Below are positions 1 to 64,000 of a stretch of DNA of 64,000 bases, one piece after another. This DNA comes from a virus. Where the stretch lies: positions 124,001-188,000 of the IMG/VR virus record IMGVR_UViG_3300013104_000001; one strand, written 5' to 3'. Each line of letters opens with the position of its first letter. Positions within the stretch are counted from its first letter, which is position 1. A program made the position numbers and the translations under genes. Under the pieces are notes generated by a model, which saw only the letters and a program-made list of their open reading frames with translations, ran no database searches and was not told the DNA's origin.

Positions 1-1228
1 CACGTGAAACACCTTCCGGTAGTTCAGAGAACTCAGTCATGGTTTCTGCTGCTTTGAGCATTACCTGGATCTGGTAAATGAAATCCTGGGTGTCTGGTGA
101 GATGCGGTCAAACTCAACGTCCTGTGAGCTGATTAATGCATAATCAGGATACAGTTCTTTAAGCTTGATCTGACCATTACGGTTGGTTGGTTTAGCAACA
201 GCATACAGCGCCAGTGACTTAGTCAGCGACGGGAACACTTGCAGTGATGCTTTGATGTGGTCAGCCGGATACCACTTCATGACTTTGGTCGGCATGTCCA
301 GCATCGTTTCAAAGTCGATTACCGGCGAGTTAATGCCAGTCTCGGTGGTTTTGTTAGGAATGCTATAGGACCGCCAGTCTGGTGCAATCACATATTCGAT
401 TGGGTTAAACAGGTCAGGAATCACCAGTGCCCATTCTTCTTCTGTGAACTTTGAGTTAGCCAGAATATCAGCTTTCAGCAGTTCATAGATCGCATCATCG
501 TTATTGCCGTTCTTACCATAACCAACAATGGGGAAGTAACCCAACTGCCAGCGCGACGTGTTTTCTTTATCGTAGATCTTAAACGAGATCTGTCGCACGA
601 AGGTTGGCGGGTTAACACCCATAAGCTTGTTGATGTTGTTTGCTACGTCACCTTTAGTGACACCATCAATAGCTGCTTTTGCTGTTGCGTAGTCTTCATG
701 CAACACGTCGATATTCGACAACGGGACAGGATAGTCCGCAAAGAGTTCATAGCGCGGATAACTAAGCTCAAATGACTCGTCACTCAGCCACACCTTGACA
801 ATATTGTCAGTGGCGTCGGTTCCGATGCTACCAGAAATCCATTCAGGCGCCCAATTTTTACCATCAGTGATCATGTCACCAATAGTCAGGTTAAACCAAC
901 TTGAACTGAAGTCGGCTTTGATCTGTTGCAGTGCAACGGTCTTGTCGTTGGTGAATCGACCATCTACAATACGTGGCAGCATCCAAGCTTGTAGCTTGAG
1001 AATTGCCAACTGGTAGGCGGTCATCTGAGAAGTGCTAATGGGTGCGTTGTTCTCATCTACCGCAGTGAAAGCTAAAAAAGCTGTGCCTGCCTGATCCGTG
1101 TTAGTGTACGTCCCAACTTCCCGTGAGAAAGAGATTGAGAGTTGCGATAATTCGCCAATGGGGTTTGTAACACCTTTCTGGTTGTTATTCAGTGACGGAT
1201 ACACCGAAAACCCTAGAATCGTTTTCAT
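1..1228 (-). CDS. Virion-type structural protein, 5' part only (runs off window)
   Basis: A continuous open frame of 409 codons reads leftward from an ATG at 1228 to the window edge without a stop, so only the N-terminal part is present. The product begins MKTILGFSVYPSLNNN. It has no transmembrane segment or enzymatic motif that I recognise. It is rich in aromatic and Asn/Asp residues, like the phage structural proteins elsewhere in this window. Upstream (on the minus strand) is the purine-rich stretch AAAGGGCGAGCT, a workable ribosome-binding site. It is divergent from the gene at 1307, with about 80 bases between them. The assignment to the virion is inference from composition and neighbourhood. 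No family is recognised. Confidence 0.8.
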   Translation of the reverse strand, partial: MKTILGFSVYPSLNNNQKGVTNPIGELSQLSISFSREVGTYTNTDQAGTAFLAFTAVDENNAPISTSQMTAYQLAILKLQAWMLPRIVDGRFTNDKTVALQQIKADFSSSWFNLTIGDMITDGKNWAPEWISGSIGTDATDNIVKVWLSDESFELSYPRYELFADYPVPLSNIDVLHEDYATAKAAIDGVTKGDVANNINKLMGVNPPTFVRQISFKIYDKENTSRWQLGYFPIVGYGKNGNNDDAIYELLKADILANSKFTEEEWALVIPDLFNPIEYVIAPDWRSYSIPNKTTETGINSPVIDFETMLDMPTKVMKWYPADHIKASLQVFPSLTKSLALYAVAKPTNRNGQIKLKELYPDYALISSQDVEFDRISPDTQDFIYQIQVMLKAAETMTEFSELPEGVSR

Positions 1229-1306
1229 AGCTCGCCCTTTACATGGGATGGGATTAAATACATAACATTTAACACAGCGATATGAGTGCCTGTAGGGAGA
1301 CCAGAC

Positions 1307-1717
1307 GTGTTATGGTTAAAGCTATTCTTTTGGAGTCTGCCCTTCATTAAGAAACGTTCTAAAACGTTTATGGCCGATGGCGCGACTCGTTACAATGCAT
1401 CGAAAAAAGCACGCGGTTGGTTTTACGCTATTGCGATTGCATTCTTTCTATTCCTTGGGGTTATTACGTGGGGTTATCGTCAGTACGATTTTCTGACAAA
1501 GCAAAACCGCCAGATGACTGTGGAGATATCTCAGCTCAAAGGCCGTATCGATGTTTACCCAACCCTATCTGACACAATTGAGCAAAACCGTCTCCTATTA
1601 TCGCAAAACCGTGATCTTGCTGACGAATTGATTAAAACTCGTCAAAGTAATCGTGAATTGTATTCCGACAACGTAAAACTGCAAGATCAGATCGATAAGT
1701 TGAAACTTAAGAGATAA
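1307..1717 (+). CDS. Single-pass membrane protein with coiled-coil tail
   Basis: A GTG start at 1307 is chosen because AGGGAGA lies six bases upstream. A longer GTG start at 1286 has no such site. The 136-residue product has a basic N-terminal stretch, one clear hydrophobic segment at about residues 39-57 (FYAIAIAFFLFLGVITW), and then roughly 75 residues of polar heptad-like sequence rich in Gln, Asn, Leu and Lys (likely coiled coil). The topology N-in, one membrane span, periplasmic coiled coil is that of inner-membrane spanins, but many unrelated phage membrane proteins share it. No partner outer-membrane lipoprotein gene is visible next to it. Function is unassigned. Confidence 0.7.
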   Translation: MLWLKLFFWSLPFIKKRSKTFMADGATRYNASKKARGWFYAIAIAFFLFLGVITWGYRQYDFLTKQNRQMTVEISQLKGRIDVYPTLSDTIEQNRLLLSQNRDLADELIKTRQSNRELYSDNVKLQDQIDKLKLKR

Positions 1718-1785
1718 CGCCCGTTTTGGTAATTTATTACGTGGTTGATCAATTATAAGAGAGATATTGTTTATTCGAGGGCGTT

Positions 1786-3306
1786 ATGGATAAGTTACCT
1801 ACTACTTCGCTGCCAAAGGTATCGATGGTTCTTTATACCGATGGTGGATGTCGTCAGAAGGTCGGCGGATGGGGTATTCACGGATACACCTGGTTGCTGG
1901 AAGATGATGACAAAAAGAAAAAGAAGAAGCCGGCACGTGACGTCCCGTCGACGACTGGCTATATCGTAAAGGATGACCCTAAGCTTGAGCAGCGTGAAGT
2001 GGTTCGCCCATATCAGGTTATCGAAGGCTTTGGTGGCATCTTGCCCGATACGACCAATAACGTTGCTGAACTCCGGGCAACGATTAATGGCATTGACTTA
2101 GCACTACAGCACAACACAGATAAGATCCTCGTTATTTCTGACTCTGAATATGTCGGTAAGAATATCCGGGGTTCGCTCCACCGTTGGCAAGCTAATGGCT
2201 GGAAGAAAGCAGATGGCGGGGAAGTAGCAAACCGTGGTCTATGGGAGACCATGATTGTCAAACTTAACGAACTGAAGTACCGGGGTATCAAGTTTGATAT
2301 CGAATGGCTGAAAGGTCATGCCGGTCATCGTGGTAATCAGTTCGCTGACTATATGGCAACACGCGGTGTGTTTAAAGGCCGTGCTGGGGATGACAAGGAT
2401 TACATCCAAACCCAGGATGCTGCTGAGTACGAAAAGTATAAAACAGAGCGCCCTCGTTTTGTTACCCATTCGCGTTGGTACTTCACGCTTCAAGATGAGA
2501 AGCTGATGAACAAGAATGATCAGGGTTTCTACGAGTATTGTTTCGGACATCCGAGCAAAGGCGATTCTGATCAGGTTTATCTCGGGAAGGCATTGGCCGA
2601 TACTGCGTTCAGCGTTGTTTGGCTGAAGGCTCCTGAGGAGTGTTTGGATTTAGTCTACACCCGCACCAAGGAAATTTCGACCAACGTTTACGGTAACGCA
2701 TTCATTGGTCGATTGGATAACATTTACAACCCATTCATTCATAAAGAGATCATGGACTATGGTGCGTCTTTGTTGCAGCGTGCAAACAGCTACAACAACG
2801 ATATCACTAACTGTACCGATGCTCTTGTGGTACGTGAATGTAATCCGCCTGGGATCTCTTACCGCGCACTGACTAACTTAGGGTATATGTCACGGACTCT
2901 GAGTGGTTATGTTACGGGCGATCTGCCACCTGATGTTCAGGTGATTGATGTCACGGACAGTATCTATCAGACTGTTGCCGGTAAGAAATCTGAAAAGTTG
3001 GCGTTGGTAGATAGCATTACTCAAATCGCCAAGGCCATCAAGGTCAGTGTACCGTGTAAAGATCTCCTCGATAAAGATGTATCCGTGGATGTGACGTGCA
3101 CACTTGGGTTGAGCATGCCTAACCGCAATACATTAAACGGTATTACGGAACTTAACCCGAAGGTATACCTGTACCTGATCAAGGAGTCCGACATTGCGTT
3201 CCGCTATGGATCGATCGTGGAGTGTGATGAAGGGTACTGCATCATGGCTAATGTCTACGCTGACTTACGTACGTTATCAAAGAAGGACCTTGAGCGTTGT
3301 AGTTAG
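1786..3306 (+). CDS. RNase H domain protein with long C-terminal extension
   Basis: The 506-residue product has an N-terminal RNase HI fold, residues about 12-195. The full active-site set is readable: D19 in LYTDGG, E95 in NNVAELRA, D119 in VISDSEYV, H178 in KGHAGHRGN and D188 in FADYMA. RNase HI cuts the RNA strand of RNA:DNA hybrids, as in primer and R-loop removal. A Lys-rich insertion (about residues 43-48) lies between the first two strands. The remaining ~310 residues match nothing I recognise and may be a phage-specific nucleic-acid or protein-binding domain. The gene precedes the RecA-like gene by about 1.3 kb. From memory, phiKZ has an RNase H gene in a similar position relative to its RecA-like gene. 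The start is supported by GAGGGCG upstream of ATG. Confidence 0.9.
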   Translation: MDKLPTTSLPKVSMVLYTDGGCRQKVGGWGIHGYTWLLEDDDKKKKKKPARDVPSTTGYIVKDDPKLEQREVVRPYQVIEGFGGILPDTTNNVAELRATINGIDLALQHNTDKILVISDSEYVGKNIRGSLHRWQANGWKKADGGEVANRGLWETMIVKLNELKYRGIKFDIEWLKGHAGHRGNQFADYMATRGVFKGRAGDDKDYIQTQDAAEYEKYKTERPRFVTHSRWYFTLQDEKLMNKNDQGFYEYCFGHPSKGDSDQVYLGKALADTAFSVVWLKAPEECLDLVYTRTKEISTNVYGNAFIGRLDNIYNPFIHKEIMDYGASLLQRANSYNNDITNCTDALVVRECNPPGISYRALTNLGYMSRTLSGYVTGDLPPDVQVIDVTDSIYQTVAGKKSEKLALVDSITQIAKAIKVSVPCKDLLDKDVSVDVTCTLGLSMPNRNTLNGITELNPKVYLYLIKESDIAFRYGSIVECDEGYCIMANVYADLRTLSKKDLERCS

Positions 3307-3318
3307 CAGGAGTCTAAT

Positions 3319-3675
3319 GTGACAACATTATTTGCCGGTGCGCCTACAAAGCTCCCTATGATGGACCTATCCGCGCTCATCGACCCTGACCGGGATGTTG
3401 AGTCGCGGATGAAACGGAAACTGTTGTTGACTTTCGTTTGTCACCGCCGTAAACCTCGTGCCAGTGCCGATGAACTTAATCGGCTCTATCATCTTGATGA
3501 GGATTCAGGTGATGTTGAGCAATGTCTCGATTATATTGCTCGTATGGGTCCAGAGTTTGAAGGAGCTTATGAAGGCGTGGACTTTAACGACGTCATGGAT
3601 GTCATGAACCATACGCCACGATGGCTACGTTATGGTTCGACCATTGAGATGTGGTCAGATCTAAAGCAGTTGTAG
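3319..3675 (+). CDS. Hypothetical protein, 118 residues
   Basis: A GTG start is preceded by AGGAG at 3308-3312, and the gene follows the RNase H gene by 12 bases, so the two are probably co-transcribed. The product is soluble and mixed in charge: an Arg/Lys-rich patch around residues 30-50 (MKRKLLLTF.CHRRKPR) is followed by an acidic half. No domain is recognised. It ends in a strong terminator shared with the convergent gene on the other strand. Confidence 0.75.
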   Translation: MTTLFAGAPTKLPMMDLSALIDPDRDVESRMKRKLLLTFVCHRRKPRASADELNRLYHLDEDSGDVEQCLDYIARMGPEFEGAYEGVDFNDVMDVMNHTPRWLRYGSTIEMWSDLKQL

Positions 3676-3676
3676 G

Positions 3677-3725
3677 GCATAAGAGGAGGGCGAAAGCCCT
3701 CCTCTATTTATGCTCGTTTTTTTTT
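3677..3725. terminator. Bidirectional terminator between convergent genes
   Basis: A perfect 9-bp stem (GAGGAGGGC, GAAA tetraloop, GCCCTCCTC; 3683-3704) is flanked by GCAT/ATGC, which extend it, and is followed by a run of nine or more T on the plus strand. The T run overlaps the stop codon of the minus-strand gene, so the hairpin serves both transcripts. Confidence 0.9.
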
Positions 3726-4521
3726 ATTTCAGATCTTTCGCCAACTTTTCAGCTGAGTTCGTAAGTGCAGTACCAGTCGCAATGAATAGTGTATTGCATA
3801 CGCTATACAGATCAATGGCACGTGCCGTATCCAGCATGACTTTCGCCAGCAGATCAACATCGGACTTGGTGACTGTAATATCGCCTGACTCAATTTGCGC
3901 ATAGATAACGTCCGTGAGGTCGGCGACACGTTTAACTGAAGCGTTCATGTCACGCACATTTCCGCGCTTGATTGAGCCTACCAGTTTATTGAAGTCATCG
4001 TACGCCGTGATGAATTCAGTCATGTTAGCGAAGCGAGAAGCAAACGAGGCATTGGTGACGTCTTTACCGCCTAAGCTTTTACCCAGTACCGACTCAACTT
4101 TACCCAGCACCATCTTATCAATGCCTGGTGCATAGGCAACGCTTGCTTTACCGGCAGCGACTTGACCTAACCAGCTTTGCAGCTTATTCAGATGATCAGT
4201 CTCTACGAACAGGCAGAAATTACGTACTGTCTGCAGGTTACCGATCCACTCCTTATAAGAGATGTTCAGACGGGCAGGCTGGAACACTTGCAGATCCATG
4301 AAGTCAGTGTAGTTGTGTGTCTTCACGGCTTTTGCAACCGGTGAGAAATCGGCATACACCATCGCGGAGGAGGTGTCATAGATTTTGTCACTGAAGAACT
4401 TCTTTAAACCATCAGAGAAGCTACGAAAGGTGGCAATAAGGTCTAGGCCTTCTAAGCCTGTACCAGTCGACTCACGCAGTCCACGGTAATCGGCTTCTAG
4501 GTTATCAATGTTGTACGACAT
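3724..4521 (-). CDS. Candidate inner-head protein with a protease-type cleavage motif
   Basis: The 265-residue protein begins MSYNIDNLEADYRG and has G22-L-E24 followed by GLD near its N terminus. The same G-[LIV]-E context occurs in the three minus-strand proteins at 50300-53108. phiKZ-type prohead proteases are known to cut after Glu in S/A/G-x-E, and such a protease is encoded at 33831. The rest is mostly helical, soluble sequence with no enzymatic motif. GGAG upstream of ATG supports the start. It is a lone leftward gene between two rightward ones. The inner-head role is inference from the motif. Some other virion or internal protein is also possible. Confidence 0.7.
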   Translation of the reverse strand: MSYNIDNLEADYRGLRESTGTGLEGLDLIATFRSFSDGLKKFFSDKIYDTSSAMVYADFSPVAKAVKTHNYTDFMDLQVFQPARLNISYKEWIGNLQTVRNFCLFVETDHLNKLQSWLGQVAAGKASVAYAPGIDKMVLGKVESVLGKSLGGKDVTNASFASRFANMTEFITAYDDFNKLVGSIKRGNVRDMNASVKRVADLTDVIYAQIESGDITVTKSDVDLLAKVMLDTARAIDLYSVCNTLFIATGTALTNSAEKLAKDLK

Positions 4522-4603
4522 ATGTACTCCGTGAGGGAAAAGTAATCTGTTACATAAGATGACTTATTATGAAGGTATTATTAATTAAAAAGGACCACAC
4601 ACA

Positions 4604-5995
4604 ATGTCAATCTTGTCATTCGGCGAGTATGTTGAGAAGTCACGCCCTATTCGTCCGTTTCTGAATATTGGCGCTGGCTTTGACATACCAACCGGAAGCT
4701 ACCGTTTAGGTAAGCACGGTGAATCTATTCTTAATGGTGGTCTTGCTCCCTTTATTGCTATCGTGGGTAAAGGCAACACCTTTAAGACAGCGATCGGTTG
4801 TTTTATGCTAACCCGCGTACTGGAGCGCTACAATAACTCTAACGCCCTGCACTACGACACCGAGTGTACTTTCAGTCCTGAGCGTTTAATCAGTCTGACC
4901 AACCGCCTGGGTCCTGACGCAGCGCTGGAGTGGTTAGAGAACGAACGTGTGTATCTGACCGATGACTCTGTCATTAAAGGTAACCAGTGGTTTAAAAACT
5001 CTGTTCAACTTTATGCAGAAGCGAAAGGTAAAGGTAAGACCGGTACCCTGCCGTTTGTTGATAAAGACGGCAATCTGATCAAGCACCCATACCCAACCGT
5101 CAACTTCGGCGACTCCATGTCTGAGATGAAATTCAACGACCTGGAAAAGAACTACGCCAAGATGGAGATCGGCCAGGGTGAAATGCAGACCGAAGCCATG
5201 CGTGTGTCAAACGCCAAACGCATGTTAATCGAGAAGACACAAGGTTACGCCAACGCCGGTGGCCTGTATGTGATCATGACTGCGCACTTGGGCAAAGAAC
5301 TCAACCTTGATGGTAAACCACAAGAGAAGAAAACCACCTTCATGAAACAAGGTGACAAGATCTCTAAGGTACCTTCACAGATTCTGTCTCTGCCAAACAA
5401 CGTCTGGGAAATCTCAACCGGTACACAGCTCATTGATAAGAACACCAAAGAGTGGATGTATCCAAAAGCAGGTCGTGATGATGTGGATACCAACGGTAAC
5501 CCAGATCTGATCACCCTGGTTGCGAAGAACCTGCGCGGTAAGAACGGTCCTTCTGGTGTGCCGTGGGAATTTGTGATGTCTCAGTCTGAAGGCCTGCTGC
5601 CACATCTGACCGAGTTCCATTACATCAAGAACGCCGGTCGTTATGGTCTGGGTGGTAATGACCGTAATTACTATGTTGAGTTATGCCCTGATGTGAAACT
5701 GCAGCGTACGCAGGTCCGTGGTAAGATCGATGAAACACCAGAGCTGCAACGCGCCCTGGAGATCACCATGGAAATGTGTCAGATGCGTTTCCTCTGGCAT
5801 ACCCGCGATCCGAAGTACAACATGACTCCAGAAGAACTGCGTGTTGGCCTGGAGAAGAAAGGGTACAAATGGGAGCAGTTACTTAACACCCGTGGGTTCT
5901 GGACTTATGAAGAAGATAATCATCCATTACCATTCTTAAGCACAATGGACTTACTCCGCATGTATCATGATGAGTACCGCCCATACTGGCTGTAA
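4604..5995 (+). CDS. RecA/UvsX-like recombinase ATPase
   Basis: The 463-residue product has a Walker A loop, IVGKGNTFKTAIG (about residues 63-75), of the GxxxxFKT type seen in phage RecA/UvsX relatives. A likely Walker B strand lies at GGLYVIMTAHLG (about residues 222-233), and the usual RecA-core acidic residues follow strand 2 (HYDTECTFSPER). RecA-family proteins polymerise on single-stranded DNA and drive strand exchange in recombination-dependent replication. It is longer than bacterial RecA (about 350), with a ~130-residue C-terminal region after the core. The start is supported by AAAAAGGA 10 bases upstream. Upstream 80 bases are divergent with the 3724 gene and hold an AT-rich segment likely to contain its promoter. 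A GC hairpin closes the unit. Confidence 0.85.
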   Translation: MSILSFGEYVEKSRPIRPFLNIGAGFDIPTGSYRLGKHGESILNGGLAPFIAIVGKGNTFKTAIGCFMLTRVLERYNNSNALHYDTECTFSPERLISLTNRLGPDAALEWLENERVYLTDDSVIKGNQWFKNSVQLYAEAKGKGKTGTLPFVDKDGNLIKHPYPTVNFGDSMSEMKFNDLEKNYAKMEIGQGEMQTEAMRVSNAKRMLIEKTQGYANAGGLYVIMTAHLGKELNLDGKPQEKKTTFMKQGDKISKVPSQILSLPNNVWEISTGTQLIDKNTKEWMYPKAGRDDVDTNGNPDLITLVAKNLRGKNGPSGVPWEFVMSQSEGLLPHLTEFHYIKNAGRYGLGGNDRNYYVELCPDVKLQRTQVRGKIDETPELQRALEITMEMCQMRFLWHTRDPKYNMTPEELRVGLEKKGYKWEQLLNTRGFWTYEEDNHPLPFLSTMDLLRMYHDEYRPYWL

Positions 5996-6009
5996 GTGTA
6001 CCCAAATGC

Positions 6010-6032
6010 AGGAGGGGTTTCCCCTCCTCTTT
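6010..6032 (+). terminator. Terminator after RecA-like gene
   Basis: An 8-bp stem (AGGAGGGG / CCCCTCCT, loop TTT; 6010-6028) is followed by CTTTATACCG, a variant of the TTTATGCCG flank seen after other terminators in this window. Confidence 0.8.
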
Positions 6033-6072
6033 ATACCGTCAGTAGAGGGAACTAAGCGAATAGGAAAGCAGT

Positions 6073-6492
6073 ATGCTTAATAAAGAAATACGCATTGTCG
6101 TAGCGTCTGTACGAGGCTTCGCAGATGTTGAGCGTTTAAAACTGACTATTGACGGTCTCCTCAAGGATATTTACGAGATGAACGAAGGTCTCGATGATGA
6201 GGATGATGAACTGATTACTGACAAGAAGATCGTGTTTATGATCAATGGCGAGGGGAGAACCGCTGCGGATATTCTGCCAGCGCTTGCCATGGAGCGTAAC
6301 ATCGAAGTGGAAGTACTCAAAGTCGATTGGTCAAAAGGTAAGAAAGCCTTTTTTGATAACTGTGCCGTTTTAGGCTCAAAGTCAACACACGCTATTATTT
6401 TCACGGACAGCAAAGATGACGGGATGCAGACACTGATTAAATCATGTCTCGACGCCGGGTCTCGTGTTCGTAGTTATAGCGCCTCTATCTAA
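6073..6492 (+). CDS. SLOG-type (YspA/DUF2493-like) nucleotide-binding protein
   Basis: The 139-residue product follows the order of YspA-like SLOG domains. The first strand and loop are IRIVVASVRGF, followed by a helix and a second strand with a loop, FMINGEGRTAADILPALAMERNIEVEV. Then come the DWSKGKKAFFDN segment and IIFTDSKDDGMQTLI near the end. SLOG proteins bind nucleotides and NAD-related ligands, and many sit in defence or counter-defence loci. The usual G-x-RN motif after the Trp is degraded here (FFDNCAVL), so binding specificity may have changed. GGAAAGCAGT precedes the ATG. It opens a tight rightward operon that includes a macro domain and a second, intact YspA-like domain at 7306. 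Confidence 0.65.
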   Translation: MLNKEIRIVVASVRGFADVERLKLTIDGLLKDIYEMNEGLDDEDDELITDKKIVFMINGEGRTAADILPALAMERNIEVEVLKVDWSKGKKAFFDNCAVLGSKSTHAIIFTDSKDDGMQTLIKSCLDAGSRVRSYSASI

Positions 6493-6501
6493 GGTGTAAT
6501 C

Positions 6502-6945
6502 ATGATAGCCTCTGAAGCCAACGTCGGTATACTTGATATTAATGTCACCCACGTCATATGCACAGTTAATTGCGAAGGGCATATGGGTCGTGGCATCGCC
6601 TTGTATCTACGTAAATGTATTCCGGGGCTATACGATCGTTATAACGAACTTTGCAAACTTAAGCTGTTAACGGTGGATAAACTTTGGATCTACCGTTCGG
6701 CACCAAAACAGATCCTCTGCTTTCCAACGAAAGACAAGACCTGGGAAGACAGTCGTATCGAATGGATCGAGGCTAATCTGATTAAGCTTCGAAACACGTA
6801 TAAAGAGAAAGGCATTCGCTCTGTGGCAATGCCTCCTCTGGGGTGTGGAAACGGTAACTTAAAATGGGATGAGGTGCGAAGCCTCATTTATGCCATCTTG
6901 GGCGATTGTGACCTGGAAGTCCACATTTGTTTAGGTAGAAAGTAA
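6502..6945 (+). CDS. Macro domain protein, DarG-like
   Basis: The 147-residue protein is a stand-alone macro domain. Readable landmarks are THVICTVNCEGHMGRGIAL (residues about 14-32), the FPTKDKTWEDS segment and MPPLGCGNGNLKW. This arrangement (VNC.G.MG+GIA, FPTK..W, PPLGCG.G.L.W) is that of the DarG branch of macro domains, which remove ADP-ribose from thymidine in DNA and neutralise DarT toxins. ADP-ribosyl hydrolase activity is inferred from family membership. The gene sits nine bases after the SLOG gene and is probably in one transcript with the NADAR fusion at 7306. An anti-DarTG role during infection is a reasonable hypothesis, not shown. It could instead act in NAD metabolism. Confidence 0.88.
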   Translation: MIASEANVGILDINVTHVICTVNCEGHMGRGIALYLRKCIPGLYDRYNELCKLKLLTVDKLWIYRSAPKQILCFPTKDKTWEDSRIEWIEANLIKLRNTYKEKGIRSVAMPPLGCGNGNLKWDEVRSLIYAILGDCDLEVHICLGRK

Positions 6946-6959
6946 ATGAGGGAATTATC

Positions 6960-7313
6960 ATGAATACACTGGTTTTCTTGTATGTACTGGGCAGTATTTA
7001 TACAGTCGATGTCAAACCGATGCCTGATTACAAAACCTGTCGTGCCGCACAAGCTGTACTCGAAAAGGCTACGGCTGAGCAGAAATATAACGACGGACCT
7101 AATAAGACCGAGTGTTATATCGTCGATGAGAGTAAAGGCGGGTTTGTTGTCATTAGTGGTCGTGATCTTGAATTGCAGCGTCAGAGTGCCGAACTCGATC
7201 GATTGTCACGTGAGACTACAGTTAAGCTTACTCATCAGGTTGAAGTAAACGATCCTTCTAAGTCGGTCAAGTTACAACAGTTCTTGAAAGACCAGGAGAA
7301 CGCACATGAGTGA
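6960..7313 (+). CDS. Small protein with hydrophobic N terminus, unknown function
   Basis: The 117-residue product starts with a short hydrophobic stretch (NTLVFLYVLGSIYTV) that lacks positive residues before it, so it could be a weak signal/anchor or a buried strand. Cysteines at 27 and 52 could pair if it is exported. The C-terminal half is a charged helix with heptad-like spacing. GAGGGAATTATC precedes the ATG, and the gene overlaps the next one by eight bases, implying translational coupling with the NADAR fusion. Not recognised. Confidence 0.7.
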   Translation: MNTLVFLYVLGSIYTVDVKPMPDYKTCRAAQAVLEKATAEQKYNDGPNKTECYIVDESKGGFVVISGRDLELQRQSAELDRLSRETTVKLTHQVEVNDPSKSVKLQQFLKDQENAHE

Positions 7314-8181
7314 TGCTCGCGTAGTACCCGATCCGGCCAAGGACGGGGTTACCCACATCAACATTTATACCAAGGGGATGACTTGGCTTGGACAGCAGTT
7401 ATCCAACATGTCGTACTACAGCTTCGCCCATCCTAAACACGGGGTGTTCGGATCACTGGAGGCGTATTGGTATTGGTTAGCAACTGGTCAGCAGCACGAA
7501 GAACTCCGTAACCTGGCAGGTTTTAAAGCAAAGCTTGTTGGTAAACAGTTTGAACGTGTACCGGTGGATAACTTTGAAGAGCAGTTCAAGTTCGCCATGC
7601 AATTACGTTTAGAACAGAACCCGATCATTGCCAAAGCGCTGTCTGAATCACTGCTGCCGTTTGAGCACTATTTCTACTATAGTGGGAAAGTGGTCGATCA
7701 GTCAGATGCACATCGTTGGCAGCTCGACTTCTATGAACAATGGCGTAAAGATCATCCTGTTGAAGATCCATCGATTGCGCTTCTTATTTCCGGTTCTCGT
7801 AAAGAGAAGAACTACGAAAGCTTTAAGAAGATCGTAATGGATTACTTAGCGCCTTATCGTGAAAAGATTAAGGACAGCTACAAGATCGGGATTATCTCAG
7901 GGTTGGCGTGGGAAGGTCCAGATGACATGGCGATTCGTTTATGCCGTGAGGAAGGCTTCATGCTGATCGGTGTGCCAGCTAAATGGAATGAGCAAGGCAA
8001 GGCAGCGGGGATGATCCGTAATGGCGTGATGGGGCGCTTATGCACTCAGGCGTTGGTCTTCTGGGATGGTGAGTCACCAGGGACAAAAGGCCAGATTGAC
8101 TATTTGAAGAAAAATAATATAGACCATCTGGTTTATATTCACGGGCAACACGATCCCGAGTGGAAATCATCGGAACAATGA
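7306..8181 (+). CDS. NADAR-YspA (SLOG) fusion protein
   Basis: The 291-residue protein has two domains. Residues about 20-145 resemble NADAR (YbiA/DUF1768). Its segments are LSNMSYYSF and the signature-like GSLEAYWYW, then GFKAKLVGK, FKFAMQLRLEQNP and a closing SDAHRWQLDF. NADAR proteins act on ADP-ribosyl and riboflavin-type N-glycosidic bonds, and some reverse guanosine ADP-ribosylation. Residues about 158-280 are a YspA-like SLOG domain. Its landmarks are LISGSRKEKNYESF, IISGLAWEGPDDMAI, PAKWNEQGKAAGMIRN and FWDGESPGTKGQI, with the motifs intact. AGGAGAACGCAC precedes the ATG. The pairing with a macro-domain gene two genes upstream suggests ADP-ribose chemistry. The YspA part is certain; the NADAR part is more divergent. 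Confidence 0.75.
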   Translation: MSDARVVPDPAKDGVTHINIYTKGMTWLGQQLSNMSYYSFAHPKHGVFGSLEAYWYWLATGQQHEELRNLAGFKAKLVGKQFERVPVDNFEEQFKFAMQLRLEQNPIIAKALSESLLPFEHYFYYSGKVVDQSDAHRWQLDFYEQWRKDHPVEDPSIALLISGSRKEKNYESFKKIVMDYLAPYREKIKDSYKIGIISGLAWEGPDDMAIRLCREEGFMLIGVPAKWNEQGKAAGMIRNGVMGRLCTQALVFWDGESPGTKGQIDYLKKNNIDHLVYIHGQHDPEWKSSEQ

Positions 8182-8193
8182 GAGGGAGTCATC

Positions 8194-8478
8194 ATGTCAA
8201 CATTGCAGCTCGCGGTTAATAGCGAATACTTTGATGCCATGAAAGATGGGTCAAAACCGGAAGAGTATCGTTTGGTTAATAACTACTGGACCAAGCGTTT
8301 ACTTAACCGGGATTACGATCGTCTGGTGATTACCAAAGGTTATCCAAATCGCGCCGATACATCACGGCGCATTGAGGTGCCTTATAATGGCTATCAAATA
8401 AAAACCATTACTCATCCTCACTTCGGTGATCAGCCCGTGAATGTTTTCGCCATTAAAGTAAATCTGGAGAAACCATGA
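8194..8478 (+). CDS. ASCH-like domain protein
   Basis: The 94-residue product has the layout of compact phage ASCH proteins. It opens with LAVNSEYFDAMKDGSKPEEYRL, where YFDAxKxGxKxEEYR is the family's opening signature. Next is a NNYWTKRL segment and then a strand, DRLVITKGYP. It ends with PYNGYQIKTITHP and VFAIKV. ASCH domains have a PUA-like fold and bind RNA or modified nucleobases; one family member is an N4-acetylcytidine amidohydrolase. The cellular role here is unknown. It lies in the same operon as the macro and NADAR genes and overlaps the RNA polymerase beta fragment by four bases (ATGA). Confidence 0.75.
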   Translation: MSTLQLAVNSEYFDAMKDGSKPEEYRLVNNYWTKRLLNRDYDRLVITKGYPNRADTSRRIEVPYNGYQIKTITHPHFGDQPVNVFAIKVNLEKP

Positions 8479-9149
8479 ACGCAGCACGCCAGCAAGTCCA
8501 GGAGTTCATCCTGACTTCTATTGATGAAATCATGCCCGGTTCTAAAAACCGGGATATTTACGTAGACTTCTTTGCCCGTCAATCCGACGAGGCATTTGAA
8601 GCACTGATGCAGCGCATGGAAGAGGATGAAGAGATCTTTCCGTTCTACCATCCTAATTTCACCGGGAAGGTGATCGATGTGGAGCGTGTGATTGGGTTGA
8701 TTGAGAAACACGGCGATACCATTATGGAACAGCTGTATGACATCGATCCAGAAACCGGTCTACAGTATCTGACACCACTTAAGTATCCGGTGCTGTTATT
8801 GCCACTGCGTATTCAGCAGCAGAAGCTGCAGAAGAAAATGTCAGTGCCAAAAGACAACAATCACATCGATGACCTGACCAACCAGCCAACGACCGAATCC
8901 AAGGGCGCATCACTCTCATACCCAGAAGTACAGATCCTGTATGCAATGGGCGGTGATAAGATCCTGGAAGAGACCATGAAGGTTCGTGGTGGCGATGAGA
9001 AAGCTTTCCGTGATTATAACAATGCCATTATTGCAGACGGCGGCGTGACCATCGGAGCGATCAGTTCAAGTAAAACCAAAGTTAAATCGACTCTGACGGT
9101 ACAGACTATTCTAGAGGCGATGCACTTGAGCAACAACCTGGCTAAATAA
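8475..9149 (+). CDS. Virion RNA polymerase beta, C-terminal fragment
   Basis: The last ~110 residues of this 224-residue protein line up with the C-terminal end of bacterial RNA polymerase beta. QQQKLQKKMS corresponds to the VDDKMHARS helix, NQPTTESKGASLSYPEVQILYAMGG to the TQQPLGG.....GEMEVWALEAYGA segment, and ILEETMKVRGGD to LQEMLTVKSDD. A final helix ends near TILEAMHLSNNL. The first ~100 residues are phage-specific. In phiKZ the virion polymerase beta is split between gp178 and gp149, and this would be the gp149 counterpart. The other half is at 25308. The gene is translationally coupled to the ASCH gene by an ATGA overlap. Confidence 0.82.
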   Translation: MNAARQQVQEFILTSIDEIMPGSKNRDIYVDFFARQSDEAFEALMQRMEEDEEIFPFYHPNFTGKVIDVERVIGLIEKHGDTIMEQLYDIDPETGLQYLTPLKYPVLLLPLRIQQQKLQKKMSVPKDNNHIDDLTNQPTTESKGASLSYPEVQILYAMGGDKILEETMKVRGGDEKAFRDYNNAIIADGGVTIGAISSSKTKVKSTLTVQTILEAMHLSNNLAK

Positions 9150-9169
9150 GTCAGGTAAAGGAATGCAAG

Positions 9170-9736
9170 ATGAGTAGTCTTATCAGTCAATTTAGTGGTA
9201 AAAATAAAGTCGATCTTAATCCGTTAGAACTTGACTTGCATGTGCAGAGAGTCGTTCATGATTATGTTGGTTCTTACCTACGGAACCGCATCTATCTTGC
9301 ACGCACTGCTAACATCGATATAAAGACTGATGTCAATTACACGACTGTCGTAGAGTTCATCGCTTATGTGAACAACGAATTGAACTTTATCCGCATGTGG
9401 AATAAAGCCTCAATGAAAGATGAGATCTGGCCAAATATCATCAATGATGAAAACATCCTGCAGTTTGTTTTCAAAGGCACGACTCACGTCAGTGTACAAT
9501 CGTTTATTAGCGATGAGCAATTTGGTAAACTGGTGTCGCATATCGCCGGTGCGCTGAGTTGTCTCTCGTTTCCTGATAACGATATTATCGATGATGATTC
9601 TTTTGTTAAGGTTCTGCCACGTAACGATGAACTGACTGATCTTTTTACAAAGAACCAGTGGGCGTTGTTTTTGTATTACTTAACCCGAATCGATATTATC
9701 AGCATGGTAACAGGTGGGGGCACATCTGATGAGTAA
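9170..9736 (+). CDS. Hypothetical protein, 188 residues
   Basis: The gene starts 20 bases after the beta fragment with AAAGGAATGCAAG before the ATG, and overlaps the next start by eight bases. The product is soluble and acidic overall, with alternating helices and no recognisable catalytic motif. Its place immediately after the RNA polymerase beta fragment hints at co-expression with the virion transcription machinery, but nothing in the sequence proves it. Confidence 0.75.
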   Translation: MSSLISQFSGKNKVDLNPLELDLHVQRVVHDYVGSYLRNRIYLARTANIDIKTDVNYTTVVEFIAYVNNELNFIRMWNKASMKDEIWPNIINDENILQFVFKGTTHVSVQSFISDEQFGKLVSHIAGALSCLSFPDNDIIDDDSFVKVLPRNDELTDLFTKNQWALFLYYLTRIDIISMVTGGGTSDE

Positions 9737-10457
9737 TGGCGATCAAATTAACTGTTATATCCCGCTGGATGCTTTGCTTGATACACGTATCGGTACTATC
9801 GATAAGATCGCCGGTGAAGCAGGGTTAAACTTGGTGGCTGACTGGTATCATACTCGCACGTCGGATAAGTTCAACCGTAAAGGAACTGACCTTACCCAAG
9901 AGCGTTATGATGCGGCGTGGAAGCTTCGTGATGAGGATACCTTAAAACGTACTCGCATGACTTTCGTACCGCAATACCTGTTGCATCTGGTGAGTCGCTA
10001 TAACACCTCACACGGCATGCCAGTCATGGCAGCGAATTACAAGATCACCATCAACCTGTGGCCGTATAAGCTCCCGCCTGAGCGTGTGCAGCAGTTACAA
10101 GAGATCATGCAGACCTTTACGTCAGGGGTTGCAGAGATCGCGGTTGATTACATTGATCCTGCTGATTTGTCGGTTGCGTATTTGAAGGCGACATATTCCC
10201 TCTGCATTATGTACGAGTTCAATGCGTGGTTAAACATGCATAAGGATGAGTTTACGAAAGTGCAGATGCCGGGTACTGTGATTATCGCACCAGAGTTATA
10301 TCTGGCTGACGTACCGGATGAATTGATTGATGCTGCGAAGAAGACGGATGGCTTTGCGGGGGTGAGTTTAGCGCTGTGTGCATTATGCACGGTGGTGTTC
10401 TTAGATGTAAGGTTGTTCTCCTACGTCACCGATACACCACCGGTCATCGATGGTTAG
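9729..10457 (+). CDS. Hypothetical protein, 242 residues
   Basis: The ATG at 9729 is chosen because GGTGGGGG lies just upstream. A GTG at 9714 in the same frame would sit inside that site. The product begins MSNGDQINCYIPLDALLDTR, contains a Trp/Tyr-rich central part (NLWPYKLPPERVQQL) and ends with a Cys/Leu/Val-rich stretch (ALCALCTVVFLDVRL) that may be a buried helix or membrane-associated. The family is not recognised. The gene ends convergently, overlapping the minus-strand gene at 10454 by four bases. Confidence 0.75.
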   Translation: MSNGDQINCYIPLDALLDTRIGTIDKIAGEAGLNLVADWYHTRTSDKFNRKGTDLTQERYDAAWKLRDEDTLKRTRMTFVPQYLLHLVSRYNTSHGMPVMAANYKITINLWPYKLPPERVQQLQEIMQTFTSGVAEIAVDYIDPADLSVAYLKATYSLCIMYEFNAWLNMHKDEFTKVQMPGTVIIAPELYLADVPDELIDAAKKTDGFAGVSLALCALCTVVFLDVRLFSYVTDTPPVIDG

Positions 10458-10909
10458 CTTTTCTTCTGTCCAGGGGTCATGATGTCATCGTACTCGATGT
10501 GCTCAACCCCTTGGCGGGTTTCACCATCTTTGTAATCCGCCTGTGGCAGTTGATTCTGATCGATCTGTGGTGCCGCTTGCGGTTGTGAACCAGGCAGGTC
10601 TGTACGCAGTGCCAAACCACCGGCACTCAATACCTGTTTGATTACGTTGCCCACGATAGCAGCCTGTGCTTCATCAGACTCTTGCGCCTTAGTTTCCAGA
10701 TCAAGACGTTGGCGGTTGATGATTGATTTGTCGATATCGGACATTGAAGTTAAAGCGATCTTCAACATCTTTGGATCTTGTCGAGTAGCAGGAATGATGG
10801 CACCGCTTTCGCTATCCTTTTCATCAAGGATATCTTCAACGATACCTAAGCGACGCATTTGCAAACGACGCATCAAGGCCCCATCATCTAATTCAAAGTC
10901 CGTAGCCAT
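10454..10909 (-). CDS. Hypothetical protein; weak resemblance to small terminase proteins
   Basis: This 151-residue, largely helical protein begins with an Arg-rich helix (ALMRRLQMRRLGIVEDIL). Its central helix pair, MLKIALTSMSDIDKSIINRQ then a Glu/Gln-rich helix with AAIVGNVIKQVL, recalls the layout of small terminase subunits of some tailed phages. The C-terminal 50 residues are Pro/Gln/Asp-rich and probably disordered. GGAGGCCAC lies before the ATG on the minus strand. The resemblance is pattern-level and could be chance. It is alone on this strand between rightward operons. Confidence 0.65.
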   Translation of the reverse strand: MATDFELDDGALMRRLQMRRLGIVEDILDEKDSESGAIIPATRQDPKMLKIALTSMSDIDKSIINRQRLDLETKAQESDEAQAAIVGNVIKQVLSAGGLALRTDLPGSQPQAAPQIDQNQLPQADYKDGETRQGVEHIEYDDIMTPGQKKS

Positions 10910-10975
10910 GTGGCCTCCAAAATAAGTTACACCTACATTACATAGGTGATAGTACGTGTATTAAAAGGAATCGTT

Positions 10976-11506
10976 ATGCGCTTTCTGAAAAAGTTAGCAC
11001 TAAAGCGCTGCATGGCGATGTTGAGTGAGGCTAAGGGGGAAACCTTTACCATTCAAGAAAGCCTGCGTGTGTTCGAGGTGTTGGATAAAGTGTTATCTAC
11101 AAACGACATCATAAAATATTTCGATACGCGGGTTACGCTCTCCATACAAATGGAGATGCAGATACCAAATGCGGCATTGATGCTTGACTCGCTTGCCGAA
11201 ATAAATGGATTCATTCAGAAGGATATCGATGCTACATTGCCTGAGTACGGTGTGTTGTTTTCAGCCTTACGAGGGAAACAATTAATTTCGCTTTACGATT
11301 GGTTGTCAGATGGCGATGATCACGTTATAGATGCATTGCAATTTTACCGACTCTTTAACGAAGAATTGAGTCAATTAATTACCGTTATAGTGAACTGTGA
11401 AGATCAGACTACCCAGCAGTATTATCTGCGTAGATTACAGCCGCTCTACAATGAATTACTGGAAACCGTGTACGCTGCATTACACTGTGGGTTGTTGAGT
11501 CTCTAA
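10976..11506 (+). CDS. Hypothetical helical protein, 176 residues
   Basis: The start at 10976 has AAAAGGAATCGTT upstream. An in-frame ATA/ATG-rich stretch from 10946 lacks a site. The product starts with a basic helix (MRFLKKLALKRCMAML) and continues as amphipathic helices rich in Leu and Glu, with no catalytic motif. The 66 bases before it are divergent with the 10454 gene and include the inverted repeat CACCTA...TAGGTG (10931-10949), a possible operator or promoter element. Function is unknown. Confidence 0.72.
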   Translation: MRFLKKLALKRCMAMLSEAKGETFTIQESLRVFEVLDKVLSTNDIIKYFDTRVTLSIQMEMQIPNAALMLDSLAEINGFIQKDIDATLPEYGVLFSALRGKQLISLYDWLSDGDDHVIDALQFYRLFNEELSQLITVIVNCEDQTTQQYYLRRLQPLYNELLETVYAALHCGLLSL

Positions 11507-11516
11507 GGAGATTTAG

Positions 11517-11975
11517 GTGGCAGATAAAAAGAAACCTAAAGACCAATTAACTGATATGTTGACGGATCCTTTAAAACGGTCACGTCAAGCTAACGATCCG
11601 TTAGTTAGGCTTTGGCGACAGTTTATGACTCGTGAGCTTGTTACTCCTTCGAAGTGGAGTGCCTTGATTGCGGACCATATAAACCGTCTGCGTTCTTTTA
11701 AAACGATGGATGTGCAATCGATAGGTACCGAGAGGGGGAACCTAAAGAAGGCGTTCATTGAAAAGTCAACGATGTCGTTTAGTGCACTGAGACGCGGGTT
11801 ACGGTTCCTGGGCTTTGTAAAAGTTACCATAATTGTGATCGCTGAAAGACCGTCAGGTGAGAAAGTCGAAGAGCAAGTGACAATCGAGCTTGTCCCGAAA
11901 CGTATGTTTGGGGATCGTACACCGCCTCAGTTACCGCCCAATGGCACACCAGGAGAGAAACCTCCTGAGCAATAA
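11517..11975 (+). CDS. Hypothetical basic protein with Pro-rich tail
   Basis: A GTG start is preceded by AAGGAGATTTAG, and the gene follows its neighbour by ten bases. The 152-residue product is strongly basic (N-terminal ADKKKPKDQ and several Arg-rich helices). It has a hydrophobic strand, VKVTIIVIAE, in the second half and a Pro/Gly-rich C terminus (TPPQLPPNGTPGEKPPEQ) that is probably disordered. No domain is recognised. It closes the unit before a strong terminator. Confidence 0.72.
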   Translation: MADKKKPKDQLTDMLTDPLKRSRQANDPLVRLWRQFMTRELVTPSKWSALIADHINRLRSFKTMDVQSIGTERGNLKKAFIEKSTMSFSALRRGLRFLGFVKVTIIVIAERPSGEKVEEQVTIELVPKRMFGDRTPPQLPPNGTPGEKPPEQ

Positions 11976-11990
11976 CTGGATACTATAGAA

Positions 11991-12032
11991 GATGGGACTT
12001 CGGTCCCATCCCTATTACTGTTCTTTTTTTTT
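11991..12032 (+). terminator. Terminator with UUCG tetraloop
   Basis: An 8-bp stem, GATGGGAC / GTCCCATC, closes a TTCG loop (11991-12010). After a short gap comes a run of nine T interrupted once. It separates the 10976-11975 unit from the virion-type gene at 12047. Confidence 0.9.
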
Positions 12033-12046
12033 GTTGAGGATCACTC

Positions 12047-13117
12047 ATGGCCGGCGTAGATATTGGCAGCTCCATCCAGAACTCGATTAAGTCAGCGGGT
12101 GCAATCACGACCAATGCGGTGAACAAGGCGTCGTCTACGTTTGTCGGTGGAATCAAAGAGAACCTGGCGTTAATCGATGACAAAACAAAATCAGCGGTCC
12201 AAACGCTTAACTCGTATAAAGATACGGCGATTGGTTCAGTCGACGGGTTCATCAAGAAGGTCTCTAACGGCGCTCTAAGCATCTCAGAGCTCTCCAGCAT
12301 CATTGATGTACGTAATGGCATCAATATCGACTACATGCGCTTATATCGTCGCCTAGGCGATGCAGCGGGATTCCCAATGGATTCAATTGCTGGCATGACC
12401 AGTGATCTGAAGTTGGAAATTGCAAATGTCCTCGATGCGTATTCGAGTAAGAACTATACCTACCTGTTAAATGCAGCGGGTATCAAGATCAATGTGAACG
12501 ACGCTTCTTACAAAGCAATGCAGTTGATCTCAGGCGTCATCAGTAAGTATTCTGAAAGTGACTCTAAGTTTAACTACATTGTCGATGAAGCCGCACAGAT
12601 CGCTTTCCTAAACGTGATGGTACGTAACGCAGTACAGGTCGGTCTCTATAGCGGGATTGATACACTGCTTAACCAGTACACGATTAAATCAGAAGGCCTT
12701 AAGAACTTGGCCAACTGTGCATCGATCTCTATTCGTACCGGCGATGTCTGGACCACACAGTACATCGTTGATAAAGTCGGCATCGGAACCGTGGTTTCAT
12801 TGAACACCGATTTCCTGACTGATATGTTACGTTTCTTTAAATTCAAGTCAGATGCAACACCGGCGCAGTACCCTGATTATCTGAATACATTAATCTATTC
12901 GCTGAACCTGGCTGATGCAGATTGGGCGTTCAGAAACTTCGGTACCGTACGGGCATTGAACTTGAAGCCTTTTACAATGGCGTCTACTGATGCAATTACT
13001 CTGTTCTCTAACACTGAAACGTATCGACAACATGTAATGATTGCGAAGTCTTATCCGTCAAAAGACAAGATGGATCTGTTAACACAGATGTATCCGCAAT
13101 TGGCCATTGTGCAATAA
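12047..13117 (+). CDS. Predicted virion structural protein, 356 residues
   Basis: The product begins MAGVDIGSSIQNSIKSAGAI and is rich in Ser, Ala, Asn and Ile, with long stretches of alternating helix and no enzymatic motif. Its first ~90 residues are small-residue-rich amphipathic helix. TTGAGGATCACTC precedes the ATG. It stands alone between terminators, convergent with the two adhesin-like paralogues. Virion assignment rests on composition and on the structural neighbourhood downstream. Confidence 0.75.
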   Translation: MAGVDIGSSIQNSIKSAGAITTNAVNKASSTFVGGIKENLALIDDKTKSAVQTLNSYKDTAIGSVDGFIKKVSNGALSISELSSIIDVRNGINIDYMRLYRRLGDAAGFPMDSIAGMTSDLKLEIANVLDAYSSKNYTYLLNAAGIKINVNDASYKAMQLISGVISKYSESDSKFNYIVDEAAQIAFLNVMVRNAVQVGLYSGIDTLLNQYTIKSEGLKNLANCASISIRTGDVWTTQYIVDKVGIGTVVSLNTDFLTDMLRFFKFKSDATPAQYPDYLNTLIYSLNLADADWAFRNFGTVRALNLKPFTMASTDAITLFSNTETYRQHVMIAKSYPSKDKMDLLTQMYPQLAIVQ

Positions 13118-13129
13118 ATCGACATAGCT

Positions 13130-13156
13130 GAGGAAGGAGCGCAATGCTCCTTCCTC
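13130..13156. terminator. Bidirectional terminator hairpin
   Basis: A perfect 11-bp stem (GAGGAAGGAGC, loop GCAAT, GCTCCTTCCTC) lies between the convergent genes ending at 13117 and 13170. It is followed by TATGCC but only a weak T tract. Confidence 0.85.
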
Positions 13157-13169
13157 TATGCCACTTAAA

Positions 13170-13856
13170 TTATTGTACCAATTCCAAACACGGTCGCCAA
13201 GCTTGGTTACCAGTGGTGGTATAATCGTTACCACCTACTTTAGTAAATGCCTGACCGGCACTTTTTACCGAATAGTACTGAGTTGAACCGATGGTACATA
13301 TCTGGCCCGACAGCGTACCGTATGAGTTATGCCCTAAATCAGCAACGCTGTAATGCGCCCACTTATCACCTTCTTGAGATGCAGGCAGGGTGCCATCATC
13401 CCAAATGTTGTACATAAGACGATTCCACTCCGACCCATGTGACATGACTGGATCGACCCCGCCGTCGTACGCTGCTGGCGATACCTTCTGAACGGTCAGG
13501 TTCCGTACCCGATAAACCTTACCAGCTATAGTAATAGTTTTCTGGCCGTCAACGACTTTTGCGCTATCTATGTTACTACGACTAACTCCTGTTCTAATTG
13601 GTTTCTTAGCAACATATAAAACCTTTCCGTCGATCAGAAACTTTAACCACGGAAAAGTATCGGCGCCAGAGATTGCCGTACCGTAGTTAGCCATCCCTAC
13701 AGCGCTACTCAAAGTAGAGGCTTTAATGAAATCCTGGCTCTGGACCTCTCCATAAAAACCAGTATATCTTGTTGGGTCATTAGGTGTTTCATAATAACCA
13801 ATCAATGCATCGCCCGGTGCAGTCGGTCTACGACCTACCATTAACAATTCTAACAT
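13170..13856 (-). CDS. C-type-lectin-like virion protein, paralogue A
   Basis: The start at 13856 (MLELLMVGRR) is chosen because a perfect AGGAGG lies six bases upstream. The 228-residue product aligns along its whole length with its neighbour at 13962. Shared landmarks are the MLE.L.VG start, GFYGEV, WLKFL.DGK.L.VA, a central GSEWNRLMY and the C-terminal WRPxLELV. The last third (SVKSAGQAFTKV...GNQAWRPCLELV) resembles the C-type-lectin/formylglycine-enzyme-like fold that many phages use to display ligand-binding loops. A receptor-binding or tail-decoration role is inferred. Differences between the two copies cluster in the loop-like segments. Confidence 0.7.
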   Translation of the reverse strand: MLELLMVGRRPTAPGDALIGYYETPNDPTRYTGFYGEVQSQDFIKASTLSSAVGMANYGTAISGADTFPWLKFLIDGKVLYVAKKPIRTGVSRSNIDSAKVVDGQKTITIAGKVYRVRNLTVQKVSPAAYDGGVDPVMSHGSEWNRLMYNIWDDGTLPASQEGDKWAHYSVADLGHNSYGTLSGQICTIGSTQYYSVKSAGQAFTKVGGNDYTTTGNQAWRPCLELVQ

Positions 13857-13906
13857 CAGACCTCCTGACAAGAGTAATTATAGAATCGCGCTAAACTTTA
13901 TTTAAA

Positions 13907-13960
13907 CAGCATAAGGGGAAGGAGCATTGCGCTCCTTCCCCTATGCTGGCTTATTTTTTT
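13907..13960. terminator. Long hairpin with T tract between the paralogues
   Basis: An 18-bp stem with one bulged A runs from CAGCATA + GGGGAAGGAGC to GCTCCTTCCCC + TATGCTG (13907-13948). A ten-T run follows on the plus strand at 13952-13963, although the genes on both sides are on the minus strand. It probably ends the 13962-14669 transcript. The T tract points the other way. Confidence 0.8.
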
Positions 13961-13961
13961 T

Positions 13962-14669
13962 TTAAGCTTTACCTACCAGCTCTAATACCGGGCGCCAACC
14001 ACTACGGGTTTCTGATGTGCCGTTGTATAACTGATTAATAGCATTGTAATTACCGTAGCTACCACCACGAACAATGCGGTAACTTCCTGGGTTACCAGTG
14101 TAATAAGATATTTCCTGGCAAATCGTTTGCGAGGCGATATTACTGTCTATCCCAATATCCACGGATGAGAGGTTATCCCATTTAATCCCGTCTTCAACTT
14201 CACACAGACTGATTTCGGAGTTGGCTAGCACCGGATACATTAGTCGGTTCCATTCTGAACCGGCAATGGTCTTATTAGGGTCATTATTAATGACGGTGCC
14301 GCTAACCAAACGTAGGTTATAGAGGTAGCCATTAATAGTCACCTGTTTGCTGGTCATTGCTATCCCGCAGTTATTGGGTGATATACTGTTTCTAAAGCAG
14401 GCTTGTGCTACAAACAGAATTTTCCCATCACAAAGAAACTTCAACCACCCTTTATCGGCATTGCCAGCAATGGCCGACCCACCACTAATCCCACTCGTAT
14501 TATAAAGTGCCAGACCGGTAATGAGATCTGTTGCCGCTACCCGCCCAAAATATCCGGCTGTTTGATCAGCATTACGTGAATAGGAGAATAATAAATCTTG
14601 TCCACCAGGACCAAGTTCAGAGGGGATTTCTACTTTCTTTTTACCGCCCACAAATAACATCTCTAACAT
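13962..14669 (-). CDS. C-type-lectin-like virion protein, paralogue B
   Basis: The 235-residue product begins MLEMLFVGGKKK and is a diverged duplicate of the 13170 protein, sharing GYFGRV, GWLKFLCDGKILFVAQ, GSEWNRLMYPV and the C-terminal GWRPVLELVG. The segment IVRGGSYGNYNAINQLYN before the terminal WRP motif is typical of the variable face of C-type-lectin-like folds (RGGSY...R.GWRP). The likely role is host-surface binding on the tail or head. No reverse transcriptase or template repeat for diversification is visible in the window. GGGGTAAGTGA precedes the ATG. Confidence 0.72.
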   Translation of the reverse strand: MLEMLFVGGKKKVEIPSELGPGGQDLLFSYSRNADQTAGYFGRVAATDLITGLALYNTSGISGGSAIAGNADKGWLKFLCDGKILFVAQACFRNSISPNNCGIAMTSKQVTINGYLYNLRLVSGTVINNDPNKTIAGSEWNRLMYPVLANSEISLCEVEDGIKWDNLSSVDIGIDSNIASQTICQEISYYTGNPGSYRIVRGGSYGNYNAINQLYNGTSETRSGWRPVLELVGKA

Positions 14670-14710
14670 TCACTTACCCCACGAGTTCAAGTAGCTATAA
14701 GATCGATCGA

Positions 14711-14759
14711 CATAGAGAGAGGGCAAAAGCCCCCTCCCGTATGTTCTTTCTTTTTTTTT
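14711..14759. terminator. Terminator hairpin with T tract
   Basis: A hairpin of seven pairs plus a mismatch (GAGAGGGC / GCCCCCTC, loop AAAA) is flanked by CATA/TATG and followed by TTCTTTC and nine T on the plus strand. It sits between the minus-strand genes 14862-16853 and 13962-14669. Confidence 0.75.
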
Positions 14760-14861
14760 GTCACCGATGTCTTTCTAACTTAGTCCTGTATTCTTCAACT
14801 GACTTTAACACAATATCTTTAGTGACAACTGGCCAAATAACATCTAAAATATGAGTCCCTT

Positions 14862-16853
14862 CTAGTTACGGTAGGTACCTTCAACAAAGGCCGAGATGAT
14901 GTTGCCTGCCAGTGAAGATGAGAACGTTGCTGCCATCTGCGTTGGTGATACCCACTGTTTAACATCCAGCTGAGTCTTAGCGAGCATACGTGCTAATTTG
15001 TCTGAACGATAAATCTGCTCATTCAAACCTTGGCCAGAAAGGATGGCCAGGTAATCCGAGTAGTTGTTATCATCGGTCATCAATTTAGCTGCTGCACGCG
15101 CTGGGTTAGTTAAATCACCAGGATTCAATGCCGGGTCAATTGGCGCATGAAGCATGGGTGACATATCAGCAATTGAGAAGGTAACATCAATACCCAGTGG
15201 TTGTTTATCTTTAGTCCAACCAACGTTACCAACACCACGTTGAATAGACATCGAGTCAAGCATGCCTAAACGTGTCTGTGAACGACCTTTGGAGAATGCT
15301 TCCACTAAGAACGGGGAAGTATAGGCCTGAGCACCCACAGAACGTGGCAGGATCATGTTTAACAGACAAACCAAGGGAATGATAAGGTTTTGCACACGAC
15401 TCACTGGGTGACCGTATGGAGACCTTAAATTGATGGTGTACGTTTCCCGTGGGAGTGATGCGGTAGACCCTGTCCAGTGTTGAGGGATTTCGATATACCC
15501 TTGACCCAGTAACAAGTTAACAATACCGCCCAGTCCAGTACCGGATGAGTAACCTTGCACAACTTGCATGCCGGCATCAATCAATCCATCAATGGGTGCA
15601 AAGCCTGTCTTACCGCCACCTGCCATGAAACGTGCATCAGCAGCTGCAGTAGACGCACCGTTCAGGATTCCCGCTAACTGGTTCTCGCCAAATGAACTTT
15701 GGAAAGATTCGCCGACCGCGCCATTATGGTTAACCTTGAACCCGATGAAACTGCCACCGTCACGTAATTCCGATTCCATGTGATCCAGCACACTGTTAAA
15801 GAACCCAGATGCCTTTTCTACATCGGTCACAGATTTAGTGTCGCCGTTATCCGCAACCGTTACATTGGTCCCGGTGTCGCCATCGGAATCCATGCTGTAG
15901 TTACCGGCACCTTCCATGCTGCTACCCGATGCATCTTTAACTTGACCTAATCCCGCATTAAAGTACGAGTCCAGGTAGTTAGCAAGTGTTGAGTTAGGGC
16001 TATCGCCTGCAGGGTCAGTCCAGGTACGACCGTGGTTCTGAATCGTGGTGATTGCACTGTCACGGTTATTGACCGTTGCTGATTCAATACGCTGACCTAA
16101 TGCTTTCTGCCAACGAATGTGTTTACGGTTAGCACGGTTAGCAAGATAGAAAAGGTCAACAGAACCATCAGCACGCCAGAGACCAGGCAACATGTTTGCA
16201 AGCAACTTACGCTCATTTGGCGTATAGGCCGAGAAGTCAAAGGTCTGCTCCTTTACAGTAGTGTGTCGTGTGCGGAAAGCAGGCGGGATAATCCCCATGT
16301 TGATCATGATGGCATTCAACATGTTGGTGCATGACTTCCAGTATAATGGCATGGCATTTTTCGAATAATAGAACTTCGATTTAGGAATACCCATAAGCCA
16401 TGTCACGGTAGTGTACGTAACAGAGATTGCTTGGATCGGCCAGTGAATGATCGCCGATGCAGCTTCTGCAAAATGGAACAACCAACCCGGTGCTCGACCA
16501 GTACGTGCCAGGTAGGCAGCATTCGCATCGAACATATTGGCTAAGAAACTGAACAGGCCATTGAACTCTGGAACCCCCATGCGGAAATAAACCACATCGG
16601 CATTATCATCAATGTTTGCACTGTAGTCGGACCCCATGCCACCAAACTGATCATTCCACCAACGTGAGGCACGAATGTCACAAGTCGGTGACCATTGAGG
16701 AGGAGGGTTAATCCAGAAGTTACCACCCGGGGTTGTATCCGTGAATTTATTCCGGGCCTTTTGATATTGCCTGCGGTCTTTCAACCCGTCATCAATATTC
16801 ACACCAGACAACATAAATGCCTGTTGTAAATAATCATGGTCTTTGATATTCAT
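14862..16853 (-). CDS. Large virion structural protein, 663 residues
   Basis: The product begins MNIKDHDYLQQAFMLSGVNI. It contains Trp/Pro-rich segments (FWINPPPQWSP, SRWWNDQFGGMG) and hydrophobic stretches around residues 105-155 (FLANMFDANAAYLARTG, IIHWPIQAISVTYTTVTWLMG), which could contact a membrane. A Gly/Ser/Asp-rich middle (about residues 285-340) is followed by a C-terminal half with Gly-rich loops. Nothing enzymatic is recognised. It is directly downstream of, and probably co-transcribed with, the giant lytic virion protein. That position suggests a role in the same tail or injection assembly, but this is inference. GGAG lies before the ATG on the minus strand. Confidence 0.8.
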   Translation of the reverse strand: MNIKDHDYLQQAFMLSGVNIDDGLKDRRQYQKARNKFTDTTPGGNFWINPPPQWSPTCDIRASRWWNDQFGGMGSDYSANIDDNADVVYFRMGVPEFNGLFSFLANMFDANAAYLARTGRAPGWLFHFAEAASAIIHWPIQAISVTYTTVTWLMGIPKSKFYYSKNAMPLYWKSCTNMLNAIMINMGIIPPAFRTRHTTVKEQTFDFSAYTPNERKLLANMLPGLWRADGSVDLFYLANRANRKHIRWQKALGQRIESATVNNRDSAITTIQNHGRTWTDPAGDSPNSTLANYLDSYFNAGLGQVKDASGSSMEGAGNYSMDSDGDTGTNVTVADNGDTKSVTDVEKASGFFNSVLDHMESELRDGGSFIGFKVNHNGAVGESFQSSFGENQLAGILNGASTAAADARFMAGGGKTGFAPIDGLIDAGMQVVQGYSSGTGLGGIVNLLLGQGYIEIPQHWTGSTASLPRETYTINLRSPYGHPVSRVQNLIIPLVCLLNMILPRSVGAQAYTSPFLVEAFSKGRSQTRLGMLDSMSIQRGVGNVGWTKDKQPLGIDVTFSIADMSPMLHAPIDPALNPGDLTNPARAAAKLMTDDNNYSDYLAILSGQGLNEQIYRSDKLARMLAKTQLDVKQWVSPTQMAATFSSSLAGNIISAFVEGTYRN

Positions 16854-16882
16854 TCACAAACTCCGAATGATAGTAAAAAGGA

Positions 16883-16902
16883 GGAGAGGGTTTCCCCTCT
16901 CC
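16883..16902 (-). terminator. Terminator of the giant virion gene
   Basis: Read on the minus strand, an 8-bp GC stem (GGAGAGGG / CCCTCTCC, GAAA loop) is followed by TCCTTTTT. It lies just beyond the stop codon of the 2241-residue gene and just before the start of the next minus-strand gene. Confidence 0.75.
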
Positions 16903-16912
16903 CGATTACTGA

Positions 16913-19900
16913 TTAACCATTGTTGTACCCGCGTCTGAATCCAACCGGTGGTCCGCCGGCACCATTAGCGGGTTGCTGTGGTGCTGTTGGGGTTGCCGCT
17001 GGTTTATTCATGTTATCGACAGAGAGGCTCATGAACTTGGTCATGATATCGATCAGTGTCGTGAACTTCGTATCGATATTCGCGAGGTGATCCTTACTGT
17101 CGGCCAGATGACCTTGTGTCTCCTTCGGCATGACAGGAGGTGCTGGCGCAGGTTGTACTGCTGCAACTTGAGGAGCGTTGCTAACCTGGGCTTGCTGGGG
17201 TTGCATCTGAGGCGGTGTGTTAAGGGTCGGAGTTGGAGTTGGCGTTGGTGTCGCCGCAGCTGACGCCTGATTATCTTGAGCCGATGCAGTGGTGTTAGCC
17301 GCATTCGGTGTAGATGCTCCTGCATTGGTTACCGCTGCTGCACTCGGTCCGCTAGTCGAACGCAGAGCCGGGGCATCATCAGTAGCCGCTGGCGTACTTG
17401 GAGTAGCTGCTGCTGCCGCTGCATTAGCTGCAGACGCACCCGGTGCAGTGAGTTCAGCTGCAGTCTTCGCACCAGACAAGGCTGGCGTTGAAGGACCTGA
17501 CTGAGCTTGCTGACCGGCGAGGGCCGCTGCAGTACCATCCCCAGATGATTCACTCTGTGCTCCAGCAGATGTATCCTTGCCAGAAAGAATGTCATCAAAC
17601 TTCCCACTTCCCACCATGTCCGTATACTGCTTGAAGAGTTGGCCACGTTCAGCCAGACCATGTGTGCCACCATTGATCATCTTCGTAACAGTATTCAGAT
17701 CGCCTTTCTTCGCAGCATCTTCTAATCCCTTACGAGACTTCCAATACCACAATGCCGTTTTCGCTGCCACATCAGAATCGCTAGCAACTTTATCTGGATC
17801 ACTCACCAGATCGATACCCAGGCCTTTCGACGCCGCTGCATAGTTGGCCTTACCTGTCAGCTGCATGAAGCCACGCCCACGGTATTTCCAACCATCACCT
17901 GGTTTATCGTTCCCCATACGACCACCGTAGATCGAGTTCGCAATAGCGACAGGACCTGCAGCAGCCAGCTGTTGTGCAACAGCCATGTTCGGGAAACGGT
18001 TAGGCCAGAGTTTCATCAGAGTCTCTGCTTTGTATCGCAGGTTCTCCTCAAGCTTACTAAACCCACCGGATTCCAAGTGGGTCTGTGCAAGCAGCATGGC
18101 AATCTCTTGCTTGTCCGTAATACCTTGAGCCATGGCGTTACGAATCAGGATGCGTGCTCCCTCTTCGGCACCTGGGCCTAATTTCAACGGACCAACTTTA
18201 CCGGTGTTATCGATACCACCTGCAGCACCGCCTGCTGCACCCAATCCACCTGCGTTACCACCGTAGGCTGTTTCCAGTCGACCGGTCTCAGGGTTATAGG
18301 TTGTCTGCTGACGTTGTGAGGTGTAGACCTGACCATTGGACGTCTTCACTTGGTCATTGACCATATTGCCTGAAGAGTCTTTACGCCATGCCTTTTCTGT
18401 GGTGCCATCTTTACTCTGGGTCACACCACCTTTAACAGGCGCTGCTGAGAACTGGGCTTGCTTAACTGCTGCTTTCAAGTTGTTCAGATGGTTTTGAACA
18501 ATTGAGGCATCGTCATTAAGTTCACCTGTTGACCACGGAGAGGTTTTGATGGTCCAGATACTGATGGCATTAACATCGTCACCAGTGTACTTCTGATTCA
18601 CCATTGCATTAGCGATTGCTAACTGCAGTTCCGGTGGCATCTTCTTCACAGCAAGGGTCGGTCTGGTATCACCAATCTGTGTATACGTCGTACCAGCGAA
18701 CGCAAGGTAAGCAGGCAAGAAGCGACGGACAAACCAAGGTTCCCAGCGTTTGAACTGCCATTGGTTACCTGCACTCAAACCAAAGGTCGGTGCCACGATC
18801 TGGAAGATGTCTGATGCTTTACCATCAAACGTTGCTCCCTTATCAGTGAACTTCACTTTGTTCGCCATCACCAATTCCAACTCAAGGAGTGTTGACACTT
18901 TGTCAATATCCAGAGAAGGAAGGCCGTAGACTTTCATACGCAGTGCAGTAAGGTCATCCATTGCTTGACCAGGCTTAGGTAACAAGCCAGCCAGGAGATC
19001 ACCCACGTTAACTACAGTACGATCACCTGTAAGCCAGGATGTCTCTTTGTGCCCGACGGTGTTCAGGCCTGGGATGTTCTCGTTGTTCGGGTTAATGGCT
19101 TTGATGATATCGCTTGACACATCACGACCCATAGCCCGATCACGTGAACCCGTGGTAAAGACTGACGCAGACTTCGTACCTGTACTTGCTCTCTCAGATT
19201 TCTTACGCAGCTGATCAACCACATCCTGAACTAAGGCTACGGTGATTTTGTAATCAGTTGCATTCAGATCACCAAAGATACGACCAGTGAAACGATACGG
19301 ATGGTCGATGCTTGGATCAAACTGTTGAGCGCGTTTAGCGATCTCATACTTCGCAGTTTCATCCGACGATTTATCCAGATCAATAAATGACTGATTCGGC
19401 AGGACTTGTTTCGCCATCGCTTTATGCGTCAAGTAGACCGGTTTAAAACGTTGGGTTAACCAGCCAGCGAACTGTTCAACTTGATCACGATTATTTGGAT
19501 CATCGACAAACATCGCACCCAGTTTCGCCATCGGTGCTTTCGGATCAAGTGAAGCATAACCTTCATCACTGATCTTCACGTAGGGTTCTAAGGCAGCTTC
19601 GAGTTTAAGGATAGCTTCCACGTGGGAGGAGTCATTATCCGGGATACCATACTGACGCATACGCATCTGCTGGAGTAACCCTGGGTTCTTGAACCAACCA
19701 TACATGGTGCGACCTAATGCACCGCCTGCGGCACTACCAGCAATACCACCAATGACACCGCCAACCAGTGTACCAACCACTGGGATGACAGAACCGATTG
19801 CGGCACCTGCTGCAGCACCACCCAGGATACCACCGATGCCACTACCTGCTGCTTCAGCTACACCTGCACCGTCTCCAGCCTTATATGCATCGTACGCTTC

Positions 19901-22900
19901 TACCGCACTGACACCTGCCGTAATAATAGCAGCGCCTTTGCCGAAGGTCTTAAGCATACCACCAGGACTACGGATTGCACCAACAGTACGACCCAGGATA
20001 CCCGAACCGAGCTTAGTCACACCTTTGGCTGTATTGCGACCAAGGAAGCGAGCTGCCTTACCGAGTATACCACGACGTCCACCTCTCGCAGCGCCTCTAC
20101 CAGCACGACCACGTCCACGACGACGTTCACGTGTACCATCACCGTTCTCATCGCCCAGTGGTAGATCATCCAGGATATCGCTTCCTGCATCTAAGGCTTT
20201 CTTACCTAAGAGGATCTTACCCAACCCGCCAACTAACGTACCGACCCAACCGAGTTTCAAGAAGTTTGCCAGACCACCGAGAATACCGAACTCTTTGATC
20301 CCGCCTACCAGACTACCAACCGATGAGAAGAGACCCGAGACCAAACCAAACAGTGTAGTCGGTTTCTCTTTAGGTTCACCTTTCCCGTCATGTTGTTTCT
20401 TGGCTTCTTCTTGTTCCTTCTTGCGCTGCGCTCGTTTACGCAGGATATCACGCACCGAGTTCTCACGCACACCGTCGCCATCAGTATCTCCATCTGCGTT
20501 ACGTCGTTTATCACGTAACATGTTCCAGAGACCTTTAGTGGCTTTGAACCCGAGATAAGCCGGACCGAGCGTTGCCCACTTCGCAACAGTCAATACTGGC
20601 GAGTTGATGTTTGGCAGATGTTTAAACACAGACTTAGCAAAGGAGCTCAGACGACCCACTTTACTGTCAGACATGCGTTTACCCAAACTACGCAACCAAC
20701 CTTGACGTTCAGTCATCCCTTCACGCAGTACAGCAGGGTCACCTGTGACTTGTGCCAGGGTCGCATCTTTCGTTGCCGTTGTCGCATCACGCACAGACGC
20801 CATAACACCAATTACTTCACGTAAGAGATTGTTATTGTCGACTTGAGCTTGGACGATACTTGCCGCTTCAGAGGTGCGTTGTTCTTCAGCTGGGGTTGGG
20901 GTGTAGTTACGTTGCTCAACATTGGTGTCGGTTTGGCGGAAGACTGAACTGGTTGCCTGGGGTTGTGACTCAGCGACCTGCTCTGCTTCTTTAACCATCG
21001 TACTGACTGCTTGGTCAACCGCTTTCTTACCAAACCGAGATTGCAGTTCGGCAATCGTTGTACGGATCGCATCCTTACCTTGACCTGCTGCTGACATCAG
21101 AGATTGTTTGATCGCTGAAAGATCAGGAGTACCCATCCCGCCAACACGACTGGCTACAGCAGATCCCGCACTTGCAGCAGACTTGACAATGTTGTTAAAC
21201 ATTTCACTGCCGCCACCACTGTCAGAGAATCCACTTAACCGATCGCGGATGCCTTGTCCAGCAGAATTATCCATACGACGAACAATGCGATTAACAGCCA
21301 CTTCACCATAGCGTCCAGCAAGCTGACGGCGAACCACGTCATAAGCTTGCGGACTGTTGGCACGTGCATTCGAAAGTTGCTCACGAATCTCAGCCTCTTC
21401 TTCACGAGTCAGTTTACCACGCAAACCACCCAGACGGTCTGTCACACCACGACGAAGGTTGTCCAGTGCTTCACGCCCCATGCCACCGAGTTCAGCCGCT
21501 GGATCAACTTCACTGCCTTTCTCGTCACCTTCACGATCAGGACGGTAGTTCGGGTTCTCCAGGAACTTCTGCATCATCTCCCAGTACATGTCATGGTTAA
21601 ACACATCCTGGTTATTGACACGCTTGATGATACCCATGTCTTTAAGCTGAGCACGACTACCACTGTTGGCCATGGTATTCAGTGACTCTTCAACATTCGG
21701 CATATACTGGCTTTGCGCCTGCATGATGTTCGACATGTTGTTACGCAGCTGTGCAAGCTCTGGTGCATCGCCAATCTGATACTGACCGAAGGCTTTGGCT
21801 TTACCCGTTGCTTCCCGTGTATCAAAACGTTTATGCAAGAACTCGTTGATCTCACGTACCGCATCTTTATTCGCATCACCCCAGCCACTCGACTTCAAGT
21901 AACTGTTGACGTTGAATCCATCGCCAGCTTCTGCATCACGGGCAAAACGCATCGCTAAGGCTACACGTGCATTTGGTGAGAGTTCTTTATCAGGGTCAAG
22001 TGAATCAACCATGGTCGAGAACGAAGAAGCTGCTGAGGAGAATTCGTTGCGGTTAAAGATAGAAGAACGCAGATCGACGTTAGCACGTTTCTTAGAAGTA
22101 AACCCACCTTGGATATGGTTGAAGTTCACTTCCTGCACAGCCGTGACATCCGCACCCATCTTATTGGCAATGGCAGTGACTTGACTTAATTGGCGAGTCA
22201 GTAAACCAGGGATGACTTCAACGATAGAACGTCGGGTCATTTGGTCAAAGATCGCCGGGGTAGTCAGATCCTTCACACCAGGGTTATTCAGACGCGTACG
22301 GTTACCCATAGAAGCAGGCATCTGGAATAAGGTGTTATTAACAAATGGATTCACGACACGCTTTTGTAAACGAGTGTACCATTTATTGTTCGGATCATTT
22401 GGGTTGTAATCTTCACTGAAGTTATCGCGATTACGTAACCACCCGTTAGCCAGACCAGGTGCAGCATTTGCGTAGTAACTCAGATCGTGGCCCATGCGAT
22501 TGAGCTTAGCGTTCTTAGCAAGAGCAGGGCGAGCAAACGTTGACAGCATCCATGGCATTGCACTGGCCAGACCTGCGCCTGCCATTTGACCGTAGTCACG
22601 TGCACCTAATGAACGACCAGCCATACGCGCTTGCTGAGCACCCATCATTGCCATACGTGCAGCCGCTAATCCACCTGATGCCCGGTGATTGATATCCTGG
22701 CTACGTTGATCGACGACATTATAAATGTTATCAAACAAACGGTTACCGAACTGAGAGAAATTACCACCCAATGCACCTAAGGCACGCTTACGAACAAGTT
22801 CACGCGCTGAGGCACCGTGTGACATTTTCTCAAAGTCAGTTAAGCCGGTGTTCTTCACTAAAGAAGCCATGCCTTCCAGTTGACGTTTATAGAAGCGCTC

Positions 22901-23638
22901 TTGCATCTTACCGATGGACATTTGCAGCTTGTATGAACGGTACTGGAGTTCTAATGACTTACGCTGGTAGTTCGCTGTGAACTGCTCAGTGAAACCAACC
23001 TGGCGCGCTGCCATGCGATGGATTCCCTGAAGGAAGCCAACGGTGTCCACGTCAGTGCGTTGCTGTCTGGTTGCGATAGCGGCGTTCTGTGCCATCGCTT
23101 CCTTATGCAGGGCTGTTGCTAATTGAGATGACTGAACGGTCGCTTGTTCAAGCGCAGTTAACAGATCTTCAGTTGAAGCATCGACATCTAACTGTGGAGC
23201 GTCATCTTTATTAGTGGACGAATACGAATAATCAACCGACTTACTGTTAGCCCATGTTTCGATATTCTTTAAGAGTTTATCTGGAAGCTTGCCGCCATAC
23301 ATCGATAATGCATCAGCGGTCGTCTCTTTCAGGTCTTTTACCGAGTCACGGGTATTAGTTTTAACTTTATCGTATAGGTCATCTTTGAATCTGGCTGCGC
23401 GATCTTTGGCATCAAACGCAGGTGAAAAGGATGTAGGAAGTAATGAGCGGATAATTCGCTGCGGCGAGCCTTTAGCAGTGAACTCTTGTTTGGCACCGGT
23501 CCATAGACCTGCGGCGAATTCACGAATCGCACCGCCTTTGCCTTTTTTCTTCTCACCCGCATTGTCACCGAAGTCGAAATCGAAATCTAGGTCAAGGTCA
23601 CCCAGATCTTCGTATCCGAGATTGACATTATCGGCCAT
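16913..23638 (-). CDS. Giant tail/injection protein with GH19-type lytic domain
   Basis: This 2241-residue protein is the window's largest. It starts with an acidic patch (DLDLDFDFDFGDNAG) and a Lys/Gly tract. Long helical and coiled-coil regions follow for ~1000 residues, then a basic RGRGRAGRGAARGGRRG tract near 1160. A glycine-zipper hydrophobic segment (about 1255-1313; GIGGILGGAAAGAAIG, VVGTLVGGVIGGIAG) could insert in a membrane. Residues about 1827-2020 form a GH19-type lysozyme/chitinase-like domain, with AQTHLESGGF (E1856), LEENLRYKAETL, YGGRMGN and GDGWKYRGRGFMQLTG. An Ala/Pro/Thr-rich linker and a short coil close it. phiKZ gp181, a peptidoglycan-degrading virion protein, has similar size and context. 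The likely role is tail-tip/inner-tail puncture of the cell wall during DNA entry, perhaps also tape measure. Confidence 0.88.
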   Translation of the reverse strand: MADNVNLGYEDLGDLDLDFDFDFGDNAGEKKKGKGGAIREFAAGLWTGAKQEFTAKGSPQRIIRSLLPTSFSPAFDAKDRAARFKDDLYDKVKTNTRDSVKDLKETTADALSMYGGKLPDKLLKNIETWANSKSVDYSYSSTNKDDAPQLDVDASTEDLLTALEQATVQSSQLATALHKEAMAQNAAIATRQQRTDVDTVGFLQGIHRMAARQVGFTEQFTANYQRKSLELQYRSYKLQMSIGKMQERFYKRQLEGMASLVKNTGLTDFEKMSHGASARELVRKRALGALGGNFSQFGNRLFDNIYNVVDQRSQDINHRASGGLAAARMAMMGAQQARMAGRSLGARDYGQMAGAGLASAMPWMLSTFARPALAKNAKLNRMGHDLSYYANAAPGLANGWLRNRDNFSEDYNPNDPNNKWYTRLQKRVVNPFVNNTLFQMPASMGNRTRLNNPGVKDLTTPAIFDQMTRRSIVEVIPGLLTRQLSQVTAIANKMGADVTAVQEVNFNHIQGGFTSKKRANVDLRSSIFNRNEFSSAASSFSTMVDSLDPDKELSPNARVALAMRFARDAEAGDGFNVNSYLKSSGWGDANKDAVREINEFLHKRFDTREATGKAKAFGQYQIGDAPELAQLRNNMSNIMQAQSQYMPNVEESLNTMANSGSRAQLKDMGIIKRVNNQDVFNHDMYWEMMQKFLENPNYRPDREGDEKGSEVDPAAELGGMGREALDNLRRGVTDRLGGLRGKLTREEEAEIREQLSNARANSPQAYDVVRRQLAGRYGEVAVNRIVRRMDNSAGQGIRDRLSGFSDSGGGSEMFNNIVKSAASAGSAVASRVGGMGTPDLSAIKQSLMSAAGQGKDAIRTTIAELQSRFGKKAVDQAVSTMVKEAEQVAESQPQATSSVFRQTDTNVEQRNYTPTPAEEQRTSEAASIVQAQVDNNNLLREVIGVMASVRDATTATKDATLAQVTGDPAVLREGMTERQGWLRSLGKRMSDSKVGRLSSFAKSVFKHLPNINSPVLTVAKWATLGPAYLGFKATKGLWNMLRDKRRNADGDTDGDGVRENSVRDILRKRAQRKKEQEEAKKQHDGKGEPKEKPTTLFGLVSGLFSSVGSLVGGIKEFGILGGLANFLKLGWVGTLVGGLGKILLGKKALDAGSDILDDLPLGDENGDGTRERRRGRGRAGRGAARGGRRGILGKAARFLGRNTAKGVTKLGSGILGRTVGAIRSPGGMLKTFGKGAAIITAGVSAVEAYDAYKAGDGAGVAEAAGSGIGGILGGAAAGAAIGSVIPVVGTLVGGVIGGIAGSAAGGALGRTMYGWFKNPGLLQQMRMRQYGIPDNDSSHVEAILKLEAALEPYVKISDEGYASLDPKAPMAKLGAMFVDDPNNRDQVEQFAGWLTQRFKPVYLTHKAMAKQVLPNQSFIDLDKSSDETAKYEIAKRAQQFDPSIDHPYRFTGRIFGDLNATDYKITVALVQDVVDQLRKKSERASTGTKSASVFTTGSRDRAMGRDVSSDIIKAINPNNENIPGLNTVGHKETSWLTGDRTVVNVGDLLAGLLPKPGQAMDDLTALRMKVYGLPSLDIDKVSTLLELELVMANKVKFTDKGATFDGKASDIFQIVAPTFGLSAGNQWQFKRWEPWFVRRFLPAYLAFAGTTYTQIGDTRPTLAVKKMPPELQLAIANAMVNQKYTGDDVNAISIWTIKTSPWSTGELNDDASIVQNHLNNLKAAVKQAQFSAAPVKGGVTQSKDGTTEKAWRKDSSGNMVNDQVKTSNGQVYTSQRQQTTYNPETGRLETAYGGNAGGLGAAGGAAGGIDNTGKVGPLKLGPGAEEGARILIRNAMAQGITDKQEIAMLLAQTHLESGGFSKLEENLRYKAETLMKLWPNRFPNMAVAQQLAAAGPVAIANSIYGGRMGNDKPGDGWKYRGRGFMQLTGKANYAAASKGLGIDLVSDPDKVASDSDVAAKTALWYWKSRKGLEDAAKKGDLNTVTKMINGGTHGLAERGQLFKQYTDMVGSGKFDDILSGKDTSAGAQSESSGDGTAAALAGQQAQSGPSTPALSGAKTAAELTAPGASAANAAAAAATPSTPAATDDAPALRSTSGPSAAAVTNAGASTPNAANTTASAQDNQASAAATPTPTPTPTLNTPPQMQPQQAQVSNAPQVAAVQPAPAPPVMPKETQGHLADSKDHLANIDTKFTTLIDIMTKFMSLSVDNMNKPAATPTAPQQPANGAGGPPVGFRRGYNNG

Positions 23639-23679
23639 GTTTTTACCCTATTTAAGTTGCTGCTAAAAGGACACACATC

Positions 23680-25296
23680 ATGCGGTCAGCATTACTACCT
23701 TTTAACATTACCATTACTGACTCCAAGACCGTCCCTTGGAGAATGATGCGGCCTGTGACGTCTCTCGACATTTACGATGGCCTGACCACTGAACTGAATG
23801 ACAATGGTCTTTACTCCATTCCCATTTTTGGACGCGTTGGGTCTGAAGAGCGTGACCAACGTTTTAGCTACATCCACATCAAATGTTCAATCTTTCATCC
23901 TGATGTCTTCCGTGCACTGACTGCGTTAAAGCAGATGTACACAGGCATTCTTTCCGGTAGCATTTATGCCGTTTGGGATGATGAATTAAAGGACTTCATA
24001 AAATCTACGCCACTTGAGGGACAGACTGGTTTTTCTTTCTTTGTCCAGCATTGGAAAAGCATAGAATTTAAGCGCAATGAATCTTCGTCTCGAAATGACA
24101 AGATCGCCCTGGTCGAGAAATATAAAGATGTAGCGATGTATCGCAATATCTTAGTCTCCCCTGCTGGTCTGCGTGAGATCCAGATTGATGACCGTGGCCG
24201 TACTATTGAGAATGAAGTCAACTCGCTTTATCGCAAGTTACTCTCAGCTGCCAACACCATTACTGATGATCCTGCGGCTGCTGATACGTCGTTATACGAC
24301 TCTGTGCGCTGGTCATTGCAGAACCGCTTTAATGAGATCTATAAAAGCTACGCTGACATGCTGGAAGGCAAGCGTGGTATTCTGCAACAGAAGTGGGGAC
24401 GTCGTCGTATCTTCAACGGTACACGAAATGTAATTACCGCAGCACCGGTCGGTACCATGACATTAGGTGCGTTAAACTCACCACACATGAACGATACCCA
24501 AATCGGTCTGTACGAGTTAGCCCGTGGTGCACTACCTTTAACGGTGCATGGTCTGTTGAATGGCTGGTTGAAAAACGTCTTTAATGACGGAACCCGTATT
24601 CAAGTGATCAACCCCAAATCGCTTAAACAAGAAACCATTGAAGTTGATGTCTCGACGGTTGCCAAATGGACAACGCAGGAAGGATTGGAAAAACTCATTG
24701 GTGGCTTTGCCGACACAACCATCCGTAATAAGCCGATCACGATTCAAGGTCGCTATATTGGTTTGGTCTACGCGGATAACAATCACTTCCGTGTCTTTGG
24801 CGATATCGGTGAACTCCCGGCGAACTTTAGCCGTGAGCTCGTTCATCCAATGACTTATACGGAACTTCTGTACCTGTGTCTGTATCAGCGCTGGAATACC
24901 CTTTATATGCTGGTTACCCGTTACCCGATTACCGGTATGGGTTCTGTTTACCAGACTAAAGCTTTCGTGCGCACGACCATTAAGTCCAGTGTGAAGATTG
25001 AACTGGATGGTAACTGGCAGCCGATCCCTGATGCGTATGCTACAGCGTTCCCGGTGCATGATCGTTTCGCTGAGTTCATGGACTCCCTCTCAGTACACCC
25101 TTCTCGCTTAGGCTTGTTAGGTGGTGACTATGACGGTGATACCATGTCGGCAACGATTCTTTTGGGTGATGACGTATTGCGTGAATGTGCGATGTTACTG
25201 GCACAGCGCGAATCGTACATTACTGGGCGTGGTGAGTTCCTCGTCGATGTAACCAACGAAACCCTGGACTTTGTGCTTAAGGCGCTGACTTCTTAA
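23680..25296 (+). CDS. Virion RNA polymerase beta', N-terminal fragment
   Basis: The 538-residue product carries the universal catalytic metal loop of multisubunit RNA polymerases as GGDYDGDTMSA. D483, D485 and D487 hold the active-site magnesium; the bacterial form is NADFDGDQM. A basic segment about 85-100 residues earlier (TKAFVRTTIKSS) is in the region expected for the active-site approach. The chain stops about 50 residues after the motif, so the trigger loop and bridge helix must be on another polypeptide, not in this window. In phiKZ the virion polymerase beta' is likewise split (gp180 and gp80). The gene is divergent from the giant protein with only 41 bases between starts, and is followed 11 bases later by the beta gene. 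Confidence 0.87.
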   Translation: MRSALLPFNITITDSKTVPWRMMRPVTSLDIYDGLTTELNDNGLYSIPIFGRVGSEERDQRFSYIHIKCSIFHPDVFRALTALKQMYTGILSGSIYAVWDDELKDFIKSTPLEGQTGFSFFVQHWKSIEFKRNESSSRNDKIALVEKYKDVAMYRNILVSPAGLREIQIDDRGRTIENEVNSLYRKLLSAANTITDDPAAADTSLYDSVRWSLQNRFNEIYKSYADMLEGKRGILQQKWGRRRIFNGTRNVITAAPVGTMTLGALNSPHMNDTQIGLYELARGALPLTVHGLLNGWLKNVFNDGTRIQVINPKSLKQETIEVDVSTVAKWTTQEGLEKLIGGFADTTIRNKPITIQGRYIGLVYADNNHFRVFGDIGELPANFSRELVHPMTYTELLYLCLYQRWNTLYMLVTRYPITGMGSVYQTKAFVRTTIKSSVKIELDGNWQPIPDAYATAFPVHDRFAEFMDSLSVHPSRLGLLGGDYDGDTMSATILLGDDVLRECAMLLAQRESYITGRGEFLVDVTNETLDFVLKALTS

Positions 25297-25307
25297 TAAG
25301 GTGTCCC

Positions 25308-28300
25308 ATGATTCTTTATAATGCATTCTTTCGTCGTACGGTGGTGCGTAAGAAAGAGCAGATCTTTGGACCACGCTTTCTCCAGCTATCACAGCTGGAG
25401 TTACCCCGTGGGGCATTGCTGCACTACATCCCAAGCGACCTGACGGAATACGGGATTGAAAACAACGACATCTTAATCAACCGTTACTCTGAAGACATCT
25501 ATGTCGATCACGTACCGAAGATTGAGACACCGCTTGGTAACCCACAGCGCAAACCGATTTCGTTGCTGCCAAACATCAAACGTTATCATAACTCCCATCG
25601 CCGCTTTAAGCTGGTCCGTAACATTAATTCAGTGATCCGTAATCCGCTGTACATGATCATTGAAAACTATGCGATGGCACAGCATCAGTTAGTGTATCGT
25701 CCTGCAATGTATTCCAACTATTATCGTTGGTACAACATGCAGTACACCGTGATGCACAACATGACCCGGCTGCAAGAGTCCAGTGATCGTAATCAGTTTG
25801 TTTACTTACCGATCCCGGCATCCTTACCTCAGCTGCAACAGCTTAAGATTTACGAAGAGCGGTTATCAGCAGGTCTGGATAAAGTCGCCAATGGCACTGG
25901 TCTGGAAGACTTTACTGATATCTCACCAGAGACACGTATCGGTTATGCCATGGAAGCGATGCTTGAGTATCAAGACTGCGCTGACCTCTCTGTACCAATG
26001 GCGCCTGATCAAGCGAACGCATTCCAGACCATGGTAATGTGGGCAACGGATCAACAGGTCGATCTGGCAGCCCGTATCCCTAACTACTATCGTGGTAACG
26101 CTGATTCAGTTCTGCGTGTGGGGATGGAAGCATTAGGGGCTTACGCCTCGAAGGTAATGAACTTTACACCACAGTTGTCAATGGCGGTTATGAACCGTCT
26201 GCGTACACCTGCTGATTACTGGTTCATTCACTTCTGGATGTGGATGGGCAACAAACGCGAAGCCTCTCTCTTCTCCATGCTCGACCACAATAAACTCGAT
26301 AAGGTCCATTTGATCATCGGGAACGTGGGTGCGTATTCAATCGTCCGTTTGGATGTGCTGGATAAGTGGCGCACTGAGATCATGGACAAGACGTCCAATC
26401 CAGACACAGCGGTTGAGAACTTCCGTAAGCATTTGCTGAAATTCCTGACCCGTTTATTTGATGTGAAGAACGGTAACGAAACAGTTATTGAACATCTGGA
26501 TGACGAGAGTGCACCCCATGAGGTTGTCGAAGTTGCGGAAGGCGAGACAGAGACGCAAAGTGATGTGGTTTCAACACCATCAAGCACCGATACCTTTGGT
26601 GTGGAAATTCCAACCCTGGAAGACGTCACCGTTGTTTCTTCGCCTAAGCCTGTTAAAGGAGCAAAAGGAAAAGACGTCGGTTCTGCCTTAAATGATGAAC
26701 CGCCTGTTGATGCAACCGATATCTACGAAGCCCGTACGCTGGCTGATGATATCGACGATGATGAGTTCAACCATGATGTTGAATCCCGTCGTGCAGATCA
26801 AGTAGTCTACCAACCTAATGCAACCACCGCGGTTGAAGATGGCGTACTGCTTTATCTGGAGCGGTTAACCGATGCCGGTGTATTGACGGCTGCTGAATAT
26901 AAGCGATTCAAACTGCTGGCCGAAGCGTACAAGACAATCCCTAACCCGGTTGGTCCTGGTACGCTTGCTGATCTGATGGTTATCGATCCATCGAAGGTCA
27001 GTGACCTCGGCGGACTTACCGCACCGGACTCGGTTAGTATTATCGACAAAGGTCTGCTTAAGTCATCCACCAAAGATTTTGATAAGAACTATATCAAACA
27101 TCTTTTGGAAGCAGATGTGTTAAACGCAGTACTTTCAATTCAGAACTCTGGCGTAGCCGTTATCGACTACCAGCGTGAAGAAAAGAAAGATGCGAAGAAC
27201 CACTATGTCGTCTATACCGTGCAGGTTCAACCTGTTGGCGGTAAAGTCACTACGCTGCGTTTTCGTTTACCGAAGATGGCCGACGATGGTTCAACTGTTG
27301 TCAATGGCGTGAAGACCCGTTTACGTAAACAGCGTGTCGACATTCCAATCCGTAAGGTCTCTGCCAGTCGTGTGTCACTGACGAGCTATTACGGTAAGCT
27401 CTTCATGATGCGTTCTGAACTCAGTGCTTACAACTACAGTGAGTGGCTGGGTCGTCGTATCATCGCGCTCTCTATCCAGAAGAACCCTGATGTAACCAAA
27501 CTGGTACTCGGTCGTGCGTTTGATCCTAAGGTGCGTGTTCCTCATTTATACGCCATCCTGTCTCAACGCTTTAAAGGCTTCCAGTACATGGACTACGAAT
27601 TCAACTTTAATCGTCGTGAGATGATCGCCTTCTTTGGTGACGAGTTGGTTTCGAAGTATGCACAGAACCGTCTGGTTGTTTGTGGTATTTGTGAAGAGCA
27701 GTCATTGCTGATGGATGATAACGGCACGCTCTACCTGGCTAAAGATGATACCTTATCTAACCTGGGTGATTTCGAAACCCTGATTGGTCTGGAGACTTCT
27801 AAGGCACCGGTTGAGATCGTGACCCTCGGGATCTTTAAGCGCGCAGTACCAATCGGTCTGATCCTGGCGTACTACTATGGCCTGGGTAATCTGATTGAGC
27901 AGCTTAACCTGCAAGTACGTACCGTTAACCGCGGTGAGCGTTATCAGCTGACCAAAGACGAACGTGTGGTACTCTTTAATGATGAAGCCTTAATCTTTAA
28001 CCGTACTGATCGTTTAGGTGCGATGTTACTGAATGGTTTCAACATGTACGACAAAGAGGTCAGTCGCTTCTCACGTTATGACTTTGATCGTAAGTCAGTT
28101 TATCTCAACGTGTTGTCGTCAGCCGGTATGGGTGTTCGTTGGTTACGTGAATTTGATCTGATGCGTGAAATGTACATCGATCCGATTACCCGTGATGAAC
28201 TCCTGAAGATGAATGCGCCGATCAAGTTTGATCTGTTACTCATCCACGGCGTGAAGATGTTGTTAAACGACCAACACAGTCGTGAGACATCATTCCGTGA

Positions 28301-29891
28301 ACAACGTGTGCGTGGTGCTGAACGTCTGTCGGGTGCGATCTATTTGGAACTGGTACGCGCGATGCGTATTCAGAAAGCCCGTGCGACTTCAGCGAAGGTA
28401 GGATTGGAACTTCATCCAGATGCAGTTTGGTTTGAATTGATGAAGGACACCTCAAGTATTCCAGTTGAGGAATGTAACCCAATCCATAACGTCAAAGACT
28501 CTGAGGTGATTACATACGGTGGTAGTGGTGGACGTACATCACGTTCCATGACCAAACCATCGCGTGAATACATTCCAGATAACATCGGGATGATTTCAGA
28601 GGCATCTGTGGATAACGCCGACGTAGGCTATACCGCTTACCTGTCGATGGACCCATTGATGACTGACTTGCGTGGTAACACACAAGCGGCAACGGACGAT
28701 ACCAACCCAACGCATATCGTGTCGACCTCCGCACTGTTAGCGCCGGCTGCAGATCGCGACTCACCAAACCGTACCAACTTCATCTCAATCCAGCACTCGC
28801 AAGGTATGTATGCGGATGGTTATCAAACCACACCGTACCGTACTGGCGCTGAGCGTGTCATTGCGCATCGTGTAAGTAAGCTCTTTGCTTACGCGGCAGA
28901 AGAAGATGGTGTGATTGCCGAGATCTCTGCTAAACATTTGATTGCCGAATATAAAGGTCGTCGAGTGGGTGTTGAGCTGGGTATCCGTTATGGTAGTGCA
29001 TCGGGTACAGTGTATGTGCATCCGATCATTACAGACATGGCGGTAGGGCAGACGTTTAAGAAAGGGGATGTTCTGGCGTGGAACCGAAATTACTTCGAAC
29101 GTGATTTCATGGAACCGACGCAAGTCTCCTGGAAGGCAGGGGCAATGGTGCGTGTTGCATTGATGGAGGAAGAGTTCACTTTCGAGGACTCCTCAGTTAT
29201 CTCTCAACGCACAGCTTTACGGTTAGGTACCCGCACGGCTAAACCTATTGCGATTACCGTGGACTTCAATCAGGAAGTGCGTAACTTACTCCCGACCGGC
29301 ACAAAAGTTGACTCGGAAACTATTTTATGTACCCTGGAAGATCCAGTGACGGCGAACCTTGGGCAGTTTGACGATGAGTCATTTGACTCACTGCGCATTC
29401 TGGCTAACAAGAACCCGAAAGCAAAAGCAGTTGGTGAGATCGCCCGTATCGAAGTGACCTATCGTGGTAACATTGACGACATGTCAGAATCGTTAGGGGT
29501 CATTGCTAACCGTTCAGATCGGGAACGCGCTAAACTCAATCGTCAATTAGGTAATGATGCCGCGAATACAGGTGAGTGTTTGACACCGGTTCGTGTACAA
29601 GGCACACCGCTGGAACTTAACCAAGCTATCATCGAAGTTTATGTGATCACACCAATGCCAACTCGTTCTGGCGATAAAGGTGTGTTTGCTAACCAGATGA
29701 AGTCTACGTTCGGTTCTATCATGCCTGATGGCATCATGACGAAATCCGGCAAACGCCTGGATGCGAAGTTTAGTAACAAGAGTATCGCTAACCGTATGGT
29801 AACCTCTCCTTACGTCATGGGCGTAACAAACGTCCTCCTCGATACCATCACACGTCGTTCCATTGAGATGTGGAAACGTCTTAAAAGGTAA
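25308..29891 (+). CDS. Virion RNA polymerase beta, main fragment
   Basis: The 1527-residue product ends with a diverged copy of beta's conserved active-centre region. TRSGDKGVFANQMKS (R1453, K1457) corresponds to the RHGNKGV loop, followed by PDG...LDA.FSNKSIANRM, which corresponds to DMPY.DG..D...NP..VPSRMN. The chain stops where region I of beta should begin, and that part is encoded separately at 8475. An acidic, Pro/Ser/Thr-rich linker (residues about 395-500) has no counterpart in bacterial beta. The first lysine of the bacterial GDK/GNK pair has no obvious equivalent. It acts with the beta' fragment at 23680 in the polymerase injected with phage DNA to transcribe early genes. Confidence 0.85.
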   Translation: MILYNAFFRRTVVRKKEQIFGPRFLQLSQLELPRGALLHYIPSDLTEYGIENNDILINRYSEDIYVDHVPKIETPLGNPQRKPISLLPNIKRYHNSHRRFKLVRNINSVIRNPLYMIIENYAMAQHQLVYRPAMYSNYYRWYNMQYTVMHNMTRLQESSDRNQFVYLPIPASLPQLQQLKIYEERLSAGLDKVANGTGLEDFTDISPETRIGYAMEAMLEYQDCADLSVPMAPDQANAFQTMVMWATDQQVDLAARIPNYYRGNADSVLRVGMEALGAYASKVMNFTPQLSMAVMNRLRTPADYWFIHFWMWMGNKREASLFSMLDHNKLDKVHLIIGNVGAYSIVRLDVLDKWRTEIMDKTSNPDTAVENFRKHLLKFLTRLFDVKNGNETVIEHLDDESAPHEVVEVAEGETETQSDVVSTPSSTDTFGVEIPTLEDVTVVSSPKPVKGAKGKDVGSALNDEPPVDATDIYEARTLADDIDDDEFNHDVESRRADQVVYQPNATTAVEDGVLLYLERLTDAGVLTAAEYKRFKLLAEAYKTIPNPVGPGTLADLMVIDPSKVSDLGGLTAPDSVSIIDKGLLKSSTKDFDKNYIKHLLEADVLNAVLSIQNSGVAVIDYQREEKKDAKNHYVVYTVQVQPVGGKVTTLRFRLPKMADDGSTVVNGVKTRLRKQRVDIPIRKVSASRVSLTSYYGKLFMMRSELSAYNYSEWLGRRIIALSIQKNPDVTKLVLGRAFDPKVRVPHLYAILSQRFKGFQYMDYEFNFNRREMIAFFGDELVSKYAQNRLVVCGICEEQSLLMDDNGTLYLAKDDTLSNLGDFETLIGLETSKAPVEIVTLGIFKRAVPIGLILAYYYGLGNLIEQLNLQVRTVNRGERYQLTKDERVVLFNDEALIFNRTDRLGAMLLNGFNMYDKEVSRFSRYDFDRKSVYLNVLSSAGMGVRWLREFDLMREMYIDPITRDELLKMNAPIKFDLLLIHGVKMLLNDQHSRETSFREQRVRGAERLSGAIYLELVRAMRIQKARATSAKVGLELHPDAVWFELMKDTSSIPVEECNPIHNVKDSEVITYGGSGGRTSRSMTKPSREYIPDNIGMISEASVDNADVGYTAYLSMDPLMTDLRGNTQAATDDTNPTHIVSTSALLAPAADRDSPNRTNFISIQHSQGMYADGYQTTPYRTGAERVIAHRVSKLFAYAAEEDGVIAEISAKHLIAEYKGRRVGVELGIRYGSASGTVYVHPIITDMAVGQTFKKGDVLAWNRNYFERDFMEPTQVSWKAGAMVRVALMEEEFTFEDSSVISQRTALRLGTRTAKPIAITVDFNQEVRNLLPTGTKVDSETILCTLEDPVTANLGQFDDESFDSLRILANKNPKAKAVGEIARIEVTYRGNIDDMSESLGVIANRSDRERAKLNRQLGNDAANTGECLTPVRVQGTPLELNQAIIEVYVITPMPTRSGDKGVFANQMKSTFGSIMPDGIMTKSGKRLDAKFSNKSIANRMVTSPYVMGVTNVLLDTITRRSIEMWKRLKR

Positions 29892-29893
29892 TA

Positions 29894-30610
29894 ATGATGA
29901 ACAAAGACATTTTAGAAGTCCAGAAGATGCTAATCGGTGGAGGCTTCAATGTCGGGAAGGCTGGAGCAGATGGTCTGTATGGACCGTCTACCCGCGAAGC
30001 CCTTCGTCAATGTATTGCCAAAGCAACAACCGGTGGGGCAGCAAGCCCCACCACTCCTATCATCACTTCAGGTGACGGGTATGACTTAGCCTGGAGTGCG
30101 AAAGTCACTCCAGAGTTCTGTCGTAAGGTTGAGCATATGGCGCAAGCATTGCTGATGCCCGATGACGGTGCGAATAACTTCATGGCCTGCATGGCTTTTG
30201 AATCTGCTGAGACCTTCAGCCCTAGCATCCAAAACCAGGGTGGTGCGCCTTATTATGGCTTGATCCAATTTGGCGATGCGGCTGCTATCGATTTGAAAAC
30301 CACAACTGATGCTCTGCGTAAAATGACAGCGTTTGATCAGCTGGACTACGTGTATGAATTCTTCCGTCCCTATGCCGGTAAGTTGAAGTCACTAAGCGAC
30401 ATCTATATGCGCATTCTGTGGCCGAGAGCAGTTGGCCAGCCAGAGTCGTATGAACTGTGGAACAAAGCAACACGCCCAACAACCTATTTACAAAACCGCG
30501 GTTTGGACATCAATAAAGATGGTTCGATAACCAAAGCCGAGGCTGCGCAAATGGTACAGGCAAAATTGACCCGTGGCATGCAACCACAATTCCGTCGTAA
30601 GTTAACATAA
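29894..30610 (+). CDS. Modular endolysin (peptidoglycan-binding + transglycosylase) with EF-hand loop
   Basis: The 238-residue product has an N-terminal PG_binding_1-type repeat (residues 5-42: EVQKMLIGGGF...ADGLYGPSTREAL), a linker, and a lysozyme-like/lytic transglycosylase core. In that core, E103 in MAFESAETFSPSIQN is the likely catalytic acid, followed by YYGLIQFGDAA. This is the arrangement of phiKZ gp144. Residues 205-216 (D-x-N-x-D-G-S-x-x-x-x-E; DINKDGSITKAE) form a canonical EF-hand/dockerin-like calcium loop. There is no signal peptide, so release would need a holin-type pore. The gene follows the polymerase beta gene by two bases, which may place it under the same late transcript. 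Confidence 0.88.
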   Translation: MMNKDILEVQKMLIGGGFNVGKAGADGLYGPSTREALRQCIAKATTGGAASPTTPIITSGDGYDLAWSAKVTPEFCRKVEHMAQALLMPDDGANNFMACMAFESAETFSPSIQNQGGAPYYGLIQFGDAAAIDLKTTTDALRKMTAFDQLDYVYEFFRPYAGKLKSLSDIYMRILWPRAVGQPESYELWNKATRPTTYLQNRGLDINKDGSITKAEAAQMVQAKLTRGMQPQFRRKLT

Positions 30611-30634
30611 GTTTTTATAAGTAAGGAGAGGTGT

Positions 30635-30835
30635 ATGTCACAGACAGCACTGTATGATAACGCGAACGTTATTGCGAACATCATCAGCGTAGCCGCGGCC
30701 GTTCACAAGAACGTTGCGGGAAATGAATTTGCAGCTTTATCCACGCCGAAAGACCCGGATGCGGTAAACTATCTGCTTGCGGCTAAACTGCAGGCGCGTA
30801 TGGCTGCCATGATTGCGAATGGAGTCAATAAATGA
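30635..30835 (+). CDS. Small Ala-rich protein, 66 residues
   Basis: AAGGAGAGGTGT precedes the ATG, and the stop overlaps the next start by four bases (ATGA), so it is translated as part of the structural operon. The product is a helical Ala/Asn-rich protein (NVIANIISVAAAVHKNV and a second helix LLAAKLQARMAAMIAN). Function is unknown; a minor virion or assembly protein is plausible from context. Confidence 0.78.
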   Translation: MSQTALYDNANVIANIISVAAAVHKNVAGNEFAALSTPKDPDAVNYLLAAKLQARMAAMIANGVNK

Positions 30836-32370
30836 TCAGACCATCTGAAGCAGCTGCCGGTACTGATTTAGCGCGACTGCTGACCAGTGCCGGGGTTAAC
30901 CTGGTTTCTGTCAATGGCGGCCCGCTTGATGCACTGCGCATGGCAACCGATATCGTCACCCCGGTTGTCGATGACAATATCGAAAGCACACTGGTTAACC
31001 GCACTAAGTCTGTATCGCTGGGCGGTAATAATGAAGACGGTTCTCCACGTGAGATTCCATCTGAACACGGTTGGGCGAAACAACGTTTAGTCGAAGCACT
31101 GACTGCCGGCGTACAGCAGATCTCTGCTGCGGCGAAGAACGTCGTAATCCCGACGATCAAACTGCTGCATGACCGTGTCGACCAGTATGTCGATGCTAAG
31201 TCAGACCCTGCCAGTTCAATGCCGGACATCAACGTTTACGTTTATGATAAGGTCTGGGATTCACAGGTGGTTGATGGAGTTGTTACTCATTACGCACAGG
31301 TTGGTCTGGTTGGCATGCCGACCGTTGAACTGCCAGCGCTTACTGATGAACAGCTCGCTGAACTGACGCAAACCGGTTCTTCTGAGTTCGCTGATTTCGT
31401 TGGTAAGCAGCTGGGTAAGAATCCTAATCTGGCACGTGCTATTTACCAGATTTGGTTCCAGGGCGCACTGACTTCAAGTCAGGATGAGTTTGTTTATCTG
31501 AGCCGTGTGCTGCAGACGAACAACACTGATCGCAACATCCAGGTGTTTGGTAATGACGCGCTGGATACTCGTCGCGTATACGAGCCGCTGGTGATGGCTT
31601 ACCTGATGGCCGATAACCTGTATAACAACCCAATCACTAACAGTGGTTTGTCAGGCGACCGTTATGCCATGGTTATGTCTGCTTTCCGCGCACACTTCGC
31701 TAAAGTCATTGAGCGCATCTATCGTACACGCATGGGTAACCTTGATCGTAAGATCTTGATCATCAGCATGCCTGTAGCAGATGGCTGGCGTTTAAATGGC
31801 TTGTCAAGCGAAACCCTGCTGCTGAACGGCGATGTTTATCAGTGGTATCTGCAAGGCGGCGGTTCGGTCGAAGGTATCCTGGGTAACGTGCATGGCGAAC
31901 GTTCTGTCAATGCGCGTACTATCCTCGATGCGAAAGATCGTAACGAAGCGGAATACGAGCGTGTTAGTTCGTTAGCCAAATCTCTCGCGATCACCAACAA
32001 GCACACGCTGACCATTCAGGGTATCATGAACGCGGTGGACAACCACATCGTTAATGAGATCTCTGATGCACGCTGGAAGGAGATCTACGAGAAGTACAGC
32101 TACGAGCAGAACAAGAACGATGCCATCACGGATATTCGTTACTATATCTCCACGCTGCAATCCGTACCAACCTACCAGGCAGTTGACGACGTGCTGACCT
32201 ATATCGTGACTAACATGATCTACGGTCCGCTGAACGTCTCTTCCTTCTTGAATGCCATGGCCAACTACCCGGACCAGACTCTGAGCCCGCGTGAAATCGC
32301 ATCGCATGTTGAGATGGATATCGTGATCGACAACTTGCTGCAGATGACCTACTACACCGGCGTTCGCTAA
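30832..32370 (+). CDS. Predicted virion structural protein, 512 residues
   Basis: The product is rich in Asn, Asp, Val and Leu with no enzymatic motif and no membrane segment. It begins MIRPSEAAAGTDLARLLTS and has an Ala/Lys helix near residue 95 (GVQQISAAAKNVVI). Codon use is GC-rich and regular, as expected for an abundant late protein. Its place between the RNA polymerase/endolysin genes and the prohead protease points to the virion, either head or tail. It is translationally coupled to the small gene upstream. Confidence 0.8.
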   Translation: MIRPSEAAAGTDLARLLTSAGVNLVSVNGGPLDALRMATDIVTPVVDDNIESTLVNRTKSVSLGGNNEDGSPREIPSEHGWAKQRLVEALTAGVQQISAAAKNVVIPTIKLLHDRVDQYVDAKSDPASSMPDINVYVYDKVWDSQVVDGVVTHYAQVGLVGMPTVELPALTDEQLAELTQTGSSEFADFVGKQLGKNPNLARAIYQIWFQGALTSSQDEFVYLSRVLQTNNTDRNIQVFGNDALDTRRVYEPLVMAYLMADNLYNNPITNSGLSGDRYAMVMSAFRAHFAKVIERIYRTRMGNLDRKILIISMPVADGWRLNGLSSETLLLNGDVYQWYLQGGGSVEGILGNVHGERSVNARTILDAKDRNEAEYERVSSLAKSLAITNKHTLTIQGIMNAVDNHIVNEISDARWKEIYEKYSYEQNKNDAITDIRYYISTLQSVPTYQAVDDVLTYIVTNMIYGPLNVSSFLNAMANYPDQTLSPREIASHVEMDIVIDNLLQMTYYTGVR

Positions 32371-32387
32371 CCTAACAGGATGGAAAC

Positions 32388-33113
32388 ATGGACCTGTCTA
32401 CATTAACACGCAACAAAGACAAGGTCCGTGCCAACCTTGTGGAGTTAGACGATAACTCGGTGGTAGCAAGAGAGGGGTGTAAGATTTACATCCCTGGTCG
32501 TTACGTCAACAAAGGGTTGGCAGGGATCGGTGACTCGATCTGGACCGTGGGTATCTACACCATGGTGACGGACTCTGGTTACTATTGCGCTGCGCTTGGC
32601 CCTGCATTAATCGCGCTGGAACCAACTGATATCCGCCAGGTAAAACTGGATGGTAACCCGTACTATGAATTCTCATTTGCGCCGGGTGCGACAGTTATTA
32701 AGTCAACAGTTGTCGGTAAGAACGATCGTATTATCGGACCGCTCTTTAATGAGTTCATTATTAATGGTAATGTGAACTACGGGTTTAACTTGCTCGATCT
32801 GATTAAGCTGTTCAAGCTTTCACAGAAGTACTGTGGTTTCACCATGGGTACGAACAACCAGATCTTCGAAGCGATTATCAACATCATCGCTCGTGACAGC
32901 AAAGATCTCAACAAGCTGTATCGCTACACAGTGACATCGCTTGAAGATATCTACACTAACCCGCCTACCATTATCGGTCTGCGTAATGCGGCTAAGACGT
33001 CGACGAACACCGTGGCGAAACTGGTGGGTAGTTATTTTGCGGATGGCTTAGTCTCTGCATTGATCAATCCATCAGATCGTGTAGAAGGCGTTGAAGAGAT
33101 TTTAAGGAAATAA
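32388..33113 (+). CDS. Predicted virion-associated protein, 241 residues
   Basis: ACAGGATGGAAAC precedes the ATG. The N-terminal half is beta-rich (GCKIYIPGRYVNKGLAGIGDSIWTVGIYTMV), and the C-terminal half is helical with the acidic end VEGVEEILRK. No catalytic motif is seen. It is the middle gene of a three-gene run, with gaps of 17 and 2 bases, that leads to the prohead protease, so a head-assembly or virion role is likely from context only. Confidence 0.78.
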   Translation: MDLSTLTRNKDKVRANLVELDDNSVVAREGCKIYIPGRYVNKGLAGIGDSIWTVGIYTMVTDSGYYCAALGPALIALEPTDIRQVKLDGNPYYEFSFAPGATVIKSTVVGKNDRIIGPLFNEFIINGNVNYGFNLLDLIKLFKLSQKYCGFTMGTNNQIFEAIINIIARDSKDLNKLYRYTVTSLEDIYTNPPTIIGLRNAAKTSTNTVAKLVGSYFADGLVSALINPSDRVEGVEEILRK

Positions 33114-33115
33114 TT

Positions 33116-33814
33116 GTGGATAACACTACGGCGCAAGCTATCGGTAATTTTCTTGATCTTTTTCCCAATAGCATTCGTAATAACGTGGATATCGTGGAAG
33201 CGCCGGAAGGTGGCACCATTGCTTTCCACATCAGTACTAACCCGAAGATCAAAGTATTCGAGCCTCGGGTCTCTCGCCGGACCATGAATAAAGAAGACCG
33301 TAGTGTTCCAAGAGTTTCTGCTGCTGCTACCTTAAACGGTTGTCTCTCTGGATACGCTGCGGCAATCTTTGATTGGGAGACACCTGGTCCGTGGGCTGGC
33401 GGCTGGAAGATCTATGCACTACGTTATGATCTGGCGTTAAAACCGAATAAGAAGATTCTGGCTGATGTCGAGAGCACTGAAGAGATCTGGCTCGTTGGTT
33501 ACGATAAAGAACACCGGGTTTATCCGGCTGTCCCAATGGGTGAGTTCTTTTTTACCTCGATTGCCCGTCAGTCTACTGGCGAAAAGAATCGACCGCGGAA
33601 ACTTGCGGTTACGGCATACATTCGTGTTGGCGAAGGCTACACGCTTCCTTTGAATAAGACTACGTTATTACGCTCAGGATTTTACCAACTCACGTATAAC
33701 GACTACTATCAGGCAATGGATCTTCGGAACCCGCAGGATGTTATCGTTAAACCTATTTCAGAGTCTGTGTATCAAAGCTTTAAAAAGTTAGATGCCGGAT
33801 TGCTGAGTTATTAA
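33116..33814 (+). CDS. Predicted virion-associated protein, 232 residues
   Basis: A GTG start follows the previous stop by two bases, with AAGGAAATAATT as the ribosome-binding region. The product begins MDNTTAQAIGNFLDLFPNSI, has beta-rich middle segments (WETPGPWAGGWKIYALRYDL, EIWLVGYDKEHRVYPAVPMG) and lacks known motifs. It is in the same transcript as the protease downstream. Function is unknown. Confidence 0.78.
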   Translation: MDNTTAQAIGNFLDLFPNSIRNNVDIVEAPEGGTIAFHISTNPKIKVFEPRVSRRTMNKEDRSVPRVSAAATLNGCLSGYAAAIFDWETPGPWAGGWKIYALRYDLALKPNKKILADVESTEEIWLVGYDKEHRVYPAVPMGEFFFTSIARQSTGEKNRPRKLAVTAYIRVGEGYTLPLNKTTLLRSGFYQLTYNDYYQAMDLRNPQDVIVKPISESVYQSFKKLDAGLLSY

Positions 33815-33830
33815 CTTATTCGGTGAAATC

Positions 33831-34616
33831 ATGCCAGCTAATATTTCCTTTACCTGTCAGGTGCTTCGCGGTACCAACAAAGCAGGTTTGTTAAAGCCGG
33901 ATGCTAACGGGTATTATACCGTTGTACTCGGTGGATTTAATATCCGCAATGAAATGGGTAACTTCTACCCGTTCAACAAATACCTGGAAGAGATCTTTAA
34001 GAACAGCTCAACCTTCATGCGTAAGATCGAGAAGGGGCAGCTGCGCGGAGAGTGTGATCATCCGCAACCGTGGAAAGGCATGACCGAACGTGAATGGTTT
34101 AGCCGTCTGCGTAAGATCGAAACCAGTCGTGTATCACATCACATCCGTAACGTGACGCTGGACTTCAACAACTATCGTAGTCAGCATGGCGAAACCATGG
34201 TGGCGGTATTAGGTGAAGTCAAACCTGCCGGTGGTGAACTCGGTGATAAACTGCGTGCCTCATTAGAGAACCCGGATGAAGACACTGCCTTCTCTGTTCG
34301 TTCTCTGACACTGGACCAACCAATGGTTACCGGTGCATGGCGTAAAGATATCTACGAGTGCGTGACCTGGGACTGGGTAGAAGAACCTGGTGTGCGTAAT
34401 GCCACTAAGTATCATTCGCCTGGGCTAGAGTCATTCGACTCGTATGAGTTCTCTGCACAAACTGTTGGCGATATCCTGCTGTCTGGTAACGCTAACGTGG
34501 GTTATGGTTTAGAAGCTGACGCAACTGACCCACAACCACTGCGTGACCTGATGAAAGATTATCAGGCTGAAGCAGGTAGTAAGATCCTCACTCGCAAGTC
34601 CTTTATGCGTTGGTAA
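33831..34616 (+). CDS. Prohead maturation protease
   Basis: The 261-residue product has the serine-protease signature of the T4 gp21/phiKZ gp175 prohead protease class. GQLRGECDHPQ holds the catalytic His, and DTAFSVRSLTLD holds the nucleophilic Ser, at the usual spacing of ~85 residues. An early conserved GYYTVVLGGFNIRN segment precedes them. Such proteases are packaged in the prohead, cleave head proteins after Glu in S/A/G-x-E, then inactivate themselves. Likely substrates in this window are the proteins at 3724, 50300, 50784 and 51756, which carry G-[LIV]-E motifs. A GGTGAAATC site precedes the ATG. A terminator closes the operon. Confidence 0.9.
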   Translation: MPANISFTCQVLRGTNKAGLLKPDANGYYTVVLGGFNIRNEMGNFYPFNKYLEEIFKNSSTFMRKIEKGQLRGECDHPQPWKGMTEREWFSRLRKIETSRVSHHIRNVTLDFNNYRSQHGETMVAVLGEVKPAGGELGDKLRASLENPDEDTAFSVRSLTLDQPMVTGAWRKDIYECVTWDWVEEPGVRNATKYHSPGLESFDSYEFSAQTVGDILLSGNANVGYGLEADATDPQPLRDLMKDYQAEAGSKILTRKSFMRW

Positions 34617-34618
34617 TC

Positions 34619-34650
34619 TAAGGGCAGGGGAAACCCTGCCTTTATGCCGT
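34619..34650 (+). terminator. Terminator after protease gene
   Basis: A 7-bp stem, GGCAGGG / CCCTGCC, with a GAAA loop is followed by TTTATGCCGTCTGT. Almost the same downstream string follows the terminator at 57593. Confidence 0.85.
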
Positions 34651-34710
34651 CTGTAAAATCGTACCGACCTTCCTCTTAGTATGTACAAAAATCTTAACCG
34701 GGAATTCATC

Positions 34711-35262
34711 ATGATTGACGCCCCTCATGATTTGGTCAAAGCAATCTTTGCCATGAATGACTTAGCGCTCTTTGTTGAACGCTATCAAAACGCCCACAGT
34801 CGCATTGTAACAGCTTTTAGTAATGCAGCTATGTCGTTGGATACTTCTGACAAGAAAGTTCGTGACAATGTGTTAGCGGAGCTTTTAAAGGATATCTCGG
34901 CCATCATTATCGGACAACCTGTCACCAAGCCCTGGCCTTTGGTTGATATGAACCCGTATCACATTGGTCTGGCCTATCGTCAGGAGTTCCTATCCCTTGT
35001 CATCAATGATGATATCGGCATGGAGCACATTAACCTGTTTATCAACAAAGTGTACTTTCCGGCATTGCGTCTTGATGACTTGCAAGACGTGTTAATGAAA
35101 GAAGGGAAGAATGCAGTGTGGACTGAGCGCGTAGTAAATGCGATGGCAGGTCTTTGTCACCAAGCGGCTTGTCTGCGTACGGCTGATGCGCTAGATATTC
35201 CTAAGTCGGAAGATGTAGCCCGTGAGTATGCTAACAACTGGGTGGAGCAGAAAGATGGATAA
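34711..35262 (+). CDS. Hypothetical protein, 183 residues
   Basis: The ATG at 34711 (MIDAPHDLVKAIF) is preferred over one at 34681 because GGGAA lies upstream of the later one. The product is soluble and helical, with a VALUE-type mix of Asp, Asn and Leu but no known motif. The stop overlaps the next gene by eight bases. The unit begins after the protease terminator and ends before the early promoter at 35459. Confidence 0.72.
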   Translation: MIDAPHDLVKAIFAMNDLALFVERYQNAHSRIVTAFSNAAMSLDTSDKKVRDNVLAELLKDISAIIIGQPVTKPWPLVDMNPYHIGLAYRQEFLSLVINDDIGMEHINLFINKVYFPALRLDDLQDVLMKEGKNAVWTERVVNAMAGLCHQAACLRTADALDIPKSEDVAREYANNWVEQKDG

Positions 35263-35455
35263 GTCATTAGCAACGCTTGTGAAAATGTTGGCAAACGATT
35301 ATGCGTGTCGTATTGAAAAAGATCGTTTCAATGGCGTGTTACCAAAGACGTTGCACATGCGTTCATTGCGCCAAGCAAGTGATGCCGTCATCGATCTGAC
35401 TAAGGTCACTTTGTCGGCTGCGTCTCTGAAAGACCTCGATTCAAAAAATTCATAA
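35255..35455 (+). CDS. Small helical protein, 66 residues
   Basis: ATG at 35255 (MDKSLATLVKML) has GTGGAGCAGAAAG upstream and overlaps the previous gene by eight bases. The product is a basic N-terminal helix, a short Arg-rich turn and a Ser/Leu helix. No family is recognised. Confidence 0.68.
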   Translation: MDKSLATLVKMLANDYACRIEKDRFNGVLPKTLHMRSLRQASDAVIDLTKVTLSAASLKDLDSKNS

Positions 35456-35458
35456 ACC

Positions 35459-35478
35459 TATATTACCAATGTGCTAAG
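35459..35478 (+). promoter_or_regulatory. Early-type promoter, TATATTAC box
   Basis: TATATTAC at 35459-35466 is followed by CAATGTGCTAAG. The same TATATTAY-NNATGTG arrangement occurs at 53140 and 60203, each in an intergenic AT-rich gap ahead of rightward genes. phiKZ early promoters used by the virion RNA polymerase are known to be AT-rich with a TATATTAC-like core. The site lies about 70 bases before the abundant-type gene at 35535. Confidence 0.7.
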
Positions 35479-35534
35479 TATACTCTGTGTAATACCAGTA
35501 CATTTAACTCCAGTAACGAAAAGGAAAGAATCAC

Positions 35535-35978
35535 ATGAGCAAGACTACCGATGTAAACGCAACTACCCGCGCTTTGGCTGACTCTCTGAAATCAGCGATG
35601 ACCAAAGGCACTAACGGCGGTTACACTGCAGCAGAAGGCTGGTACGGCGAGAACCTGCCAGAAGGTCTGACTGTGGAACAGCGTCAACGTTTCGACGAGC
35701 ATGACAGCTCCGTTACCGCAGCAACGGTACTGGCACTCGGCGAACTGGCAATCCCGGATATGAAAGAAAACGCGGATATCACTGAAGCGACTGTTTCTAT
35801 CAATCTGGGTGCAAACCGCATTAACGCCTCTGTACTTCGCGACTACACCAACGGCAAAGAAGCCTATCATGGCCATGCAATTGCAAGCTATGAAGTGAAC
35901 AGCGCTGGCGTGAACCGTGGCGAACTCGGTCTGGCAATGACTGCAGTCCGTAACCTGGCAGATGAACTGCTGGGCTAA
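35535..35978 (+). CDS. Small acidic protein, probably abundant early product
   Basis: The 147-residue protein begins MSKTTDVNATTRALADSL and is acidic, Ala/Asn-rich and soluble. Its codons are unusually uniform and GC-ending compared with neighbours, typical of a highly expressed gene. AAAGGAAAGAATCAC precedes the ATG. It is the first gene after an early-type promoter, and a string of RNA hairpins follows its stop. No family is recognised. Likely roles include an early host-takeover or packaging-associated protein, but nothing decides between them. Confidence 0.8.
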   Translation: MSKTTDVNATTRALADSLKSAMTKGTNGGYTAAEGWYGENLPEGLTVEQRQRFDEHDSSVTAATVLALGELAIPDMKENADITEATVSINLGANRINASVLRDYTNGKEAYHGHAIASYEVNSAGVNRGELGLAMTAVRNLADELLG

Positions 35979-35991
35979 GTAAAGATGTAAC

Positions 35992-36208
35992 CACGGAAAG
36001 CTTAGACAACTTTCCGTGTCAAACATATCCGGCCATAAGGCCATCCACTAATAAAGTGTGAAAGTCAACTTCACGCATTAGAAGTGCGCCCGAAAGACAT
36101 TCAAAAAATAGACAAAGTAATCAAAGGTGCGGACCGGAAAAACCGTACCTTTCTTTACTGTGTTTAATTCCAAACACGGTACTCACCCTCAGCATTCAGA
36201 AAGAATGC
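35992..36208 (+). ncRNA. Run of six consecutive hairpins (structured leader or small RNA)
   Basis: Six local stems occupy 217 bases: CACGGAAAG/CTTTCCGTG (35992-36018); GGCC/GGCC (36031-36042); CTAAT+GTGTGAA / TTCACGC+ATTAG (36048-36081); AAAGGTGCGG/CCGTACCTTT (36123-36152); ACTGTGTTT/AAACACGGT (36157-36180); GCATTC/GAATGC (36192-36208). Each has G-U wobbles or a bulge at most. There is no gene here and no T tract after any stem. The region separates the acidic early protein from the gene at 36229. It could be a structured 5' leader, a processed small RNA or a protective 3' end. RNA class is unknown. Confidence 0.55.
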
Positions 36209-36228
36209 CAAATGAAAGGATAAAGTAC

Positions 36229-37647
36229 ATGAAACTCAATATCGATGCGAACGTAATCAAATCTCCTCTGCAAAGTGAATTTGTGATTGCTGATCGTATT
36301 CAGCTCGAAACGGATAGCCTGTCTATTATGCTTAACGCGATAGACATCAACGTCCCGATCAACAATATCAACACCGGTACGTTCAACGAGTTCCGCTATG
36401 AAGGTCGCCAGAAAGAAGGTAACTGGATGGCGTACTGGGTCGCTGTGAAAGCGAAAGACCTGATCGAACTCTATCCGCATATCCATGCGCATCTACCTGG
36501 GGCGGTACGTAACCAAACGCCTTATGATTTCCAGATGAGCATTGGTTATGGCATCGAGCCCCTCAAGGCATTTGAACGAGACCCTAATCAACCAGCATCC
36601 CGTTACATCGAAGTGAATGCCGTCGAAGCCGGTAGCGAAGAGCTTGCTGTACGTCAGGTGTTATCTGCAGTTGCCGGTCAGTTACTGACAAGCCACCGCG
36701 ATAACGCACACTTCGTAAACATGATTAGTGTGCATATTGCCGAACAGTTAATCCATTTGGGGATGACTCACTTTAAACAAGGTGATCTCAAGTTCAACGG
36801 ATTCCTGCGGACACACAACGGCCTGGTTCAAACAGAACGTATGTGGCGTCTAGGCAATCCTGGTACCGGCAAACTGTCTCTGCGCCAGACGTTGCTCACG
36901 CAACAAACTGGGCCTAATACCCGCACTACTCATTTGGTCAATGCAGATGACCATCAGGTATACGGGATTGATGGTAAGTACGAACAGCCGAACGGTTCCA
37001 TGAACGCAGGTTTTATGCCAGGTTTCAATTCATTCACGGGTGGTAACCAAGGTCATTACAACACGCCTGGCTACGCTCAGCAGTACGGCATGCCAGCAGG
37101 ACCGCTGTCATCAGATGGTCCAAACTATCAGCCGATGAACATGCCAATGCAATTCGGTATGGAACCAGGTATGAATCCGATGCAACAGCTGGCAAACAGT
37201 GCGCCAAATCAGTCCGTGACTATGCCTGGTGTTAAACCACTGATGGAACACACACCTGAAGAGTTACGCAAGTTGATGCCTTCGATGTACGGCAATGTAT
37301 CAGACAAAGTTGAAACTGCGCCAGTGCCAGCTATCAACAATCGCACTCTGACTGAAAGTGATCTGGGGCCACGTAACGAAGACACGCCAATCGTCGGTAA
37401 GGTGGTAAGCATCGAAGTAGCTCCGGTGCTGATTACCGAAGACACTGCATCAGTGGTTACCGATGGTAGTCACAATGCATACGGCGTATATCGTCGCGAG
37501 AAACAAGATGATACGACCCTTGCAGTACATATCGGTGATTTCCTTAGCGCCGATCTGGCTGTGAAGTATGCTATCAAAATGGGTAAGTTCTTTAACGTGT
37601 ATGTTGACGACTACGTTAGCGCTCCTCCTGTAGAAGCTAACGAGTAA
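36229..37647 (+). CDS. Two-domain protein with disordered Met/Gly/Pro/Asn/Gln-rich centre
   Basis: The ATG at 36229 (MKLNIDANVIKSPLQ) is chosen for GAAAGGATAAAGTAC upstream. An in-frame GTG at 36127 would translate through the hairpin region. The 472-residue product has a folded N-terminal part (about 1-245). Next is a low-complexity stretch (about 250-330) dense in Met, Gly, Pro, Asn, Gln, Phe and Tyr (GFMPGFNSFTGGNQGHYN, MNMPMQFGMEPGMNPM). A smaller C-terminal domain ends in DYVSAPPVEANE. The middle is the kind of sequence that is intrinsically disordered and can support condensation or multivalent binding. No enzymatic motif is seen. It is followed by tandem terminators. Confidence 0.82.
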   Translation: MKLNIDANVIKSPLQSEFVIADRIQLETDSLSIMLNAIDINVPINNINTGTFNEFRYEGRQKEGNWMAYWVAVKAKDLIELYPHIHAHLPGAVRNQTPYDFQMSIGYGIEPLKAFERDPNQPASRYIEVNAVEAGSEELAVRQVLSAVAGQLLTSHRDNAHFVNMISVHIAEQLIHLGMTHFKQGDLKFNGFLRTHNGLVQTERMWRLGNPGTGKLSLRQTLLTQQTGPNTRTTHLVNADDHQVYGIDGKYEQPNGSMNAGFMPGFNSFTGGNQGHYNTPGYAQQYGMPAGPLSSDGPNYQPMNMPMQFGMEPGMNPMQQLANSAPNQSVTMPGVKPLMEHTPEELRKLMPSMYGNVSDKVETAPVPAINNRTLTESDLGPRNEDTPIVGKVVSIEVAPVLITEDTASVVTDGSHNAYGVYRREKQDDTTLAVHIGDFLSADLAVKYAIKMGKFFNVYVDDYVSAPPVEANE

Positions 37648-37668
37648 TTAGTTTCCTGACAATAATAA

Positions 37669-37799
37669 GGGGGTCGGCATGACTGACCCCCAGTTTTAAC
37701 ATTCGCCATGAAGGGGCCTGGAGCCCCTTTTTTTTTACCCCAATATAAAAGAGATGACAGGCGATGACCTGTTGTCCTTTACCCAACTCTTTTTTTTTA
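37669..37799 (+). terminator. Tandem terminators
   Basis: Two strong hairpins are followed by a third weaker one: GGGGGTC/GACCCCC (37669-37691) then AGTTTT; AAGGGGC/GCCCCTT (37711-37729) with nine T; and GACAGG...CCTGTTGTC (37755-37775) ahead of a further T run at 37791. The stack insulates the early-type unit from the genes after 37842. Confidence 0.85.
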
Positions 37800-37841
37800 T
37801 TCAAAGATTATACACAGCTCATTTATAGTGAGGTTTCTATC

Positions 37842-38237
37842 ATGAACATTTGGACCATGCAAATCGCTAGATGGAAACTCGCTAAAGATCGCGGTATCGT
37901 ATTTATCGACACCACCATTAAGTCCGCTAAAGAGTATGCTTTCCTGGCCCCTACTTGGGATATGGTCATGGGACATAAACAAGGTAGCATCAGTGATAAC
38001 GGATACACTGAACTTTACTATGAGTTGTTAAGATCCCGTTACAAAGCGGATAAACAACCCTTTCTAAAGCTTTTGTCAGATTTTAAAGATTGTGATATTG
38101 CCATCGCTTGCTATTGCACAGCGGGACAATTCTGCCACCGTCATTTGCTTGTAAACATTTTGCAGGCAATCGCAGTTAAAGAAAAGATACCTTTCGATTA
38201 TAAAGGTGAGCTTATTTTAGGAGAGCACGTAACATGA
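37842..38237 (+). CDS. DUF488-like Cys-motif protein
   Basis: ATG at 37842 (MNIWTMQIARWKLAKDRG) has GTGAGGTTTCTATC upstream. An in-frame start at 37764 lies within the terminator region. The 131-residue product has the motif IACYCTAGQFCHRHLL near residues 85-100. This matches the C-x-C-x(4)-F-C-H-R segment of DUF488-type and related phage proteins, and suggests a metal or substrate site. The N-terminal half has a TTIKSAKEYAFLAPTWDMV segment like the beta-strand/loop of that family. Biochemical role is unknown. It overlaps the next gene by four bases. Confidence 0.72.
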   Translation: MNIWTMQIARWKLAKDRGIVFIDTTIKSAKEYAFLAPTWDMVMGHKQGSISDNGYTELYYELLRSRYKADKQPFLKLLSDFKDCDIAIACYCTAGQFCHRHLLVNILQAIAVKEKIPFDYKGELILGEHVT

Positions 38238-38632
38238 ATTCTGTACCATTGAGTTACGCCCCGGTACAAGGAGCGACTGAGGTCCCTTCCATGGAGATCC
38301 TTAACCCACCAAAAGGTGCACGAGGTGTCCGTGGTCAAATGGTACTGCGTATCTTTCATCGTGTGAATAACATGATCATTCACACTGAAGAGATGATGGT
38401 GCCGGTTTACAACATGCGCCCTTGTGATATTAACATGTTTCTTTTCATGGACCCAACTATGCAGTATGGTTCCTCGCCGTTGGCGTCAGGTGCTTATACT
38501 GTCGATGGAAAGATTTATATGGACATTGAAGTTAATTTGGAGAAGATGCCCATTTCGTCGCAAGATGTTAGTCGTTATTGTTTGGCTCTGTTTCAAAATC
38601 GTTTTCGTATTTCGCAGATGGAATCAAATTAA
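38234..38632 (+). CDS. Hypothetical beta-rich protein, 132 residues
   Basis: An ATGA overlap with the previous gene and TTAGGAGAGCACGTAAC upstream support the start. The product begins MNSVPLSYAPVQGATEVPSM and is Met-rich and beta-rich (GQMVLRIFHRV, MVPVYNMRPCDINMFLFM). No motif is recognised. Co-translation with the DUF488-like gene suggests related use. Confidence 0.72.
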   Translation: MNSVPLSYAPVQGATEVPSMEILNPPKGARGVRGQMVLRIFHRVNNMIIHTEEMMVPVYNMRPCDINMFLFMDPTMQYGSSPLASGAYTVDGKIYMDIEVNLEKMPISSQDVSRYCLALFQNRFRISQMESN

Positions 38633-38685
38633 TTTCAAGACTATATCACTTGCGTGAGCAATAATAAGATAAAAAGGTTTTGACT

Positions 38686-39114
38686 ATGCGTATCCTAGCT
38701 TGGCTGAATAACCAGATTGATTGGTTCCTCGCCAACAATACAGCCCAAATCCTGTCTGCAATATTTGCGCTATTGATTATCTGCATGCTGGGTTGGGAAG
38801 CACGTACTGTTCGTCAAACCACCAAGTTCGAAAATAGCTTACGTCTACTTATTGGTAAGTATAACTTGTACGAACCGAAAGATGTCATGGCATTGAATGA
38901 ACGTGCTAACGACATGTTTGAACTCTATGTGGAAAGTTTACATGAATGCGGGATTCCTGTGTATGACAGGCAAGCAGAAATGGAACACTTTATAACGGGG
39001 TTCTTTCACGGATATGTTATTGGACGACGGGTGATAGAAAGAGTGCATCCAGATCCTAATGTAGTGAAAGTATTTGAACGGCGTTTTTACAACTATCTTG
39101 ACAACATCAGATAA
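38686..39114 (+). CDS. Single-pass membrane protein, 142 residues
   Basis: The ATG at 38686 has AAAAAGG eight bases upstream. An in-frame TTG six bases earlier would crowd that site. Residues about 20-40 form one membrane segment (NTAQILSAIFALLIICMLGW), after a short polar N terminus. The remaining ~100 residues are helical and charged, on the side that would face cytoplasm by the positive-inside rule (REARTVRQTTK follows the span). No family is recognised. It ends at a bidirectional terminator. Confidence 0.72.
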   Translation: MRILAWLNNQIDWFLANNTAQILSAIFALLIICMLGWEARTVRQTTKFENSLRLLIGKYNLYEPKDVMALNERANDMFELYVESLHECGIPVYDRQAEMEHFITGFFHGYVIGRRVIERVHPDPNVVKVFERRFYNYLDNIR

Positions 39115-39118
39115 ACCG

Positions 39119-39176
39119 GCATAAAGGAGAGACCCCCGCGAGGGAGTCTCTCCTGTCTTATGCTGATTTTTTTTTT
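39119..39176. terminator. Bidirectional terminator between membrane gene and tail tube
   Basis: A 9-bp stem, AGGAGAGAC / GTCTCTCCT (39125-39154), is extended by GGCATAA...TTATGCTG. A ten-T run follows on the plus strand and ends just before the stop of the minus-strand tube gene. Confidence 0.9.
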
Positions 39177-39178
39177 GA

Positions 39179-40048
39179 TCAGTTAGTGACCTGGTTATTA
39201 CGAGCGTCTTCAACATCCTGCGCGTAACCATGCTTGATCGCCTGCACATCAGCGGTGATTTGCTTCATGCGGTCTGGCAGATCTTGCGTGTACGGGTTAG
39301 CGTTCAGCGGAGCAGTATCTTTAAGGATACGAGCAGCCAGCTGATCAACGGCCAGGTTCATGATGAACGTACCGGTGAACTCGATGCTGTGCACCCAGTC
39401 AGCTGCACCCTGAGACTTGTCGAAACGAGACTCGCGAGTACCAGAAGACTTAGGACGCATGTTAACACCCAGATAGGCGTTAATGACTTCCAGACCAGTC
39501 GGGTCAGATTCAACGTACAGGCAGACCATTGAGATCATGTCTGGCAGTAAATCTGTCGGCGGGTTAGGGTAGGTCATGATCAACGGACGTTTAACATCCG
39601 GGTCCATGATGAACAGACGGATCCACCACTCGAACAGAGTACCGTGTGGGAAGCCGTACTTTTCACCGATCTCATGAACCGGTACAGGTTGCTGTTGGGT
39701 AACGTTACCTGGGTCGTGCTGTTCAGCACCGGCACCGCCGGCAGGCTGAGTGAAGTCATCAACCGTCAACGCGCGCTGGAAACCCGTAATAGTACGGGTG
39801 TGTTTTTCCATCACGGTTTTGATGTGACCATGCCACAGTTCAGGATGATCCAGATAACGGATAGCACCAGGTGTTTCGAGAACGAAACAGCGCAGTTGCT
39901 GCTGGCGGAAGCCGGCGTTGTCAACGTAACGTGCGAGGTTGGCGTTGAAGCCAAAGTAACCGCCCGTGAGGGCGTTTACCATGGTTGCGTTCGTGAACGC
40001 TGCCGGACCTACCCCAGGCTGGGCGGTACTGTCAGTAAAACGTGGCAT
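39179..40048 (-). CDS. Tail tube protein
   Basis: The 289-residue product lies directly downstream of the sheath gene, the standard sheath-tube order of contractile tails, and its length fits phiKZ gp30-type tube proteins. Sequence features agree: FEWWIRLFIMDPDVKRPLIM and a hydrophobic beta-rich centre, with SIEFTGTFIMNLAVDQLAA toward the C terminus, typical of gp19-like tubes. The tube protein stacks as hexameric rings through which DNA passes. GAGGACTTAGTGTAAT precedes the ATG inside the end of the sheath gene, so translation is coupled. Confidence 0.85.
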   Translation of the reverse strand: MPRFTDSTAQPGVGPAAFTNATMVNALTGGYFGFNANLARYVDNAGFRQQQLRCFVLETPGAIRYLDHPELWHGHIKTVMEKHTRTITGFQRALTVDDFTQPAGGAGAEQHDPGNVTQQQPVPVHEIGEKYGFPHGTLFEWWIRLFIMDPDVKRPLIMTYPNPPTDLLPDMISMVCLYVESDPTGLEVINAYLGVNMRPKSSGTRESRFDKSQGAADWVHSIEFTGTFIMNLAVDQLAARILKDTAPLNANPYTQDLPDRMKQITADVQAIKHGYAQDVEDARNNQVTN

Positions 40049-40049
40049 A

Positions 40050-42137
40050 TTACACTAAGTCCTCTTGGTTACGTGAGACGACCGTGAAGCTGCCGACGTA
40101 CATGCCTTTATTAAAGGCTGCACTCACCTCACAGGAGTAGCGGACGCGTGAATTCTGGTCTGCGATAGTACGGAACGAGTTCACGCTGATAACAACGCGG
40201 TTGTCGTAACGGTCCTTACACAGGTTTTCCAGAATACGGTTCAGCTCGCTCAGAGTCTGCGCGGTGGTACGGCGAGTGTCCACACCTAACATGCGATACG
40301 CCTGCTGGCACATTTTCTCAATGTCCACACAGATCGCCAGCGAGATTTCGTCACGCAGCACGGATGCTTCGGTATCGTACACGGTCTGCACATGCAGAAC
40401 ATACGCTTGCTTACGGTTATAAGTTTGCGCATAGTTCAGGCCCAGGCCCCACTCGGTATTACGAACTTCGTTTGGTTCCCAAAGTGAATCCAGGTTTTTC
40501 AACAACTGCACTTTGTTGTTTTCAGCTGCGTCGTACGCAAACGAGTTCTTCAACACGCCATCAGCAGCACCCGCATAACGAGAACGCTTATAAGCATGAT
40601 CCAGCAGATGCGGGTAGAAGTCATCGCCATCATCTGACGCTAACTGACCAGACTGCATGAAGAACACTGCACGACAGGTTGAGGTGCCGTACAGGGATGA
40701 CTCTGGGTAGAGCATCGCGTAAGCACGCAGAGACGCCGCCATAGAACGTTGTTCCAGACTTGACAGGCGAGCACCACCGGCAATGAAGGTACCAACGTAG
40801 CAGACGATGTCTTTACGTTTACCCAGCAGAGAGATCATCGACTTCTTGGTTTCGATACTGTAGCCAGCATCCCAGTAAGCCGATACCGGATAACGTGCAT
40901 CATCCAGCATCTCGATGTCTTCCAGCGCACCGTAGTTGTCGAACTGCTCTTTACACAGCGCGTCGTATACGGAAGTCGGGGTAATCGCTTTGCCGTTGGC
41001 ATCAGTACCAGACAGCGTACCATCAGAACCACCTTCAGCATAATAGATCGCTGTGTCGTTCAGGTTGATGCCGCCTTCAGCAGCGCCTTGCAGACGGAAG
41101 GTGTAGTAAGGACTGCCGTAGAAGTCCACACCGCCGATGAAGTTGATCTGATGCTCGGCATTTTCACCTTGCAGCAGGCCAGTGTTCACAGGTTGCTCTG
41201 CCGCGTAGATCTGCTTCAGAATTGCATCCAGGTTAGACTGATACACATACAGCCCGTCCATTGGACCCGGCATTGGGGATGTGCCGTCATCACCGCTGTT
41301 CGCGTAATCACGCAGACGGATCGCCAAACCATACTTCGTGTCAGTCGCTTTATCAACGACGTCCTTACGGAAGGCAAAGTTGATATTAGACGCACGGTCC
41401 AGTGTCAACTTAGTCACCGCAGTGGTTTGTGCATTTGGACGTTCGAAGAAACGCAGACGATAGAGCTGGCTCAGCTGATCAACGGCAACATTGCTGTTCA
41501 GTGGGTCAGTGCTCTTAGTCGTTGGTGCCCACAGAGACAGGCCAACGTTATTACCGTATGCACCTGGAGTAGAAACTTCCAGATCCAGAATCGGGTAATA
41601 ATCAGACTGAACGCCAGTACTTGACATCAGCTGACCTTTGCGCTTCTCAGAAGTGCCGAACGGTTTTGCAGAGTCACGGTTAACCACCAGACGACCGACC
41701 AGACCAGTTGTAGTCGTGTCTTCGAAAGTTGGATTACCATCTGCATCTTTGACCACAGCGCCATCTTCATCGCGCGCATAGTCTTTAAACGTGTCAGCGA
41801 CGAGTTCAATCCCCAGAGTGAACATCGCTGGCTTAATCGCATCAGCCGGCAATACGCGCTGAACGATAAGGGTATTTGCCGCCTGGCTAAAAATGTTCGC
41901 AAAGGCAGAGCCCATTGTGAAGAACTTAGACAGGTGGTTAAAGGTTGATGAACCATACAGCGTGGCCAGCAGCGTCGGGTCGATCAATTGGGGCTTGAGA
42001 TCACCGCGCTCTGCCAGTAAGTAGATATGCGGAAGGTGCTGGGGGAACACCTCCGGCACAGCTACCGGTGCTTTTACGGAATCATCCCTGATACCATTCA
42101 GGATAAACCGTGGTGCACCGTTGGAGATATTTGACAT
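40050..42137 (-). CDS. Contractile tail sheath protein
   Basis: The start at 42137 (MSNISNGAPRFILNG) is chosen because AAGGAGACAGT lies upstream. An earlier in-frame ATG at 42152 would bury that site. The 695-residue product has the sheath layout. Near its start is PHIYLLAERGDLKPQLIDP followed by a LYGSSTFNHLSKFFTMGS segment. A large variable insertion domain follows. The conserved C-terminal core has the NRILENLCKDRY and SCEVSAAFNKGMYVGSFTV strands that make the inter-subunit mesh. This matches phiKZ-type sheaths in length. It is transcribed with the tube gene, divergent from the structural genes at 42339. Confidence 0.9.
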   Translation of the reverse strand: MSNISNGAPRFILNGIRDDSVKAPVAVPEVFPQHLPHIYLLAERGDLKPQLIDPTLLATLYGSSTFNHLSKFFTMGSAFANIFSQAANTLIVQRVLPADAIKPAMFTLGIELVADTFKDYARDEDGAVVKDADGNPTFEDTTTTGLVGRLVVNRDSAKPFGTSEKRKGQLMSSTGVQSDYYPILDLEVSTPGAYGNNVGLSLWAPTTKSTDPLNSNVAVDQLSQLYRLRFFERPNAQTTAVTKLTLDRASNINFAFRKDVVDKATDTKYGLAIRLRDYANSGDDGTSPMPGPMDGLYVYQSNLDAILKQIYAAEQPVNTGLLQGENAEHQINFIGGVDFYGSPYYTFRLQGAAEGGINLNDTAIYYAEGGSDGTLSGTDANGKAITPTSVYDALCKEQFDNYGALEDIEMLDDARYPVSAYWDAGYSIETKKSMISLLGKRKDIVCYVGTFIAGGARLSSLEQRSMAASLRAYAMLYPESSLYGTSTCRAVFFMQSGQLASDDGDDFYPHLLDHAYKRSRYAGAADGVLKNSFAYDAAENNKVQLLKNLDSLWEPNEVRNTEWGLGLNYAQTYNRKQAYVLHVQTVYDTEASVLRDEISLAICVDIEKMCQQAYRMLGVDTRRTTAQTLSELNRILENLCKDRYDNRVVISVNSFRTIADQNSRVRYSCEVSAAFNKGMYVGSFTVVSRNQEDLV

Positions 42138-42338
42138 TACTGTCTCCTTCACTATCGATAGTTTGTTTGTTTGTCACTTGCGGGAAACTTAGTTTGCCTT
42201 AATTAAGGTCTACCACGTACATCCTGTTTACCCGGGAGTAGAAAGTAAATGGTATGGTTCACTATTAGCTTTAACCCTATCAGTGCCATAGAATAAAGTG
42301 TTATTCTTAACATAAACGCCTATAGAGGGTTTTTATCG
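42138..42338. promoter_or_regulatory. Divergent intergenic region with palindrome
   Basis: Two hundred bases separate the sheath start (minus) from the 42339 start (plus). The region is AT-rich. It holds a 12-bp palindrome, CCTTAATTAAGG (42197-42208), and a 7-bp hairpin, AGAATAA/TTATTCT (42290-42307). No TATATTAC box is seen, so this is likely a late, bidirectional promoter region. The palindrome is a candidate regulator site. Confidence 0.4.
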
Positions 42339-43301
42339 ATGTTTAAGTCCCCTTACAATACCACGACCGCACGTTGGATGCCGGGGTTGGATGGTATTAG
42401 AAAAGAATTGCGGTTGGCGAAAATTGAACGGCGTTTGACTCCTGCATCCACAGCGATTCCGGTTAGTGACCCTCTTGGCGCTGCTCCATCAAGTAGTGAT
42501 CGACTGTGGTATGTCGTCAGTGGTTTGCCAGGCGTAGAACGCATTCCTCCTTTTATGCACCCTGTGATGTTTACCGATACCTTAGGGCGGGAAAACATGG
42601 CAGTGGATCTAAGAGCAGCTGTTGGTCTCAATCCGACCGGTCAAGGCTTGGTTATCCGTAACCGAAATGGTCAGCTCGATGCCGAGCAATTAATCGTACG
42701 TATGAAAGCGACCTGGCATTGGGAATCCGAACCACGTGGCCCAAGCGACATGCTTAACATGAGTCCAATTCCAATGCGTATCTTTGCACGTTGGTTAACG
42801 GAATCTGTTGCGCGTCGTATTGGTCTGGATTACGACGCAGTGCCACGTTACCTGGTGTACGCTTCCTGGTTCTACTTCTGTCAGTTCTTTGAAGCATCTC
42901 AGATGAGCGATGACCTGCGTATGCTCGCCATTCAAAAGATTTCCACTCAAGGCAAACTTGCCCGTAATATCGTGGCGGATGTTTTGATAGATGTCGACTA
43001 TATTGGCAGCATCACAGAATTCTGCGATAAAGCACAATCCGTGGTTGGCGCTGATCAATTAAGTCTGGTTGATGTGAAGACCATTATTACCTTAGCGGGT
43101 TCTGCATGGTTTGGTCAGAATGCCAAAGAAGCCGGCGGCGTTGCATTGGAGTATCCGCCAATGTTCCTGTCGATGCTCTATGGTTCGCTCGGTAACCGTG
43201 CTTATCGTAATACTGCCATTGGTACTATTGCCGATCGCAAAGATTACAAACAGGATTCAGCTATTTTCCTGCGAGCCTTCTTAGGAACGATTAACGATTA
43301 A
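42339..43301 (+). CDS. Tail/neck-region structural protein, 320 residues
   Basis: GAGGGTTTTTATCG precedes the ATG. The product begins MFKSPYNTTTARWMPGLDGI and contains Pro/Trp-rich loops (WHWESEPRGPSDMLNMSPIP) and a helical C-terminal half. No enzymatic motif is present. It is first in a run of three structural genes ending at terminase. In phiKZ the genes between sheath and terminase are also structural. The exact role (tail terminator, neck or baseplate) cannot be read from sequence. Confidence 0.78.
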   Translation: MFKSPYNTTTARWMPGLDGIRKELRLAKIERRLTPASTAIPVSDPLGAAPSSSDRLWYVVSGLPGVERIPPFMHPVMFTDTLGRENMAVDLRAAVGLNPTGQGLVIRNRNGQLDAEQLIVRMKATWHWESEPRGPSDMLNMSPIPMRIFARWLTESVARRIGLDYDAVPRYLVYASWFYFCQFFEASQMSDDLRMLAIQKISTQGKLARNIVADVLIDVDYIGSITEFCDKAQSVVGADQLSLVDVKTIITLAGSAWFGQNAKEAGGVALEYPPMFLSMLYGSLGNRAYRNTAIGTIADRKDYKQDSAIFLRAFLGTIND

Positions 43302-43312
43302 GCGGGGTGTGT

Positions 43313-45868
43313 ATGACAAGTCCGTTAGTGGAACATGCGATTGAATACGCATGGGCCAACCCACAAGCGGATAGACAACACGTTCTACGTCTGGCAAGGG
43401 TGTCACGTGATGTCGGTGCTATGAACTACACCAGAGTCATGCGCATCGATATCCCCTTGCCAACACGAGAAGAAGTCTATCACGTTTTTCAGATCGGACA
43501 GAACCACCCTTGGGAGTGGAACTTTGGGACACGTTATGTCACCCCGATCCCGTATGAGACTTGGATACCATTAACTGAACTCAATGAGAAACAGTTGCTG
43601 GTCACCAACGCTTATATGGACAATGGTGTGCAGTTTCCTAATGCCGGCGTATTTGTACGCATGCGTTATGATCATAACATCATTGTGGCTGTAAAACAAT
43701 TTGCCAATATGACCGTGCCGCGTAACGTACAATGTTATCTGCGCGTGTACTCGAATGCACAATTCGAAGACGGTGATCTGTGGGGGCTTGCCATTGAGAA
43801 CTTCGGTGGCATGTGTGTTAACCCAACCCAAGTCCTTGAATGGCAGAACCGTTATCTCACATTAAAGAACAGCGGGAAAGGTTTAGCACAAGCATTCTTA
43901 AACGGTGTGCTGGTTGATGACTTTCCACCAGGTAGTTACCGGGCCCGCGATTGGATTGATGTTCGCTACGATGCATCAGTGCGTAAAGTCGTTGACTTCA
44001 AAGTGGAAGATTTACTTTCCTTTATGTCGACCAAAGACAAGAAGCGCAAATACATCGTTCACCCTCCGCGTGGCAGCGATGATTTTGATGTCATCTATCA
44101 TGATGACCTCGACTTCTGGTTAATTGGCCCCGATGGTAAAGGTGTGTACTTTCACCGTAACCAGCCAGATGCAGTACGTCAGTTAACTCATCGTGATTAC
44201 AGCGTGGCAGTCGCTTACGTTGCTAACGCCGTGATTAACTTCCCAGCCTGGTTGAACGTTGATCAACTGACCTTGCGGGTAGTGATGCGTCGTGGTGGCC
44301 GTGAGAACACATTGGTTCATGAGGCACATCGTCTGAAAGAGATGTATAAGCTTCCTGACAATCTGATTCTGCAAGCCTTCCAGGGAATCGATTCTACGCT
44401 GCCTGAATGGTCTGCTGACGGATTAGAACAATCCTGGTACAATACGCTGCTTGGCACGCCGTATCCTTTCCTGGATACCCCTGTGGTGCGTGATGCGTAC
44501 GGTTATAATGCATTAACGAAAGTGATGGCAGATACACCGGTTCTTACAACCACGTCAGGTCTGGGACAGATTGCACCACTGGCACCTTCTCTTCGTGAGA
44601 ATGCAACGGTCTACGAATATGATGCGGATGGCAAATATCTGGGTTACCAATACTGGATTGCCGGTAGTCGTTATATTGCCCGTAGTCCTAATTGCGCGCT
44701 GATCGAACCTCGCAGTGGTCAGGTATCGAAAACCCTTGACTATGTCTTTGGTAATGCGATGGTCCCCTTGAAAAAGGAATATGGCTATCGCTTGTATCAG
44801 GCTAAGTGGGTTGAAGGTGTGGTTGATGAAACCACCTGGATCGATGTGACCAACGACAGCAGTGTTGCAAAGGTTGATAACGGCGTAGTCTCCTGGTTAC
44901 ACAACCCAGTACGACGTGTGGGCTTGGTGTTGTTTAACAGCAAGTTCTTAGGGTATGACTTCACGCTGAACTACGCGGACAAGTCTCTGACGTTTGCAAT
45001 TACCCATACCTGGAGCTCAGGTGGATTGCTCTCGCCGTTCCCGTTAGGCCAGATTGAAGTTATCATGAATGATTACTCGCTCATCCCAGGGCTTGATTAC
45101 TTCATGGACTTCCCTCGGATTGTTGTGGTGAATAAAGACTACATCAACCAAGGCGGTGCACAACGTTTCACTGTGCGCTGTACTGGCTTTGCGCAATCTG
45201 ACATGTCACTGCAACCTGTCAACGATGCTGGCTGGCTGATCTTTAATCAGATCTCTGCCAACGATGTGTACAACTTACGTGATGATCGTACAGTGCGGTG
45301 TATCCTGCGCGGTAAGGTTGTTCGTAAAGAAGATCTGGTCTTCACTGAAGATCTGATGGCGCGTACACTGACAGCGTCTAGCAACGGCGACCCGTATCAC
45401 ATCACAAACGTCATGGCTTCAGTGCGTGAAGTCAATGATTACGACAGCTATCCGCTGCGTGATGCTTCCATTGATTTGGACAAGCGTCTATCAGCATATC
45501 TGACTGCACATCGCCCGCAACCTGATTTAGGTAGCCCTGCGGTGATTGATGACAAGTACACCTTGTACTCACCTTTCCTGTGTAAGATCATCAACGACAT
45601 TCGTTTGAAAGTCTTGGTCGTCGGAACAGGTTGGCAGTCTGATCAGAATCTGGATAAAATAGTCACCCCGTATAAATGGTGGTTGAATTACGATCCCTCT
45701 ATCAAAGACGATATGGATTGGACTTATGTGCAAGTACATCCGCACAATGAGGAAACCGCTATCCAGGTGACTGCTGTCGAATACGCATTCCTGAACCGTA
45801 TCATTGCTCTTTACCTGAGTAACCGCGTTCAATTGTCTGGGCATCTCACGATCAAGCAGGATACCTAA
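43313..45868 (+). CDS. Large structural protein, 851 residues
   Basis: ATG at 43313 (MTSPLVEHAIEYAW) has AGCGGGGTGTGT upstream. The product is beta-rich, with repeated Tyr/Asp/Asn-rich strands and many Trp residues. Examples are YEYDADGKYLGYQYWIAG, a segment reminiscent of baseplate or fibre proteins, and LNYADKSLTFAITHTW. There is no membrane segment or catalytic motif. It follows the 42339 gene by 12 bases. Baseplate or tail-associated function is inferred from size, composition and synteny. Confidence 0.8.
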   Translation: MTSPLVEHAIEYAWANPQADRQHVLRLARVSRDVGAMNYTRVMRIDIPLPTREEVYHVFQIGQNHPWEWNFGTRYVTPIPYETWIPLTELNEKQLLVTNAYMDNGVQFPNAGVFVRMRYDHNIIVAVKQFANMTVPRNVQCYLRVYSNAQFEDGDLWGLAIENFGGMCVNPTQVLEWQNRYLTLKNSGKGLAQAFLNGVLVDDFPPGSYRARDWIDVRYDASVRKVVDFKVEDLLSFMSTKDKKRKYIVHPPRGSDDFDVIYHDDLDFWLIGPDGKGVYFHRNQPDAVRQLTHRDYSVAVAYVANAVINFPAWLNVDQLTLRVVMRRGGRENTLVHEAHRLKEMYKLPDNLILQAFQGIDSTLPEWSADGLEQSWYNTLLGTPYPFLDTPVVRDAYGYNALTKVMADTPVLTTTSGLGQIAPLAPSLRENATVYEYDADGKYLGYQYWIAGSRYIARSPNCALIEPRSGQVSKTLDYVFGNAMVPLKKEYGYRLYQAKWVEGVVDETTWIDVTNDSSVAKVDNGVVSWLHNPVRRVGLVLFNSKFLGYDFTLNYADKSLTFAITHTWSSGGLLSPFPLGQIEVIMNDYSLIPGLDYFMDFPRIVVVNKDYINQGGAQRFTVRCTGFAQSDMSLQPVNDAGWLIFNQISANDVYNLRDDRTVRCILRGKVVRKEDLVFTEDLMARTLTASSNGDPYHITNVMASVREVNDYDSYPLRDASIDLDKRLSAYLTAHRPQPDLGSPAVIDDKYTLYSPFLCKIINDIRLKVLVVGTGWQSDQNLDKIVTPYKWWLNYDPSIKDDMDWTYVQVHPHNEETAIQVTAVEYAFLNRIIALYLSNRVQLSGHLTIKQDT

Positions 45869-45870
45869 TA

Positions 45871-47595
45871 ATGAGTGATCCTTTATCAAACCTTTTCGCC
45901 AGTAAGCAGACGGTTGCCGTGGTGGCCAAACCAACCATTCGTGACGAGAAAGATGAATGGCGCATTTGGAACCGCGAGGTCATTTACGTCCCTGGCGTTC
46001 CGGTAACGGAAAAGACCAACTACATCGTCCCCAAGTTCAATGATCTTGTTTGGGATAAGTCACAAGGTTGGTTCTATGTATCACATGTCGACCTGGAAGG
46101 GGACCTGACCTCTACGCTGGAAGCATGGCAGCCGGCTATGACTGAAGGCGGTGATCAGGATGATCTGGTTGTGCTGGGTAACATCTCCCGTCTGACCAGC
46201 GAGTTCATTATCTGTGCAATCGACTATTCACAGATGCCACCGACTATGATCGTTGACGATCGTATCCAGATCAATGGTTCCATGGCGAAATATGCCAAGG
46301 TGTTCCTGGGTGTGGATATCGGTACAGCCGGTCAGGTCGTAAGCTGTGTGTTTGATAGTTCAGGTAACGTAGTCAGTGAGAACATTCCGCTCGAACTGAT
46401 TGCACTGCCAGGTCTGTTAAACAAAACCATTCGTCGTCCTATGGTCTGTAATGTGAGCGGTCACTTGGATGATGGCGAGATCGTGTCACTGGTTGTTTAC
46501 GATGACAAGGGTGGTTGGATTCCGCCGGTGTACCGCATGACCGTACAGAACTCTGCCTTTGTTCGTCAAGCTGAGTCTGGTCAGAAGTACATCAAAGGCA
46601 TTCAGTTGCTTTCGCCATTTACTTCAAGCAGCGATCCATTGCTGTTAGAAATCCCGGTGAACGTCAACAGCCTGGCATCGATCGAATTGCGTGGTCGGGT
46701 ATGGTACAGTGATAACTCTTATAAAGACGTTACCATTGATGGCACGAAGATGGTACTGAACGGTGCGAAGGAATATATCCCAACCATCGTCGGTCAACGT
46801 GCTAATGTCACCCTGACCTATTTCTTGTCTTCTGATGAGAAAGCAATCGATGCGAATGGCGGTGAACTTACCCATAAAGACGAAACCTACGACATCACCA
46901 CGGTCGAAGCGATCGGTGCTTATTCACCGAAGCTGTATGGTTATCCGCTCTGGGATGTGAGCCTTGGTGCGTTTACCAAAATGTCATGGTGGCTTTATAA
47001 CCTCGATCGTCAGATCGCGTATGAAGTTACTGATAAAGTTGACATGGCGGTGAACTCCCCTGCATTCGACCCAGCGTTGTTTGGTACTGTCCAGCATCTG
47101 AAAGCCGCAGTGACTTTATCGCAGGTTGATAGTCGCTTTAAAGCTTATCGTCATGTGCAGGCCATCGATGTCACGCTGTATCAACCGGCAACGTTAAATG
47201 GCACAGCATGGACAGTTGGTTTTGACCCAGGTCAGAATCCTGTTTACGGTCCAGGGCTGAAATGTACCATCAAGTCCATGGCTGCAAATGCGCGTACCCT
47301 GCGTGTTGATTCTGGTCTGGCGACATACGCTGATTGGTTAGAGCAACTGTATTACAACATTCGTCCGCTGCGTGCGGTTAACTCAGAAACGAAAGCGCCT
47401 GAGCCAACCCACTTCATTCTCTACATTGACAGTACGCACGAATACCGTTTCCCGATTGCCAATTGGAACCAAGACCTCACAGTTGATATTAACGTGAGCA
47501 ATGGCCAGTCGGTCTGGGTGAAATGGATTAAAGCAGATGCAGGTAATACTGAACTGCAGCTGGGTGTATCTTCACTGGTAGCGAAAACAGCTTAA
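45871..47595 (+). CDS. Structural protein with beta-sandwich character, 574 residues
   Basis: The ATG follows the previous stop by two bases, with GCAGGATACC as the ribosome-binding region. The product is dominated by beta strands of Ig-like spacing (VVLGNISRLTSEFIICAID, VFLGVDIGTAGQVVSCVFD, LRGRVWYSDNSYKDVTID). It ends in a compact C-terminal domain (ELQLGVSSLVAK). No enzymatic motif is seen. It is probably a baseplate or neck protein in the same transcript as its neighbours, though surface display is also possible. Confidence 0.8.
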   Translation: MSDPLSNLFASKQTVAVVAKPTIRDEKDEWRIWNREVIYVPGVPVTEKTNYIVPKFNDLVWDKSQGWFYVSHVDLEGDLTSTLEAWQPAMTEGGDQDDLVVLGNISRLTSEFIICAIDYSQMPPTMIVDDRIQINGSMAKYAKVFLGVDIGTAGQVVSCVFDSSGNVVSENIPLELIALPGLLNKTIRRPMVCNVSGHLDDGEIVSLVVYDDKGGWIPPVYRMTVQNSAFVRQAESGQKYIKGIQLLSPFTSSSDPLLLEIPVNVNSLASIELRGRVWYSDNSYKDVTIDGTKMVLNGAKEYIPTIVGQRANVTLTYFLSSDEKAIDANGGELTHKDETYDITTVEAIGAYSPKLYGYPLWDVSLGAFTKMSWWLYNLDRQIAYEVTDKVDMAVNSPAFDPALFGTVQHLKAAVTLSQVDSRFKAYRHVQAIDVTLYQPATLNGTAWTVGFDPGQNPVYGPGLKCTIKSMAANARTLRVDSGLATYADWLEQLYYNIRPLRAVNSETKAPEPTHFILYIDSTHEYRFPIANWNQDLTVDINVSNGQSVWVKWIKADAGNTELQLGVSSLVAKTA

Positions 47596-47603
47596 TCGTA
47601 ATA

Positions 47604-47646
47604 ACCTGGGTTGGTGGGGTGACCTGCTAACCCAGTTACTTTTATG
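47604..47646 (+). terminator. Weak terminator before terminase
   Basis: A 7-bp stem, CTGGGTT / AACCCAG (47606-47635), is followed by TTACTTTTATGC, the flank shared with other terminators. It may reduce but not stop read-through into the terminase gene 14 bases on. Confidence 0.6.
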
Positions 47647-47659
47647 CGGAACAAAAAAT

Positions 47660-49855
47660 ATGATCCTTTATTCAAACGACTGGATTAAATACCAAACGCA
47701 ACCACACGTGCATTACGAGACACCGAATAAGTCTTTTACTGAAATGGCCGCGAAGTATTACGGTATGAATGTGAAGAACTGTTTATTCCATCTCTCGTTA
47801 TTCAACCGTTCGTTGATTGGTGTCGATCCCCATTCTCCCAATTTGACTACTGAGCAGAAGACAGCAATTGCGGCAGAGTGTGCGATTAACTTTTGGTATT
47901 TTATTCGTGAGGTCATCCGCATTCCTGTAAAAGGTGTGGAAGGTGGTATCTCGTATATCGCTAACCGCGGAAACCTGGCGCTATCATGGCTCTACCTTTG
48001 CCACATCGATACCTTTCTGATACAACCACGTCAGACCGGTAAGTCGGTATCTACTGACTGTTTGATGTTGTGGCTCATTTACTTTGGTTCATCGAATAAC
48101 TCCTATTCACTGATTACCAAGGGTGACCTTCGTGCGGAGAACATTAAGCGTATCAAAGGGATGCGTGATATGTTACCGGGCTATCTTGTTCACCGTGATA
48201 AGAAAGACCCAGACAACTCCGAGTGGATCGGTTATCTGAACCTGAAGAACGTTTATAAAGCAGCGATCGCTCAGGGTAACGAAACCGCAGCAAACAACTT
48301 AGGTCGTGGTATTACCACGGCAACCATCCACATCGATGAAGGCCCGTTCCTTTCATTCATTGACGTCACGGTTCCGGCAGCACTGAACGCCACAACCAAC
48401 GCCCGTCGATATGCTGAGATGAACGGCACACCTCACGGCAACATCTTTACAACAACGGCTGGACGACGAGATTCACGTGAAGGTAAATACTTCTACGGCA
48501 TCTTGCAGAAAGCGGCTGTGTGGTCAGAGATCTATTTGGATTGCGTTGACTTCAAAGAACTCTCTGAACTTATCATGAACAACAGCGGTTCGGCGGCACC
48601 GGCTGTCAACATTACCATGTCACATCGTCAGCTAGGGTATACTGATGAATGGCTGCGTAAAGTTATCGCACAGAACCAGAACACCAAAGATTCAGCGGAA
48701 CGTGACTATTTAAACCGTTGGACCTCTGGTAACTTGACATCACCTCTTTCCATCGCACTGAACGAAAAGGTCACATCGTCAATGCGTGAAGTCGTCTGGG
48801 AAGAAGTCACCAAACAGAAATATATCATTCGCTGGTATATCTCAAAACGTGACATTGAAGAGAACCGAGGCAAGACCCATTATGTGATTGGGATGGATAC
48901 CTCGGATGCAACCACCACCGGGGATGGTATCACAGTTGTTATTCGTGATATCCGAGACATGGGTGTGGTCGGTGTCATGAACTTCCGTAACACTAACTTA
49001 GTACCTGTCTCCCAGATGGTTGCTGAGCTTTTGATTACTCACACTAACTCAACTCTGGTTATCGAACGTAACCGTGCTCAGAACTTAATCGATCACTTAT
49101 TGATTGAACTTCCTAAGCGTGGTATCGATCCATTCAAACGCATCTACAATACTCTGACAAACGATCAGACCGTTCGTCGTACAGAGTACCAGGAGATGGC
49201 GTCAACACCACTGGGCCAACGTACGCAGGAGTTCTATGACTCCAAACGTACTTGCTTTGGTTTCTGGACAGGTGCTCAAACTCGTTCGTTACTGTACGGT
49301 ACTGTGTTACAAGAATCGGCTAAGCAAACAGGCTGGCTTGTTCGTGATGCGGAACTGATTAGTCAGATTACTGGACTGGTTGCTAAGAACTCGCGTGTAG
49401 ACCACAAATCAAACTCACACGATGACTTGGTTGTTGCCTGGCTGCTCACGTATTGGTTTATCACCGATGCACGTCACCACGATTGCTACGGTATTAACGT
49501 TGGACAGGTAATGTCCGTCAAAGAGCGTACTCAAGTCTTCTCCGTGCAAGAAGAGGCATGGATCGAACAGCAAGAGCGCTATCGTGCCGAGTTGAGCGAC
49601 ATTATGGATCAACTCAAATCAACCACGAACCCAATGCTCCTCACCCGCCTTGAGAAGAAACTGGTGTTTGTGAAATCGAAGATTGTAGCAACGGATGAAG
49701 CTGCAGTCACTGTAGACCAACTATTACAAGAGGCGAAAGAGGCGAGATCATTGCGTGCACGAACTGATCGTGTTAACAGTTCTCCACTCCGTCGCCAAAT
49801 GGGCTACAAGCCACCTAGCGCACGACGTACGTTTGCTGGGGCCGGTTTCTTCTAA
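47660..49855 (+). CDS. terL: Terminase large subunit
   Basis: The 731-residue product has both halves of the packaging motor. The ATPase has Walker A at residues 122-130 (QPRQTGKSV; K128) and Walker B at 223-227 (IHIDE; D226, E227). The RNase H-like nuclease has D413 in VIGMDTSDATT, E469 in LVIERN and D588-D589 in SHDDLVVAW. Terminase docks on the portal, cuts concatemers and pumps DNA into proheads. The Q-to-K-type change in the first motif is within normal variation. The last ~110 residues are a Lys/Glu coil and a basic tail (RRQMGYKPPSARR). In this window it follows three structural genes, and the tail sheath/tube pair lies beyond them. Confidence 0.95.
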   Translation: MILYSNDWIKYQTQPHVHYETPNKSFTEMAAKYYGMNVKNCLFHLSLFNRSLIGVDPHSPNLTTEQKTAIAAECAINFWYFIREVIRIPVKGVEGGISYIANRGNLALSWLYLCHIDTFLIQPRQTGKSVSTDCLMLWLIYFGSSNNSYSLITKGDLRAENIKRIKGMRDMLPGYLVHRDKKDPDNSEWIGYLNLKNVYKAAIAQGNETAANNLGRGITTATIHIDEGPFLSFIDVTVPAALNATTNARRYAEMNGTPHGNIFTTTAGRRDSREGKYFYGILQKAAVWSEIYLDCVDFKELSELIMNNSGSAAPAVNITMSHRQLGYTDEWLRKVIAQNQNTKDSAERDYLNRWTSGNLTSPLSIALNEKVTSSMREVVWEEVTKQKYIIRWYISKRDIEENRGKTHYVIGMDTSDATTTGDGITVVIRDIRDMGVVGVMNFRNTNLVPVSQMVAELLITHTNSTLVIERNRAQNLIDHLLIELPKRGIDPFKRIYNTLTNDQTVRRTEYQEMASTPLGQRTQEFYDSKRTCFGFWTGAQTRSLLYGTVLQESAKQTGWLVRDAELISQITGLVAKNSRVDHKSNSHDDLVVAWLLTYWFITDARHHDCYGINVGQVMSVKERTQVFSVQEEAWIEQQERYRAELSDIMDQLKSTTNPMLLTRLEKKLVFVKSKIVATDEAAVTVDQLLQEAKEARSLRARTDRVNSSPLRRQMGYKPPSARRTFAGAGFF

Positions 49856-49927
49856 GCCCGCTTGTACATTGTGACATAAGTCACCAGATATATAAGGGCT
49901 ATGTCACAATTCAATTGCGAGGTACCT

Positions 49928-50224
49928 ATGGTGGACCCGAAAGACTTAAATGTACTGGTAGGGTTGATCAGGCAACTGGAACTCTCGCCGTTGCCTTACA
50001 ATCCCACCCATGTTCTGCAAGAAGGGATGGCTGAACTGAGCGATCGCATCATCGCCAAGATCCGTCGTCATGTCACTGATCAATACGGCTACACCAATCT
50101 ACAGTTTGTGCAAGCGATGCAAACCAGCGGATTCAGTGTATTGCCATTACGACAAGATCTGGTTTCTTGTCATCTGTACGGTTTACCTACCACTAAAGGG
50201 ATGGTCCAAATCCGTCCTCATTAA
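49928..50224 (+). CDS. Small hypothetical protein, 98 residues
   Basis: ATG at 49928 is chosen for GAGG five bases upstream. An in-frame ATG at 49901 has AAGGG only two bases away. The product (MVDPKDLNVLVGLIRQL) is helical at the start with a Pro-rich turn and a beta C-terminal half. It follows terminase after a short gap containing the repeat GTGACATAAGTCAC. No family is recognised. Confidence 0.7.
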   Translation: MVDPKDLNVLVGLIRQLELSPLPYNPTHVLQEGMAELSDRIIAKIRRHVTDQYGYTNLQFVQAMQTSGFSVLPLRQDLVSCHLYGLPTTKGMVQIRPH

Positions 50225-50242
50225 GGGTAGTTAAAATTTGAA

Positions 50243-50283
50243 CAGCATAAGGAGAGGAGCGTAATGCTCCTCTCCTCTATGCC
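50243..50283. terminator. Bidirectional terminator hairpin
   Basis: A 10-bp stem, GGAGAGGAGC / GCTCCTCTCC (50251-50275), is extended by GCATA/TATGC and followed by a smaller inverted repeat, CCGAT/ATCGG. It lies between convergent genes. Confidence 0.88.
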
Positions 50284-50299
50284 GATCTAATCGGATTTA

Positions 50300-50716
50300 T
50301 TACGCGTCAGGGTTCTGCGGTTGCAGCTCGACGTCTGGCGTTGTTACCGGTTTGTCGATCACAACAGAACCGTCAGTTGGCGGCGCTTCTGGATCGGCTT
50401 TACCAAAGTTTGGATCAACCGGCTCCGGTTCTTCCGGGCCCTTCTCCATGATCAGGGTCAGACCTTCGATGCCGTTAGACAGTCTGGTGATCAAACCGTC
50501 AATGCCTTCGATGCCTGAACCGATTTTGAAGTAATCAGGGTATTTGGCGGCCAGACCTGACTCAATCAGATTACCAGCTGGGTAGTCCATTGATTCTAAG
50601 CCTGAGTTAACATAGCCAGCTTTGTAAGCTTGCAGTCTGTTAAGGTCGGCCGTAAGCTCTTCAATACCTGCGGCGATATCGATGGGCTGACCAGACTTGG
50701 TAGTAAGGATAGTCAT
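50300..50716 (-). CDS. Inner-head-type protein, short paralogue with three G-x-E motifs
   Basis: The 138-residue product aligns with the first ~75 residues of the 50784 protein. G-[LIV]-E motifs occur at residues 17-19, 39-41 and 68-70, with identical spacing (22, then 29) in both proteins. S/A/G-x-E is the cleavage preference known for phiKZ-type prohead proteases, so these could be propeptide cuts. The C-terminal ~50 residues are acidic, Pro-rich and probably disordered (KGPEEPEPVDPNFG...). The likely role is an internal or scaffold-like head protein. It is a partial duplication of its neighbour that keeps only the motif-bearing region. Confidence 0.75.
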   Translation of the reverse strand: MTILTTKSGQPIDIAAGIEELTADLNRLQAYKAGYVNSGLESMDYPAGNLIESGLAAKYPDYFKIGSGIEGIDGLITRLSNGIEGLTLIMEKGPEEPEPVDPNFGKADPEAPPTDGSVVIDKPVTTPDVELQPQNPDA

Positions 50717-50783
50717 GTTTTCTAAACCTCTTCAGTTATAAAAAGGACAGGCCAAAGCCCACCACATATATATTTAGCAGTTT

Positions 50784-51746
50784 TTACTTAATAGATGCTA
50801 AGATAGCCTGCTCTACACCTTTGGCAACATCGAGCAGTATCTTCGCTGCGGCTTCTGCAATTTCTGTAACCTGCCAGGTCAAGAACTCCCAGAACGCGCG
50901 GTGATACAGTGCGTCAGCTAACCCTTTGGTCGCAATGTCTTCAAAATCAAAATCACCGAGACCATAATTAATACGTGCAGTTTCAGCAATCTCTTCAAGC
51001 TCACTTGCTGAGTCAAAAAGACTTAGAATCAGCGCGCCTGCTTTAGGAAGGTTTTCTTTACTGATTGCAAAGATACGATCGTTATCGTCTTGCAGTTTAT
51101 ATTCGGGCAACTTACCGTTAATCGCCTTACTTGGTAATTCAGGGGCTGCTTTGATCAGTTCGCCGGTTACGCTATCGGCATCTTCTTCTGATGCGTTCTT
51201 AGCTTTCTTACCAAACGGTTCGACTTTCTTCCAGTAGTCCTTCGTTTGCTTCTCGCTGTCGACCACGGCCGAGTGATAGAACTTAACCAGATCGCCGACT
51301 TTCTTAACGATCTCATCAAAGTCTTTAACACCGCCAATCAACTTAACAACCGCAGCAACTGAAACACTGCCTTTTGCACTGGTCTGTGCTTCAGCCCATG
51401 CTGAGTTTGCATAGGTCTTCTTCACCTCTGCAAGAATCGGCGCCGTCTGTTTGGTGATGATTGGTTTAGCTTTCCCACGCGCAAGCTTCTTGATTCCGGC
51501 AATACCTTTTTTCAAAGTATCGATCAGAGAGCCTATGCCTTCAAGACCAGAGTCGATCTTAAAGTGATTGCTGTATTTGGATGCCAGGCCAAATGCAACC
51601 AACGATCCTGTCGGGTCATCCAGTGATTCGACACCAACACTTAAGCGTCCCTGATAGAATTTCTCTAACATGGCCAGATCACGCTCAATACTCTCAAGGC
51701 CCGCATGCAGACCATACGTGCTAATAAACGCCTCAGTAATAATCAT
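50784..51746 (-). CDS. Inner-head-type protein, long paralogue
   Basis: The 320-residue product begins MIITEAFISTYGLHAGLE. It has G16-L-E18, G38-V-E40 and G67-L-E69 at the same spacing as the 50300 protein, then a basic stretch (KKLARGKAKPIITKQ), a helical body and an Ala-rich C-terminal helix (EIAEAAAKILLDVAKGVEQAIL). Known phiKZ-class inner-body proteins are cut by the prohead protease and ejected with DNA. The pattern here fits that class. AAGAGATAACC precedes the ATG. It is 9 bases downstream of the 51756 gene on the same strand. Confidence 0.78.
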   Translation of the reverse strand: MIITEAFISTYGLHAGLESIERDLAMLEKFYQGRLSVGVESLDDPTGSLVAFGLASKYSNHFKIDSGLEGIGSLIDTLKKGIAGIKKLARGKAKPIITKQTAPILAEVKKTYANSAWAEAQTSAKGSVSVAAVVKLIGGVKDFDEIVKKVGDLVKFYHSAVVDSEKQTKDYWKKVEPFGKKAKNASEEDADSVTGELIKAAPELPSKAINGKLPEYKLQDDNDRIFAISKENLPKAGALILSLFDSASELEEIAETARINYGLGDFDFEDIATKGLADALYHRAFWEFLTWQVTEIAEAAAKILLDVAKGVEQAILASIK

Positions 51747-51755
51747 GGTTATCTC

Positions 51756-53108
51756 TTACGAAGTATAATGTTGCATGGACAGCGCACGGATAATAACGTA
51801 AAGGAATACACCCACACGGACCGTTGCTACCGTAGCAGGGGCTTTGATACCCGTTGCCATTTTGACGATCTCATCACCGGCTTCACGCATCTTCAATACA
51901 GAGGCGTTAGAGGTACGGCTTGAGCGATATGCCCCACGCATCTTAGACACCACATCCGGGAAGTCATTCAGACGCAGGTTCTTCTGACTGATGTATTCAA
52001 AGAGATGCTGAATGGTTTCTTCAAGCAGATCATCGATCACACCGGACTTATCGTAACGGTAGTTCTGCGAGATGAACTTGAGTGCATCGATCAATGGCTT
52101 TTCAGGAATGGTGTTGTTGGAACGAACGACCATGTCAACGAGCTCTGGTCTGAACCAATCCGATTCAACCCCGACGATATTCTTGACATAGCGCACATAT
52201 TTAGTGACAGTCTTTTCGACATCACGGATATGTTTAACACCATCCAACTCAACCGTGTTCTTCCCTTCAACAACCATCGCTTCTTTTAACTTCACAGTAT
52301 GGAAGACGTTGTTGATTGAGTTGATCACATCACGCAAACGGTCCTGTACATCCCCGACCATATAAACGATGGCTTTGTCATCAACCATTCGCACATAGGT
52401 CTCGTAGTGAATACCGGTGCCTTTGGTAATGATCGATTTAGCACGCGCATCGATCAGTGCACCCCACGAACCGTATACCTTCAAGTCAAACTTCTTAGAG
52501 AGTTGCTTGTAGGTTTCCATTGCCACTGACTTGTTGGCAGGATAAGGGTAATCGTGGTTGAGAATCGACGACAGGTTTTTGTAGTGGAAGATACGCACCA
52601 CATTCATCTTCGACTCTTCGATCTCAGCCGGCGTTAACCCCACTGACTCGTTATGAAAAAGATGAAGGAGGTAAGGCATACATTGGTTAAAGGTATTACC
52701 GGTTACATGGAACTTCGGATTAATAAACTGGGTGCCATGCAGATCATAAGTCAGATCAACCTCATCGCAGTCCATAATGGTATCGAACCATTCATTACTG
52801 TCGGTGACGGTAAACTTGATCGGATAGACACCAATCAGGTTGGAACCAAAGAAGTCAATGTGATCCTGGTTCTTAGTGCGGAACCGACTGGCGTATTTTG
52901 CAATCGCTAATGCGGTAGCTTTATCAGCAACCAGGTTCGGACAGTTCTTCTTAAAGGCATCTTTGATCGACATGCCATTGCCCGGTCCAAAGCCCATGGC
53001 TTCCAGACCAGCAGAGACTTTAAGGTAACCCAGACTGTAATCAATCGGGTCACGGGTAGGATCAGGACTCTTGAGCGGGAAGAATCCAGTAAGGGCGCTG
53101 GCTAACAT
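51756..53108 (-). CDS. Inner-head-type protein, 450 residues
   Basis: The product begins MLASALTGFFPLKSPDPTRD and has one protease-type motif, G34-L-E36 before AMGFGPGNG. The body is helical with few Cys residues (FKKNCPNLVADKA, MDCDEVDLTYDL) and no recognised catalytic residues. It ends with a hydrophobic helix (TVRVGVFLYVIIRALSM) that may insert in a membrane. It leads the three-gene minus-strand unit. AAGGAACCACT precedes the ATG. Assignment to the inner-head class rests on the motif and the neighbouring paralogues. Confidence 0.75.
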   Translation of the reverse strand: MLASALTGFFPLKSPDPTRDPIDYSLGYLKVSAGLEAMGFGPGNGMSIKDAFKKNCPNLVADKATALAIAKYASRFRTKNQDHIDFFGSNLIGVYPIKFTVTDSNEWFDTIMDCDEVDLTYDLHGTQFINPKFHVTGNTFNQCMPYLLHLFHNESVGLTPAEIEESKMNVVRIFHYKNLSSILNHDYPYPANKSVAMETYKQLSKKFDLKVYGSWGALIDARAKSIITKGTGIHYETYVRMVDDKAIVYMVGDVQDRLRDVINSINNVFHTVKLKEAMVVEGKNTVELDGVKHIRDVEKTVTKYVRYVKNIVGVESDWFRPELVDMVVRSNNTIPEKPLIDALKFISQNYRYDKSGVIDDLLEETIQHLFEYISQKNLRLNDFPDVVSKMRGAYRSSRTSNASVLKMREAGDEIVKMATGIKAPATVATVRVGVFLYVIIRALSMQHYTS

Positions 53109-53139
53109 AGTGGTTCCTTAATGGAGATATTATCAAACC

Positions 53140-53160
53140 TATATTATCCATGTGTATTAG
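53140..53160 (+). promoter_or_regulatory. Early-type promoter, TATATTAT box
   Basis: TATATTAT (53140-53147) followed by CCATGTGTATTAG matches the box-plus-ATGTG arrangement at 35459 and 60203, including CCT immediately before. It lies 45 bases before the NUMOD1-like gene. Confidence 0.68.
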
Positions 53161-53184
53161 AACAATAAGCTAATAGGAGTGTCT

Positions 53185-53406
53185 ATGCGTAATAAGCCTG
53201 TTATCATAAAAGGACTCTATTACGAATCCATTGCACAGGCTGCACGGCAGTTACCGCGTGGAACATATCGCTGGCGACCTTATGAAGTCAGCTTGCGGGT
53301 ACACTCGTCTAATTATCCTGATTGGCGTCTTGCCACGGATGAAGAAATAAATCACGCTGCTGAGAAGAAACAAGCTTGGCGGGCATCAAGAAATAAACCA
53401 ATCTAA
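53185..53406 (+). CDS. NUMOD1-like DNA-binding orphan, 73 residues
   Basis: ATG at 53185 is supported by AATAGGAGTGTCT. The product begins with a KPVIIKGLYYESIAQAARQL segment. The x-G-x-x-Y-x-S-I-x-x-A-A-R-x-L pattern is that of NUMOD1 helix-turn-helix modules found at the C termini of intron-homing endonucleases. RWRPYEVSLRVHSSNYPDWRLA follows as the usual second half. It has no nuclease domain. It may be a small transcription regulator or a remnant of a homing endonuclease. It is first in the 53185-56516 unit, right after an early-type promoter. Confidence 0.72.
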   Translation: MRNKPVIIKGLYYESIAQAARQLPRGTYRWRPYEVSLRVHSSNYPDWRLATDEEINHAAEKKQAWRASRNKPI

Positions 53407-53427
53407 CTTAACCTTCTGTAAGGACTC

Positions 53428-54303
53428 ATGATGAAAGTTATCAATGTATTTGAGTTTTCTGAAATGTTGCAGAACACTCCAGGGATCAGTAAATCCACTT
53501 TCTATATTCACCCGGCAAATATCCTGACCGGTGATAACGCGCTAACGTTGTTCTTTCACATGGATGATGCAGGCGATGTCTATGTGGTTGAAGATCAACT
53601 GGGTAAATCACCGAAGCTGGTTAAGATCGATAGCCCAGAGCTTAACACCATTCTGTTCTTCAAACAGGGTTCGTCTACATGGGGGGAAGGTTACTTCCAT
53701 GCTGCCGTTATGCGCTATAGCGCAGTAGAAACGCTTCAGGCGGTTCAAGAGCGTTATAACTCGCTACCGATCACCGAATTCGTAAAAGACTCTCTGCATG
53801 CTTTACAGCGCGCTGACTGGGTGGTTGTACCACAGTTAGCGGTAAGTGGTGAAGCGGTATCACGTGATATGCTGGAAGTGGTACTTTCCAGACCTGGTAA
53901 TATCAACCTCAGTGTGATCAAGTTCTGTCACGAGGATGAGACCTATAATGTCGTCGGCAAAGGCTTTCGCGAAGAGGTGATGCTGGAGTTAATCCGCTAT
54001 GATGAGAAACTGCACAATGCATACTTCTCAGGGATCGTTGCGGGTAAACCAATCTACCAGCGCGTGAAGCTTGAAGAAGTTTCCTTTCGCGGCGACTATG
54101 ATTTCATGCAGTGGGTGAAGACACACAACTTCGACAATGGCGATGCTGGCCATGGCCTGTGGTGGGTTCGCCACATGGGTGTATCACTGCATGTTGAGAG
54201 CAACAGTCTTACCATCAAAAACCCGCACTTGTCTGTGCGCGGTATCGTTAAGAACATTCCCGATAGTTACGACACTATTAACAACCGCACTGTTATTCTT
54301 TAA
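53428..54303 (+). CDS. Hypothetical protein, 291 residues
   Basis: ATGATG start follows GTAAGGACTC. The product begins MMKVINVFEFSEMLQNTPGIS and alternates strands and helices with Trp/His/Asp-rich loops (HNFDNGDAGHGLWWVRHMG). No family is recognised. It is in the early-type operon. Confidence 0.72.
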   Translation: MMKVINVFEFSEMLQNTPGISKSTFYIHPANILTGDNALTLFFHMDDAGDVYVVEDQLGKSPKLVKIDSPELNTILFFKQGSSTWGEGYFHAAVMRYSAVETLQAVQERYNSLPITEFVKDSLHALQRADWVVVPQLAVSGEAVSRDMLEVVLSRPGNINLSVIKFCHEDETYNVVGKGFREEVMLELIRYDEKLHNAYFSGIVAGKPIYQRVKLEEVSFRGDYDFMQWVKTHNFDNGDAGHGLWWVRHMGVSLHVESNSLTIKNPHLSVRGIVKNIPDSYDTINNRTVIL

Positions 54304-54315
54304 GGATCATTGATC

Positions 54316-55026
54316 ATGGCTAAGATTATTCATAAACGTCCGTTTGCATCCGGCCCGGCTAACATGGGCTACATCATCTCTGAACTGATCGGTGGCGGTC
54401 ACCTGCCACTGCGTTACTTCAACAAAGAAACCAAGAAGTGGCTTGAACCGGTTGGCTCTTGTGAAACGGGTAAACCGCTTGGCATGCTGTCGCTGGTATT
54501 GGACATGTCAGATATCCCACAGGACTACTGGACCAATGCATTTGTTCTTGATGTGCAAATGCGTATTAAAGAACTCTGGCCTGATCTGGTGCTGGAGATT
54601 CGTGATGACCCGGCCATTGGTGGCTCGTACGCTTTCCTGCGTAACCGTAAATCGATGGCTACTGTCGGTACTAACGTGGTGCAGGAATACGAAGAAGGCT
54701 GTGGGCCTACGTACTACGATGGCCCTGATCACCAACCACGTCGTAGCACCTACGATACGGATGTCTCCAAACTGGTCGTGCGGACTTACCGCGGTAACGG
54801 TCACACCCTGTTCCTGGTTGACAAAGAGGGACGTCGTATTACGGGTGAAGCACTCAAAGCCAATACACTTAAAGGTGAAGTCCCTGTAGAAGAGTTCGCC
54901 TGGATTGTGGAAAGCCTGGACCATCATCCTTCGCAGCATGGCGTGTTGTTCAGCGACTATCTGGAAGCGGCAGCATTAACCGGACATAAACCAGGCTATA
55001 ACGAAGCTGGCGAAGTCACCATTTAA
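54316..55026 (+). CDS. Hypothetical protein, 236 residues
   Basis: ATG at 54316 (MAKIIHKRPFASGP) has AAGGATCATTGATC upstream. A GTG/ATG six bases earlier would crowd that site. The product has Gly/Pro-rich and acidic loops (DDPAIGGSYAFLRNR, EEGCGPTYYDGPDHQP) and a helical C-terminal part. Not recognised; same operon as the flanking genes. Confidence 0.72.
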   Translation: MAKIIHKRPFASGPANMGYIISELIGGGHLPLRYFNKETKKWLEPVGSCETGKPLGMLSLVLDMSDIPQDYWTNAFVLDVQMRIKELWPDLVLEIRDDPAIGGSYAFLRNRKSMATVGTNVVQEYEEGCGPTYYDGPDHQPRRSTYDTDVSKLVVRTYRGNGHTLFLVDKEGRRITGEALKANTLKGEVPVEEFAWIVESLDHHPSQHGVLFSDYLEAAALTGHKPGYNEAGEVTI

Positions 55027-55060
55027 CCAATCCAATTTAACCTAACTGTAGAGGCAGCAA

Positions 55061-55537
55061 ATGAAATTCGAAACTAACGCCAAAGATGAGCTGATCCCTT
55101 TCCTGGAATCTATCAACGTAACCGAAACCCATACACCTGGAAAAGGCACTGCGTTGTTTGATTCCACACCTGGCGCGATCATCTATCTTTACCTGCGTCA
55201 AGGTCTGGATGTCAATGAGATCAGCACAGGTGTTGCTATTGCCTGCGAACAGGCTAAGCGCGCTGTGATCTCCTGGTTGCGTAACTCCAACCTGAACATC
55301 TGGATGTTTCCAGACATCCAGCAAGATGGCGGAAGTAATGTAATCAAAGTTGTCGCTGACTTTGACTGGCCTGGTAGCGGTATGAACTGGCTGGGTGATG
55401 AAACCATTCACATTAGCAAATGCCTGAACGCCATCGTTGAACGCGGTAATCACATCAATATGGCAAACAGAGCATCACGTTCCACTATCGGTACCGCTAT
55501 GCCGCAGCGCGTATTCAACTCACGTTCACCATTGTAA
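55061..55537 (+). CDS. Hypothetical protein, 158 residues
   Basis: GAGGCAGCAA precedes the ATG. The product begins MKFETNAKDELIPFLESINV and combines a helix, a central beta/alpha region (GAIIYLYLRQGLDVNEIST, ISWLRNSNLNIWMFPDI) and a C-terminal Arg/Ser-rich tail. No known motif. Confidence 0.7.
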   Translation: MKFETNAKDELIPFLESINVTETHTPGKGTALFDSTPGAIIYLYLRQGLDVNEISTGVAIACEQAKRAVISWLRNSNLNIWMFPDIQQDGGSNVIKVVADFDWPGSGMNWLGDETIHISKCLNAIVERGNHINMANRASRSTIGTAMPQRVFNSRSPL

Positions 55538-55547
55538 GGAGACAATC

Positions 55548-56516
55548 ATGGATAAGAAATTACCAGGTCAAGATAAGCCAGAAGGCGTTACTACCAAACT
55601 GACAGACGCTTTTGGTAGTAAAGGTGTAGCGGTGCAGGTAACCCCTGAAAACGAACTGCCGCAGGATGCAGAAGGGAACATTGCTGATTTGCTGCGTGTC
55701 GGTAATGATAGTCTGAACCCTCACAGCCCAGGTATGGGTGGCGGTGCTCGAGGTATGATGTTTGGTGAGGTACCGCCACGATCCAACGCTAACCCGCTCG
55801 GTATCGAATCAATGGAAGAGCTCGATTCGCTGAAAGGTACGCTTAATCAGGTATTGTCAGATGATCAGAAAAATGCACTCGGCATGCTGGGTGAACTGAT
55901 TGATGGAAAATTCGACAACGAATATCCTGATGTCGTATACCTGACTATCGCGGTACCGGTAGATGCGGGTAAGACAATGGGGCGTAAAGCTATGCTGGAG
56001 AAACTTCTGGCAGAAACTCCACCGGGTGGCATTAGCGGTCATTGGAATCACCCTGTTCAAGCTGCGCGACTGACAGACCATCATGTGTGTATTGCTATCG
56101 ATGATGAAGGAGATGGGTCATTGACGAAACTGCTGTTCCGTGAATACCCTACTTCTATCGGAACCGATGACGCTGCAAAAGAACAACAGTTGCGGTATTT
56201 GCTGGATACTCACCCCGTGCGCCCTAGCGACAGTGTGCTTAACGCAAATGTGTACTACAGCAAGAACTTCTCGCCGTTGTCACTTGCTACCATCCGTGCG
56301 CCATTACCTATATCGGGTAATAAGTTCGTACGGTATGGTACGTACTGCGAACGTCTGGCGACACTAGAGACCGAGCTCGTTGAAATTGACGGTGTTAAAA
56401 TGGAACGGTTACTGGCGATGACATTGTTTAGTCTCGCTGGTGATAAGTCCAACATTACCCTGTACAGTCTTGATGACGGTCCTGAACTGTTTATTTTAGT
56501 CAAGGTAAACAACTAA
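55548..56516 (+). CDS. Hypothetical protein, 322 residues, with one protease-type motif
   Basis: ATG at 55548 (MDKKLPGQDKPEGVTT) has AAGGAGACAATC upstream. An earlier in-frame start at 55437 lies within the previous gene. Residues 1-80 are Gly/Pro/Asp-rich and likely disordered. G85-I-E87 before SMEELDS resembles the head-protease motif contexts but is in an otherwise different protein. The rest is mixed alpha/beta (VYLTIAVPVDAGKTMGRK). No family is recognised. It ends the operon before a strong terminator. Confidence 0.75.
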   Translation: MDKKLPGQDKPEGVTTKLTDAFGSKGVAVQVTPENELPQDAEGNIADLLRVGNDSLNPHSPGMGGGARGMMFGEVPPRSNANPLGIESMEELDSLKGTLNQVLSDDQKNALGMLGELIDGKFDNEYPDVVYLTIAVPVDAGKTMGRKAMLEKLLAETPPGGISGHWNHPVQAARLTDHHVCIAIDDEGDGSLTKLLFREYPTSIGTDDAAKEQQLRYLLDTHPVRPSDSVLNANVYYSKNFSPLSLATIRAPLPISGNKFVRYGTYCERLATLETELVEIDGVKMERLLAMTLFSLAGDKSNITLYSLDDGPELFILVKVNN

Positions 56517-56522
56517 CTAATT

Positions 56523-56546
56523 GGCGGGGGTAAAACCCCGCCTTTT
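56523..56546 (+). terminator. Terminator
   Basis: A 7-bp GC stem, GGCGGGG / CCCCGCC (56523-56542), is followed by TTTTATTCTG. It closes the 53185-56516 unit. Confidence 0.85.
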
Positions 56547-56938
56547 ATTCTGATTTATTTTTTGGTTTTAAATCAAATATACTATTACGTCAAATATGTA
56601 AAAACTATGTAATTGTCGACATAAGTGACTTAATAGTACTGAATGAACTTATTATCTAAAAAAAAAATATATTAATATATTAGTAATAAGCGTAAGAGTA
56701 AATTTTCGTAGGAAATTTATGAATTACGTTGGATAAAAGGAGAAATCAGACTGGGGTCTGATTTCTCCTAAATTGAATGTAAATGAATGAGTTGTTCATG
56801 TATTTTAGACGGCGCGCGGAAGCTGCGCGGACTCCGTCCTTGCCCTCTATGTGAATGTTATGGATGAATCCATCCAACCTTCCCGGACTCCTTTATAGTC
56901 TCAGAAGGATACCATCTCTCATTATAGAGGTCATGACC
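56547..56938. other. 392-base non-coding AT-rich region with structured elements
   Basis: No gene is seen here. 56547-56720 is very AT-rich, with homopolymer A runs and TATATTAATATATTAG. It contains a partial early-type box, ACTATTACGTCAAATATGTAA (56580-56600). A perfect 14-bp hairpin follows at 56738-56769 (loop TGGG). A nested GC hairpin, GACGG-CGCGC ... GCGCG-gact-CCGTC, lies at 56808-56838, and a smaller one, TGGATG/CATCCA, near 56860. The first two stems are unlike the terminators elsewhere because no T tract follows them on the plus strand. A small structured RNA or leader is possible. Confidence 0.45.
56580..56605 (+). promoter_or_regulatory. Weak early-type promoter candidate
   Basis: TACTATTACG followed by AAATATGTAA resembles the TATATTAC-NAATGTGTAA arrangement at 60203 with two substitutions and one extra base. 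It lies at the head of the AT-rich intergenic region. Confidence 0.35.
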
Positions 56939-57583
56939 ATGTACGAACGCATCAATCTGATTACACTGAACGAACTCTCTGTCTATTCTGAAGTTCAGCG
57001 TGCGACAGACAACCGAACAATTAAATCAACTTCAGTCTCTGTGTACTGGGGTGATAAGCTCTTAGCGAAGACGCCTAAGATGACCAGTGCTATGGATTAC
57101 GCCTACATCGGTGTGTTGTTGTGGAATCCGAAGTTCATGGCATGGATGACAGCTGAGATCCGTAAGAACATTATCGACACGTTTCGTAGTGCGGACTTCA
57201 TCCTAGGGATCAAGCTTAACCCAGGTCGTGTCTTGACCGATGGAATCACCTACCCGTACTTGGGTAAAGAAACCCACTCTTGCGTATCAATCCAGTTGAA
57301 ATGTCAGTTACTGGGATACGAACACAACAAAGTGGATATGACTGGTCAACTACGTATGACCACAGAGATCTTGTCTGGTGATCATGTGGTGTCCGATACA
57401 CGTGTCTATGGTCCGATGGAGACACCAGTGTTACCCGAACTGGATGCGTTGTTAGCGGTTGCCTATAAAGAGATCCCTGAGGATGAGGTCAGACTAACCA
57501 TCCGTGATCCTGACACAGGGCTTCCGCGTCATGACGTGCCAATCAACCCTGAGACAAAGTTACCTCTCTACGGTAACCGTTAA
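56939..57583 (+). CDS. Hypothetical protein, 215 residues
   Basis: ATG at 56939 (MYERINLITLNELSVYSE) is preferred: AGAGG lies at the right distance, whereas the ATG at 56933 would be only two bases from it. The product is alpha/beta with a Trp/Met-rich helix (WNPKFMAWMTAEIRKNI) and a Pro-rich C-terminal tail (GLPRHDVPINPETKLPLYG). No domain is recognised. Confidence 0.7.
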   Translation: MYERINLITLNELSVYSEVQRATDNRTIKSTSVSVYWGDKLLAKTPKMTSAMDYAYIGVLLWNPKFMAWMTAEIRKNIIDTFRSADFILGIKLNPGRVLTDGITYPYLGKETHSCVSIQLKCQLLGYEHNKVDMTGQLRMTTEILSGDHVVSDTRVYGPMETPVLPELDALLAVAYKEIPEDEVRLTIRDPDTGLPRHDVPINPETKLPLYGNR

Positions 57584-57592
57584 CTAGCCACT

Positions 57593-57626
57593 GGGAGGCT
57601 TCGGCCTCCCTTTATGCCGGTCTGTA
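57593..57626 (+). terminator. Terminator with UUCG tetraloop
   Basis: A 7-bp stem, GGGAGGC / GCCTCCC, closes TTCG (57593-57610), followed by TTTATGCCGGTCTGTATTTT. The downstream string is nearly identical to that at 34641. Confidence 0.88.
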
Positions 57627-57741
57627 TTTTAAAACTAAGTTGACTAAGCTTATGAAAGAAATAAAATCTTTCACCCGAGCTAAGGGTAACGTAGAGGTTT
57701 TAGATATATGCCGATTAAATTAATAAGAGAGAAAACAATCA

Positions 57742-58485
57742 ATGGATAAAATCGCTTATATTCAAGAAGATGTCCGAGGGTACGTTTATTGGGAATCTAA
57801 TCTGCTACGTCAGTATCTTGAGCATCGTCATCCTGATGTCATTATTATCTCGTTATCTCGTGACGAACTCTTTCGAACACAGGACCAGGGTATCACCCCA
57901 TTTGCGGTATCGGGTAATTTCGATTTCGTTGATCGTCTCTTAGCTATGTCCAATAATCCACATCCTACCTTACTGCCTGACTACCCTGAAGAGCTCCAAG
58001 GGTACCTGCATCGCAAGGTAGAGTCCGGTACGTTAAGGGATCTGACGTTAGAACGCTGTCCGGTGTTTGTTAAACCTAAATACCAGAAACTCTTTACTGG
58101 GTTTGTTTGTGATGATCCTTTTGATTATCGGTTTAAATCTCATCGGGTCAATAACAACGAACCGTTATGGTTTAGTGAAGTGGTGAACTGGGTGTCTGAA
58201 TGGCGTGTGTATGTAGTCAATGGTAAAATTGGTTACATGTCTCATTACAACGGATTACGGGCTGCTAAACCTCGACTGAAACGTGTGGAGGAGATGATCT
58301 CTAAACTATCTGCACAGAACTACGTAATGGATATTGGTGTCTTAAGCAATGGCCGAGCTGCATTGATCGAAGTCAATGATGGCGTTGCGGTGGGCGCGTA
58401 TGAGGGTTGCCATGCAAACGTGTATGGCGAACTGTTGGTTAACCGGTGGCAGGAAATAATGAAGGAGCGAGACAGCTATGTCTAA
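57742..58485 (+). CDS. ATP-grasp domain enzyme
   Basis: The 247-residue product has ATP-grasp landmarks in order: a nucleotide-binding Lys in CPVFVKPKYQKLFTG, the EWRVYVVNGKIGYMS strand pair, and the metal-binding VMDIGVLSNGRAALIEVNDG (D, E and N). The family joins an acyl-phosphate intermediate to an amine or thiol. Compact members occur in phages, and the target is unknown here. The N-terminal ~60 residues form the pre-grasp domain. AGAGAGAAAACAATCA precedes the ATG. It is followed with 8-base overlaps by three small paralogous genes, which may be modified by or modify the same target. Confidence 0.82.
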   Translation: MDKIAYIQEDVRGYVYWESNLLRQYLEHRHPDVIIISLSRDELFRTQDQGITPFAVSGNFDFVDRLLAMSNNPHPTLLPDYPEELQGYLHRKVESGTLRDLTLERCPVFVKPKYQKLFTGFVCDDPFDYRFKSHRVNNNEPLWFSEVVNWVSEWRVYVVNGKIGYMSHYNGLRAAKPRLKRVEEMISKLSAQNYVMDIGVLSNGRAALIEVNDGVAVGAYEGCHANVYGELLVNRWQEIMKERDSYV

Positions 58486-58885
58486 ATACGAAAAGAATCA
58501 TTTATTCAATTTGTTCCAAGAAGAGCGTGTTAAAAATACGTTCCATATGTTCGACGCTGTCTACAAGCATATCGACAACGTCATCGCCTCGAAGGGCACG
58601 GGATTGATTGTCAGTAAAATGCCTAACTCCTGGCGCAGTAACTGGGTGCTTAATGAACATTGCCATGGCACGGTCACGTTGTATGAAACTGGACTATTAC
58701 TTAACTATACCTGTATTGGTCAGGAAGGTAAACCTCTTGAGTATTTCAACGAGGAGAGTGTTGTGCGTTATCACGACCTGGATAAACTTGTCCCAATTGG
58801 CGGGATGGTTATCAAGAGCAATATGTTCATGGATCTGATGGGCAGATATGAACTGCAAGTTATACTGGGGTTTGATGATGAGTGA
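58478..58885 (+). CDS. Small paralogue 1, follows ATP-grasp gene
   Basis: The gene overlaps the ATP-grasp gene by eight bases and has AAGGAGCGAGACAGCT upstream. The 135-residue product shares a C-terminal pattern with the next two genes: a strand (GTVTLYETGLLLNYTC), a turn, a helix ending LDKLVPIGGMVIKSN and a closing strand (YELQVILGF). No family is recognised. Confidence 0.72.
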   Translation: MSKYEKNHLFNLFQEERVKNTFHMFDAVYKHIDNVIASKGTGLIVSKMPNSWRSNWVLNEHCHGTVTLYETGLLLNYTCIGQEGKPLEYFNEESVVRYHDLDKLVPIGGMVIKSNMFMDLMGRYELQVILGFDDE

Positions 58886-59279
58886 GCTTAGCAAAGACGA
58901 TCTGAATAAACATTTTAAAGCAGCGGGATTAAAAGACGCGATTCCTTTTTATCATGCCGTCTGTGAACTGATCAGGCGGGCACTGGCCAATGACCCTACA
59001 TTGCATGCTGTCAGAAAGACGGAGCAGCTGTGGACATTTGATTACAAGTACAGTGCGCTTTATAAAGCTGAGATCAGTCTGTTCTTAAACGGCGCTAAGA
59101 TCCGCTACAGCACCACTCGACGCATTGAAGGCAGTCACTTCAACGAGCAGGCTATTCGTCAGCAACACAAACTCAACAAACTCTTCCCGATCAATGGCAT
59201 GAACATCAAAAGCATCACCTACGGCGACGGTGCGGGCGGGTTTGAATTCTCTGTATTCCTTGAGGTACCTAATGAATGA
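58878..59279 (+). CDS. Small paralogue 2
   Basis: ATG at 58878 (MSELSKDDLNKHF) follows CTGGGG at the proper distance and overlaps the previous gene by eight bases. The 133-residue product aligns with paralogue 1 over its last ~75 residues: KAEISLFLNGAKIRYST, LNKLFPINGMNIKS, FEFSVFLEVPNE. It looks like a tandem duplication that diverged. Confidence 0.72.
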   Translation: MSELSKDDLNKHFKAAGLKDAIPFYHAVCELIRRALANDPTLHAVRKTEQLWTFDYKYSALYKAEISLFLNGAKIRYSTTRRIEGSHFNEQAIRQQHKLNKLFPINGMNIKSITYGDGAGGFEFSVFLEVPNE

Positions 59280-59664
59280 ACTGCTTAAACCCGAAGATGT
59301 CCGGGCGATCTTTCCTAATCGTGACCCAATCGATACCACGGCCTTGATTGCTAAGGCCAGGGAGATGTTTGACTTGGTCCGCACTCAACAAGACAGTCAT
59401 CGCTTGGTATGGTATCCCGATCACGTCACAACGATGGCGCTGTGTGGTCAGTATACGTTACAGCTCGATGTCTACTATAGTGGCGATGTTGAACTTAGCA
59501 TTAATACTGAAGTGGACAAACCGCAGCTTGGGGAAGAGGCAGGTAAGCAACTACTCTTCACTGATCGTATTCTTCCTCTTACTGGCTATACCGGGCAATT
59601 AGAATACTGGGGACCTACCCCTGGCATTGGTGAAATTATCTTGATGACTTACCGCTACGCTTAG
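59272..59664 (+). CDS. Small paralogue 3
   Basis: ATG at 59272 (MNELLKPEDVRAIF) follows TTGAGGTACCTA and overlaps paralogue 2 by eight bases. The 130-residue product keeps the pattern (GQYTLQLDVYYSGDVELSI, TDRILPLTGYTGQL, GEIILMTYRYA), with the lowest similarity of the three. It closes the ATP-grasp unit, followed by a hairpin at 59693. Confidence 0.7.
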   Translation: MNELLKPEDVRAIFPNRDPIDTTALIAKAREMFDLVRTQQDSHRLVWYPDHVTTMALCGQYTLQLDVYYSGDVELSINTEVDKPQLGEEAGKQLLFTDRILPLTGYTGQLEYWGPTPGIGEIILMTYRYA

Positions 59665-59692
59665 TGCCACGCGGGTTGTGAGGGTATATATC

Positions 59693-59726
59693 TATGGGAT
59701 GACTCCGTTCTGAGTCATGCCCCATA
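59693..59726. other. Long hairpin without T tract
   Basis: TATGGG + ATGACTC pair with GAGTCAT + CCCATA around a CGTTCT loop, with only GC unpaired on one side (13 bp in total). There is no T run, so this is more a structured 3' end or leader than an intrinsic terminator. Confidence 0.5.
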
Positions 59727-59753
59727 CCTGCACACGGCTGAGAAAAACACATC

Positions 59754-60089
59754 ATGATAATGCTACCCAATGTTAGGCTTAACAGTGAGGATGAGCAGTA
59801 CCGGATCTATCTGGAAAACAACTTCGACTATCAAAGCCCTAAGTTGCATTTAGATCATGAAAAAGGACGCAATGAATACCTGATCGGGGATTTGATGCTG
59901 TCTTGTTTTGGCGATCATTTTTATCTGGCGATTAAGAGCAGTCGGCGCAAGACCGTGATTGCATCAGCAAAAGTTTTAGATAACGGTTCTGTCGGCATTT
60001 ATCTAAACCAATGCTTTGCAAACATGCGTAACAAAGCCGTGTTGATTGAAGACTTGCGTAACAGAGTCCGATACCACCTCTACTGTTAA
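59754..60089 (+). CDS. Hypothetical protein, 111 residues, related to the 61201 protein
   Basis: GAGAAAAACACATC precedes the ATG. The product begins MIMLPNVRLNSEDEQYR. Its C-terminal half (VIASAKVLDNGSVGIYLN ... IEDLRNRVRYHLY) has the same pattern as the 61201 protein (EIAQVKSNGHVHLN ... ITTIRNQIRFMF). No family is recognised. It is the last gene before the hairpin at 60121. Confidence 0.7.
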   Translation: MIMLPNVRLNSEDEQYRIYLENNFDYQSPKLHLDHEKGRNEYLIGDLMLSCFGDHFYLAIKSSRRKTVIASAKVLDNGSVGIYLNQCFANMRNKAVLIEDLRNRVRYHLYC

Positions 60090-60120
60090 TATCTTAACCT
60101 ATCTTATGATTAGATAGATT

Positions 60121-60163
60121 CCTTCGCCTACTAACCTCCTCACGGGGTAAGTAGGTTGAAGGG
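60121..60163 (+). terminator. Two-part stem terminator
   Basis: CCTTC/GAAGG and CCTACT/AGTAGG form a stem of 11 pairs with small internal loops (60121-60162), followed by TCTATGCCGACTTGTTTG with the shared TATGCCG flank. Confidence 0.7.
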
Positions 60164-60202
60164 TCTATGCCGACTTGTTTGTAATCAAATAAATTTTATG
60201 TC

Positions 60203-60220
60203 TATATTACGAATGTGTAA
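60203..60220 (+). promoter_or_regulatory. Early-type promoter, TATATTAC box
   Basis: TATATTAC (60203-60210) followed by GAATGTGTAA is the clearest of the three copies. The 16-bp palindrome starts within its last base. The first gene downstream begins at 60281. Confidence 0.7.
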
Positions 60221-60235
60221 TTGTTGGCCAACAAT
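60220..60235. promoter_or_regulatory. 16-bp perfect palindrome beside promoter (possible operator)
   Basis: ATTGTTGGCCAACAAT is a perfect palindrome that abuts the early-type promoter at 60203. A dimeric regulator binding there would sit where the initiating polymerase binds. It could also fold as a small RNA hairpin in the leader. Neither has been tested. Confidence 0.45.
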
Positions 60236-60280
60236 ATATGGCATCATTTTTATGAACCTTAATTAATCGGAGTATTGTGT

Positions 60281-60799
60281 ATGATGCTAGAAGAAACTAT
60301 CCAAGTTAGACCTGTGGCAAAATCACGTGAAGAAACCATGGATCTGCTGGAAGACCTCAACGATCTGAATGAGTGGTTAAGTGAGCACGGCAATCCTGGC
60401 TGTAAACGTCCAGCGCGTTATCCTGCGTTTGCCGTCATGAACGGTAACCGTGCTGCGACTTACGGGTTAATTCAATTCAACAACGACCTGGTACCCGACA
60501 TTCAGATCTGGCGGTTAGTGGCCAACTATCTGCATCGTCGCGCTGTAGACCCTGCTAAGAACCTGCGCATCATCATGAAGGCTGTTGTCATGAATGAACA
60601 CGCTAATCCCAAAGCAGGCAACAAAGTGATGGAGCCTAATCTGGACGTCACTGATTACCTGGTTGATTTGGCATCAGATAAACCAGTGTATGCTTTTAAT
60701 CCATCAGTTCTGGTCAACGCGGTACCGGGCGTCGGCAAGTATGCTAACTTGAAAGTCTGGAACTGGCGTATTGGTTTGGAGATCGCCCCCGTACGGTGA
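60281..60799 (+). CDS. Hypothetical protein, 172 residues
   Basis: ATG at 60281 (MMLEETIQVRPVAKSREE) has CGGAGTATTGTGT upstream. The product is helical at the start, with a central basic patch (CKRPARYPAFAVMNGNRAATYG) and a C-terminal WNWRIGLEIAPVR strand. First gene after the palindrome-associated promoter. Not recognised. Confidence 0.72.
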   Translation: MMLEETIQVRPVAKSREETMDLLEDLNDLNEWLSEHGNPGCKRPARYPAFAVMNGNRAATYGLIQFNNDLVPDIQIWRLVANYLHRRAVDPAKNLRIIMKAVVMNEHANPKAGNKVMEPNLDVTDYLVDLASDKPVYAFNPSVLVNAVPGVGKYANLKVWNWRIGLEIAPVR

Positions 60800-60811
60800 T
60801 AAGGTATTACA

Positions 60812-61186
60812 ATGGATCAACTCACTATTACTGATCTCACCGCAGATCAGTTTGCTTCACTTGCAGAAAGTACTTCGCACCGTATTGCGTTAAACTACCC
60901 AACGAAGTGGTTATGTGACAAAGAAGAGGATACGTCATATAGCCACTTGGTTATTTCAACGCGCTACATCGATAAAGAGAACCCATCGGCACGACTTCCC
61001 TTTGCAACCCGGATTCCCATTGAGGAAGGTATTATCCAACGTGTTAATCTACTCTGGTCGCAGGATACGAAGTCCTGTCTTTTAGAAACCCACATCGCGG
61101 GTTGTATCAAATATCAGCATCTTGAGTTACCTGCCCGCAGTAAATACAAGATGGTCTCATTAACTGTACGATTAGATAAGCTTTAA
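60812..61186 (+). CDS. Hypothetical protein, 124 residues
   Basis: AAGGTATTACA precedes the ATG. The product begins MDQLTITDLTADQFASLAES and is beta-rich (SHLVISTRYIDKENPSARLP, YKMVSLTVRLDKL). No family is recognised. It is in the same unit as 60281 and 61201. Confidence 0.7.
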   Translation: MDQLTITDLTADQFASLAESTSHRIALNYPTKWLCDKEEDTSYSHLVISTRYIDKENPSARLPFATRIPIEEGIIQRVNLLWSQDTKSCLLETHIAGCIKYQHLELPARSKYKMVSLTVRLDKL

Positions 61187-61200
61187 TAAGGAGCACTTGC

Positions 61201-61476
61201 ATGAAACTTACTTTATGCCAAGCTAATGGATATTCGCTCATCCACGCTGGATACCACAGTCACACCCCGGTCAACAACGTCACCTTGCTGGAAGGCGAAG
61301 TACGCTGGGAATCTAACCGTATGTTCATCGGCGATAAAGAGATCGCTCAAGTGAAATCTAACGGCCATGTGCATCTGAACGCAACCGTGATCCGATCTAA
61401 CCTCGGGTACATCACAACCATCCGCAATCAGATCCGCTTTATGTTCCGCACCAGAAAGCCGGCTACACTGCATTAA
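61201..61476 (+). CDS. Hypothetical protein, 91 residues, related to the 59754 protein
   Basis: AAGGAGCACTTGC precedes the ATG. The last ~45 residues pattern-match the end of the 59754 protein (NGHVHLNATVIRSNLG, TIRNQIRFMFR). Basic C terminus. Function is unknown; it is followed by a strong terminator. Confidence 0.72.
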   Translation: MKLTLCQANGYSLIHAGYHSHTPVNNVTLLEGEVRWESNRMFIGDKEIAQVKSNGHVHLNATVIRSNLGYITTIRNQIRFMFRTRKPATLH

Positions 61477-61477
61477 C

Positions 61478-61525
61478 GAGGAGGAGGGATTACCCTCCTC
61501 CTCCTATGCTGTTCTTTTATTTTTT
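61478..61525 (+). terminator. Strong terminator
   Basis: An 11-bp stem, GAGGAGGAGGG / CCCTCCTCCTC (61478-61503), is followed by CTATGCTGTTCTTTTATTTTTT. Confidence 0.9.
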
Positions 61526-61612
61526 GTATTTAAATACAGAAGTCCACATGGTATGTGAGTCGACCCAGACCACAATAGTAACAATAATCCAAATAAGCTT
61601 ACGAGACTTTGG

Positions 61613-61656
61613 CGGGGGATGCGGATATAACGGTGCGCACCCCCGTTCTTTTTTGG
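61613..61656 (+). terminator. Second terminator-like hairpin
   Basis: CGGGGG(a)TGCG pairs with CGCACCCCCG (10 bp, one bulge), followed by TTCTTTTTTGG. It lies 90 bases after the previous terminator in a stretch without a gene. Confidence 0.75.
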
Positions 61657-61804
61657 ATAGTTACCCGAATCGGCTGGGCAGATCTAACAGATCCATTCGT
61701 TGCCACGGATGTCCTGCGGTGGTCTGCCAACCTGGCACCCCCCTTCCACCTGGGATCGGTCTTGATCTGTCCGGCCACCTAACTTTTATCAAGAGGGTGT
61801 TACG
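61657..61804. other. 148-base gap with no supported gene
   Basis: This GC-richer segment has no start with a convincing ribosome-binding site, and no tRNA shape that I can fold. Local inverted repeats exist (AGATC...GATC) but are weak. It may hold the promoter for the 61805 gene or be the remnant of something lost. With the terminators before it, the gene-free stretch runs from 61477 to 61804. Confidence 0.4.
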
Positions 61805-62137
61805 ATGAGCGACAACAACGAAGATATCAAGGTTACCAAACAACTGAGCGTCTCTGCTGCCGAACATGGCATCAAAGTACAGATCGATACACTGGCGCTG
61901 CGTGATGACGAGCAGTATAGCGATCCTACTAAGTATCAGGTGATCTCAACCGCTGTTGCCGAAACAGATGGCGAGCCCTTTACTGAAGGTCAGTTCAACG
62001 ATTTCCGTCGTTTCAATGACGAAGGCCATCTGCTGTTTGCTTTCTTCCCTGCCAGTGGCATCCTTGAGATCGCTCACGGTTATGAAGAGACCATCGATCT
62101 GACTGTGGTACTTACCCTGCGCGAGCGTCAGCAGTAA
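61805..62137 (+). CDS. Beta-rich paralogue A, 110 residues
   Basis: AGAGGGTGTTACG precedes the ATG. The product aligns with the first ~100 residues of the 62262 protein: IDTLALRDDEQ, DEGHLLFAFFPASGILEIAH and IDLTVVLTLRER match LITLALTAITEEQ, DDKMLFAYNTETGIIRFSP and IFEVTLYLSKR. The family is unknown; the fold is probably a small beta barrel. Its stop overlaps the start of the next small gene by one base (TAATG). Confidence 0.72.
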   Translation: MSDNNEDIKVTKQLSVSAAEHGIKVQIDTLALRDDEQYSDPTKYQVISTAVAETDGEPFTEGQFNDFRRFNDEGHLLFAFFPASGILEIAHGYEETIDLTVVLTLRERQQ

Positions 62138-62259
62138 TGCCGTGCGCTGGTTTAGATGATCGCAACGTCCGCTTTGAAAGGGCCGTTGCTAAACGTGAGA
62201 AGCGTGAAAGGAAGAAAGCTGAATCCTGGGCGCGCCTCGTCGCTCAAAGCAGGAAGTAA
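62137..62259 (+). CDS. Very basic 40-residue protein
   Basis: The frame runs from an ATG that overlaps the previous stop (TAATG) to TAA at 62257, two bases before the next start. The product reads MPCAGLDDRNVRFERAV then a Lys/Arg/Glu-rich helix (AKREKRERKKAESWARL). The tight packing on both sides argues that it is a real gene. A nucleic-acid-binding or RNA-chaperone-like peptide is possible, but nothing shows function. Confidence 0.55.
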   Translation: MPCAGLDDRNVRFERAVAKREKRERKKAESWARLVAQSRK

Positions 62260-62261
62260 TC

Positions 62262-62825
62262 ATGATTGTTGAGACTACAGTCAAAACAGATTCGTCTAAA
62301 CAACTGCGGTACCCTTTGATCACATTAGCGCTTACTGCGATTACCGAAGAGCAGCGTCAGCAGTATCCTGCTGTGACTTCTAAAGTAGTGCCTGTAATTG
62401 ACGGCGTGCAAAAGAAATTCCAGCCATCTCGGTTTGGCAACAAAAATGTTTTATCACTTTACGAAGATGATAAAATGCTCTTTGCGTATAATACCGAAAC
62501 TGGCATTATTCGTTTCAGTCCTGATTGTCAGAAAAAGGTGATCTTTGAGGTTACCTTGTATCTGTCTAAGCGGGCTAATGTACCAATGACTGAAGAAGAA
62601 CTCGTCAAGGGCGGTGCATACACGCACTATAAAGGCGGATGCTATAAGGTTGTTGGGTTTACGAACCTACATGCAAAAGACAACCCGCAGTTCATCCCGC
62701 AGGTCGTGTATCATTCGATCAGCCCTAATGATCCCGATAACTGGTACTCACGCCCTATGGCGGAGTTCCTGGAAAAGTTCAGGCCGATGACGCCTGAAGA
62801 TGTACTGACCTCAACAGGTCAATAA
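62262..62825 (+). CDS. Beta-rich paralogue B fused to DUF1653 domain, 187 residues
   Basis: The first ~105 residues are a paralogue of the 61805 protein. Residues about 115-170 match DUF1653. The segment runs GGAYTHYKGGCYKVVGF ... PQVVYHSI ... WYSRPMAEFLEKF, and the family's conserved Y-x-H-Y-K-G-x-x-Y-x-V, VVY and W-x-R-P-x-x-x-F are readable. DUF1653 is widespread in bacteria and phages without a proven role. The fusion with the phage-specific beta domain is unusual. Confidence 0.8.
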   Translation: MIVETTVKTDSSKQLRYPLITLALTAITEEQRQQYPAVTSKVVPVIDGVQKKFQPSRFGNKNVLSLYEDDKMLFAYNTETGIIRFSPDCQKKVIFEVTLYLSKRANVPMTEEELVKGGAYTHYKGGCYKVVGFTNLHAKDNPQFIPQVVYHSISPNDPDNWYSRPMAEFLEKFRPMTPEDVLTSTGQ

Positions 62826-62826
62826 C

Positions 62827-62856
62827 GGGTATACGTACCCACGGTGTTACGACACC
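62827..62856 (+). other. Tandem UACG-tetraloop hairpins
   Basis: GGGTA-TACG-TACCC (62827-62840) and GGTGT-TACG-ACACC (62843-62856) lie two bases apart in the 67-base gap before the next gene. Both have 5-bp stems and the same loop, which belongs to the very stable UNCG tetraloop class. Confidence 0.55.
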
Positions 62857-62892
62857 ACCCAAACTACTACTATCTACTACTAAGGAAATATC

Positions 62893-63996
62893 ATGACTGT
62901 AATTGTTAAGCTTACCTCCGGCGAAAACAAAGCCGATCAAAATGTCAGCAAAGGGTTTGAACTGATCCCTATCGCTGCAGGTATGCGTGTTGTATTTAGC
63001 CGTGATGAAGAAGGCGATGGCTGGTTGAATGTCCATGGTGATAACGGGCATGGCGAACAGCATGTGATGATGGCTATTCCTGTACTGGGTAATGCCTACG
63101 TCATGGACTCTGGTAAGACCATCGCCAGTTTCTCATCGGCAAACATCCCCGATCCTAAACCAATCGACCCGCTTGATTACTATCGTGGTCAAAGTGACAT
63201 CCAGGAACCAAAGGATGAAGACGGTTTTGTCATTCGTGGTGACGGCGCGGTGCACTTACATGGTGATGTTAAAGTCACGGGCAGTTCCGCTAACCAATCA
63301 CAGGTTGACGAATCATACCCGGATGATATCACCGACCCGCAGGACGAGCGTCTGAAGAAAGCCGATAGTTCGCGCGTAAATGAGACGTATAAGACTATCT
63401 GCATGATTCTCGCTGGCGAACCTTCAATACCGGACAATCGCGAAGAACACATGTTTGTGATGGGTTTAGCTGCTGCCATTGAAAGCTTCCGTGCTATGAA
63501 GACAAAACATCGTCCAACCATTGGATTGTCTTATATCGGTAGCGTAGTGTGTCCTCGTGATAAGCTCGACAAGCTACGTAATCATTTCCGTCTGGTCGAC
63601 TCACCGGTGTCGTTAGACATCAGATCAAATGATGATAATTACATCACCGAATATTCTATCCAGACTTACTACAACCGCAACGATGTAGATGAAGCGGAGA
63701 TGTTGCTGTTGCGTAATCTGCGCAGTAAGCAGACTGGTCTGGTGAAGAACGTGATCGACAAGATCATCAAGTATTTCAAAGCCGGCGTGTCAGTCGTGCC
63801 ATTGGAACCTGCAACGTTGATCACCAATACTCAACGTGAGCAGATCAAACGCGAGCTTTACAAAGTGCTGGGTCGTCATTTCAGCTTTATTCTGGCTGAT
63901 GAAAAGGACACTGGTGAAAACCCAAACTCTGACGAGGTGTTTGGTCCTGAATCGGCGCTGTACACGCATGTGGTAATCAGATTTGACCGCGGTTAG
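62893..63996 (+). CDS. Two-part hypothetical protein, 367 residues
   Basis: AAGGAAATATC precedes the ATG. The first ~90 residues are a beta-rich domain (MTVIVKLTSGENKADQNVSK, DSGKTIASFSS), and an HLHGDVKVTGSS linker strand follows at about residue 125. The C-terminal ~200 residues are alpha/beta with basic helices (LRNLRSKQTGLVKNVIDK). No motif is recognised. The gene finishes four bases before the window edge. Confidence 0.75.
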   Translation: MTVIVKLTSGENKADQNVSKGFELIPIAAGMRVVFSRDEEGDGWLNVHGDNGHGEQHVMMAIPVLGNAYVMDSGKTIASFSSANIPDPKPIDPLDYYRGQSDIQEPKDEDGFVIRGDGAVHLHGDVKVTGSSANQSQVDESYPDDITDPQDERLKKADSSRVNETYKTICMILAGEPSIPDNREEHMFVMGLAAAIESFRAMKTKHRPTIGLSYIGSVVCPRDKLDKLRNHFRLVDSPVSLDIRSNDDNYITEYSIQTYYNRNDVDEAEMLLLRNLRSKQTGLVKNVIDKIIKYFKAGVSVVPLEPATLITNTQREQIKRELYKVLGRHFSFILADEKDTGENPNSDEVFGPESALYTHVVIRFDRG

Positions 63997-64000
63997 TATT

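Follow-up and report, generated by a model that had tools for sequence, protein, structure and literature searches.

The giant phage record IMGVR_UViG_3300013104_000001 carries a compact gene module with a core of three proteins, SLOG1, a DarG-like macro protein and a NADAR-SLOG2 protein. The module lies in the window analysed here, a stretch of 64,000 nucleotides (positions 124,001 to 188,000 of the 287-kb record). It is best supported as an ADP-ribose-processing counter-defence module, which most likely strips the ADP-ribose tags or signals of anti-phage defences. The phage is a giant nucleus-forming phage and encodes a chimallin that is 79% identical to that of Erwinia phage RAY. The identities of the domains, their catalytic residues and their fusion in relatives are described below, and the roles that the module may play in the phage nucleus are then weighed.

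Results

Organization of the module

The module genes are all on the + strand and follow each other almost end to end, in the order SLOG1, DarG-like macro, a 117-aa open reading frame (ORF), NADAR-SLOG2 and ASCH (Table 1). An earlier note on this DNA described a cassette of four proteins starting at 6073, 6502, 7306 and 8194. All four ORFs are present there on the + strand and the cassette is confirmed, but the note overlooked the 117-aa ORF and the natural fusions in relatives. The upstream neighbour is uvsX in the relatives compared. The hairpin in the gap between uvsX and SLOG1 has a folding energy of -14.5 kcal/mol (z -2.5) and is not listed by a consensus terminator scan. Inverted repeats resembling a stem-loop, with an altered stem sequence, occur at the equivalent site in the compared relatives (judged by eye, with L007 and L008 folded).

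Table 1. Features of the module and its flanks, in window coordinates
Feature	Coordinates	Strand	Evidence or remarks
UvsX/RecA-like recombinase, upstream gene	4604..5995	+	PHROG 97 E=1e-54; orthologue of RAY gp150
Perfect 8-bp hairpin, uvsX/SLOG1 gap	6010..6028	+	Terminator- or processing-site-like, weak T tract
SLOG1, divergent YspA-like, 139 aa, first module gene	6073..6492	+	PHROG 289 E=2e-9
DarG-like macro domain, 147 aa, orphan (lacks DarT-binding C-terminal domain)	6502..6945	+	PF01661, PADLOC/NCBIfam DarG
117-aa ORF, insert between macro and NADAR-SLOG, fast-evolving	6960..7313	+	No assigned function
NADAR-SLOG2, two-domain protein, 291 aa	7306..8181	+	PHROG 11222 E=3e-157; orthologue of RAY gp153
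NADAR domain, phage gp30.3 type, residues 9-150	7330..7755	+	E52, H121 catalytic; A59
SLOG2 domain, YspA-type, residues 155-285	7768..8160	+	GxAxxGPD, PAxW...K.AGM(I/V)RN, DGxSxGTK
ASCH-like protein, 94 aa, roaming accessory gene	8194..8478	+	RefSeq labels of similar proteins
RNA polymerase beta-subunit fragment, downstream gene	8475..9149	+	PHROG 3233 E=1e-93; 4-base overlap with ASCH

SLOG1, macro, NADAR-SLOG and ASCH are under purifying selection (dN/dS 0.04-0.19). The 117-aa ORF shares 38% amino acid identity with its counterpart in L007, against 89-94% for the neighbouring genes. It is found in AH06, L007 and L008 and is missing in RAY and the fused forms. The ASCH-like gene occurs in AH06 and L007 only; RAY, L008 and the fused forms lack it. 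The ASCH assignment of the earlier note holds insofar as the gene is there and its product shares 72-74% identity with proteins that RefSeq names 'ASCH domain-containing', in P1, phage 21 and lambdoid phages; Pfam ASCH gave no match to this ORF at E up to 1. ASCH is ruled out as a core part, since its presence varies among the relatives and temperate phages have it too. Judged from sequence comparison, the 117-aa ORF and ASCH appear to be dispensable add-ons, and the core module is SLOG1, macro and NADAR-SLOG2.

The macro protein

The second gene was called a DarG-type macro domain in the earlier note, and the call is right. The protein matches Pfam PF01661 above its cut-off (E=4.5e-11), PADLOC DarG (E=4e-42) and NCBIfam DarG (E=4e-39). 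The last match, at 134.8 bits, is under the cut-off of 250 because it is limited to the macro part (positions 8-145 of the 338 in the profile). The best solved structures are DarG 5m3i (E=2.6e-23) and 5m31. N23, GHMGRG (26-31), FPTK (74-77) and PLGCxNG are invariant, and K77 aligns with the FPTK lysine of DarG, the catalytic residue. The same note had made its proposal hinge on the ADP-ribose pocket, and the DarG pocket motifs are intact. A search with PF14487 found no DarT beside the macro gene or anywhere else in the 287-kb record. A complete DarTG system in the phage is ruled out, and the macro module is therefore regarded as an orphan eraser. In a plasmid search 'macro domain-containing' genes came up in numerous genera; the matches listed included none from Erwinia or Pantoea.

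The NADAR-SLOG2 protein and SLOG1

The N-terminal domain encoded at 7306 is NADAR, as had been suspected. The Pfam NADAR families (PF08719, PF08010) do not match the window protein, so the link runs through PHROG 652, the family containing T4 gp30.3 (E=5e-32). The AF2 model of the whole protein has a mean pLDDT of 85.6, and the viral fold that it matches best is that of the RAY protein. Foldseek paired the model with 8bau, a NADAR-ADP-ribose structure, at probability 1.00; the query had both domains, and the TM-score to the target was 0.49 with an E of 0.011. The NADAR domain also has a profile match to YbiA 2b3w (E=0.0022). The catalytic E52 and the phage-type H121 are invariant in an alignment of 28 phage NADARs including T4 gp30.3. 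The phosphate-coordinating lysine (K50 in Pn, K95 in C7) is replaced by A59. This lysine is essential in the E. coli C7 NADAR. It is kept in 10 of the 28 aligned proteins, T4 included, and may not define the phage branch, because the other 18 also lack it. Another residue could take over the role of the lysine. The record yielded no further NADAR or SLOG2-type copy, and no NUDIX partner was found.

The YspA-like SLOG calls for the first gene and for the C-terminal part of NADAR-SLOG2 are supported by profiles and, for SLOG2, by fold. SLOG2 matches PHROG 289 (E=2e-19) and, under the cut-off of 28.2 bits, YAcAr (PF10686; 19.5 bits). Its pocket motifs are intact and invariant in the alignment. 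Its fold matches DprA (3uqz/4ljk) and YspA, each with probability 1.00, and many viral YspA/DUF2493 folds. The likeness to DprA is at the fold level only, and the Pfam DprA family gave no match to NADAR-SLOG2 at E up to 1. SLOG1 scores 18.9 bits against YAcAr, again under 28.2, and matches SLOG2 in a profile comparison (hhalign, probability 96.9%, E 1.4e-10). The AF2 model of SLOG1 is Rossmannoid but of modest confidence (pLDDT 72.6), and its PDB matches are generic Rossmannoid/CARF and not SLOG-specific. The SLOG1 call therefore rests on the profiles.

Fused relatives and co-occurrence

In seven related records (pEa_SNUABM_37, pEa_SNUABM_48 and the IMG/VR contigs L011, L012, L013, L015 and L016) macro, NADAR and SLOG form a single protein of approximately 430 aa behind SLOG1. 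Proteus phage 10 has a Macro-SLOG form, and Salmonella phage SA002 also carries the macro-SLOG parts. These forms indicate that the macro, NADAR and SLOG parts work together. A close macro relative is present in 21/21 SLOG1-bearing phage records and NADAR-SLOG in 20/21, and macro lies directly behind SLOG1 in every SLOG1 record whose coordinates were compared. The co-occurrence of the three is not due to chance. On a weakly supported, unrooted tree of the relatives, which excludes L008, the fused form is perhaps ancestral to the split form. A search for relatives in bacterial genomes gave one NADAR-only match, in a MAG.

NADAR-SLOG2 is 73% identical to RAY gp153. As a GFP fusion, gp153 co-localises with phage DNA in the phage nucleus and was published as 'DprA'; RAY gp150 (UvsX) is also nuclear (PMC10299810).

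Discussion

The chimallin gene and the nuclear location of RAY gp153 lead us to favour, tentatively, an intranuclear nucleic-acid de-ADP-ribosylation complex of SLOG1, macro and NADAR-SLOG2 over the removal of soluble Thoeris-type signals. As macro, NADAR and SLOG form one chain in close relatives, NADAR-SLOG2 is probably bound to the macro protein; it would enter the phage nucleus. There, on phage DNA or on nascent RNA, the macro domain would hydrolyse ADP-ribose off thymine (or uracil) bases, and NADAR off guanine. DarG is known to reverse thymidine- and uracil-ADP-ribosylation (PMC13036486), and NADARs reverse guanosine-ADP-ribosylation on DNA and RNA (PMC11543638, PMC11833690). The ligand of the SLOG domains may be the nucleotide moiety of the substrate or the freed ADP-ribose; alternatively, these domains may anchor the complex on nucleic acid. 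The outcome would be that attack by DarT2, DarT1 or other ADP-ribosyltransferases (ARTs) is undone. That an imported Macro-NADAR-SLOG complex erases both thymidine- and guanosine-ADP-ribose is a more doubtful proposition.

Several observations count against an eraser. Host DarT must reach the phage DNA, yet the phage nucleus keeps out the DNA-targeting defence proteins tested so far (PMC12908238). This exclusion argues against the anti-DarTG role raised in the earlier note, which is an unproven candidate. T4 gp30.3, the phage NADAR that has been assayed, hydrolyses guanosine-ADP-ribose in vitro but failed to protect E. coli against DarT1 (PMC11125620), and the lysine that is essential in C7 is alanine here. 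The RAY localisation was that of a GFP fusion of gp153. Iyer et al. (2022) hold that phage Macro, NADAR and SLOG act mainly on small molecules (PMC9503650).

The same authors propose for phage SLOG/Macro/NADAR combinations the kind of role that is the main alternative, which we consider possible though rather unlikely. Soluble alarm molecules derived from NAD would be bound or cleaved by SLOG and macro, NADAR would cleave an N-glycosidic bond in them, and Thoeris-type abortive infection would be averted. The targets would be 2'/3'cADPR (ThsA SLOG) or ADPR, imidazole-adenine dinucleotide and His-ADPR (ThsA macro). SLOG and macro are the respective sensors of the two Thoeris effector types (PMC11204291), the SLOG2 pocket motifs are kept, and a second-messenger sponge, Tad1, is already present in jumbo phage phiKZ (PMC13282480). 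However, the NADAR-SLOG2 orthologue is in the phage nucleus while the signal acts in the cytosol, although the nucleus might admit small molecules. The macro is nearest to DarG, a nucleic-acid hydrolase, and not to ThsA, and SLOG2 matches YspA-type profiles. It is unlikely that the module serves RNA repair by clearing KptA (with RtcB) by-products after host nucleases cleave tRNA, that is, ADP-ribose 1'',2''-cyclic phosphate, ADPr-1''-phosphate and stray ADP-ribosylated RNA ends. The genome does encode KptA (E=1e-40) and RtcB (E=2e-128), KptA occurs in the listed Agricanvirus records and AH06, and macro enzymes are able to act on products of this kind and to undo ADP-ribosylation at phosphate ends. 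NADARs, however, are inactive on phosphate-end ADP-ribose, and kptA and rtcB lie approximately 45 and 72 kb from the module. By organism tally Salmonella phage SA002 and Proteus phage 10 cannot both have a detectable KptA, and RAY RtcB is cytoplasmic whereas gp153 is nuclear (PMC10299810).

A recombination accessory, in which SLOG acts DprA-like with UvsX to load recombinase on ssDNA and NADAR and macro are secondary, is improbable. The published DprA name, the shared nuclear location of gp153 and UvsX, the DprA fold match and the adjoining uvsX speak for it. However, SLOG2 matches YAcAr/YspA and not Pfam DprA, DprA being a general SLOG-fold match, and a hairpin lies between uvsX and the module. 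The fusion to macro and NADAR, ADP-ribose enzymes with conserved catalytic residues, would be left unexplained. It is highly improbable that macro or NADAR-SLOG2 is an antitoxin mimic that sequesters a host ART toxin and erases no mark. AdfB of ICP1, which binds DarT (PMC11481870), is a precedent, and A59 could mean that NADAR activity was lost and a binding role kept. Nevertheless the whole clade keeps E52, H121 and K77, and the macro lacks the C-terminal portion of DarG that binds DarT. A search for an ART of the phage's own (PF01129) gave no match, but the control search also gave none anywhere, so that this negative is uninformative.

If the intranuclear eraser is real, host ARTs get past the shell to phage DNA or nascent RNA, or the phage cleans DNA that was modified before the nucleus formed. 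The module makes it testable whether genomes inside the phage nucleus are open to attack by DNA- or RNA-ADP-ribosylating defences. A 2026 review gives Tad1 as the one anti-defence protein so far reported from jumbo phages (PMC13282480), and the module is a concrete and testable second candidate. The published reading of RAY gp153 may need correction from 'DprA' to NADAR-SLOG. The natural one-chain fusions, each combining the two candidate erasers, are ready-made reagents.

AdfN is a phage NADAR eraser with which T4-like phages counter DarTG1. AdfB is a phage factor against DarT, as the module may be, but it works by direct DarT binding. The phage macro has the macro fold, pocket motifs and catalytic lysine (FPTK) of DarG from DarTG2 (5m3i, 5m31). 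Unlike DarG, it is phage-borne, has no DarT-binding C-terminal domain and is joined to NADAR and SLOG by fusion or linkage. T4 gp30.3 (PF08010, PHROG 652) is a homologous NADAR in which, as here, histidine replaces the last-strand Glu/Asp and the catalytic glutamate is kept; the window NADAR differs in its fusion to SLOG2, its macro partner and the change of the phosphate-site lysine to alanine. RAY shares the orthologue and the gene order after UvsX, but its gp153 was assigned to recombination, and RAY lacks the 117-aa ORF and ASCH. SLOG/Macro/NADAR combinations in large phages were described by Iyer, Burroughs, Anantharaman and Aravind (Viruses 2021, PMC7824862; 2022, PMC9503650). In these papers the same three domain families are joined by fusion or neighbourhood, tandem NADAR and Macro are noted and a counter-defence role is proposed; soluble ADP-ribose derivatives are favoured, and neither activity nor localisation is shown. 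Relative to their text, the conserved SLOG1 + (Macro-NADAR-SLOG) arrangement in chimallin phages, the series of split and fused forms and the link to a nuclear protein appear to be new.

Organisation and conservation of the module

The source virus record is 287,406 bases long, of which the window covers 124,001-188,000. Its nearest named relatives are the Erwinia jumbo phages of the genus Agricanvirus (AH06, RAY, Ea35-70), followed by Salmonella phage SA002, Erwinia phages pEa_SNUABM_37/48 and Proteus phage 10. The module genes nearly abut one another on the + strand. The earlier note placed four ORFs here, with exact coordinates, but left out a fifth of 117 aa.

Features of the module and its flanks (window coordinates)
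Feature	Position	Strand	Remarks
uvsX	4604-5995		upstream of module
Perfect hairpin	6010-6028		between uvsX and SLOG1; -14.5 kcal/mol
SLOG1	6073-6492	+	
Macro	6502-6945	+	147 aa
117-aa ORF	6960-7313	+	between macro and NADAR-SLOG2
NADAR-SLOG2	7306-8181	+	291 aa
ASCH-like gene	8194-8478	+	
RNA polymerase beta-subunit fragment		+	downstream of ASCH-like gene, four-base overlap

The gene arrangements of relatives provide the strongest new evidence for a module. Macro, NADAR and SLOG2 form a single polypeptide of ~430 aa in pEa_SNUABM_37/48 and in five IMG/VR contigs (L011, L012, L013, L015, L016), although L012/L013 and L015/L016 are close pairs and the independent lineages with the fusion are fewer than the records. 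In SA002 (L003:4867-6743) the arrangement is tandem and partly duplicated, reading Macro-NADAR and then (macro C-terminus)-NADAR-SLOG. Proteus phage 10 has Macro-SLOG2 without NADAR. SLOG1 lies directly upstream at every locus whose sequence covers that flank. All 21 phage records having SLOG1 contain a close macro relative and 20 of the 21 a NADAR-SLOG. Purifying selection acts on SLOG1, macro and NADAR-SLOG2, with dN/dS of 0.06-0.19.

The ASCH-like gene, which the earlier note had located correctly and counted in the cassette, is missing in RAY and the related locus L008. The 117-aa ORF is missing in RAY and in the fused forms, and both are thus ruled out as core parts. The ASCH-like gene is 72-74% identical to genes of the temperate phages P1, 21 and lambdoid phages, which suggests passage between very different phage groups. 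The 117-aa ORF diverges much faster than its neighbours (38% aa identity to L007, against 89-94% for adjoining genes). It and its counterparts between macro and NADAR-SLOG (L007:4663-5004, L008:4663-5004, L001:5355-5702) begin M(x)TL(V/I/F)FLY(V/I)L, and the product is possibly secreted or membrane-associated.

In the uvsX-SLOG1 gap (6010-6072), inverted repeats with altered yet still pairing stems occupy the same spot in the related loci L001-L005, L007 and L008. After the hairpin, Agricanvirus-type loci have a conserved string, TTATACCGTCAGTAGAGGGAA, which may serve as a promoter for a phage RNA polymerase. Elsewhere in the window, two adjoining, apparently paralogous ORFs, 13170-13871 (-) and 13962-14669 (-), have C-termini WRP(C/V)LELV and resemble tail-fibre or C-terminal display proteins.

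The macro, NADAR and SLOG domains

The DarG-type call for the macro protein was borne out. It clears the Pfam Macro cut-off and matches DarG of PADLOC (E=4e-42) and of NCBIfam (E=4e-39, spanning the macro part only), and its best solved structures are DarG 5m3i and 5m31; by these comparisons its closest family is DarG. The pocket is essentially invariant across ten aligned relatives (N23, GHMGRG 26-31, FPTK 74-77, PLGCxNG), with one I/V-type change at a position neighbouring GHMGRG. In the alignment, K77 falls on the Lys of DarG's FPTK motif. We equate it with DarG K80 because K80 is the published catalytic residue (PMC11543638) and the crystal construct has an inferred 10-residue tag. DarG's DarT-binding C-terminal part is absent, and a search of the source record found no DarT. 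The protein is therefore not a DarG antitoxin but, by prediction, an orphan hydrolase of DarG type.

The N-terminal half of NADAR-SLOG2 falls below the Pfam NADAR models. It shares PHROG 652 (5e-32) with T4 gp30.3 (9e-51), and a PDB search with a profile of 28 phage relatives ranked YbiA 2b3w first (E=0.0022) and NADAR 8bau, a structure with ADP-ribose, second (E=0.15). Its AlphaFold model (pLDDT mostly >90) matches 8bau with probability 1.00 (Foldseek E 0.011 with the two-domain query). On these profile and model matches the half is a NADAR, as had been proposed. E52 and H121 are invariant in 28/28 phage NADARs; the Glu is essential and the His is the phage-type substitute for a second acid (PMC11543638, PMC11125620).

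Both SLOG regions, earlier called YspA-like, score under the Pfam YAcAr cut-off, which makes the family assignment good, though not formal. SLOG2 resembles DprA and viral YspA/DUF2493 proteins in fold, and SLOG1 matches SLOG2 in profile comparison (96.9%, E=1.4e-10). SLOG2 retains its pocket motifs across ten relatives. SLOG1 lacks part of that signature, such as the RN and GT motifs, and may be a regulatory partner. In L008 (5662-5868) the SLOG2 frame is broken close to its end, by sequencing error or a true frameshift.

Possible mechanisms

Homologues establish both macro-type (thymine/uracil) and NADAR-type (guanine) de-ADP-ribosylation. We tentatively favour, at somewhat under an even chance, an intranuclear complex in which macro would act on ADP-ribosylated thymine or uracil, NADAR would act on ADP-ribosylated guanine and SLOG would bind ligand or nucleic acid. 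The record's chimallin is 79% identical to that of RAY, so the source phage should form a nucleus. GFP-tagged RAY gp153, 73% identical to NADAR-SLOG2, was one of ten proteins co-localising with phage DNA and is likely intranuclear (PMC10299810). By analogy, this location makes nucleic acid a likelier substrate than a signal in the cytosol, which argues against clearance of soluble, NAD-derived Thoeris-type alarm molecules, a reading we consider rather unlikely. A DprA-like recombination role, the published interpretation of gp153 (PMC10299810), is improbable, and toxin binding very improbable.

Another rival, in which the module clears up after RNA repair by the phage's KptA and RtcB, has in its favour that the source record contains both genes, and is only slightly less improbable than recombination. 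KptA/Tpt1 RNA 2'-phosphotransferase and RtcB RNA ligase, possibly an NAD-dependent RNA-repair pair, lie outside the window (G000:C1, the whole record, 85960-86463 and 56951-58099; L070, L071). T4-like phages reportedly have an anti-DarTG1 NADAR, named AdfN. The anti-DarTG role first suggested is weakened for DarTG1, since T4 gp30.3 gave E. coli no rescue from DarT1 (PMC11125620). For de-ADP-ribosylation inside the nucleus, the main puzzle is how a host ADP-ribosyltransferase would reach phage DNA, since the nucleus shuts out restriction enzymes and Cas nucleases (PMC12908238). Possible answers are nascent RNA, DNA that lies open until the nucleus has assembled, and small molecules entering by diffusion.

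Comparison with known systems

The window NADAR shares PHROG 652, E52 and H121 with T4 gp30.3. A reservation is that, in contrast to the E. coli C7 NADAR, where the phosphate-coordinating Lys is essential, it has Ala there, and only 10/28 phage NADARs retain the Lys. Macro/NADAR/SLOG combinations in large phages and a proposed counter-defence role for such combinations were published in 2021 and 2022 (PMC7824862, PMC9503650), and adjoining Macro and YspA genes (gp212, gp213) were already noted in Pseudomonas phage pPa_SNUABM_DT01. The additions made here are the exact conserved module and its series of split and fused forms, an audit of the active sites, the setting in a chimallin-encoding phage, and a connection to the already localised RAY gp153, whose published name, 'DprA', overlooks its NADAR half.

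Follow-up and report, generated by a model that had tools for sequence, protein, structure and literature searches.

A conserved structured RNA in jumbo phages of enterobacterial hosts, and its probable role as a small RNA

The window analyzed here is a stretch of 64,000 nucleotides (positions 124001 to 188000) from a 287,406-bp virus record, IMGVR_UViG_3300013104_000001, which is kin to the Erwinia jumbo phages of the genus Agricanvirus. Within it, a gap at 35979-36228 is bounded by genes encoding 147-aa and 472-aa proteins; a series of hairpins begins 13 nt past the stop codon of the 147-aa gene, which is of early type. The features of the locus are as follows, with P1 to P3 referred to below as the core.

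35459-35473, + strand: phiKZ-type early (virion RNA polymerase) promoter element TATATTACCAATGTG, an exact match to TATATTACNNNTGTG, with a predicted start near 35473
35535-35978, + strand: 147-aa gene, of a family widespread in phiKZ-like phages; here the RNA lies in its 3' UTR
35992-36018, + strand: hairpin P1, a 9-bp covarying stem with loop CUUAGACAA (conserved UA(A)GACA)
36031-36042, + strand: small hairpin GGCC-AUAA-GGCC, present only in the window and the Agricanvirus group
36046-36086 (about), + strand: P2 region, a variable hairpin whose pairing in this phage is less certain than that of P1 and P3
36087-36115, + strand: conserved linker GCCCGAAAGACAUUCAAAAAAUAGACAA, in which AGACA occurs twice (at 36095 and 36110)
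36116-36159, + strand: hairpin P3, covarying, with a 10-bp upper stem (36123-36132/36143-36152) and a lower stem (36116-36120/36155-36159)
36156-36181, + strand: hairpin P4, covarying, an alternative to the P3 lower stem that probably belongs to the leader of the 472-aa gene
36192-36211, + strand: hairpin P5 (stem-loop 36192-36208), GCAUUC-AGAAA-GAAUGC plus CAA, invariant and just 5' of the ribosome-binding site of the gene at 36229
36229-37647, + strand: 472-aa downstream gene; its family is lacking in those records of SNUABM_37, the L029 genome, and Klebsiella and Serratia phages in which the core occurs
37710-37738, + strand: intrinsic-terminator-like hairpin, the likely end of the transcription unit

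Two genes downstream, a 157-aa ORF (37764-38237) has a DUF488-type domain (PF22751, E 4e-8).

The original prediction had described the hairpins as following a small gene with an early-type promoter, and the phiKZ-type element at 35459, upstream of the 147-aa gene, agrees with this. The TATATTACNNNTGTG element matches published phiKZ and 201phi2-1 motifs (PMC7058600); in phiKZ and phiR1-37 transcription starts 6 nt past the element (PMC5312081). At ≤1 mismatch, this genome has 10 forward and 0 reverse TATATTACNNNTGTG sites, and throughout the Erwinia/Salmonella group a TATATTACNNNTGTG-type element precedes the ortholog of the 147-aa gene. The window copy of the RNA lacks a promoter or terminator of its own, and only the promoter of the upstream gene precedes it. 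As had been predicted, the region has no T tract; it also has no + strand terminator-like site after P3.

All six of the local stems predicted within 217 bases were found where they had been placed. The minimum free energy (MFE) of the 217-nt stretch is −63.4 kcal/mol compared to a shuffle mean of −37.5 (z −5.94), and none of 200 dinucleotide shuffles folded as well, so that the predicted excess of structure withstood comparison with shuffled controls. The opposite strand is also structured, albeit less so (z −3.9). Among 639 + strand windows scanned, the 200-nt window at 36001 ranked fourth by z, behind the window at 56401, which contains a terminator-like hairpin, and an overlapping pair that spans the start of ORF 32388-33113. 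The latter site (32301-32600) has the strongest + strand local folding of the whole window (z about −8.3; MFE −78 for 32401-32600), in a fold spanning the start of that 241-aa ORF. Elsewhere, within 13090-13310, a long and perfectly paired hairpin lies near 13130 (GAGGAAGGAGC...GCTCCTTCCTC; z about −6.1). No Rfam 15 model (riboswitches, group I introns, phi29 pRNA, CsrB, and others) matched the window at its gathering score, and a relaxed threshold gave a single chance match of 13.6 bits; a tRNA/tmRNA search of the window found none.

Agricanvirus, Salmonella phage SA002, and Erwinia phages pEa_SNUABM_37/48 all keep a gap of roughly 250 nt here. To these we added IMG/VR contigs found by a search with the P5 sequence, and phage L029, found by a protein search; a BLAST match to the SNUABM_37 P1 sequence led to the Klebsiella jumbo phages FBKp24 and Centimanus, and these in turn to KpLz-2_45 and the Serratia/Pectobacterium Moabitevirus group. 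A covariance model (R1) trained only on SA002, SNUABM_37, L029, and L031, with the window left out, gave the window RNA a score of 29.7 bits (E 2.5e-6 against 211 kb of sequence) and picked up the equivalent Agricanvirus gap as well. Searched against the window's own 287-kb genome, R1 gave the RNA an E-value of 3.4e-6 and its next-best match one of 0.126. R1 also found unlinked copies in jumbo phages of Klebsiella, with an E-value near 1e-5, and of Serratia, where a diverged copy with one AGACA scored about 1e-4. Because calibration was short, the E-values are rough.

Under stricter filters and in a whole-record search, R1 missed Desertfox and Kodama; a second model, R2, finds the copies in both, which were part of its training set. 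No convincing R2 match was obtained in the phiKZ, SPN3US, Goslar, phiEaH2, or LucasX records; the sole phiKZ match (53480-53642) was weak (E 0.04) and lacks the motif. Further R2 matches in Klebsiella phages, Desertfox, and Proteus phage 10 were rejected: those inspected had no conserved GACAUUC linker, and they end in hairpins of terminator type. Matches to the sequence pattern in L036-L046, L067, L069, L071, and L072 were judged to be chance, mostly coding or transposon-end-like, L036-L046 on reading of the sequence and the other four additionally for want of a convincing model match. In one of them (L036:6745-6840), a repeated TAAGACA (TAAGACACC, TAAGACATAG, TAAGACATTC) resembles transposon-end binding sites. 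KpLz-2_45 contains a second, weak model match (L047:1859-1942; E 0.0136) about 200 nt 3' of the RNA, in which CCGAAGACATCCTGAAAAACAA is followed by a hairpin and which overlaps the end of an annotated ORF of the 82-aa class.

Relatives of the window show the covariation expected of a conserved fold, and here too the original prediction survived. In an alignment fitted to the structure (A11), which leans towards structure for that reason, 95% of cells pair, compared to 34 to 46% when partners are slid by 1 to 3 columns; double compensatory changes are seen at 29 of 43 pairs, and none of 500 shuffles reached any of the five measures. In sequence-only alignments, double changes occur in 7 of the 15 predicted pairs of P3, and two pairs of P1 covary when the window is compared with Agricanvirus. 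Manual reading of the stems also supports P1, and P4 shows compensatory changes of its own. The apex of P2 varies among lineages. The region had been described as free of genes, and indeed no reading frame is conserved among the relatives: a small protein annotated across the RNA in Erwinia phage AH06 (AH06_183, 57 aa; L003:3499-3672) is probably spurious, since its frame is not conserved. Conserved structure is thus combined with the lack of a conserved reading frame, as in small noncoding RNAs, and the region 35992-36159 is almost certainly a conserved structured RNA.

Inverted repeats can also be DNA elements, and the genome position of this one shifts between lineages; nevertheless, it is highly improbable that what is conserved is a DNA element, such as a signal for replication or packaging, and not an RNA. 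The + strand folds more significantly than its complement, G-U pairs are tolerated in the stems, loop and linker sequences are conserved as well as the stems, and all well-supported copies lie on the transcribed strand, downstream of or adjoining early promoters.

The loops had been described as sharing no sequence similarity, but this was wrong: the exposed segments share AGACA. This motif occurs three times in the window RNA (36004, 36095, and 36110, including one in GACAUUC), compared to 0.2 expected from shuffles, and nine of ten copies of the RNA contain two or three, the exception being the Serratia copy. In the P1 loop the sequence is UAGACA or UAAGACA. All seven of the Erwinia, Salmonella, and IMG lineages compared have the last motif of the linker in the same form. 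Because these exposed motifs are repeated and conserved, we propose, as distinct from prove, that they may be binding sites for an RNA or protein partner.

The original prediction offered three roles for the structure: a small RNA, a leader controlling the gene at 36229, or a stabilizing 3' end. As for the second, P3 and P4 are suggestive of a switch: P4 overlaps the 3' arm of P3, which makes P4 and the lower part of P3 alternatives; the two share UACU, both are conserved, and their energies are nearly equal (−71.3 and −69.5 kcal/mol). Moreover, the invariant P5 lies just 5' of the start codon. A cis-acting leader or switch would control expression of the gene at 36229 through the P3/P4 overlap and through P5 beside the ribosome-binding site. 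However, the family of this gene (profile A12) is missing from the whole SNUABM_37 and L029-genome records, where a different gene follows the core; P1-P3 is kept in SNUABM_37/48 and L029 in the absence of both the gene and P5, and in the Klebsiella and Serratia phages the core likewise has a different downstream gene. In SNUABM_37, different sequence takes the place of P4, and in L029 this hairpin is cut short. P5 occurs once per genome, which rules it out as a repeated genomic signal, and is missing in records without the downstream gene. L029 is almost identical to L021/L031, which retains the downstream gene and P5; reading L029 (3433-3720) against L031 (172-500), it looks as though a recent deletion of the gene and P5 moved a terminator-like hairpin beside the core. 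Because the core persists where the gene and P5 are absent, P1-P3 is independent of the downstream gene and P5 travels with it. The core is therefore not constantly associated with one downstream gene family, as a leader or riboswitch would be, and we consider cis control by the structure as a whole improbable. The idea of a leader nonetheless stands for part of the block: P5 belongs to the leader of the gene at 36229 and P4 probably does, but the core does not.

The upstream gene is similarly separable. Its 147-aa protein belongs to a family found in phiKZ, Goslar, Serratia phages, and, weakly, Klebsiella phages; the predicted fold (mean pLDDT 77) is similar to that of uncharacterized phage proteins, among them ones from KTN4, RSF1, and Phabio, and no solved structure matched at E ≤ 0.001. 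About 25 kb separate the ortholog from the RNA in Kodama and KpLz-2_45, which shows that gene and RNA can be parted. We also considered this protein as a partner of the RNA, but the idea is unsupported: Klebsiella and Serratia phages have the ortholog at another locus, and the fold matches only uncharacterized phage proteins. On a separate point of annotation, the start of Desertfox gp175 is placed 198 nt downstream of that of its homologs (L002:3704-3902).

In Klebsiella phages the RNA appears to form a unit of its own. In KpLz-2_45, the genome's single TATATTACNNNTGTG site ends immediately 5' of the RNA match, as does a one-mismatch promoter site in FBKp24. The predicted Klebsiella RNA would start about 3 nt 5' of P1; at its other end is a GC-rich hairpin followed by a T-rich tail, where the FBKp24 depositors annotated a terminator. 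These copies bear on the possibility that the hairpins merely stabilize the 3' end of the 147-aa mRNA by blocking exonucleases, with no separate RNA function. A highly structured element 13 nt past the stop codon of an early-type gene would suit such a role; however, the Klebsiella copy has a predicted promoter of its own and follows a tail-fiber gene, and the conservation of loops and linker, not of stems alone, makes a purely stabilizing 3' end unlikely.

The small-RNA role is the best supported of the three, because the core persists without the downstream gene and because Klebsiella phages carry an apparent promoter-RNA-terminator unit. We favor, with some confidence, a trans-acting early small RNA of Enterobacterales jumbo phages whose core is 35992-36159 (P1-P2-P3); it is probably expressed early and probably has a small-RNA role of its own. 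We infer that the injected virion RNA polymerase would transcribe the RNA early, starting at the TATATTAC promoter (35459), with the RNA forming the 3' UTR of the 147-aa gene, and that processing there would release or stabilize it, release from the mRNA being assumed; in Klebsiella phages it would instead be a stand-alone early gene. Its single-stranded AGACA repeats, in the P1 loop and linker, would be presented in trans to an RNA or protein partner, with P5 and probably P4 serving as the leader of the gene at 36229. A more speculative extension, which we think doubtful as it stands, is that the family acts in the first minutes of infection to capture one host or phage RNA-binding partner via AGACA, as a takeover RNA active before the phage nucleus forms; some phages would encode it by itself, others in the 3' UTR of an early gene.

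We appear to have found a new RNA family that jumbo phages infecting different enterobacterial hosts (Erwinia, Salmonella, Klebsiella, and Serratia) have in common. Its structure covaries, its exposed motifs are conserved, and the Klebsiella copies have a predicted early promoter to themselves. This raises the question of whether giant phages use RNA besides proteins for early host takeover; the cultured phages Ea35-70, RAY, SA002, and KpLz-2_45 allow a direct test of the RNA.

CsrB and RsmZ are protein-sequestering RNAs with several short, exposed motif copies in their loops and linkers. The family described here differs in that its motif is AGACA, not GGA, occurs mostly in two or three copies, and comes with no Rfam match; a CsrB/RsmZ-type sponge was rejected because many exposed GGA motifs were not found and the repeated motif is AGACA. 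Our literature search, with most subscription journals and all preprints outside its scope, found no published description of this RNA. A Grad-seq study noted a mere 21 ncRNAs described in phages and reported two in phiKZ (PMC8545117). One of these, the p40 ncRNA, is about 180 nt long and derived from a 5' UTR (PMC8545117); like the window RNA it is a structured, UTR-derived phage RNA, but its description sets it apart by that 5' UTR origin. The other, the 3'-UTR ncRNA of PHIKZ298, is about 100 nt long, was detected by Grad-seq, contains stem-loops, and is proposed to arise by 3' UTR processing (PMC8545117). It has a different sequence and different neighbors: the phiKZ 298-297 gap contains no AGACA, GACATTC, GGTCAA, or GGTTAA and no R2 match, and, judged by these motifs and the model, the window RNA is not its relative. 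The likeness that we draw in this work to the UTR-derived ncRNAs of phiKZ (PMC8545117) is one of kind: as with PHIKZ298, the window has a structured RNA at the 3' end of a jumbo phage gene.
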